Below, in pieces: positions 1 through 30,619 of a DNA stretch of 30,619 bases. The notes below the pieces were generated by a model, which was given only the letters and a program-made list of their open reading frames with translations, made no database searches and was not told the origin of the DNA. The position numbers and the translations under genes are program-made. Source of the DNA: a bacterium. Its GTDB lineage: Bacteria > Joyebacterota > Joyebacteria > Joyebacterales > Joyebacteraceae. The stretch lies in contig JALGZK010000023.1 of the NCBI GenBank assembly GCA_025774935.1, forward strand, positions 1-30,619. The letters run 5' to 3'. Every line of letters starts with the position of its first letter. Positions within the stretch are counted from its first letter, which is position 1.

Positions 1-50
1 GCGATGAGCACGGCCACCATCAGGACGATCATGAGTTCGGTCAGAGTCAT
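1..50 (-). CDS. Type IV pilin-like protein, N-terminal fragment (runs off the left edge)
   Basis: Only the first 16 codons are in the window. They read MTLTELMIVLMVAVLIA, the hydrophobic assembly helix of a pilin or pseudopilin with Glu at position 5 counting from the Met. A GGAG ribosome binding site lies about 8 nt before the ATG at 50. It is the last visible gene of the pilus operon and is probably a further minor pilin (PilW/GspJ or GspH type). Oddity: there is no AUG, GUG or UUG start further up in frame to supply the usual positively charged leader ending in Gly. The upstream in-frame codons encode an Arg-rich stretch ending Ser-Ala, so either a CTG start is used, giving an Ala/Met cleavage site, or the protein starts directly at mature residue 1. 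The helix type is clear; the exact pilin class is not. Confidence 0.7.
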   Translation of the reverse strand, partial: MTLTELMIVLMVAVLI

Positions 51-134
51 GGCACTTCTCCGTGTGCTTCCGTCTCGACGCGTGCACAGGGTGCGTCGCC
101 CGCCGGCGGGCCAATCCGGCCCTCGCCGACCCCC

Positions 135-664
135 CTACTTCCCGATCGCGCTGGCGAGGACGATCGTGTCGTACGGGTCGTCCTCCGGCCACTGGATCGT
201 CACGACCACGATCTTGCCCGGAATGTCGACCGGTTTGTCCTTCGGGTCGGTCTGGGAATACGTCCACATCGTGTCGCGAACGGCCCACTCCAGGCTCGCG
301 TAGAGATCGTCGATCTCGTCGTCAGTACCCCGGTCCGTCAGGAGAACCGTCGGGTCGTCGGGGTGCTTGCCGACGTCGAGGTTGAGGCTCGTCCAGTCGT
401 CATCGTCCCCGGAGGAGTCGTAGCCGGCGAGCTTGAACTCCTCGATCTTGTACTCGGCCAGCCGCACCGCCATCCTCCGGTCGCCCTCCAGCTCGATGAG
501 GATCGTCCGTTAAAGAGCATCTGGAAGAGAAAGACGAACGCGATGGAGAAGAGGACGACGGCGACGAGCGTCTCCATCAGGCTGAACCCCCGCTCCCCGC
601 ATCTCGCACCGCGGGCGCTGCCGCGCCTCAGACGGCCGAGTATGTCGAGTCTCTCGAAGACCAC
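135..664 (-). pseudogene. PilV/GspI-like minor pilin, interrupted by a frameshift near 508-514
   Basis: The first part (GTG at 664, preceded by GGAGG with 8 nt spacing) encodes a leader of about 26 residues ending ERG, then FSLMETLVAVVLFSIAFVFL, a class III signal with Glu5. After LFN the frame goes off into Arg/Ser-rich nonsense. In the next frame the sequence continues as TILIELEGDRRMAVRLAEYK and runs to a TAG at 135 with sensible acidic beta-strand composition. Rejoining the two halves gives a normal PilV/GspI-type protein of about 175 residues. One added base in the TTTAACGG tract (for example TTTAAACGG) would restore the frame. A -1 ribosomal slip is unlikely, because the slipped A-site codon would be TAA. 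This is therefore either a real inactivating indel or a sequencing or assembly error. It would act as a minor pilin or pseudopilin in the inner membrane or fibre. Confidence 0.75.
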
Positions 665-709
665 GCTCAGCACCTCCGTGCCGTCACGGTCAATCCGTGC
701 GTCGGGGAT

Positions 710-1129
710 CTACCACCCCGATTCGGTGAACTCGCCGTTCCCAGGGTAGCGCTGCCCCGCGTCGGCGCCCTCCTGAGTCCAGATGATCTTCGCGTTGGCC
801 GGCGCCCAGTCCCCTCTCTCGGTCGCCGTCACGACGAAGCCCTCGGCGTCCATGCTCGAGAGCTCGAACGTGAAGTAGTCGGCGTTGTCCACGTCGTCCT
901 GGGCGAGCCACTTCGCGAACGTGCCGTTCTCGTACGTCCTGCTCTTGAGGAAGTAGATCCGGCCGCCGGCGACAACGGCGTCGATCACCGCGTACGCCTC
1001 AGTCTTCTTCCCCGAGCGGATGTAGCTCATGTAGTAAGGCACCGCGATGCCGCTCATGATCGTGATGATCACGAGGACGATCGTTAGCTCGAACATCGTG
1101 AAGCCCCGTCGGTTCATTCGGATACGCAT
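710..1129 (-). CDS. Type IV pilin / major pseudopilin
   Basis: This 139-residue protein opens with the short basic leader MRIRMNRRG, cleaved by prepilin peptidase before Phe10. The helix FTMFELTIVLVIITIMSGIAVP follows, with Glu at mature position 5. The linking segment (YYMSYIRSGKKTEAYAVIDAV) matches the start of the conserved PilA/GspG alpha-1 helix, and a small C-terminal beta domain follows. The size and short leader fit a major subunit. There is no obvious C-terminal disulphide pair of the PilA kind. The gene sits 26 bp after the platform-protein gene and is preceded by AAGGGG. The family is secure. Whether it builds a surface pilus or a type II secretion pseudopilus cannot be decided here, because no secretin or gspC/L/M gene is in view. 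Confidence 0.85.
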   Translation of the reverse strand: MRIRMNRRGFTMFELTIVLVIITIMSGIAVPYYMSYIRSGKKTEAYAVIDAVVAGGRIYFLKSRTYENGTFAKWLAQDDVDNADYFTFELSSMDAEGFVVTATERGDWAPANAKIIWTQEGADAGQRYPGNGEFTESGW

Positions 1130-1155
1130 GGCACTACCCCTTCTTTCGCAGATCG

Positions 1156-2379
1156 CTACCCGTGGATCGCCGAGCTCATGTTGAAGATCGGGAGGAACGT
1201 CGCGATGACCACCAGTCCGACGATGCCGCCGATGACCACCATCAGGAGAGGCTCGATCAGGGACGCCAGTCCGTTGATCGCCGTCTCCACCTGCTCGTCG
1301 TAGAAGTCGGCCACCTCCGACAGCATCTGGCCGAGCGTTCCGGTCTCTTCTCCTGTCGAGACCATCTGAACGACGATCTCGGGAAACACCTGCGCTTCGC
1401 CGAAGCCGACGGAGAGTTTCGACCCGCGCGAGACCGTCTCCCCGATCTCGGTGACCGCCTTCTCAACGATGGCGTTCGACGCGCTGCCCGCCGCGAGCTC
1501 GAGCGCGGACAGCACGGGGATCCCGCTGTCGACCAGGATTCCGAGGGTGCGCATGAACTTCGCCAGCACGAGCTTCTTCACTATCCTCCCGAAGATCGGG
1601 ATCTTGAGCTTCTTGTCGTCGATCGCGAGCTTCCCCGCCGGGTTCTTCTTGAGCATCTTGAAGCCCACGACGACGCCGACCATGAGGAGGATCACGACCC
1701 ACAGGTACTGGGTCAGGAGCCTGCTCGAGGCGATCACGATCTGCGTGAGAGCCGGCAGCTCCTGGTCGAGCCCCTCGTAGACCTTTCCCATCATCGGGAC
1801 AACCTTGAGAAAGAGGACGAGACCGGCGATCCCGACGAAGCTCAGGACGAAGACCGGATACGACATCGCCGACTTGACCTTGCGCTTGATCGACTCGGTC
1901 CGCTCGAGATAGACCGACAGCTGCCTCATGATTGCGTCGAGGTCGCCGCTCTCCTCGCCCGACCTGATGAGGCTCACGTAGAAGCTCGAGAAGACCTTCG
2001 GGTGCTTCGACATCGCGCGCGACAGGCGGTCCCCGCCCTCGATGTCCTCCGCGACCTTCACGAGGACGTCGGCGAGGACCTGGTTCTTCTCGTCCCGCGC
2101 GAGCGCCCGGAGCGACCGGATGAGCGGCAGCCCCGCGTGGAGCATGGTCGCGAGCTGCCTCGTCGAGAGCGCGACGGCGCCCTTCGGTACCCCCCTGCTC
2201 AGGAGCGACGCACCGTCCAAGAGCTTCCCGCCGACCTTCTCGCCGACCTCCCGGATCGAGAGCACGATGAGACCTTCCGCGTGCAGAACGTCCACCGCGG
2301 CGTCCATCGTCTCGGCGCTGACCACGTCCGAGCGCTGGTTGCCTGCTGTGTTCTTCGCGACGTATTCGAACCGCGCCAA
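1156..2379 (-). CDS. pilC: Inner-membrane platform protein PilC/GspF
   Basis: This 407-residue polytopic protein recruits the assembly ATPase and helps extract pilins from the inner membrane. The N-terminus (ARFEYVAKNTAGN) is the usual GspF/PilC opening. It is followed by two related cytoplasmic T2SSF domains, with hallmark segments LATMLHAGLPLIRSLRAL near residue 75 and FMRTLGILVDSGIPVLSALE near residue 276. Three hydrophobic segments are seen near residues 175-195, 225-240 and 380-400. The length is normal for the family. The gene lies between pilB and the pilin gene, with 21 bp and 26 bp gaps, so co-transcription is likely. The symbol could equally be gspF, because the two families are not separable by eye. 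Confidence 0.92.
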   Translation of the reverse strand: MARFEYVAKNTAGNQRSDVVSAETMDAAVDVLHAEGLIVLSIREVGEKVGGKLLDGASLLSRGVPKGAVALSTRQLATMLHAGLPLIRSLRALARDEKNQVLADVLVKVAEDIEGGDRLSRAMSKHPKVFSSFYVSLIRSGEESGDLDAIMRQLSVYLERTESIKRKVKSAMSYPVFVLSFVGIAGLVLFLKVVPMMGKVYEGLDQELPALTQIVIASSRLLTQYLWVVILLMVGVVVGFKMLKKNPAGKLAIDDKKLKIPIFGRIVKKLVLAKFMRTLGILVDSGIPVLSALELAAGSASNAIVEKAVTEIGETVSRGSKLSVGFGEAQVFPEIVVQMVSTGEETGTLGQMLSEVADFYDEQVETAINGLASLIEPLLMVVIGGIVGLVVIATFLPIFNMSSAIHG

Positions 2380-2400
2380 TTGAAGTCCCCCTCCGAGCCG

Positions 2401-4179
2401 CTAGCCGGACTCGGCGGCGATGGCCAGTACCTCTTCGACGGTCGTGACGCCGTCGATCACCTTCTGGATCGCGCTGTCCTTGAGGGTTACGAGTCCCATC
2501 TCGAGCGCCCGCGACCGAATCTGCTCTGCGGACGCGTTCTGGAGCGCGAGCTGTGCGATCTCCGGCGAGATCTCTAGGAGCTCGTACAGGCCCACCCTGC
2601 CCTTGTACCCGCGGCCCTTGCACTGCTTGCAGCCGGCCCCGTGGTAGAACGTGACTCCCTTGAACCTCTCTTCGCCGAGCGCCCTCAGGGCCACCGGGTC
2701 GGGCTCGTAGGGCTCCTTGCACTCCGAGCAGATCCGGCGGACGAGCCTCTGCGCCATGACGACGTGCGCGGCGCTCGTGACCAGATACGATTCGATCCCG
2801 ATGTCAATGAGTCGCGTCAGCGTCGCCGCGGAGTCGTTCGCGTGCACCGTCGAGAGCACGAGGTGCCCCGTAAGCGCGGCGCGGACCGCAAGCTCCGCGG
2901 TCTCGAGATCACGGATCTCGCCGATCATGATGATGTCCGGGTCCTGCCGCATGAGCGCCCTCAGGCCAGCGGCGAAGGTCATGCCTGCCTTCGCGTTGAT
3001 GTTCACCTGGTTCATGCGCCCGAGGTGATACTCGACAGGATCCTCGAGGGTGGTGATGTTCTTGCCGACACGGTCGAGCTCGGAGAGCCCGGCGTAGAGC
3101 GACGTCGACTTGCCGGATCCGGTAGGTCCGCTCACGAGCACCATTCCCCACGGCTTCCGGAGACCGGCTCTGAAGCTCTTGAGCGTGTCCGGCTCGAAGC
3201 CCAGCTTCTCGATGTCCGTCGCGCCGCCCGACTTCCTGAGGAGACGGAGCGCCATCTTCTCGCCGTAGACCGTCGGGAGACTCGAGACACGGACGTCAAC
3301 CTCGTTCCCCTCGAACCTCGCCGTGAAGCGCCCGTCGAGAGGGATCCGCCTCTCGGCCACGTCCATGTCGGAGAGGATCTTGATCCTGACCATGATCGCG
3401 TCCCGGAACTGCTTCGGGGGCGTGAGCGTGTCGTAGAGAACGCCGTCGATCCTGAACCGTACGACGACCTTGTCGACCAGGGGCTCGATGTGGACGTCGG
3501 TCGCTCCGTCGGCGATCGCCTGCGCCATGATGAGATCGACGAGACGGACGATCGGCGCGTCCTCGGCCTTGTTCCTGAGTTCCTGCTCGTCGATCTCCTC
3601 GAGCGCTGTCACGGCGGCGCCGAGCTCGAGCTCGGCCCCCTCGATCGCTTCTTCGAAGTGCTGGCCGGCGGTCGCGCTCTGGTACGCCCTCGCGATCGCC
3701 CCCTCGATGTCCTCCCTGCACCCCACCTCGATCCTGAGCTCGCACTTCGTCGCGACCCTCACGTCATCGATTGCGAGGAGGTCGAGCGGGTCGACCATGG
3801 CGACCGAGAGGGTGCCCCCCTCCTTCGCGAACGCGAAGACGCGGTGACGCTTCGCCATCTGTTCGGGAATCAGGAGGATGATCTCCGGATCGGCGTCGAG
3901 CGCACGCGACATGTCGAAGACGTCGAGGTCGAGCTGACGCGCGAGCGCCCGCACGATCTCGGTCTCCTCGATCACGCCCGCGTTCACGAGTGCCTCGCCG
4001 ATCCTCTCGCCGGTCGAGCGCTGCCGCTCGAGCGCCGCCGTGAGGTCGGCGTCCGTGATCGCGCCATCCTCGATCAGGAGTTCACCGAAACGCTTCGTGC
4101 CGAACGTTAGTTTGTCCGGCACGAAGCTCGGATGCTCCTGAGGATGACCGGTGTCGTCCCAGGTCTCCTCGTTCTTCAT
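2401..4179 (-). CDS. pilB: Pilus/secretion assembly ATPase PilB/GspE
   Basis: This cytoplasmic hexameric ATPase of 592 residues powers pilin polymerisation. Residues about 28-170 form an MshEN/T2SSE N-terminal domain (FGELLIEDGAITDADLTAAL), the type of module that binds cyclic-di-GMP or nucleotide in some relatives. The C-terminal motor has Walker A GPTGSGKS at 351-358, an Asp box around EDPVEY at 379-384, Walker B DPDIIMIGE at 413-421 and a His box with TGHLVLSTVHAND. A tetracysteine zinc knuckle (C484, C487, C517, C520) is present, as in PilB and GspE. The start is the ATG at 4179. The gene follows the pilX-like gene after an 85-bp gap that contains a strong hairpin. The symbol follows the sigma-54/minor-pilin context; gspE is the alternative. 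Confidence 0.93.
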   Translation of the reverse strand: MKNEETWDDTGHPQEHPSFVPDKLTFGTKRFGELLIEDGAITDADLTAALERQRSTGERIGEALVNAGVIEETEIVRALARQLDLDVFDMSRALDADPEIILLIPEQMAKRHRVFAFAKEGGTLSVAMVDPLDLLAIDDVRVATKCELRIEVGCREDIEGAIARAYQSATAGQHFEEAIEGAELELGAAVTALEEIDEQELRNKAEDAPIVRLVDLIMAQAIADGATDVHIEPLVDKVVVRFRIDGVLYDTLTPPKQFRDAIMVRIKILSDMDVAERRIPLDGRFTARFEGNEVDVRVSSLPTVYGEKMALRLLRKSGGATDIEKLGFEPDTLKSFRAGLRKPWGMVLVSGPTGSGKSTSLYAGLSELDRVGKNITTLEDPVEYHLGRMNQVNINAKAGMTFAAGLRALMRQDPDIIMIGEIRDLETAELAVRAALTGHLVLSTVHANDSAATLTRLIDIGIESYLVTSAAHVVMAQRLVRRICSECKEPYEPDPVALRALGEERFKGVTFYHGAGCKQCKGRGYKGRVGLYELLEISPEIAQLALQNASAEQIRSRALEMGLVTLKDSAIQKVIDGVTTVEEVLAIAAESG

Positions 4180-4233
4180 CGTGTTCCTACCCCCCTCTTC
4201 CGCCGCGGCCCTTCCTTCTGCGCCACCGCGGCT

Positions 4234-4252
4234 CCGGGCGGAGTCCGCCCGG
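4234..4252 (-). other. Intergenic GC hairpin between pilX-like gene and pilB
   Basis: CCGGGCGG and CCGCCCGG form a perfect 8-bp stem around a 3-nt loop, 13 nt downstream of the pilX-like stop codon and about 55 nt before the pilB start. No T-run follows in the direction of transcription, so it is unlikely to be a full terminator. It may instead be an RNA-stability or processing element that sets different levels of the pilX-like and downstream messages. The function is inferred from position only. Confidence 0.5.
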
Positions 4253-4264
4253 TGGGATTCACCT

Positions 4265-5794
4265 CTAGTCTGTCGCCGGGAGCTCGGTCCAGCGGACCAC
4301 GCTCACGTCCCGGGTCTTCGGGAAGAACGGCGGTGCCAGCTTGGCCAGCCTCGGGTCGTAGTAGTACTTCCTGTGGAACCCGTAGAACTTGTCGCCCTTC
4401 TTCTCGTTGACCTTCTTGGCCTTCTTCATGATCACGGCGCCGTAGATCGTGAGGTCACCGCGTTCGCCGGCGTCCTTCACCTTCTCCGCCTCGAGGCCTT
4501 CCTTGCACGACATGATCGCCCCGTGGATCTCCACGTCATCCTTGTTCGCGTCCACGTACGCGATCTTGATCTTCTTGATCGCGACGAGACCCAGGAGATC
4601 GGTGCAGTCCGGGTCGGGTCCCTTGCCCGGGGTTGAGCTCTCGTAGAGGACGTCGCCGGAGAGGTAGATCTCCTTCTCGCTCCCGATCGTGATCTGGCCT
4701 CGGAGCGTCCCTTCCATCCAGATCTTGTCTTTGAACCAGATGACACCGTTCGAGACGGTCGAGAGGGTGATGTCGGTCCACTCCGTGACGGAGCTCTCGT
4801 CGCCGACCTTGAGCTTGTCCCTGTCGGCGACACGGTAGCTCATCGTCCCGAGCATCCCGTTCCTTCCGAGGATGACCTGATAGGTCCGGTGTTCGATCTT
4901 CTTGCCGTTCGTATCCTTGATCCCCTTTGGGATCTTGCCGAGGTAGACGCCACCGCTCTTCGCCAGCGTCGCCATCGTCGCCGTGAGCTCCTTGTCCTTC
5001 GGAAGAGGGACCCAGTCGGCGTTGACCTCGTAGCCCTTCGCGAAGGTCGGACGGCTTCCGTGCTTGATTTCGATCTTGTCCTTCCACGTCGTGACCTTGC
5101 CCGCGAAGTAAGGGTCGCCCTTAATCCGGAACTTGTCGTTGACGTGCACACGTCCGATCAGGCGATCCTCCGAGTACATGTAGAGGCTGTCGTCCTCGGT
5201 GTACTCGGGGTCCTCGTCCGGGTCCGCCTGCCCCTGCGGCTCGGGCTCGGAGACCACGCCGTAGAGATCCTTCGTCTCGTTTGCGAAGAAGAGATACTTG
5301 GCGAAGGAATCGACCGCCATTCTCGCCTTGATCTGCCGCGTCATGCCGTTCACGGTTCCCGTGGCGACGACGTCGTACGTCGTGTCGTCCGGCGGGTTCG
5401 AGCCGTTCCGGGTCATCTGTACGGTGTACTCACCCGGGCCGACACGGACCTGCTGGAACTCCAGGCTCTCGGGGTAGATCCCCTCGCCCTGCTCCTTGGC
5501 CTTGCCGTTCTTGTCGACCTTCGCTCCGTACTTGGCGAGCTGGTCGAGCACCTTCTGAGTACGCTCGAGGCCGGCCTCGGCGGCGTAGAACGCCTGCGCC
5601 TCGTCGAGGCCCACTGAGACGATGTCGCTCTCGGCCGTGCCGAGCGTCATTATCGCGACGCCGACCAGGATCACCGACGTCATGATGACCATGACCGCGA
5701 TGAGCGAGATGCCTCGCTCGTCTCCGCTCCTGGCGTACACCCTGCTCACGAGCGTCATAAGCGCTGTACGCGCTCGCTCAATGCACGCGTTCAT
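4265..5794 (-). CDS. PilX/GspK-like large minor pilin with a DUF4900-like region
   Basis: This 509-residue protein is the first gene of the operon and has a near-perfect ribosome binding site (TAAGGAGG, 7 nt before the ATG). The leader ends DERG at residue 28 and is followed by the helix ISLIAVMVIMTSVILVGVAI and the PilX-type sequence AQAFYAAEAGLERTQ. Mature position 5 is Ala instead of Glu, as in GspK-type tip pseudopilins, which lack that residue. The remaining roughly 400 residues include FFANETKDLYG followed by a block around RLIGRVHVNDKFRIKGDPYF, which resembles the DUF4900 region found beside pilin genes (from memory, not searched). The C-terminus is Lys-rich and beta-like. The likely role is a pilus-tip or priming subunit, perhaps adhesive. 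The pilin N-terminus is certain; the tip role is inferred. Confidence 0.75.
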   Translation of the reverse strand: MNACIERARTALMTLVSRVYARSGDERGISLIAVMVIMTSVILVGVAIMTLGTAESDIVSVGLDEAQAFYAAEAGLERTQKVLDQLAKYGAKVDKNGKAKEQGEGIYPESLEFQQVRVGPGEYTVQMTRNGSNPPDDTTYDVVATGTVNGMTRQIKARMAVDSFAKYLFFANETKDLYGVVSEPEPQGQADPDEDPEYTEDDSLYMYSEDRLIGRVHVNDKFRIKGDPYFAGKVTTWKDKIEIKHGSRPTFAKGYEVNADWVPLPKDKELTATMATLAKSGGVYLGKIPKGIKDTNGKKIEHRTYQVILGRNGMLGTMSYRVADRDKLKVGDESSVTEWTDITLSTVSNGVIWFKDKIWMEGTLRGQITIGSEKEIYLSGDVLYESSTPGKGPDPDCTDLLGLVAIKKIKIAYVDANKDDVEIHGAIMSCKEGLEAEKVKDAGERGDLTIYGAVIMKKAKKVNEKKGDKFYGFHRKYYYDPRLAKLAPPFFPKTRDVSVVRWTELPATD

Positions 5795-5884
5795 CGTCCC
5801 GCCTCCTTAGCTGGCGGCAACCCCTGTTGATCTTCTCAGTCGCGCCTCGGAGCGGCCCCCCGGCCACTCTTGCTCCCCGTAGAA

Positions 5885-5900
5885 AGCAAGTTCCATGCCA
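5885..5900 (-). promoter_or_regulatory. Sigma-54 (-24/-12) promoter of the pilus operon
   Basis: Read on the minus strand the site is TGGCATGGAACTTGCT, differing from the RpoN consensus TGGCAC-N5-TTGCW only at the sixth base. The GG and GC cores are correctly spaced. Transcription would start near 5873, leaving a 5' UTR of about 80 nt before the pilX-like ATG at 5794. RpoN with the NtrC-type activator PilR drives pilin genes in Pseudomonas and Myxococcus, so the position makes biological sense. The 5795-6109 gap holds no gene; it contains this site, a second similar site and upstream dyads. Confidence 0.7.
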
Positions 5901-5951
5901 CGGGGGCGGCTTCTGAGGCCGACTCGCGGGTTGTTCCCACGGGCTGGGAAG

Positions 5952-5967
5952 AGCGATTTCCGTGCCA
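5952..5967 (-). promoter_or_regulatory. Second sigma-54-like promoter element, same orientation
   Basis: The minus strand reads TGGCACGGAAATCGCT, with a perfect TGGCAC -24 element and one mismatch (TCGC for TTGC) in the -12 element, at correct spacing. It lies 67 bp upstream of the better site. It could be an alternative start or a weak holoenzyme binding site. Two such matches on the same strand in one 315-bp gap are unlikely to be chance, but this one alone would be tentative. Confidence 0.5.
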
Positions 5968-6023
5968 AGTGATGAACGCTCAAACGTTGACCAAATGGGG
6001 GGCAGAGCAGGATAGCGTGACAC

Positions 6024-6080
6024 GTGCAGAACGCACAGAGAGTGCAATCGCGCAGGAGCGCTGTGCAGATGGTGCACAGC
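6024..6080. promoter_or_regulatory. Paired dyads, candidate enhancer (UAS) for the sigma-54 promoters
   Basis: The stronger element is a perfect inverted repeat at 6060-6080: GCTGTGCA, 5 nt, TGCACAGC. A weaker one at 6024-6036 reads GTGC, 5 nt, GCAC. Both share GTGCAGA on the left (6024-6030 and 6063-6069) and GCACAG on the right, with centres about 40 bp apart. They sit 117-184 bp upstream of the two -12 elements, a typical distance for NtrC/PilR-type activators acting by looping. Because the stronger dyad starts just 30 bp after the lnt stop, it could alternatively be an lnt terminator stem, but no T-run follows it. Confidence 0.5.
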
Positions 6081-6109
6081 TTAAGGACCGTGTCAAGCAC
6101 AGGTCAGAA

Positions 6110-7726
6110 TCAGGGCAGGTGTGGGGATTGCCTTGCAGAGCGGAAGGCGATCGACGCCGCGACCAGGAGACCGGCGAGGACGAGCATCGTCCACGCGAAC
6201 ACGTCGCCGTGTCGCGAGTAGAACGTCGTCTCCTCGACAACGGGGAGGTCGTACACGATCAAGGTGCGTTCGAAGATCGGTGTTCTCTCGAGCACGCGCC
6301 CGTACGGATCGACGACGAGCGAGACGCCGCTGTTGGCGCTCCTCGCCAGGCTCCGGCGGTTCTCGATGGACCGCATCACCGCCATCGACGCGTGCTGGAA
6401 CGGCATCGAGGTCCGGCCGTACCAGACGTCGTTCGTGACGTTCACGAGGAGCTCCGCGCCCCCCGCGACGAACTGCCGCACGAGCCTCGGGAAGATCGAC
6501 TCGTAGCAGATGAGCACAGAGAACTTCGCCGCGTGCAGCTCGAAGACGACCCGCTCCTCCCCCGGGGCGAAGTCCGCCTCGCCGAAGTCGACCTTCCTGA
6601 GGACGGGAATCAGGGTCGCTCCCGGGATGACCTCGCCGAACGGCACGAGATGGATCTTGTCGTACTTGCCCGCGTGCGACCCGTCCGGCATCACGAGGAG
6701 CACCGAGTTGTGGACCACGTGGTCGCCCGGCTCGTTCGAGAGGTACTCGACGTCAGGCATCCCTGTGAGGACCGGGCAGCCCGCGTCCACCGCGGCTTCG
6801 ACGACGCGGCGGTAGTTGGTCTCGTCACGGAGGAGGTAGCTCGGCGCCGCCGTCTCGGGCCAGACGACGAGGTCGGGTTCGTGGCGACCCGCCTCGGCCG
6901 ACAGCTCCCCCAGGACGTCGAAGCTCACGTGCTTGTAGTCCGCGTCCCACTTCTTCTTCCCCTCGATGTTCGGCTGGAGGACCGCGACCCTGATCGTCCG
7001 CTCGGGGTACCCGCGGCTCATTACGAGCGTTCCGTGCGCGGCCGGCAAGACGAGAGCGAGCACCAGCCCGACCACAACGGCTCGCCGGCGCCTCGCCCCG
7101 CCCTCGAGGAGTTCGAGCACGAGCGCGCTCACAAGCGCCATCCAGAACGACACCCCGAGGACGCCCGTGACCGACGCGAACTGAACCACCCGGGGGAAGA
7201 CGACGCCCGCGTACCCGAGATCGCCCCACGTCAGTCCCATGATGAAGAGCGACCGGAGCTGCTCGCAGGCGACCCAGAGGATGGGAAGCGCCAGCCACGA
7301 CGGGAATGCGGTCCGCCTCGTGACGAGCACGGCTGCCGCCGAGAAGAGCCCCCAGTAGGACGACTCGAGGAGCACGAGGAGCACGAGCGGCCCGCTCATG
7401 ACGATCGGGTTGTCCATCTCGTTCGCGGAGAGCAGGACGAGCCAGTAGAGGAGCGGCACGAAGAACGAGATCCCCGCGACGAGCCCCGGACGGAACGCGC
7501 TCCAGAACCCCGTCACACGGGTGTGCCGGAGGACGTAGAAGAACGGCACGAGCGCCAAGAACGCCGCCGGCAGGAAGTCGATCGGGGGAAACGCAAGCGA
7601 GAGCGCCGCCCCGCTCGCAGCGAGGAGGGCGTACTGCCTCGCGCGTGGAATCGTCTCGTGTCCCCTCACCGGTCTCGTCCCCCGTCTCCTCACCAGTCTC
7701 CTCACCTGTCTCCTCGCCCGACGCAC
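6110..7726 (-). CDS. lnt: Apolipoprotein N-acyltransferase
   Basis: Lnt adds the third acyl chain to the N-terminal Cys of lipoproteins in the inner membrane, the last step of maturation in diderms. The N-terminal half has about six to eight hydrophobic helices (residues about 32-235). The periplasmic nitrilase-fold domain follows, with the catalytic triad Glu291 (VVWPETAAPS), Lys357 (GKYDKIHLVPFGE) and Cys407 (VLICYES). The motif NVTNDVWYG is also present. At 538 residues it is full length. The start is uncertain: GTG at 7726 lies 3 bp after the phosphoglycerate mutase stop, but an in-frame 12-bp tandem repeat supplies several further GTG codons, each with an SD-like GAGGAG just upstream. 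The Arg-rich N-terminus (RRQVRRLVRRRG) is the translated repeat and may not all be made. Confidence 0.93.
   Translation of the reverse strand: MRRARRQVRRLVRRRGTRPVRGHETIPRARQYALLAASGAALSLAFPPIDFLPAAFLALVPFFYVLRHTRVTGFWSAFRPGLVAGISFFVPLLYWLVLLSANEMDNPIVMSGPLVLLVLLESSYWGLFSAAAVLVTRRTAFPSWLALPILWVACEQLRSLFIMGLTWGDLGYAGVVFPRVVQFASVTGVLGVSFWMALVSALVLELLEGGARRRRAVVVGLVLALVLPAAHGTLVMSRGYPERTIRVAVLQPNIEGKKKWDADYKHVSFDVLGELSAEAGRHEPDLVVWPETAAPSYLLRDETNYRRVVEAAVDAGCPVLTGMPDVEYLSNEPGDHVVHNSVLLVMPDGSHAGKYDKIHLVPFGEVIPGATLIPVLRKVDFGEADFAPGEERVVFELHAAKFSVLICYESIFPRLVRQFVAGGAELLVNVTNDVWYGRTSMPFQHASMAVMRSIENRRSLARSANSGVSLVVDPYGRVLERTPIFERTLIVYDLPVVEETTFYSRHGDVFAWTMLVLAGLLVAASIAFRSARQSPHLP
7661..7720 (-). repeat. 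12-bp tandem repeat (5 units) across the lnt start
   Basis: Five consecutive imperfect 12-bp units on the minus strand (consensus GGTGAGGAGACN) fill exactly 60 bp. In frame they encode a four-residue Arg-rich repeat (RR-L/Q-V). Each good unit contains GAGGAGA followed 5-6 nt later by the GTG of the next unit, so the repeat is an array of ribosome binding site plus start codon. Adding or losing a unit keeps the frame and would change only the number of start sites and the length of the basic N-terminus. Confidence 0.75.
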
Positions 7727-7729
7727 TCC

Positions 7730-8941
7730 CTACGCCCCGAACTTCGCCAGGCGCCCGGCGTGCGCGAGCATGAGCGCCATGAGGTCGGTGGCCCGCACGA
7801 CGCCGAGGCCGCCGCTCGCGAAGGCCGACTCTCCGAACCGGTCGACCGCGTCGACGCGCGCGCTCTTCGCCCTGAGCGCGACCGGCACCGGATGCCAGCT
7901 GTGAGACGCCAGTGCCGCCGGGGTCGAATGGTCCCCCGTCACGAGCAGCACGTCGGGACCGACCGCGAGGACGCGTGGCACGACCGTGTCGAAGAGCTCG
8001 GTCGCGGCGACCTTGCGGTCGAAGTCCCCGTCCTCGCCCGTGGAATCGGTCTTCTTGAAGTGGATGAAGAAGAAGTCGTAGTCCCCGTACGCCCCCTCGA
8101 GCGCCGCGCCGAGCTCCTCCGGCGTCTCCGCGGGCGGCAGGACGTCCATGCCCACGAGCCCGGCGACGCCGCGGTACATCGGGTAGCCCGCGATCGCCGC
8201 GGCCCGGACTCTGTATCGCTCGCCGAACGTGGGGATGTCAGGTCGGGTCGAGATCCCCCGAAGCGTGAGCATGTTGGCCCTGGGTTCGTCCTTGAGCATC
8301 TCGGCCGCCGCCCCCAGGAACGCCCTGAGAAGTTCCGCGGTCTTCTCCTGCTCGCGTGCGACCCCCTCGAACGGAAGCGGCGGGACGCCGGTAGCCTGCG
8401 GGTCGGTGTCGTTCAGACCGCCCTCGAGACCCGCCCCCCTCAGGACGATGACCGCTCTGTGCTCCTTCACGGGTCGCACGAAGACCTCGACGCCCGGCAG
8501 CTTGATGCGGTCGAGCCTCTCGGCGAGCTCCGTGCACTTCTCCGTCGGGATGCGCCCGGCCCGTCGGTCGGTGATGCGGCCCTCCGCATCGACCGTCGCG
8601 AAGTTCACGCGGATCGCGACGTCGCCTTCCGCGAGACCGAACCCGATCCCCAGCGCCTCGAGCACTCCCCTCCCGATCACGCACCCGACCGGATCGTACC
8701 CGAAGAGCGCCATGTGCGCGGGGCCGCTGCCTGGGGTGATCCCCGGTGCGATCGGCACGTGGAGACCCGTCACCGACTCCCTCGCGAGCGCGTCGAGGTT
8801 CGGCGTGCTCGCCGCCTCGATCTCGGTGAGCCCCGTCCCAGGGTGCGGCAGTCCCCCCAGCCCGTCCGCCACGAGCAAGACGACCTTCCCGCCCGACTCC
8901 TGCGCGACCGCGTCCGGAAGCGTGGGTCTTTCGAGGTTCAT
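7730..8941 (-). CDS. apgM: Cofactor-independent phosphoglycerate mutase, archaeal (ApgM) type
   Basis: This enzyme interconverts 3- and 2-phosphoglycerate in glycolysis and gluconeogenesis. It belongs to the alkaline phosphatase superfamily. The 403 residues fit ApgM rather than the longer GpmI form. Metal-site motifs are LLVADGLGG (Asp26), the phospho-acceptor serine segment TPGSGPAHMALFGYDP (Ser72) and the C-terminal GDHSTP; HFKKTDSTGEDGD gives further metal ligands. The gene begins 26 bp after tgt and ends 3 bp before lnt, so it belongs to the same transcript. ApgM occurs in archaea and scattered bacteria. The family is clear. Some bacterial members have been linked to phosphonopyruvate decarboxylase-like functions in annotation, but the motifs here fit a mutase. 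Confidence 0.9.
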   Translation of the reverse strand: MNLERPTLPDAVAQESGGKVVLLVADGLGGLPHPGTGLTEIEAASTPNLDALARESVTGLHVPIAPGITPGSGPAHMALFGYDPVGCVIGRGVLEALGIGFGLAEGDVAIRVNFATVDAEGRITDRRAGRIPTEKCTELAERLDRIKLPGVEVFVRPVKEHRAVIVLRGAGLEGGLNDTDPQATGVPPLPFEGVAREQEKTAELLRAFLGAAAEMLKDEPRANMLTLRGISTRPDIPTFGERYRVRAAAIAGYPMYRGVAGLVGMDVLPPAETPEELGAALEGAYGDYDFFFIHFKKTDSTGEDGDFDRKVAATELFDTVVPRVLAVGPDVLLVTGDHSTPAALASHSWHPVPVALRAKSARVDAVDRFGESAFASGGLGVVRATDLMALMLAHAGRLAKFGA

Positions 8942-8966
8942 CGTGTCCTCCGTCGTTGGTTGCGAA

Positions 8967-10118
8967 TCACATCACGCCGGCTCGAGCCGCGCTTCCGCCG
9001 CTCTGTCCGTACATCTCGAAGAACCCGCGCCTCCAATCCGGGAAGCGCCCTTCGACGATCGCCCGACGCATGTCCCGCATCATCGTGAGGTAGAACGCGA
9101 GACTGTGGATCGTGGCGAGCCTGCCGGCGAGCGACTCCTCCGCCTGGAACAGGTGGCGGAGGTACGAGCGCGAGAAGTTCCGGCACGTGTAGCACCCGCA
9201 GCCCTCGTCGAGCGGTCGCTCGTCTCTCGCGTACTCCGCGTTCTTGACGACGAGCCTGCCTCGCGATGTGAAGACGGTGCCCTTGCGCGCGTTCCTCGTC
9301 GGCATGACGCAATCGAACATGTCGAGCCCCTGCGCGACCGACCCGACAAGATCCTCCGGGAATCCCTGTCCCATGAAGTACCGCGGCTTCCCGGCCGGGA
9401 GCTCCCCGACGACGACGTCGACCAGCTCGCGCATCACACCCGCGGGCTCTCCGACAGCCAGTCCGCCGATCGCGTAGCCCGGGAACTCCATCCCCGCCAG
9501 CGCCGCCGCGGACTCGGCGCGGAGGTCGGCGTACGTCGCTCCCTGGACGATCCCGAAGAGCGCCTGCTCCCCGGGGTCTTCTCGCCACGCCGCGAGCGCG
9601 CGCTCGGCCCATCGCAGCGTGAGCTCGTGCGAGTGCTTCGCGTACTCCCGCTCCGCAGGATACGCCACACACTCGTCGAGCGCCATGATGATGTCGGCCC
9701 CGATGTCGCGCTGGATGGCGACGTTCTGCTCCGGGGACATGAAGTGCCGGGAGCCGTCGAGGTGGGACTGGAACTCGAGCCCGTCCTCGGTCACGCGGTT
9801 CAGGTTCGCGAGGCTGAAGACCTGGTAGCCCCCGCTGTCGGTCAGGATCGCCTGGTCCCACCCCATGAACCGGTGGAGGCCTCCCGCCTCCCGGACCACG
9901 TCGGTCCCGGGACGGAGGTAGAGGTGGTACGCGTTCGCGAGGATAATCTGCGCCCCGACCGCCTGGAGGTCGGCGGGGTCGAGCGTCTTCACCGTCGCCT
10001 GCGTCCCGACCGGCATGAAGACCGGCGTCTCGACGACGCCGTGCGGCGTCGTGAGCTCGCCCGCACGCGCCCCGGTCTCCTCGTCCTCGGCGATGATCCT
10101 GAACTCGAACACCGGCAT
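8967..10118 (-). CDS. tgt: Queuine tRNA-ribosyltransferase
   Basis: Bacterial Tgt exchanges guanine-34 of GUN-anticodon tRNAs for preQ1, the first tRNA-level step of queuosine synthesis. Counting from ATG 10118, the 383-residue protein has the general acid/base Asp94 (LTDSGGYQVFSL), the nucleophile Asp269 (DCVMPTRNARKG) and the zinc ligands Cys307, Cys309, Cys312 and His338. GGIAVG-like substrate binding is present as GGLAVGE near 218. The start could instead be GTG at 10112: GGAGG directly abuts the ATG but is 6 nt from the GTG, a better spacing. Longer in-frame extension to 10181 would overlap queA and lacks family similarity. It is part of the queH-queA-tgt cluster. Confidence 0.95.
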   Translation of the reverse strand: MPVFEFRIIAEDEETGARAGELTTPHGVVETPVFMPVGTQATVKTLDPADLQAVGAQIILANAYHLYLRPGTDVVREAGGLHRFMGWDQAILTDSGGYQVFSLANLNRVTEDGLEFQSHLDGSRHFMSPEQNVAIQRDIGADIIMALDECVAYPAEREYAKHSHELTLRWAERALAAWREDPGEQALFGIVQGATYADLRAESAAALAGMEFPGYAIGGLAVGEPAGVMRELVDVVVGELPAGKPRYFMGQGFPEDLVGSVAQGLDMFDCVMPTRNARKGTVFTSRGRLVVKNAEYARDERPLDEGCGCYTCRNFSRSYLRHLFQAEESLAGRLATIHSLAFYLTMMRDMRRAIVEGRFPDWRRGFFEMYGQSGGSAARAGVM

Positions 10119-10158
10119 CCTCCGAACGCCCGGTCGGTCCGCGCTCCGCAGCACCGTC

Positions 10159-11202
10159 CTACAGAAGCAGCATCGCGTCACCGTAGCTGTAGAAGCGGTA
10201 GCGTTCGCGCACAGCTTCCTCGTACGCCGCGAGCACCGCCTCCCGACCGCCGAACGCAGAGACTAGCATGAGAAGGGTCGAGCGCGGGAGGTGGAAGTTG
10301 GTGACGAGGACGTCGACGCACCGGAATCGGTACGGCGGGCGGATGAAGAGCCGCGAGGACCCCGAACCGGCGGCGACACGGCCATCCCCGTCGGCCACCG
10401 TCTCGAGGACCCGCACCGACGTGGTCCCCACGGCGACGACACGTCTGCCTCGCTCGCGGGTCTCATTGATGGCCAGCGCGGCCTCCTCGGAGACTTCGAA
10501 GCGCTCCTCCTCCATCTCGTGCTCCTCGGGGTCCTCGGTGGCGACCGGGCGGAACGTGCCGATCCCCACGTGGAGGACGACCCTGGCGACCCCGACGCCC
10601 TTCCCTGCGAGCTCTTCGAGAAGCGGGTCCGTGAAGTGGAGCCCGGCCGTCGGCGCCGCGACGGCGCCCGGCACGCGGGCGTAGACGGTCTGGTAGCGGT
10701 CGCGGTCGGAGGGCTCCGGCTCGCGATCGATGTAGGGCGGGAGCGGGACCTGGCCGAGCTCGCCGAGCACCTTCTCGAACTCGCCCTCGAATGAGAGCTC
10801 CACCTCACGCCGGCCGCCAGGCAGGACGCGCGTCACCTGCGCTGCGAGCCTCCCGCTCCCGAACTCGAGGACCGTGCCCTCGCGGACCCGCGCGGCGGGC
10901 CGGACCAGCACCACCCACCGCGGCGTCGGCCCGCCCGACGCCAGCTCGCGGAGCGCGAACATCTCTACCTTCCCGCCGGTCTCGCGCTTCCGCCCGAGAA
11001 GCCGCGCCGGGATCACGAGGCTCTCGTTCACGACGACGAGGTCGCCGGGGTGGAGGTACTCGACGATGTCGCGGAAGACGCGATGCTCGACCGGGCCCGT
11101 CCCCCGCCGCAATACGAGAAGACGCGACTCGTCGCGTCTCTCGGAGGGGTACTTGGCGATGAGCTCCTTGGGAAGCTCGTAGTCGAAGTCGGATGTCCTC
11201 AC
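10159..11202 (-). CDS. queA: S-adenosylmethionine:tRNA ribosyltransferase-isomerase QueA
   Basis: QueA moves the ribosyl part of S-adenosylmethionine onto preQ1 in tRNA, giving epoxyqueuosine. The 347 residues start RTSDFDYELPKELIA and include the family hallmarks SRLLVL, the GAVAAPTAGLHFT motif near 205-217, LHVGIGTFRPV and the C-terminal TNFHLPRSTLLMLVSAFGG. The start is taken at GTG 11202 because it gives the standard N-terminus. No strong Shine-Dalgarno is visible; translation may be coupled to queH, which ends 28 bp upstream. An upstream in-frame extension to 11271 would overlap queH and is not family-like. Confidence 0.95.
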   Translation of the reverse strand: MRTSDFDYELPKELIAKYPSERRDESRLLVLRRGTGPVEHRVFRDIVEYLHPGDLVVVNESLVIPARLLGRKRETGGKVEMFALRELASGGPTPRWVVLVRPAARVREGTVLEFGSGRLAAQVTRVLPGGRREVELSFEGEFEKVLGELGQVPLPPYIDREPEPSDRDRYQTVYARVPGAVAAPTAGLHFTDPLLEELAGKGVGVARVVLHVGIGTFRPVATEDPEEHEMEEERFEVSEEAALAINETRERGRRVVAVGTTSVRVLETVADGDGRVAAGSGSSRLFIRPPYRFRCVDVLVTNFHLPRSTLLMLVSAFGGREAVLAAYEEAVRERYRFYSYGDAMLLL

Positions 11203-11230
11203 AGGGCGCGCGCCGGTGGGCCCGGCGCGG

Positions 11231-11764
11231 TCACTCCTCCTCCCCGTATCGCTCGTGCTCGCTGAACACACAGCCGCAGTACTGCTGGCGGTAGACTCCC
11301 ATCTCCTTCGAGGCGCGCACGCCCTCCATCACCTTCGGCCGGCAGTCGCGGTAGATGAACCTGACGCCGTGCTCGGCGGCCGCCTCCTCCCCGGCCTTCC
11401 GGATCTCCTCGTGGTCCTGCTGCGTGGAGACGAGCATCGTCGTCGTGAAGGCGTCGTACCCGCCCTCCTTCGCGAGCGCCGCCACTCGGCCGAGGCGCAT
11501 CCGGTAGCAGGCCGGGCACCGGTCGTCCTCGCTGCCCGCGACCGCCCGGAGGAACTCCCTGAGCCCGTAGTCTTCCTCGTGCACGATCTCGACGCCGTGC
11601 GCCAGGGCGACCTCGCGGGCCGCGTCGCGCCTCTTCACGAACTCGAGATACGGATGGATGTTGGGGTTCACGAAGGCCGCGTCGACCTCGTGCCCTTCGG
11701 CGGCCAGTCCCCTGAGGGGGACGATGGCGCACGGCCCGCAGCAGACGTGCAGGAGTACTCTCAT
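11231..11764 (-). CDS. queH: Epoxyqueuosine reductase QueH
   Basis: QueH performs the last step of queuosine synthesis, reducing epoxyqueuosine to queuosine in tRNA. It is the cobalamin-independent replacement for QueG. The 177-residue protein shows the DUF208/QueH cysteine pattern: HVCCGPCA (Cys8, Cys9, Cys12), RCPACYRMRL (Cys83, Cys86) and YRQQYCGC (Cys163, Cys165). These ligate the [4Fe-4S] cluster and the adjacent metal. The substrate-site segment FTTTMLVSTQQDHE is conserved. Lying directly before queA and tgt, it completes a three-gene set for all tRNA-level queuosine steps. Confidence 0.93.
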   Translation of the reverse strand: MRVLLHVCCGPCAIVPLRGLAAEGHEVDAAFVNPNIHPYLEFVKRRDAAREVALAHGVEIVHEEDYGLREFLRAVAGSEDDRCPACYRMRLGRVAALAKEGGYDAFTTTMLVSTQQDHEEIRKAGEEAAAEHGVRFIYRDCRPKVMEGVRASKEMGVYRQQYCGCVFSEHERYGEEE

Positions 11765-11794
11765 GGTCTCGCGTGTCTCATGAAGGGCTACCCG

Positions 11795-12838
11795 CTACAG
11801 CAGCTCCGACTGGGCGCCGGGCTCGACCGCGGAGCGGGGGGACTCGCCGAAGTACTCGTGGGCGGAGGGAGTCGCCTCTCTACCGCGCGGGGTCCGCTTG
11901 AGGAACCCCTCCTGGATGAGGAACGGCTCGTAGATCTCCTCGATCGTCTCCGCCTCTTCGCCGACCGCGACCGCCAGGCTCTTGATGCCGACGGGGCCGC
12001 CGCCGAACCGGTGGACGACCGCCTCGAGGATCCTTCGGTCCATCTCGTCCAGTCCGCGCTCGTCGACCTCGAGCCGGAGGAGCGACTCGTGAGCGACCTC
12101 GGCCGTCACGTGACCGTCGCCCATCACCTCCGCGAAGTCCCGCACCCTCCGAAGCAGTCGGTTCGCGATCCGCGGCGTCCCGCGCGAACGGCGCGCGATC
12201 TCGAGCGCGCCTTCGTCGTCGATCGGGACCGTGAGGATCCGCGCCGACCGGGTGACGATCCGCGCGAGTTCGTCCGCGTTGTAGTAGTTGAGCCGCTGCG
12301 CGACCCCGAACCGCGACCTCAGGGGCGACGTCAGAAGCCCCGCCCTCGTCGTCGCGCCCACGAGCGTGAAGTGCTCGAGGTTCAGCTTCACGTTCCGCGC
12401 CGACGGCCCCTTGTCCAGGACTATGTCGACCGAGAACTCCTCCATGGCCGGATAGAGGTACTCCTCGACCACGTGCTGGAGCCGGTGGATCTCGTCGATG
12501 AAGAGGACGTCGCCGCGCTTGAGGTTCGTGAGGATGCCCGTGAGGTCGTACGCGCGCTCGATGACGGGACCCGACGTCGCGATGAGGTCGGTCCTCATCT
12601 CGGTCGCGATGATGTGGGCGAGCGTCGTCTTGCCGAGCCCCGGGGGCCCGTAGAAGAGGCAGTGGTCGAGGGGCTCGTCGCGCTTCCGTGCCGCCTCGAT
12701 GAAGACCGCGAGGTTGTCCTTGAGGTTCTCCTGCCCGACGAACTCCGCGAAGTCGGCCGGTCGGAGCGTGGTCTCGAACCGCACGTCGTCGTTCGAGAGG
12801 CTCGGCGCCGTCACGCGCTGGGACGTCTGGCTCTCCAT
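11795..12838 (-). CDS. ruvB: Holliday junction branch-migration ATPase RuvB
   Basis: RuvB is the AAA+ motor that, with RuvA, drives branch migration of Holliday junctions. The 347 residues contain the N-terminal [19 protein letters not shown] segment, Walker [10 protein letters not shown] at 64-72, Walker [11 protein letters not shown] at 111-120, sensor 1 [18 protein letters not shown] with the arginine finger, and the C-terminal winged helix (RTPRGREAT) that contacts DNA. Length and motifs are complete. The gene begins 22 bp after ruvA and ends 30 bp before queH. The extra C-terminal tail after HEYFG (about 15 residues) is not part of the family core. Confidence 0.96.
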
Positions 12839-12860
12839 CCGGTTCCCTCCAGGCCGGCCT

Positions 12861-13454
12861 CTACCCCGTCTTCCGGAGCGCCCGCCTGATGAGCTCCTCG
12901 ACGGGAAGCTCGCACGCGGCCTCCCGCTGGACCTTGAGCACCGCCTCCCGCGCGGAGGCCCGGCGCATGCCGAGAGCGACCAGGGCGAGCACGGCGTCGC
13001 CGATGTCCTCGTGCTCAGCGGCGCCGCCGGCTCCCACGGACGAGACGTCGAGACCGGAGAGCTTCTCCTTGAGGTCGACGATCATCCGCTGTGCCGTCTT
13101 CTTACCTATTCCGGAGATGCTTGTCAAGAGCCCGAGGTCCTCCTCCACTACCGCTCGGTGGAATATCTCCGGCGAGAGACCCGATAGGACAGCGAGCCCG
13201 AGCTTCGGGCCGATCCCCGAGACGGAGATGAGCTCCCGGAAGATGGTCCGCTCGGCCTCCGTCAGGAACCCGAAGAGGTCGAGCGCGTCCTCCTTGACGT
13301 GGAGGTGCGTAAGGAGCCTGATGTCGTCGCCTTCCTCGCCCAGGTCCCGGAAGGTCGAGAGCGGGACGAGGAGCCCGTAGCCGACTCCCCCGACGTCGAC
13401 GACGACGCCGGCCGGGGCCTTCCTGACGAGCGTGCCTCTGAGCTCCGAGATCAT
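12861..13454 (-). CDS. ruvA: Holliday junction DNA-binding protein RuvA
   Basis: RuvA binds four-way junctions as a tetramer and loads RuvB. The 197-residue protein has the OB-fold start [28 protein letters not shown], two helix-hairpin-helix motifs ([21 protein letters not shown] and [21 protein letters not shown]) and a short C-terminal domain ([20 protein letters not shown]) that contacts RuvB. The ATG at 13454 was chosen because it gives the canonical N-terminus; the in-frame extension further up overlaps ruvC. The gene starts 29 bp after the ruvC stop. Confidence 0.95.
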
Positions 13455-13483
13455 CGGGCGACCGCCCCCTTCTTCTTCGGACC

Positions 13484-13981
13484 TCACCCAGGAACGGCGG
13501 CTCTCAGCTTGTGGAGATGACAGAGGGCGACGGCGATCGCGTCGGACTCGTCCTCGCACATCCCTTCCAGCGAGACGTTGAGGAGCCGCGACACCATCGA
13601 CGCGACCTGGGACTTCGTCGCTGACCCGACACCCACGACCGACAGCTTCACCTCGCGCGGGGCGTACTCAAAGACGGGGAGCTTCGCCTGGGCTGCCGCG
13701 AGGAGCGCGACGCCGCGCGCGTGACCGAGCAGAAGAGACGACCTGACGTTCCTGGCCTGGAAGACGTTCTCGACCGCGACCTCGTCGGGACGGTGAGCCT
13801 CGATCTGGCGGACGACCTCGGAGTGGATTCTGTCGAGACGTTCGGCGAGCGGCGCCTTCGCGGGTGTCCGGATGCTGCTCCACCCGACGACCTCGAGGTG
13901 GCGTCCTTCTTCGGAGATGACACCGAACCCGGTGACGATCGTGCCGGGATCGATGCCGAGCACGGTCTTCTTCTCGGCCAC
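13484..13981 (-). CDS. ruvC: Holliday junction resolvase RuvC
   Basis: RuvC is the RNase H-fold endonuclease that cleaves Holliday junctions symmetrically. The 165 residues contain the acidic catalytic residues Asp11 (LGIDPG), Glu71 (AVENVF), and Asp144 and Asp147 (CEDESDAIAVALCH). The segment RNVRSSLLLGHARGV is also typical. It starts at GTG 13981, with GAGG about 10 nt upstream. A 122-bp gap with a hairpin separates it from yebC. The order yebC-ruvC-ruvA-ruvB is a widespread bacterial arrangement. Confidence 0.95.
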   Translation of the reverse strand: MAEKKTVLGIDPGTIVTGFGVISEEGRHLEVVGWSSIRTPAKAPLAERLDRIHSEVVRQIEAHRPDEVAVENVFQARNVRSSLLLGHARGVALLAAAQAKLPVFEYAPREVKLSVVGVGSATKSQVASMVSRLLNVSLEGMCEDESDAIAVALCHLHKLRAAVPG

Positions 13982-14079
13982 GACGGAATGCCTCGTTTGC
14001 GGAGTCTCGAGCTGCGCTTGCCGATACCCGAGCAGAGTCTGCGCCTGCTGCGTCTGCGCCTGGTGCTTATGCGAAGCCC

Positions 14080-14099
14080 CGAACGGTGCTCCCCGTTCG
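14080..14099 (-). other. Hairpin just downstream of yebC (yebC-ruvC spacer)
   Basis: CGAACGG and CCGTTCG form a 7-bp stem with a 6-nt loop, beginning 4 nt after the yebC stop. No U-run follows in the direction of transcription, so it looks like a partial attenuator or mRNA 3'-end stabiliser rather than a strong terminator. The rest of the spacer has two near-identical 15-bp tandem copies containing GTCTGCGCCTG (about 14037-14065) and nothing else I recognise. Confidence 0.45.
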
Positions 14100-14103
14100 C
14101 GCG

Positions 14104-14859
14104 CTACGCTTCGTCCTTCAGGGCCTCCATGATCTCGTCGGGGATGTCGAAGTTTGCGGAGACGTTCTGGACATCGTCCTGATCGTCGAGCGAGTTCATG
14201 AGCTTCAGGATCTTGCGGGCATCCTTCTCCTCGAGCTTGACGGTCGTCCCGGGGATGCGCGTGACCTCGGCGTGGTTCACGCCGATCTCCGCTGCGGTCA
14301 GGGCCTCGCGGACAGCGGCGAAGTCCTTCGGGTCGGTCGTGATCTCGAAGTTCTCGCCCTCGGTCTTGAGATCCTCCGCCCCAGCCTCGAGCACGACCTC
14401 GAGCACCCGGTCCTCGTCGTTCCCTTCAACGGGAACCGTGATCATCCCCTTCTGCGTGAAGTTCCACGCGACGCTGCCGCCCTCACCGAGGTGACCGTCG
14501 TGCTTCATGAGGATGTGACGGATCTCCCCGACCGTGCGGTTCTTGTTGTCCGTCAGGACGTCGATCATGAGTGCGACGCCCGCGGACCCGTACGCCTCGT
14601 AGACGACCGACTCGTAGGTGACGCCCTTGATCTGCCCGGAGCCCTTCGCGATCGCCTTGTCGATCTTGTCGTTCGGCATGTTGGCGTCGCGCGCGCCCTG
14701 CACCGCCGTCCGGAGCCGGATGTTCGTGTTGACGTCCGGGCCGCCCTCGCGCGCCGCGACCTCTATGAGGCGCGCGTGGCGGTTGAAGATCTTGCCGCGC
14801 TTCGCGTCGGCAGCGCCCTTCTTGTGCTTGATGCTTGCCCACTTCGAGTGTCCCGACAT
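14104..14859 (-). CDS. yebC: YebC/TACO1-family translation or transcription factor
   Basis: The 251 residues begin MSGHSKWASIKHKKGAADAK, the invariant YebC/PmpR start, followed by GKIFNRHARLI, GGPDVNTNIRLRTAV and ANMPNDKIDKAIAKGSG. Family members were first described as DNA-binding regulators (including of ruv or quorum-sensing genes). Family members, including mitochondrial TACO1, have since been shown to relieve ribosome stalling at proline-rich stretches. The Shine-Dalgarno GGGAGGAA is well placed before the ATG. It sits between an EF-G paralogue and the ruv genes, which fits a role in translation as well as linkage with ruvC. Confidence 0.95.
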   Translation of the reverse strand: MSGHSKWASIKHKKGAADAKRGKIFNRHARLIEVAAREGGPDVNTNIRLRTAVQGARDANMPNDKIDKAIAKGSGQIKGVTYESVVYEAYGSAGVALMIDVLTDNKNRTVGEIRHILMKHDGHLGEGGSVAWNFTQKGMITVPVEGNDEDRVLEVVLEAGAEDLKTEGENFEITTDPKDFAAVREALTAAEIGVNHAEVTRIPGTTVKLEEKDARKILKLMNSLDDQDDVQNVSANFDIPDEIMEALKDEA

Positions 14860-14934
14860 CCGATTCCTCCCGTCCGGATGCCCGCCGGGGCCACCGGTCA
14901 GACTTCCGGCTTCCCGGCACGGCTCGACACGTCG

Positions 14935-17016
14935 CTATTCCACCTCGGCCGGCTGCCCGGACTCGGCCACGACCTTGGCCTGAACGTCCGGCGGCGCCTG
15001 CTCGTAGTGCGAGAATTCCTGCTCGTAGTAGCCGCGCCCGCCGGTGATCGACCGGAGGTGCGTGGAGTACTTGTACAGCTCGGCGAGCGGGACCTGCGCC
15101 TTCACCACCTGGTACCGCCCCGACTGTCCCGTCTCACGGATCTTCCCCCGCCGCGACGAGATGTCGCTCATCACGTCCCCGAGGAACTCGTCGGGCACGG
15201 TCACCGTGATGCTGTAGACCGGCTCCAGAAGGACGGGCTTGGCCTCGGCCGCTGCCTCCCTGAACCCGATCGAGCCTGCCATCTTGAACGCCATCTCCGA
15301 CGAGTCGACGTTGTGGTACTTGCCGTCGTACACGGCGACCAGGACGTCGACCACCGGATACCCGGCGAGGACGCCGCGCCCCATCCGTTCGAGAACGCCC
15401 TTCTCAACGGCGGGGATGAACTTCGATGGGATCGCGCCGCCGACGATCTCGTCGGCGAACTCGAATCCCTCGCCCGTCGCGCGCGGCTCGAGCCTGAGCC
15501 ACGCAACGCCGAACTGCCCACGGCCGCCGGTCTGCTTCTTGTACTTCCCTTCGGCCTTGGCCGTCGCGCGGATCGTCTCCCTGTACGGGATCCTCGGCTT
15601 CTCGCGCTCGACCTCCACTCCGAACTTGTCCTTGAGCTTCTCGACCATGACGTCGAGGTGCAGATCTCCGAGCCCGCCGATGATCGTCTGCTTGATGACG
15701 GGGTCGAAGCTCGCCGTGAACGTCGGGTCCTCCTCGTGGAGCTTCTGAAGCCCCGAGCTGATCTTTTCCTCGTCGCCCTTCGACTTGGCGGTGACCGCGA
15801 CCTCGAGCACCGGCTTCGGGAACTCGACCGGCTTGAGGAGGATCGGGTTCGACTTCGCGCAGAGCGTGTCGCCGGTCGAGGTCTTCTTGAGCTTGACGAC
15901 CGCGGCGATGTCACCCGCCGTGACCTCCTCGATCTCCTTCCGGTCACGGCCGACCATCACGTAGATCTGGCCCATCCGCTCCGTCTCGTCCTTCGCCGTG
16001 TTCAGGACGTCGTTGCCTGAGCTCACCTTGCCCGAGTAGACGCGGAAGAACGAGAGCTCTCCCACGTGCTGCTCCGCGACCGTCTTGAAGACGAGCGCGG
16101 CCAGCGGGGCGTCGGCCGTCGTCGGCCGCTTCTCCTCGTCCTCGCTCCTCGGCTTCGTGCCGACGACCTCCCCGGTGTCGGCGGGCGAAGGCATCACCCC
16201 GACTAGGACCTCCATCAGAGACTCGACGCCGACTCCGGAGTCGGCGGCCGTCGCAACGACCGGGACGATCGTCGCAGCTGCGACTCCCTCCCTGAGCCCG
16301 CGCCGGATCTCGTCGGCGGAGAGCGCCTCGTCGCCGAAGAACTTCTCCATCAACTCCTCGTCCGATTCTGCTGCGGCTTCGATGAGCTGCGTCCTGAGCT
16401 CCGAGACCTCATCGGCCATGTCGGCCGGGACGTCTTCCTTCTTGAACTTCCCGGGGCCGTCGTAGATGTAGGCCTTCTCCTCGACGAGGTCGACGATGCC
16501 CTTGAAGCCGTCGGCCGCGCCGATCGGGATCGTGACCGGAGCGGTGCGGGCGCCGAGCATGTCGGAGAGGTCGGCGAGGCACTTCCGGTAGTCCGCGTGC
16601 TCCTTGTCCATCTTGTTCACGCAGATGGCGCGCGGGAGGTTCATCTGGTCGAGGAACTGCCACACGAGCTCGGTCCCGACCTCGACGCCGGACGGCGCCG
16701 CCATCACGACGACTGCCGAATCGGCGACACGTAGGCCGGCCTTCACGTCGCCGTAGAAGTCCGCGTACCCTGGACAGTCGAGCACATTGATCTTGGTCCC
16801 GTTCCAGTTCGCGTAGGCTATGCCGAGGTTGATGGAGATCTCCCGCCTCTTCTCGTTCTCTGCGTAGTCGAGAGCCGACGACCCGTCATCCACCCTGCCC
16901 ATCCTCGACACGGAGCCTCCGAGGAAGAGAACGGCCTCCGCGAGCGTCGTCTTGCCCGCGCCGCCGTGGGCGACGAATGCGACGTTTCTGATCTTGTCCG
17001 GCGACGGTGACTTCAT
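14935..17016 (-). CDS. Elongation factor G paralogue (EF-G2-like GTPase)
   Basis: This is a 693-residue translational GTPase with the full EF-G architecture: GTPase domain, domain II, and domains III-V including the conserved domain IV. G1 is AHGGAGKT (16-23) instead of the canonical AHIDAGKT. G3 is DCPGY (80-84) in place of DTPGH, so the catalytic histidine is Tyr. G2 has Ser in REISI where standard EF-G has Thr, and G4 is NKMD (134-137). These changes typify the EF-G-2/FusA2-like paralogues, whose role in translocation or recycling is poorly defined. The ATG at 17016 has GGAAGGA upstream. It heads the yebC-ruv run after a divergent promoter region. A canonical fusA is expected elsewhere in the genome. 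Confidence 0.88.
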   Translation of the reverse strand: MKSPSPDKIRNVAFVAHGGAGKTTLAEAVLFLGGSVSRMGRVDDGSSALDYAENEKRREISINLGIAYANWNGTKINVLDCPGYADFYGDVKAGLRVADSAVVVMAAPSGVEVGTELVWQFLDQMNLPRAICVNKMDKEHADYRKCLADLSDMLGARTAPVTIPIGAADGFKGIVDLVEEKAYIYDGPGKFKKEDVPADMADEVSELRTQLIEAAAESDEELMEKFFGDEALSADEIRRGLREGVAAATIVPVVATAADSGVGVESLMEVLVGVMPSPADTGEVVGTKPRSEDEEKRPTTADAPLAALVFKTVAEQHVGELSFFRVYSGKVSSGNDVLNTAKDETERMGQIYVMVGRDRKEIEEVTAGDIAAVVKLKKTSTGDTLCAKSNPILLKPVEFPKPVLEVAVTAKSKGDEEKISSGLQKLHEEDPTFTASFDPVIKQTIIGGLGDLHLDVMVEKLKDKFGVEVEREKPRIPYRETIRATAKAEGKYKKQTGGRGQFGVAWLRLEPRATGEGFEFADEIVGGAIPSKFIPAVEKGVLERMGRGVLAGYPVVDVLVAVYDGKYHNVDSSEMAFKMAGSIGFREAAAEAKPVLLEPVYSITVTVPDEFLGDVMSDISSRRGKIRETGQSGRYQVVKAQVPLAELYKYSTHLRSITGGRGYYEQEFSHYEQAPPDVQAKVVAESGQPAEVE

Positions 17017-17095
17017 GGTCCTTCCTTCCAGGATGGTGCCGATGTGCCTGCAGGCGAGCGCGCGAACGCCCCCTGTGGACGATGTCAAACACTAG

Positions 17096-17124
17096 AAACT
17101 ACCAGCATATCAGGGGTTAGTCAA
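17096..17124 (-). promoter_or_regulatory. Sigma-70-type promoter for the EF-G2/yebC/ruv run
   Basis: On the minus strand TTGACT (-35) and TAGTTT (-10) are separated by 17 bp, in a locally AT-rich stretch that stands out from the GC-rich surroundings. The start would fall near 17089, about 70 nt before the EF-G2 ATG. The -35 is strong and the -10 weak. An overlapping alternative pairs TTTCAG with TATGCT. Confidence 0.45.
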
Positions 17125-17145
17125 CCTGAAACGACGACATTCCGC

Positions 17146-17174
17146 TTGCGCGTCCGCCGGTCTGGTGGTATCTT
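17146..17174 (+). promoter_or_regulatory. Sigma-70-type promoter of the SurA/PpiD-like gene
   Basis: TTGCGC (-35) and TATCTT (-10) lie 17 bp apart in the divergent gap, pointing at the plus-strand chaperone gene. Transcription would begin around 17181, giving a 5' UTR of roughly 68 nt that opens with a hairpin. Confidence 0.5.
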
Positions 17175-17188
17175 CTAAGCGCGTGAAC

Positions 17189-17206
17189 GGCCCTCTCCGG
17201 AGGGCC
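17189..17206 (+). other. 5' UTR hairpin with a UNCG-type tetraloop
   Basis: GGCCCTC, TCCG, GAGGGCC form a perfect 7-bp GC stem capped by a C(UCCG)G loop, a member of the very stable UNCG class. It lies a few bases after the predicted transcription start. No U-run follows, so it is not a terminator. It may protect the 5' end from decay or hold the message open. Confidence 0.5.
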
Positions 17207-17248
17207 TTGCCGTGATTGCGAACGGATCTTCTACGGAGGCACTACCAG

Positions 17249-19084
17249 ATGCTCGCCGCACTGCGCTCGAACACAAAGATCATCCTGTGGATCGTCGTCG
17301 TGGGCTTCGTCGGCTTCATCTTCGCCGGCTGGGGCCGCGGTCTCCAGCGCTCGGGAACGACGGCCGCCCCGGAGAGGGGCACGATCGGCAGGGTCGACGG
17401 CGTCCCCATCACCTTCCGCGACTTCAACGAGGTCGTGAGGCAGCGGCTCGTGGAGTACGCTCAGCAGACCGGAACGGACATCTCGGAGGCGACCCGCGAG
17501 GCGGTGCGGGAGGAGACCTGGAACACCATGGTCGCCGACATCCTGATCTCGCAGGAGATCGAGCGACTGGGGATCGACGTCCCCGACGAGCTCGTCTTCG
17601 AGCTCCTCTGGAACAACCCGCCGTCGTCGGTCTACAACGCGCCGGCCTTCCACGACGAGTCCGGGAACTTCAGCTTCGACCTCTACCACCGCGAGATCCA
17701 GCTCAACCCGGAGCGCTGGGAGGGCGTCGCCGAGATGTACCGCGACAGCATGAAGCGCCAGCTCCTCCAGAACGAGGTCCAGGCCGCCGCGCTCATTAGC
17801 GAGAACGAGGTCTGGGACGAGTTCGTCGCGCAGAACGAGAAGGTCCGCGCGAAGTACGTCGCGGTCGAGCCGCGGCGCATGGACCGCGAGCCGCTCGAGC
17901 CGACGGACGAAGAGGTCAGGAACTACTTCGACACGCACCGCGCGGACTACGAGCGCCCGCCGACGGCCGTTCTCCACCTCGTGAAGTTCGAGAAGGTCGC
18001 GAGTCCCGAGGACGAGGAGGACATCGTCATGAGTCTCGCGGAGCTCACCTCCGCGGTGCGAGACGGCGAGGACTTCGCTGAGCTCGCGAAGGTCTACTCC
18101 GACGGTCCGAGCGCGCCCGAGGGCGGCGACCTCGGCTGGTTCGGTCGCGGGAAGATGGTCGCCGCGTTCGAGGAGGTCGCCTTCGAGCTCGAGGTCGGCG
18201 AGGTCAGCGAGCCTGTGAAGACGCAGTTCGGCTACCACATCATCAAGGTCGAGGAGAAGAGAGGCTCCGGCGACTCGGCCGAGGTCAAGGCCCGCCACAT
18301 CCTGTCCGAGATCGTCCCGAGCGAGGAGACGCTCGTCGGAATCGAGCAGGACCTCCAGGCGTTCACCGAGCAGGTGAACGAGGTCGGCATCATGGAGGCC
18401 GCCGCGGTCGACACGGCGTACGTCGTGGAGACCACGACCCCCTTCGCGGACGGCAACTTCATCCCGATGGTCGGGAGCCTGCGGCCCGCCGTGAAGGTCA
18501 CGTTCGAGAGCGAGCCCGGCACGGTCGTCGGGCCGTACGTCACCAGGGACGCGTACTACATCTTCGAGGTCGCTGAGCGCATCCCCACCTCCCTCCCGAC
18601 CTACGACGAGCTCCTGACCGAGGCAGAGGAGATGGGACGGGACCACCCGGCGAAGCTCGCCCTGATCGGCGAGAGACAGCGGGACCGCGCGCGTGCGGTC
18701 GCCGGCGAGATCGCTGCGGCGGTCGCGGCGGGCGCCACCCTCGAGGAAGCGGCCGAGGAGCGCGGCTACGAGGTCCGCGAGACGACCGTCTTCAGCAGGC
18801 GGGATTACGTCGCGGGCGTCGGACGCGGGAACGAGTTCGTCGGGGTGGCGTTCGGGCTCCGCACCGGCGAGACGAGCGGCGCCGTCGGGACCGAGGCGCC
18901 GGAGCGGTTCTACGTCCTCAGGGTCGAGGAGAAGGTCGCCGCCGACCAGGCCGCGTTTGCCGATGCTGAGGAGCAGATCCGCGGCCAGCTCCTTCAGCGC
19001 GAGCGCGTCGAGCTCTTCACCGGCTGGCTCGAGGGGCTCATGGCGAGGGCCAACATCGAGGACTTCAGGGACACTTACTTCTAG
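17249..19084 (+). CDS. SurA/PpiD-type periplasmic peptidyl-prolyl isomerase
   Basis: This 611-residue protein is anchored in the inner membrane by one N-terminal helix (IILWIVVVGFVGFIFAG, about residues 11-27) and faces the periplasm. A SurA_N-type chaperone region (about 40-200: GTIGRVDGVPITFRDFNEVVRQ) precedes a parvulin domain with the diagnostic SDGPSAPEGGDLGWFGRGKM and FGYHIIKVEEK. A second parvulin-like start (VKARHILSEI) follows but lacks the GGDLGWF core, so it is degenerate. The build matches PpiD, which helps fold proteins leaving the Sec translocon. Start: ATG 17249 with GGAGG 9 nt upstream; a TTG at 17216 is less likely. It is a single-gene unit, divergent from EF-G2, and ends at a strong terminator. 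Confidence 0.88.
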   Translation: MLAALRSNTKIILWIVVVGFVGFIFAGWGRGLQRSGTTAAPERGTIGRVDGVPITFRDFNEVVRQRLVEYAQQTGTDISEATREAVREETWNTMVADILISQEIERLGIDVPDELVFELLWNNPPSSVYNAPAFHDESGNFSFDLYHREIQLNPERWEGVAEMYRDSMKRQLLQNEVQAAALISENEVWDEFVAQNEKVRAKYVAVEPRRMDREPLEPTDEEVRNYFDTHRADYERPPTAVLHLVKFEKVASPEDEEDIVMSLAELTSAVRDGEDFAELAKVYSDGPSAPEGGDLGWFGRGKMVAAFEEVAFELEVGEVSEPVKTQFGYHIIKVEEKRGSGDSAEVKARHILSEIVPSEETLVGIEQDLQAFTEQVNEVGIMEAAAVDTAYVVETTTPFADGNFIPMVGSLRPAVKVTFESEPGTVVGPYVTRDAYYIFEVAERIPTSLPTYDELLTEAEEMGRDHPAKLALIGERQRDRARAVAGEIAAAVAAGATLEEAAEERGYEVRETTVFSRRDYVAGVGRGNEFVGVAFGLRTGETSGAVGTEAPERFYVLRVEEKVAADQAAFADAEEQIRGQLLQRERVELFTGWLEGLMARANIEDFRDTYF

Positions 19085-19112
19085 GCGCAGCCGGACTGAC
19101 GGACACGAAACG

Positions 19113-19142
19113 AGGCCCCGCTTCGGCGGGGCCTCTTCTTTT
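19113..19142 (+). terminator. Rho-independent terminator
   Basis: AGGCCCCGC, a TTCG loop and GCGGGGCCT form a perfect 9-bp stem followed by CTTCTTTT. It lies 29 bp after the stop of the PPIase gene. The convergent minus-strand operon ends 22 bp beyond it. The same stem may help stop that transcript, but only the plus direction has a good T-run. Confidence 0.93.
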
Positions 19143-19163
19143 GCGCGGGCGCGACGGGAGGCG

Positions 19164-19607
19164 CTATCCGTCGAGAGGCAGGAACCTCTCGTAGTCCTTC
19201 CCGACGATCAGCTCGATGTCGACGAGCGGCGTCTCCGGGACCTGCTGGATCACGTTCCCGACCCGGAGGAGCCTCGCGAGCGTGCGCGCGCTCACCTGAT
19301 CGCCCGTCCTGTCGATGACGATCGTCTCCTCGTACTCGAAGTGGTCGGCGTTTCGGAAGTCGACGACGTCGTAGCCGTGAGAGCGAAGGTGCTTCGCCGT
19401 CCGGAGACCGACCCCCTCGACCCCGCAGCCGTTCAGCACGAGCACGGAGAGGTCGCCCTCCCTGGACGGCTGAGGCGCGAAGACGCCGTAGAGCGAGAGT
19501 GCCAGGTAGACGATGGCGGCAAGGAGCACGATCACGAGCGCGTTGTACGCAATCGACGCCGGTCTCCGCTCCGCCTTCTTCTTCTTGCGCGACTTCTTCT
19601 TCGCCAC
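19164..19607 (-). CDS. Small membrane-anchored LytR_C-domain protein
   Basis: This 147-residue protein has a very basic N-terminus (VAKKKSRKKKKAERR), one transmembrane helix (about residues 22-42: NALVIVLLAAIVYLALSLYGV) and then a LytR_C-like domain starting LSVLVLNGCGVEGVGLRTAK and ending with an IVGKDYE segment. In LCP (LytR-CpsA-Psr) proteins this domain sits at the C-terminus after the catalytic LCP domain. Here it stands alone on a membrane anchor, so it cannot be a ligase itself. Starting at GTG 19607, 14 bp after the HIT gene, it is the last gene of the operon. The role is unknown; binding to envelope polymer or a partner is an inference. Confidence 0.75.
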   Translation of the reverse strand: MAKKKSRKKKKAERRPASIAYNALVIVLLAAIVYLALSLYGVFAPQPSREGDLSVLVLNGCGVEGVGLRTAKHLRSHGYDVVDFRNADHFEYEETIVIDRTGDQVSARTLARLLRVGNVIQQVPETPLVDIELIVGKDYERFLPLDG

Positions 19608-19621
19608 GGGTCCCCCGCCGC

Positions 19622-20104
19622 CTACTCCTCCCCCGCATGTTCGAGGAGCCGGTCGTAGGTTTGAATGAGGAGCTCCGGGATGACGCGGGTCTCGCCGAGG
19701 ACCGGCATGAAGTTCGTGTCGCCTTCCCACCGTGGAACGATGTGCACGTGCACGTGTCCCGGCACGCCCGCTCCCGCGCAGTGTCCGAGGTTCACGCCGA
19801 CGTTCATCCCCTGCGGCGCGAACGAGCGTTCCAGGATCCGCTCCGCGCGAGCGACCGTGTCCATGAGGTCGCACCGCTCCTCGTGGGTGAGCCCCGACAG
19901 GGTCGCCACGTGCCGGAACGGAGCGATCATGAGATGGCCGTTGTTGTAGGGGTACGCGTTCAGGATCACGAACGAGAGCGGCGTCCGGAGCAGGATCAGG
20001 TTCTTCCGGTCGTCGTCCTCAGCCGGCTTGTCGCAGAAGATGCAGCCTTCGGCCTCGTCTCCCATGAGGTACTCCATCCTCCATGGCGCCCAGAGCCTAT
20101 CCAT
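19622..20104 (-). CDS. HIT-family nucleotide hydrolase/phosphorylase (Ap4A phosphorylase-like)
   Basis: The 160 residues carry the histidine triad HVHVHIVPRW near 117-126 and the family's RTPLSFVILNAYPYNNGHLMIAP segment. The N-terminus MDRLWAPWRMEYL with CIFC and the C-terminal GDTNFMPVLGETRVIPE resemble the diadenosine tetraphosphate phosphorylase subgroup (Rv2613c type), which splits Ap4A with phosphate. The ATG lies inside the end of panC (8-bp overlap), indicating translational coupling. The subgroup assignment is from motif memory; generic HIT hydrolase is the safe call. Confidence 0.88.
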   Translation of the reverse strand: MDRLWAPWRMEYLMGDEAEGCIFCDKPAEDDDRKNLILLRTPLSFVILNAYPYNNGHLMIAPFRHVATLSGLTHEERCDLMDTVARAERILERSFAPQGMNVGVNLGHCAGAGVPGHVHVHIVPRWEGDTNFMPVLGETRVIPELLIQTYDRLLEHAGEE

Positions 20105-20990
20105 CGTCGTGACTCCCCCCCGCCTCCTCGCCCCGCTTCCTCTCGCCCAGGACGACGTTGTCGATGAGGCGCGTCTTCCCGATCACCACGGCGAGCGCGA
20201 ACATGACGCCCGGCCCGAGCTCCGGAACGTCCTCGAGCGTCTTCGCGTCGACCGCCGCCACGTACTGGATCTCGGCGCCCTTCACCGATCCGATCAGCGT
20301 CCGCATGCCGTCGAGGAGGAGTGCCGCGTCGGACTCCCCGCACCGGTAGAGCTGCTCCGCGTACTCGAGTGCCTCGTGGAGGACAAGCGCGTCCTTCCGC
20401 TCCTCCGGAGACAGGTACGCGTTCCGCGAGCTCATCGCGAGCCCGTCCGGCTCGCGCACCGTCGGCCCCCGGACGATCTCCACCCCCATGTCGAGGTCGG
20501 CGGCCATCCGCTCGATCACGGCCGCCTGCTGACCGTCCTTCTGGCCGAACACGGCCACGTTCGGCCGCACCACGTTCAGGAGCTTCGCGACGACCGTCGT
20601 GACGCCCTCGAAGTGCCCCGGGCGGAACGCCCCGCACATCTTCCGGGTCAGCTTCTGCACGTGCACGACCGTCTCGAACCCGGCCGGGTAGACCTCGCGC
20701 GCCTCCGGGGCGAAGACGACGTCGGCCCCCGCATCGGCGGCGAGCCTCGCGTCCTCGTCGAGGTCGCGCGGGTACCGCTCGAAGTCCTCAGAGGGTCCGA
20801 ACTGCGTCGGGTTGACGAAGACCGAGACCACGACCACGTCGGCGAGCTCGCCAGCGAGCCGGACGAGGCTCAGGTGTCCCTCGTGCAGCGCGCCCATCGT
20901 GGGCACGAGAGCGACGACCGAGCCCGCGTCCCGGAACTCGGCCGATCTCCTCCTCATCTGGTCGACCGACCGGATGATCTCCACGCACAC
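20097..20990 (-). CDS. panC: Pantothenate synthetase
   Basis: PanC joins pantoate and beta-alanine using ATP, the last step of pantothenate synthesis. The 297 residues hold PTMGALHEGHLSLVR (HIGH-like motif), VSVFVNPTQFGP, the GQKDGQQAAVIERM segment and the KMSKS-like AMSSRN. The length is normal, with an extra Lys/Glu-rich tail. The start is GTG 20990; GTG 20984 two codons later has better spacing (5 nt) from the GGGGG run and is an alternative. It follows panB by 24 bp. Confidence 0.95.
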   Translation of the reverse strand: MCVEIIRSVDQMRRRSAEFRDAGSVVALVPTMGALHEGHLSLVRLAGELADVVVVSVFVNPTQFGPSEDFERYPRDLDEDARLAADAGADVVFAPEAREVYPAGFETVVHVQKLTRKMCGAFRPGHFEGVTTVVAKLLNVVRPNVAVFGQKDGQQAAVIERMAADLDMGVEIVRGPTVREPDGLAMSSRNAYLSPEERKDALVLHEALEYAEQLYRCGESDAALLLDGMRTLIGSVKGAEIQYVAAVDAKTLEDVPELGPGVMFALAVVIGKTRLIDNVVLGERKRGEEAGGSHDDG

Positions 20991-21014
20991 CCCCGGCTCG
21001 CGACGCCGCTCGCG

Positions 21015-21818
21015 TCAGTAGCTCTCGTCGAGGTCCGGATACGCGCCCGACTTGACGTCCCTCACGAACCCGCCGGCCGCCTCGCTCACTACCTTCTTCG
21101 TGTCGCCGTAGGAGCGCACAAACTTCGGGACCTTCCCCTCGACGTACCCCAGGATGTCGTTCACGACGAGCACCTGGCCGTCCGTGTGGGGTCCGGCGCC
21201 GATCCCGATCGTCGGTATCGAGATCGATTCGGTGATCGCCTTCCCCACCTGCCAGGGCATCCCCTCGAGCACCATCGAGAAGCACCCGGCCTCCTCGAGG
21301 GCCTTCGCGTCGTCGAGCAGCCGCTCCTTCGCGTCGTCGTTCTTCCCCTGGACCCGGTAGCCCCCGAGCTCGTGGATGGCCTGGGGCGTGAGGCCGATGT
21401 GTCCCATGACGGGGATCCCGGCTTCGAGCACGGCCGCGATCTTGGGCACCATCCTGCGCCCGCCCTCGAGCTTCACGGCCTCGGCACCACCCTCCTTGAC
21501 GAGCCGGCCGGCGCTCCGCACCGCGTCGTCGATGGACGCCTGATACGACATGAACGGCATGTCCCCCACGACGAGCGCCTTCGGCCTCGCCCTCGCGACC
21601 GCCGCCGTGAGGAGGACCATCGCGTCGAGGCTCACCGGCAGGGTGTTCTCGTAGCCCAGGACGACCATGGCGGCGCTATCGCCCACCAGGATCATGTCGA
21701 CGCCTGCCTCGTCGAGGAGCCGCGCGGTCATGTGATCGTACGCGGTGAGTACGGCGATCTTCTCGCCGCGCTCCTTCATCGCCACGATCGACGGCGCGGT
21801 TCGCTTCTTCCGTTCCAT
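21015..21818 (-). CDS. panB: 3-methyl-2-oxobutanoate hydroxymethyltransferase
   Basis: PanB transfers a hydroxymethyl group from methylene-tetrahydrofolate to alpha-ketoisovalerate, giving ketopantoate. The 267-residue TIM-barrel enzyme shows VLTAYDHMTARLLDEAGVDMILVGDS (metal-site Asp), VVGDMPFMSY, KLEGG and GHIGLTPQ, and the late IGIGAG. ATG 21818 is chosen over an upstream in-frame TTG at 21857, because it gives the normal N-terminus and has GGAAGAA 7 nt before it. Its folate-derived C1 donor links it to the folB/folK genes upstream in the same operon. No panE/panD is in view. Confidence 0.96.
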   Translation of the reverse strand: MERKKRTAPSIVAMKERGEKIAVLTAYDHMTARLLDEAGVDMILVGDSAAMVVLGYENTLPVSLDAMVLLTAAVARARPKALVVGDMPFMSYQASIDDAVRSAGRLVKEGGAEAVKLEGGRRMVPKIAAVLEAGIPVMGHIGLTPQAIHELGGYRVQGKNDDAKERLLDDAKALEEAGCFSMVLEGMPWQVGKAITESISIPTIGIGAGPHTDGQVLVVNDILGYVEGKVPKFVRSYGDTKKVVSEAAGGFVRDVKSGAYPDLDESY

Positions 21819-21850
21819 GTTCGGTTCTTCCGGGGTTCGGTTCTTCCGGG
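21819..21850 (-). repeat. 16-bp perfect tandem duplication abutting the panB start
   Basis: Two identical 16-bp copies lie back to back (plus-strand unit GTTCGGTTCTTCCGGG). Each contains the Shine-Dalgarno-like GGAAGAA on the minus strand, so the panB leader has a duplicated ribosome binding site. Only the copy next to the ATG is at a usable distance. Confidence 0.7.
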
Positions 21851-21884
21851 GGTCCAATGCTCCGGGGTCCGGACTCGGGACGCG

Positions 21885-22529
21885 CTACGTTCGCGTGCCG
21901 ATGGGAACGTAGTAGGCGGTGCCCTTGTCGTGTTCCTCGATCTCCCGCGCAAGCTCCTCGAAGTCCGCGGTGCTCTCGACGAAGTCGATCTCGTTCGTGT
22001 TCACGACGATGAGGGGCGTGTCCTTGTAGTGGAAGAAGAAGTAGTTGTAGGCCTCGGTCAACGTCTCGATGTACTCACGCGACATGCCGCGCTCGAACTC
22101 GCGGCCGCGCTTCTTGATCCTCTCCATCAGGACGTCGACCGACGCCTGGAGGTAGACGACGATGTCCGGCTTCGGGACCTCGCGCTCGAGGAGGTCGGCC
22201 AGGCGCTTGTAGAGCCCTAACTCGTTGTCGTCGAGCGTGATGTTCGCGAAGATCCTGTCCTTCGCGAATATGTAATCAGCGACTACCCGCTCCATGAAGA
22301 GGTCGAACTGCTTGAGCTCGGTCTGCTGCTTGTGCCGCGACAGGAGGAAGAAGAGCTGCGTCTGAAACGCGTGCCCCCTCATGTCCTGGTAGAAGTCCGC
22401 GAGGAACGGGTTCTCCTCGACGACCTCGAGCTTGAGATGCGCGTCCCAGTTCTTGGCGAGGAGCGTCGCGAGCGTCGTCTTGCCGACACCGATCACTCCC
22501 TCGATGGCAACGTAGTTCTTCCCCGCCAA
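21885..22529 (-). CDS. Deoxynucleoside kinase (dGK/dAK type)
   Basis: This 214-residue P-loop kinase phosphorylates deoxynucleosides in nucleotide salvage. The P-loop GVIGVGKTT is at 11-19, followed by EENPFLADFYQDM (substrate Glu) and then AKDRIFAN with the DR motif. The lid region is rich in basic residues (MERIKKRGREFERGM). The fold family is that of human dGK/dCK and Lactobacillus dAK/dGK; the exact base preference cannot be read by eye. It follows folK by 12 bp. A kinase of this family beside folK is, as I recall, a frequent pairing in the Bacteroidetes/FCB group. Confidence 0.88.
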   Translation of the reverse strand: MAGKNYVAIEGVIGVGKTTLATLLAKNWDAHLKLEVVEENPFLADFYQDMRGHAFQTQLFFLLSRHKQQTELKQFDLFMERVVADYIFAKDRIFANITLDDNELGLYKRLADLLEREVPKPDIVVYLQASVDVLMERIKKRGREFERGMSREYIETLTEAYNYFFFHYKDTPLIVVNTNEIDFVESTADFEELAREIEEHDKGTAYYVPIGTRT

Positions 22530-22541
22530 TTTCCCCCCTGA

Positions 22542-23069
22542 TCAGGTTCCCGCTTTGACGTCGGGGCCCGGAGTCGGAGGCCCGCCGACACGCGTGACGT
22601 CGTCCCCGGCGTCGCCGAGCTCCTTCAGCACCACGCGGATGTTCCCGGAGAGCCCGGGCACGATGAGCTCGGGCGATATCTCCTCGAGCGGGACCAGCAC
22701 GAACGCGCGCTTCGAGATCCGCGGGTGCGGCACCATGAGCTCGGGCTCCTCCACCTGGAGATCGTCGAATACGAGCAGGTCGAGATCGAGCGTCCTCGGC
22801 CCCCACGACTCGCGCCTGATCCTCCCGCACCGGTCCTCGATGGCGAGCATGTGGTTCAGGAGCGACCGGGCGTCGAGGTCTGTCCGAAGCTCGGCCGCAG
22901 CGTTGAGGAACCGTGGTTGGTCTTCGAGCCCCACGGCGCGCGTGTCGTAGACCGATGAGATCGAGACGATTTCGGTCCCCGGGAGCGCCGCGATCATCCC
23001 GAGTCCGCGCTTGATGTAGCCCAACCGGTCGCCCAGGTTGGAGCCGATTCCGATCCACGCCCTGTGCAT
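22542..23069 (-). CDS. folK: HPPK (hydroxymethyl-dihydropteridine pyrophosphokinase)
   Basis: FolK transfers pyrophosphate from ATP to 6-hydroxymethyl-7,8-dihydropterin in folate synthesis. The 175 residues include IGIGSNLGDRLGYI at the start, SSVYDTRAVGLEDQPRFLNA and the signature WGPRTLDLDLLVFDD, followed by VPHPRISKRAFVLVPLEEI. ATG 23069 gives the standard start; an in-frame extension to 23159 would overlap folB. The roughly 25-residue Pro/Gly-rich tail after the core is not conserved. Confidence 0.95.
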   Translation of the reverse strand: MHRAWIGIGSNLGDRLGYIKRGLGMIAALPGTEIVSISSVYDTRAVGLEDQPRFLNAAAELRTDLDARSLLNHMLAIEDRCGRIRRESWGPRTLDLDLLVFDDLQVEEPELMVPHPRISKRAFVLVPLEEISPELIVPGLSGNIRVVLKELGDAGDDVTRVGGPPTPGPDVKAGT

Positions 23070-23079
23070 GATGTCTCCG

Positions 23080-23442
23080 CTATGCCGTTTGGACCACCTC
23101 GACCTCGACGTGGTCGATCGCGCCGGCGATCGGCACGCTGGGCTTCCGGATGCGCACAAGCACCTCGAGCGCTCCGAACTCCTTCAGCACGTCGCGTGCG
23201 ATCTTGTCCGCCATCGCCTCGAGCAGGTGGTAGCGCTCGTTCACGACCTCCGACTCGACGAGCTTGAAGACCGCCTCGTAGTTGACGGTCTTCTTCATGT
23301 CGTCGGCCTTCACGGCCTCCGAGAGGTCGGCGGTGATCTCGACGTCGATCTCGAAACGCTGACCGAGCTCCCGCTCGTTCTCCGTCGCCCCGTGATACCC
23401 GTAGAGCCTTATGTTCTCGAGCGCGATCTTGTACTTCGCCAT
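23080..23442 (-). CDS. folB: Dihydroneopterin aldolase
   Basis: FolB cleaves 7,8-dihydroneopterin to 6-hydroxymethyl-dihydropterin, the substrate of the next gene's product. The 120-residue protein has the family pattern NIRLYGYHGATENERELGQR near the start (catalytic-site Tyr and Glu), TVNYEAVFKLVESEV, HLLEAMADKIA and the late RIRKPSVPI with the conserved Lys. It is 10 bp from folK, so the two successive enzymes are made together. Confidence 0.94.
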   Translation of the reverse strand: MAKYKIALENIRLYGYHGATENERELGQRFEIDVEITADLSEAVKADDMKKTVNYEAVFKLVESEVVNERYHLLEAMADKIARDVLKEFGALEVLVRIRKPSVPIAGAIDHVEVEVVQTA

Positions 23443-23498
23443 CGTGTTCGCTCCTCTCCGCCGGATCGCTCGATGCCGCGCCGGCGTCGCGACCGAGG

Positions 23499-24686
23499 TC
23501 AGAGCACCCCGCGTATCCTCTCCACGGCCTCCGCTATCCGGGCCTCGGGAGTCGTGAGCGCCATCCTGACGTAGCCCTCGCCTGACGCGCCGAACCCGAC
23601 GCCGGGCGTGACGACGACTCGAGCCTCGGTCAGAAGCCGCCGGGCGAACGTCCGGGAGTCCTCGTCAGTCGGGACCTTCGCCCAGACGTAGAACGTCGCG
23701 TGCGGTCTCGGGACCCGCCATCTCGCTTCCCACAGGCCGTCGACGAGAGTATCGCGTCTCCGGCGGTAGACGTCAACCTGCTCTTGGACGCGGTCGACCG
23801 GGAGCGCAAGGGCCGCCTCGGCCGCCCGCTGGACGGCGGTAAAAACGCACGAGTCCATGTTGCTCTTGACGGCCGAGAGTGCGTCGATGACGTCCGCGTT
23901 CCCCGCGACGAACCCGACCCGCCACCCGGTCATGTTGAACGTCTTCGAGAACGAGTGGAACTCGACGGCGACGTCGGCTGCACCTCCCGCGGCGAGGAGC
24001 GACGCGCGGTGGCCCTCGTAGACGATCTCGGCGTAGGCCGCGTCGTTCACGACCACGAAGTCGTGCTCGTGGGCGAGGTTCACGGCGAGCTGGAAGAACT
24101 CCGCGTCCGCGGCGGCGCCCGTCGGGTTGTTCGGGTAGTTGAGGTAGAGGAGCTGCGCCGCCTCCATCGTCTTCCGGGGCAGCCGCTCAAGGTCGGGCCT
24201 GAACCCGAGCTCGGGCTCGAGCGGGACGTGCACCACGTCTCCCCCTACGAGCCACGAGGACGCCTGGTAGACTGGGTATCCGGGGTCGGGCACGAGCGCG
24301 ACGCGGTCCTCGTCGAGGACGGCCACCGGCAGGTGCCCGAGACCCTCCTTCGTGCCGATGAGGACGTGGATTTCGCGGTCGGGGTCGAGGGCAACACCGT
24401 GCCGGGATTCGAACCAGCGCGCGATCGCGTCCCTGAGGGAGCGGTCCCCGCGCTGGGACGGGTAGCAGTGCGTGGCAGGGTCGCCTGCGGCCTCCCTGAG
24501 CGCCTCGACGATCTCGGGGAACGTAGGGAGGTCCGGGTCGCCCAGGCCGAGGTCGACGAGGTCGACGCCCCGGTCGACGAGCTCGTGCTTCGCCGTCTCG
24601 AGCTCGACGAAGAGGTACGGCGGAAGCCGGTCGAGCCTGGCCGCGCGCTGGAAGCGTCGCGTCTCCTTCACGTACTCACCCCTCAT
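23499..24686 (-). CDS. dapL: Class I/II aminotransferase, LL-diaminopimelate aminotransferase-like
   Basis: This 395-residue PLP enzyme starts LDRLPPYLFVELETAKHELV and LGLGDPDLP, resembling bacterial DapL2-type proteins that make LL-diaminopimelate from tetrahydrodipicolinate for lysine and peptidoglycan. The PLP lysine is Lys248 in SFSKTFNMTGWRVGF, with NYPNNPTG at 183-190 and NDAAYAE for the cofactor Asp and Tyr. Close relatives act on other amino acids, so DapL is likely, not proven. ATG 24686 is used; GTG 24671 (five codons in) has a better Shine-Dalgarno (GAGGGGTGA). It is the first gene of the cofactor operon, 56 bp before folB. Confidence 0.8.
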   Translation of the reverse strand: MRGEYVKETRRFQRAARLDRLPPYLFVELETAKHELVDRGVDLVDLGLGDPDLPTFPEIVEALREAAGDPATHCYPSQRGDRSLRDAIARWFESRHGVALDPDREIHVLIGTKEGLGHLPVAVLDEDRVALVPDPGYPVYQASSWLVGGDVVHVPLEPELGFRPDLERLPRKTMEAAQLLYLNYPNNPTGAAADAEFFQLAVNLAHEHDFVVVNDAAYAEIVYEGHRASLLAAGGAADVAVEFHSFSKTFNMTGWRVGFVAGNADVIDALSAVKSNMDSCVFTAVQRAAEAALALPVDRVQEQVDVYRRRRDTLVDGLWEARWRVPRPHATFYVWAKVPTDEDSRTFARRLLTEARVVVTPGVGFGASGEGYVRMALTTPEARIAEAVERIRGVL

Positions 24687-24711
24687 CAGGAGAGCCCTTG
24701 ACCACGTCCAG

Positions 24712-24741
24712 AGGCTACCCGCAGGGATTGAGCGGGGTCAA
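24712..24741 (-). promoter_or_regulatory. Sigma-70-type promoter of the dapL-fol-pan operon
   Basis: TTGACC (-35) and TAGCCT (-10), 18 bp apart on the minus strand, place the start near 24705, about 20 nt before the dapL ATG. It lies just beyond the terminator of the preceding transcript, as expected for a new unit. Confidence 0.5.
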
Positions 24742-24794
24742 GGAGAAAGCCTGTCCGGCGCGGAACTCCGCCGCACCGGCTCGATTTCAGAGAG

Positions 24795-24821
24795 AACGGC
24801 GCCCCCGGAGGGGGCGCCGTT
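24795..24821 (-). terminator. Strong hairpin ending the first fibre-like gene
   Basis: AACGGCGCCCCC and GGGGGCGCCGTT form a perfect 12-bp stem around a 3-nt loop, 45 bp after the stop codon at 24866. On the minus strand it is followed by the pyrimidine run CTCTCTG, a weak U-tract. A second perfect hairpin (AGACCAGA, TGG, TCTGGTCT) occupies 24826-24844, between the stop codon and this stem. Confidence 0.75.
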
Positions 24822-24865
24822 CGAGAGACCAGATGGTCTGGTCTGCTGCTCACAGGCGAATCCTG

Positions 24866-27097
24866 CTACTCCTCCGCTCTGTCCCTCTCCTCGAGGTTCG
24901 GCTTCTGAACCTGCGGGACGGACGCCTCAGACGAACTCATCTTGCTGTTCATCTCGTAGTCGACCGAGAGGGTCGTCGGGAGACCGAACGCCTCAGGATG
25001 CAGGTACGTTCCGGTCTCGCCGGCGGGCTTGTCCTCCTCGACCGGGATCCGGTTCGCGCGCGCATAGGCGTCTTCCCGGATGCCGGTGACCTGCCACGAG
25101 ACCTTCATGCCGGCGTCGCCGCCCGCGATCTGGAACCGGTTGCCCGACATCTCCGTCGCCACGTAGAGGTTGGGGCCCGGCGCGCCGATCGCGGTCAGCT
25201 GGTACCGGAAGTCCATGTTCAGCGCATCGAACCACTCCGGCATCTCGATCCACGCCGACCCGCTCCCGTCGAGGATGACGTTCCCGTTGTAGATGTTCAT
25301 CATGTCAGGGCTCTCGACGAACGAGTGACGGAGGTACTTGTTCTCAGGATCGAGGGGATGATCGATCTGGAAGGAGCCCGCGCCCTTCGAGAGCGTGCCG
25401 GTGCACCTCAGGTTGCCCGAGAAGTAGCCCGCGTAGTTGATCCCCGAGCCGCTGGCGTATCCGTAGACGCCGTTGTTGGTCCCCGAGCCGCCGCTGACGT
25501 AGCCATAGACGCCGACGTAGCCGGCGCCGCCCGTCGGGTAGACGCGGCCCTGTACTCCGTGCCACCCGCCCGTGAATCTCCCGCCGATGCCGAAGTAGTC
25601 CGTCGGAACGGATTCACCCTCGACAGCCACAGCATCGAGGGACCCTGTCCCCGTGTACTCGGCGTACACCGGCCGCGCGGTGGAGGTCAGAGCGCCTGTC
25701 CTGAACACGCCCGCATTGACGTTCGTCGTCGTCACGTCGAGCGTCCCGCTGACGCTCACGTCGCCGTTGATCACCGCGCCGCCCTGCGCGGTCACCCGTC
25801 CGTCGCCGTCGACCACGAACTCGAAGTTGCCCGCGCCCCTCTCGCACTCGATGAACTGGAAGTTGTCGGGCGCGGTCACGGGGGTCATGATCTGCAGCAT
25901 GTCGTTGGCGCCGCCAGGATCGTTCGTCCTCTCGAAGTTGACCATCCGTGGAGCCGAGCCGACCGCGGTGCTGATGACCTCAAGCGCCTGCCCGTCCGTG
26001 GCCTCCATGACCACGAAACGCGACCCCGGGCTCGTCGTCCCGATGCCGATCCTGCTGCCGGTATCGTACGCGATCGAGTTCCCGACTGTCGTCGCGCCGG
26101 TGAACTTCGTCATGTAGTTCGTCGTGCCGCTCCCGCCGATTCCGCCTCCGCCGCCGGGCTGCCAGGTGCCGTTGCCGAAGGCGTCAGACGTGAGAACGAA
26201 GCCGTTCGCGGCACCGCTCGGGAGCATCAGCCCGTCACCGAAGTGTCCCCGGCCCGGGGTGTAGACGCCCCAGTCGTTCCCCGCGCCGTCCCGATACGCG
26301 AGCGCCGACCACAGGTCCGTGTACTCCTCGTACGCGAAGACACCTGCCGTGAGGGGGTTATCGAACCACGTCACGCCTGCTACACCGTAGGTGTACTCGT
26401 CGCCCCAGAGGTTGTAGCCCATCACCCCGAAGTTGGAGAGGTTCGGATTGAGGCCACTCCCGGGATTGACGTTGCTGCTGTTCCGATACCCGACCACGCC
26501 GCCGAGGAAGTCGGCCGGGTCGTCGACCGTCTCGGACTCGTGGAAGTAGCCCGCGACCTGGTCGGTCGCCGACGTGTAGAGCTTGTACGCTCCCCTGCCC
26601 TGGAAGTCCGGCGCTCCCTCCTTCACTGCCGCCTCGCGCAGAGGCGGAACGGCGCCGATGCCGACCGAACCCGGAACGTGGTAGATGTCGTCGCCCGAGA
26701 TGACCCAGTCATCGTCCGGTGAACCGATGTCGGCAAACCTGGCTCGGTGTGCGTACGGCGCCGCCGCGAGCTCAGTCCTCGGCGCGAGCTCCGGGGCGGC
26801 TCCGACCTGAGTTCCAAGCCAGTACGTCGTGTCGAACGGGAGCATGAGAGGAACCACACTCCCGAGAATCGCGTCGAAGACGCCATCCTCGACCGCGATG
26901 ATCTGCGTCTCGGTCCACAGCGCGACGCCCCCGATGGGGCTCGTGTAGATCCGGAACGTCAGCGAATACGGCCCGTCCGGAACCGGTACTCCGCCACCGT
27001 CGAGCAGCACTCCCTGGTAGCTCATCGTCCCGGGAACCTGCGCGGCTCCCAGCTGAGCCACGAGTATGATGGCGCAAACAACCAGAAGCTGTCTCAT
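24866..27097 (-). CDS. Secreted modular fibre-like protein 1
   Basis: This 743-residue protein has a signal peptide (MRQLLVVCAIILVAQLGAAQ). An N-terminal domain (about 22-125) runs from PGTMSYQGVLLDGGG to ELAPRTELAAAPYAHRA, a common head in secreted FCB-group proteins. Then come Gly-rich tail-fibre-like motifs (VGIG, IGIGTTSPGSRFVV), a beta segment around NGDVSVSGTLDVTTTN, Gly/Tyr repeats (GVYGYVSGGSGTNNGVYGYA) and a conserved C-terminal cassette from GAGSFQIDHPLDPENKYLRH to TYLHPEAFG. No S74 peptidase catalytic pair is evident. The ATG at 27097 has GGGAG 8 nt upstream. It is a paralogue of the protein at 28165-30619. The likely role is an extended surface or secreted trimeric fibre; no enzymatic site was recognised. 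Confidence 0.8.
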   Translation of the reverse strand: MRQLLVVCAIILVAQLGAAQVPGTMSYQGVLLDGGGVPVPDGPYSLTFRIYTSPIGGVALWTETQIIAVEDGVFDAILGSVVPLMLPFDTTYWLGTQVGAAPELAPRTELAAAPYAHRARFADIGSPDDDWVISGDDIYHVPGSVGIGAVPPLREAAVKEGAPDFQGRGAYKLYTSATDQVAGYFHESETVDDPADFLGGVVGYRNSSNVNPGSGLNPNLSNFGVMGYNLWGDEYTYGVAGVTWFDNPLTAGVFAYEEYTDLWSALAYRDGAGNDWGVYTPGRGHFGDGLMLPSGAANGFVLTSDAFGNGTWQPGGGGGIGGSGTTNYMTKFTGATTVGNSIAYDTGSRIGIGTTSPGSRFVVMEATDGQALEVISTAVGSAPRMVNFERTNDPGGANDMLQIMTPVTAPDNFQFIECERGAGNFEFVVDGDGRVTAQGGAVINGDVSVSGTLDVTTTNVNAGVFRTGALTSTARPVYAEYTGTGSLDAVAVEGESVPTDYFGIGGRFTGGWHGVQGRVYPTGGAGYVGVYGYVSGGSGTNNGVYGYASGSGINYAGYFSGNLRCTGTLSKGAGSFQIDHPLDPENKYLRHSFVESPDMMNIYNGNVILDGSGSAWIEMPEWFDALNMDFRYQLTAIGAPGPNLYVATEMSGNRFQIAGGDAGMKVSWQVTGIREDAYARANRIPVEEDKPAGETGTYLHPEAFGLPTTLSVDYEMNSKMSSSEASVPQVQKPNLEERDRAEE

Positions 27098-27234
27098 CGC
27101 TGTCACTCCCTTTCCGTTTCAATCCTGTCGCCTCGCTCTCCCGTCGCTCCTCGCGGAGCGGAACGAGGCGGAGTGGACCTGCGTGGGCTCGCCCCCAGGG
27201 GCAGCCGGGTGCCCCGTACACCGCAGGCCCACCC

Positions 27235-27759
27235 CTATTTCAGGAGCACCATCTTTCGTGTCTCAACGTATCTCCCCGCTACCATCCGCGCGAAGTAGAC
27301 GCCGCTCGGGAGCCCCGATGCGTCCAGGACCGCCGTATGGAATCCGGGCTCCATCTCCCGGTTCACGAGCGTCGTGACCTCGCGTCCCGCGACGTCGTAC
27401 ACCTTGACCTCCACGCGCGCCCGCTCGGGCACCGCGAACTTGATCGTCGTCACGGGGTTGAACGGGTTCGGGTGGTTCTGCTCCAGCTGGAACCTCGCCG
27501 GCACGACGTCTTCACCGTCGATCCCGGTCAGGATCCAGCCTGGCCGATACCAGAACCCGATCTCGGTGATGTTCGACGGGCCGCTCACCACACCGATGCA
27601 CGCCTGTCCGACCGTGCCGTGCATGATGTTGCCGGCCCCCATCATCTTCTCGCCGCCGCTCCCGACCACGCTGTAGGGCATCTGGATCTGCCCCGCGGCG
27701 ACACCCGCCACAGCCAACGCGGTCCCGACGACGAGAAGCGTCAACACTCGCTGTCTCAT
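27235..27759 (-). CDS. Small secreted protein with FlgD-like/type A C-terminal sorting domain
   Basis: The 174 residues comprise a signal peptide (MRQRVLTLLVVGTALAVAGVAAG), a compact Gly-rich domain (YSVVGSGGEKMMGAGNIMHG to ITEIGFWYRPG) and a C-terminal domain from NHPNPFNPVTTIKFAVPE to the terminal RKMVLLK. The last is the Por/T9SS type A-like or FlgD-Ig-like sorting module, used in Bacteroidetes to send proteins across the outer membrane and anchor them. The Shine-Dalgarno GGGAGGAG precedes the ATG by 3-4 nt. It lies between two fibre-like paralogues that themselves lack this tail. The sorting role is known for the family; that it anchors or exports its neighbours is only an inference. Confidence 0.88.
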   Translation of the reverse strand: MRQRVLTLLVVGTALAVAGVAAGQIQMPYSVVGSGGEKMMGAGNIMHGTVGQACIGVVSGPSNITEIGFWYRPGWILTGIDGEDVVPARFQLEQNHPNPFNPVTTIKFAVPERARVEVKVYDVAGREVTTLVNREMEPGFHTAVLDASGLPSGVYFARMVAGRYVETRKMVLLK

Positions 27760-27903
27760 CGGCTCCTCCCTCCATTGCCCACAGCAGAGCCACGTTGAGG
27801 ACGCACACAGCATCCCGCCCCGGCAGCGAGCGCAACCGCAGCTTCCCCAACTCTCCTCATCCTGTATCGTATATAGTGTTGTACCGGCTGCGACGTACGG
27901 CGC

Positions 27904-27932
27904 ACCATAGCACAGGTTGCGAATCCCGTCAA
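27904..27932 (-). promoter_or_regulatory. Sigma-70-type promoter of the sorting-domain gene
   Basis: TTGACG (-35) and TATGGT (-10) with 17-bp spacing on the minus strand predict a start near 27897 and an unusually long 5' UTR of about 138 nt. The 27760-28164 gap (405 bp) has no clear gene. It holds this promoter, two hairpins of the upstream gene and a doubtful 34-codon open frame at 27756-27860, whose stop overlaps the ATG of the sorting-domain gene as ATGA. Confidence 0.6.
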
Positions 27933-28065
27933 CAGTTAAGGCGGAGGAAGTCAGAATTAGTGACACACAGGTCACGATATATGGCAAGCCTTGTCTCGCA
28001 TACCTGCTCTCGCTGGCGGCCCTGTCTGATCGCGACCCTCATGTCCCGGCGTTACCGAACGCAGA

Positions 28066-28091
28066 ACGGCGCCCCCACTCGGGAGCGCCGT
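28066..28091 (-). terminator. Terminator hairpin of fibre-like gene 2
   Basis: ACGGCGC and GCGCCGT pair, extended by CCC/GGG past one mismatch, with an ACTC loop. The T-run on the minus strand is weak (TTCTG). Thirteen bases (GAACGGCGCCCCC) are identical to the terminator stem of fibre-like gene 1. A further small hairpin, GGGACC, ACAG, GGTCCC, lies at 28128-28143, nearer the stop codon. Confidence 0.55.
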
Positions 28092-28164
28092 CTCGGAATC
28101 CGTGGTCAGCTGTGTTCAGGGAGCGGTGGGACCACAGGGTCCCGGCCCCCTCCCCTGCGAACGT

Positions 28165-30619
28165 CTACGGGGTGCCCTCCACCTGTGCTTTCGCGGTCTT
28201 CGGAACGTCGTAGTCGACCCCCATCTCCTCGGGCATCCCGTAGGCTGCCGGATGGAGATAGGTGCCCACCTCGCTCGGAGGCTTCGGCACCTCTACCGGG
28301 ACCCTGTTCGCCTCGGCGTACGGGTCGATCCGAATGCCTGTCACGCACCAGGAGACCTTGTAGCCGGCGATGCCACCAGCGATCTTGAAGCGGTTGCCGG
28401 AGATCTCCGTGGCGACGTGGAGGTCCGGCATCGGCGCGCCGATCGGCGTGAGCTGGTACCGGAAGTCGGTGTTCAGAGCCTCGAACCACTCGGGAAGGTC
28501 GATCCACGCCCGACCGACGCCGTCGAGCTCGACGACCCCGTCGTACATGTTCTTCATGTCAGGGCTCTCGACGAACGCGTGGTAGAGGTACTGGTTCGCA
28601 GGATCGAGCGGGTGGTCGATCTTGAATGACCCGGCGCCCTTCGTGAGCGTGCCCGTCACGTGCGTGTCGCCCGCGAAGTAGCCGGCGTAGTTCGTTCCGA
28701 CCCCGCTCGCGTATCCGTAGATCCCCCGGTTGCTCCCGTCGCCGAATGCGTATCCTGAGACGCCGTAGTTCGTACCTGAGCCCCCGCCCACGTAGCCGAT
28801 CACGCCGTGGTACTCCTCGGCGCCCGTGGGAACCACATTCCCCTCGACCCCCTTGTAGCCTCCGCGGAAGAGACCGCCCACCCCGTAGTAGTCCGACGGG
28901 ATGCTGATCCCCTCAATCGCGACCGCATCGTTCAGTCCGGTGGAGGTGACCTCCGCGAGAACGGCACGCGTGGACTCATCGTCGAGGTTCGCGGAGAAGC
29001 TCCCGGCGACGTAGTCGGTCGTCGATACCACGAGATTCCCGGCGATGTCCTCGTTGCCGGTCCTGGTCAGGCTGCCGGTGGCGGTCTCGTCGCCGTTGAC
29101 GGTGACGTTCGTGAGACTCGTCTGCGTCCCGTTGACCGTGAGGTCGCCCGACACCGTGGCCGCCCCCGTGATGCTGACGTCCGGGAGATTCGCCTGCGCC
29201 CCGTTGACCGTGAGGTCGCCCGAGACCGTTGCCGCTCCCCCGATGGCGACGGTCGGGAGCGTCGCCTGCGCCCCGTCGACCGTCAGGTCGCCCGAGACCG
29301 TGGCATTCCCCGTCACGGTGGCGTTCCCCACGACAGAAGCGTCGCCGGCGACGTCCGCGTTCCCGCCGATCGCGGCCGCGCCGCCGATGTCGACGGCGCC
29401 TGCTGTGACGATGCTGCCGTCGACGTTCACCGCAAACTGCACACCCTCGCGCGTGGCCTCGATGAACTGCGCGTCGTCCTGAGTCCCGGCCGGGACGGTG
29501 AGGCGGAGTATGTCGTCTCCGCTCCCGACGGTGCCCGTCCGCTCCAGTCTCACGAGCTGGCCCTGGCTCCCCGAGAACCCGCTCAGTACCTCGAGGGCCT
29601 TCCCCACCGTCGACCTCTCGACGCTCAGTGTCGCGTCAGGGGCCGTCGTTCCGATCCCGACCTCGGAGCCCGCGTTGTAGACGTTCGAGTTCCCGAGCGT
29701 CGTGGCGTCCAGGAACCGAGGCACGTAGTTGAACGATCCGCTCCCTCCGATCCCCCCACCGCCGCCGGCCGCCTCGATCGTGATTGTGTTCGCCTCGTCG
29801 TCCGGGGTGATCGTGACGTTCGCTCCCGCGACGAGGTCGACGTTCCCCGCGTCGTTCGAGACTCCACTCAGGCTCGAGAGAACGTCCGGCGCGATCATGG
29901 CGGCCGTGACTCCGTCTGGCTGTCCCTCGTTCACGAACACGACGTCGAACACGCTCCCGTCCTCGTACTCCGGAGCGAGCTGCACCACGTCAGCCGCGAG
30001 CTCGAGGCCTGAGCCCGCGTTCACCTGGAGGTCGTTCGCACCGTCGTCGATGAGTCCGGCGCCAGCGATGTCCGCCACAACGACGGAGACGTCCTCTGCC
30101 GCGACGGCCACCCCGTCGCCCGCGCCGACGTCGAGCGTGACGTCCCCCGTGTCCCCGCCTCCGGTGAGACCGGCGCCCGCGGTCACCGAGGAGATGTCGC
30201 CGCTCCCGCCGCCTCCGCTCGCCGAGATCGTGATGGTGTTGCCGACGTCGTCGGGCGTGATCGTGACGTTCCCGCCCGCTACGAGGTCGATGTCGCCGCC
30301 GTCGTTCGAGACGCCGGCGATGCTGCTGACGATGTCCGGCACGACCATCGCGGTCGTGACGGCGTCGGCCTGACCTTCGTTCACGAAGACTGCGTCGTAA
30401 GCGCTGCCGTCCAGGTAGGCCGGTGCGACCTTGAGGGTGTTGCCGACGGCGACCTCGAGGCCTTCCCCGGCGTTCACGTGAAGGGTCACGTCGCCGAACG
30501 TCCCTCCGCCGGAGAGAGCGAGCCCGGCATGCACGGCGGTGATGTCACCGGAGCCGCCTCCGCTCCCACCTTCCTGCCAGCTCGCGTTGCCCTGCGCGTC
30601 GGTCGTCAGCACGTGGCCG
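28165..30619 (-). CDS. Secreted modular fibre-like protein 2 (N-terminus beyond the right edge)
   Basis: The visible 817 codons begin inside GHVLTTDAQGNASWQ, a tail-fibre-like linker, so the start lies outside the window. Two tandem modules of roughly 130 residues follow. Each has SGDI...GAGLTGGG...GDVTL..., an APxYxDGSxxDxVFVNEGQ motif and NVTITPDD.xNTITI, ending in a Gly-rich hinge. Then IGIGTTAPDATLSVE leads to a beta-roll-like stretch of five hexapeptides (GNATVT type) and three 24-residue repeats, Gly/Tyr repeats, and the same C-terminal cassette as fibre-like protein 1 (GAGSFKIDHPLDPANQYLYH to TYLHPAAYG). The composition suggests an elongated trimeric beta-fibre. No catalytic motif or C-terminal sorting domain is seen. 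Confidence 0.8.
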   Translation of the reverse strand, partial: GHVLTTDAQGNASWQEGGSGGGSGDITAVHAGLALSGGGTFGDVTLHVNAGEGLEVAVGNTLKVAPAYLDGSAYDAVFVNEGQADAVTTAMVVPDIVSSIAGVSNDGGDIDLVAGGNVTITPDDVGNTITISASGGGGSGDISSVTAGAGLTGGGDTGDVTLDVGAGDGVAVAAEDVSVVVADIAGAGLIDDGANDLQVNAGSGLELAADVVQLAPEYEDGSVFDVVFVNEGQPDGVTAAMIAPDVLSSLSGVSNDAGNVDLVAGANVTITPDDEANTITIEAAGGGGGIGGSGSFNYVPRFLDATTLGNSNVYNAGSEVGIGTTAPDATLSVERSTVGKALEVLSGFSGSQGQLVRLERTGTVGSGDDILRLTVPAGTQDDAQFIEATREGVQFAVNVDGSIVTAGAVDIGGAAAIGGNADVAGDASVVGNATVTGNATVSGDLTVDGAQATLPTVAIGGAATVSGDLTVNGAQANLPDVSITGAATVSGDLTVNGTQTSLTNVTVNGDETATGSLTRTGNEDIAGNLVVSTTDYVAGSFSANLDDESTRAVLAEVTSTGLNDAVAIEGISIPSDYYGVGGLFRGGYKGVEGNVVPTGAEEYHGVIGYVGGGSGTNYGVSGYAFGDGSNRGIYGYASGVGTNYAGYFAGDTHVTGTLTKGAGSFKIDHPLDPANQYLYHAFVESPDMKNMYDGVVELDGVGRAWIDLPEWFEALNTDFRYQLTPIGAPMPDLHVATEISGNRFKIAGGIAGYKVSWCVTGIRIDPYAEANRVPVEVPKPPSEVGTYLHPAAYGMPEEMGVDYDVPKTAKAQVEGTP
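29092..29307 (-). repeat. 72-bp tandem repeat, three copies, inside fibre-like gene 2
   Basis: Three consecutive in-frame copies encode a 24-residue unit of the form (A/N)ATVSGDLTV(D/N)G followed by a variable LP.V.I.G half. The first half of each copy is nearly identical in DNA; the second half has drifted. Copy-number change would lengthen or shorten the fibre without breaking the frame. Confidence 0.85.
29275..29364 (-). repeat. 18-bp hexapeptide repeat, five copies
   Basis: Five in-frame six-residue units read GNADVA, GDASVV, GNATVT, GNATVS and GDLTVD. The G-(N/D)-A-x-V-x period resembles left-handed beta-helix or beta-roll hexapeptide rungs. The array merges into the first of the 24-residue repeats, which looks like an expansion of the last hexapeptide pair. 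Confidence 0.75.

Follow-up and report, generated by a model that had tools for sequence, protein, structure and literature searches.

In the case of NtrC at glnALG, TGC-containing dyads play two parts, enhancing a sigma-54 promoter and, where they cover the sigma-70 promoter from which the regulator itself is transcribed, repressing it; the NtrC sites are of the TGCAC type, with a longer gap between the arms. In Pseudomonas, it is established that PilS-PilR controls pilA via sigma-54, and such control has also been reported in Geobacter and others (PMC6058289). Surveys link sigma-54 broadly to flagella and pili (PMC3162934). Across 16 phyla, a survey from 2025 saw the strongest PilA enrichment in the Beta-, followed by the Gammaproteobacteria (PMC12316311). 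We found no paper on a PilR/sigma-54 circuit in a metagenome or candidate phylum in a partial literature library.

We analyzed a window of 30,619 bp (the whole stretch of DNA under study) together with the rest of its genome and the genomes of relatives. Similar to NtrC at glnALG, TGC-containing dyads are found at the sigma-54 promoter and over the regulator's own promoter, but with TTGC-N5-GCAA as the core and with pili as the targets. A six-transmembrane PilS-type kinase, an NtrC-type PilR, a sigma-54 promoter, and a pilus target are shared with the PilS-PilR/RpoN-pilA system of P. aeruginosa (PMC6058289). In contrast to that system, the lineage lies outside those studied, the sigma-54 sites precede pilX-pilB and pilB-pilT operons instead of a lone pilA, comEA lies within the pilSR operon, and the putative operator is YGC-N5-GCR instead of the TGT-N11-AGA and GTCT elements of Pseudomonas (PMC6058289). 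Taken as a whole, the locus is very probably explained by an RpoN layout with an upstream activator, most likely PilR, at a pilX-pilB-pilC-pilin operon.

The pilX-like ORF (5794-4265, minus strand) starts with an ATG at 5794, with TAAGGAGG immediately 5' of it, and the gap of 315 bp that the preliminary description placed ahead of this gene corresponds to 5795-6109, bounded by the end of lnt at 6110. The PilX_N score of 24.6 bits is below the curated cut-off of 25.5 bits, and the protein is therefore called "PilX-like" only. A simple scan of the gap found no sigma-70-type promoter, and the gap sequence had no match in the plasmid collection. The features are listed in the table.

Table. Coordinates of the operon, its neighbor, and the predicted control elements in the window
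Feature	Position	Strand	Evidence
Type IV pilin-like protein	710-1129	-	N_methyl and ComP_DUS exceed cut-off
PilC/GspF-type platform protein	1156-2379	-	T2SSF 202.7 bits
PilB/GspE-type assembly ATPase	2401-4179	-	T2SSE 430 bits, MshEN
PilX-like protein, operon gene 1	4265-5794	-	PilX_N 24.6 bits; relatives throughout family
Proximal sigma-54 element (predicted), TGGCATGGAACTTGCT	5885-5900	-	Top sigma-54 score in window; kept in 15/15 genomes with the gap sequenced
Distal sigma-54 element (predicted), TGGCACGGAAATCGCT	5952-5967	-	Second-best score; kept in G001, absent from other genera
Upstream activator element B (candidate), GTGC-AGAAC-GCAC; core TGCAGAACGCA at 6025-6035	6024-6036		Counterparts in G001, G008, and G009
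Upstream dyad A (possible second activator site), GCTGTGCA-GATGG-TGCACAGC; perfect arms of 8 bp	6060-6080		Sequence; imperfect counterpart only in G001, same place
lnt (apolipoprotein N-acyltransferase), upstream neighbor, outside operon	6110-7693	-	CN_hydrolase and LNT_N; same neighbor in relatives

Both of the -24/-12 elements described earlier were recovered on the coding (minus) strand at 5900-5885 and 5967-5952, 67 bp apart, and the gap carries the TGGCAC/T-N5-TTGC arrangement, with invariant GG and GC, 5' of a gene on the same strand. An approximate RpoN weight matrix ranks them as the two best matches in the window, with 17.4 bits for the proximal element and 14.6 bits for the distal element vs. 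9.9 bits for the third-best site. Matrix scoring covered the window, while the genome-wide counts are of exact patterns: in the genome (3.24 Mb), the strict pattern TGGCAYGNNNNTYGCW has 13 matches and its reversed control has 3, with the window pair accounting for 2 of the 13. The one-mismatch pattern is not significant alone, as 33 of 100 window shuffles give at least two matches, and lnt and pilX are transcribed in the same direction; the elements might thus be chance matches in a G+C-rich gap, with the operon read from elsewhere, either by read-through from lnt or from an unrecognized promoter. Such an origin is highly improbable, since the position and sequence of the proximal site are constant in 15 of 15 genomes across gaps that are otherwise poorly alignable, and a similar site lies ahead of a second pilus operon in 13 of 13 genomes. 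It is this conservation in relatives, and not the base count of the window, that places the observation above chance and argues firmly for the gap as a sigma-54 promoter region. Transcript starts are predicted near 5874 for the proximal element and near 5941 for the distal element.

The proximal sequence TGGCATG-N4-TTGC(A/T) precedes the pilX-like gene in all 15 genomes, from seven genera, in which the lnt-pilX gap is present in the assembly (the gap of G002 was left out of this count). The distal element is missing outside the genus in the gap comparison across relatives; hence, of the expectation that both elements would be conserved, only the proximal part held for the family, and the distal part held within the genus. 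In the relatives, one to three tandem pilX-like genes lie ahead of pilB (L056:7874-13426, which is G001; L065-L072). The sister species G001 has three, and each copy comes with a sigma-54-like element, which looks like duplication of promoter plus gene as one module. In the G001 copy adjoining pilB, both elements are present at a spacing of 66 bp; the proximal one is identical to that of the window at all 16 bases, and the distal one at 15 of 16. Only the proximal element might be in use, with the distal one a decaying duplicate; this reading, to which we give somewhat less than an even chance, would fit the absence of the distal element outside the genus and its weaker -12 part (TCGCT), but not the 15 distal bases retained in G001, nor the other two tandem G001 copies, in which the distal element is kept (in one of them with a poor -12, TAGCT) and a deletion took the -12 part of the proximal element. 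Because these two copies retain only the distal element, two start sites are plausible, and because this element is restricted to the genus, the idea of two start sites holds only there.

Two dyads upstream had been placed 117-184 bp from the sigma-54 elements. The dyads exist, and this distance fits only the proximal element, from which they lie ~124-180 bp upstream; they are 57-113 bp upstream of the distal element. Only the dyad at 6024-6036 is conserved beyond the genus. On the coding strand, element B reads TGCGTTCTGCA at -135, and its counterparts are TGCATTCTGCG in G001 (-134), TGCATTCTGCA in G008 (-134), and CGCATTCTGCA in G009 (-132). The position of the element is thus constant to within a few base pairs (-132 to -135) across three genera, such a match was obtained in 0 of 2000 shuffled sets, and the 120 bp separating it from the promoter in G008 and G009 show no better alignment than shuffled sequence. 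Dyads of this kind are YGC-ACAAC-GCA in genus g3, at -114 to -126, and CGC-AATTY-GCG in genus g4, where three of five genomes carry it, near -105; these dyads, element B, and its counterparts all fit YGC-N5-GCR. The gaps of four relatives had no such dyad in the expected range, nor did pilX copies 1 and 2 of G001. From its conservation, the dyad at 6024-6036 is a good candidate for the activator element.

An NtrC-type regulator in the lineage had been anticipated from the promoter layout, with rpoN and a PilS/PilR-type pair as the things to look for in the genome, and all were found, which together with the conserved proximal element agrees with the proposed RpoN layout. The rpoN gene lies on contig C1 (TIGR02395, 419 bits vs. 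a cut-off of 277), and RpoN is present in 13 of 13 family genomes searched. A profile search found seven strong Sigma54_activat proteins in the genome; three have a GAFTGA or GSFTGA loop (GSFTGA in PilR), two have GAFTDA, and two have the degenerate GTFNGA and GGEFGA. The two NtrC-like proteins with degenerate loops (L078:8012-9493 and L079:6647-8044) may no longer work with sigma-54, and the activators on C32 and at C22:64135 were set aside as candidates for their degenerate GAFTGA loops. On C22, a comEA-like gene, a kinase, and a REC-AAA-Fis regulator (PF00072, PF00158, and PF02954) stand in a row, and the kinase contains the PilS transmembrane domain (6TM_PilS, PF25323; 40.7 bits vs. a cut-off of 27). 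A close relative of this kinase occurs in every family genome searched, and the PilR beside it is 77-93% identical in relatives where complete, with a nearly invariant recognition region, AAEILGINPSTLYRKLQRYGM.

The region ahead of comEA-pilS-pilR is available in 11 genomes, and each of them has TGCAAAACGCA or the complement of it as part of a TTGC-N5-GCAA dyad. This dyad overlaps the promoter of the operon and, in the present genome, sits between TTTGCA and TAGATT, a possible -35 and -10. NtrC blocks the promoter of its own operon, and by analogy a regulator bound at this operator would block the promoter, i.e., self-repression. The first gene of the operon encodes a ComEA-like helix-hairpin-helix protein (DNA uptake; L076:9679-10116), a hint that pili and competence may be connected. 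The canonical pilus cluster on C28, with pilB, pilT, pilC, pilins, and further genes, lies 3' of a REC-HD-GYP gene, with TGGCATGTGCCTTGCA between them. Each of the 13 family genomes searched has a sigma-54 site directly 5' of this pilB and, 118-152 bp upstream of that site, the invariant TGCAnGATGCGA; in the genome of the window, this putative PilR element is located within the 3'-terminal coding part of the HD-GYP gene. The REC-HD-GYP response regulator immediately preceding this operon (L080:6343-7494) is a putative c-di-GMP phosphodiesterase, and it was rejected as the activator, being without an AAA domain. The same contig has an array (L081:6486-11287) of seven small HTH regulator genes (mostly 190 aa, XRE-like by eye) that are related and arranged in tandem, and the array adjoins pilX-like and pilin-like genes.

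Operator-like dyads are conserved at pilS and pilB, and the match in the window is weak: a matrix built from the pilS and pilB sites gives p = 0.24 on the window dyad, whose half-sites are GTGC/GCAC and not TTGC/GCAA. The same matrix gives p = 0.002-0.06 in genus g3, and the combined value is 0.009-0.025 with one genome per genus. Given this weak match and six other strong Sigma54_activat proteins in the genome, the sigma-54 promoter might be real and yet served by an NtrC-type protein other than PilR. We consider this unlikely, because no conserved operator connects any of the others with pili and two have degenerate GAFTGA loops, while the regulator on C27 adjoins the sigma-54 promoter of a metal-resistance-like gene, where the upstream region is without a TGC-N5-GCR dyad. 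From the conserved operators, PilR is probably the activator of the window operon.

Elsewhere, diguanylate cyclase genes on C18 (L048 and L049) are preceded by two strong sigma-54 sites, which suggests that sigma-54 may also feed c-di-GMP signaling. Also considered as a PilR target was a TTGC-N5-GCAT dyad upstream of the C18 sigma-54 site; it was discarded, as a sigma-54-like sequence overlaps it and relatives outside the genus did not show it. A conserved locus (L187-L194) has at least two strong sigma-54 sites in several relatives, surrounding a carbon-nitrogen-hydrolase-like gene and a gene starting MLNCLLHSR.

In the proposed mechanism, RpoN polymerase would bind the proximal -24/-12 element as a closed complex and, in this genus, the distal element as well. 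A phosphorylated NtrC-type activator, most likely the PilR of the comEA-pilS-pilR operon, would sit at the upstream dyads, mainly the one at 6024-6036 (~135 bp 5' of the proximal element), and would presumably loop over and open the closed complex. The same PilR appears to activate the canonical pilB-pilT-pilC operon, a separate locus, and to keep its own transcription in check. A wider scheme, which in our estimate has an even chance of being right, is a family-wide PilSR regulon, in which one PilR recognizing YGC-N5-GCR would activate two pilus operons via sigma-54 and repress comEA-pilS-pilR, and in which one genus would have gained a second sigma-54 start in tandem and duplicated promoter-pilX modules.

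The kind of control is textbook and the lineage is new; a sigma-54 pilus promoter across a family of uncultured bacteria is well supported. The duplicated promoters are a series made in nature and provide material for studying tandem sigma-54 starts. The comparison suggests a PilSR-RpoN-pilus link in this lineage with an operator that differs from that of Pseudomonas, and it offers a testable transcription circuit for pili in an uncultured lineage, with a putative sigma factor, sensor, activator, operator, and targets.
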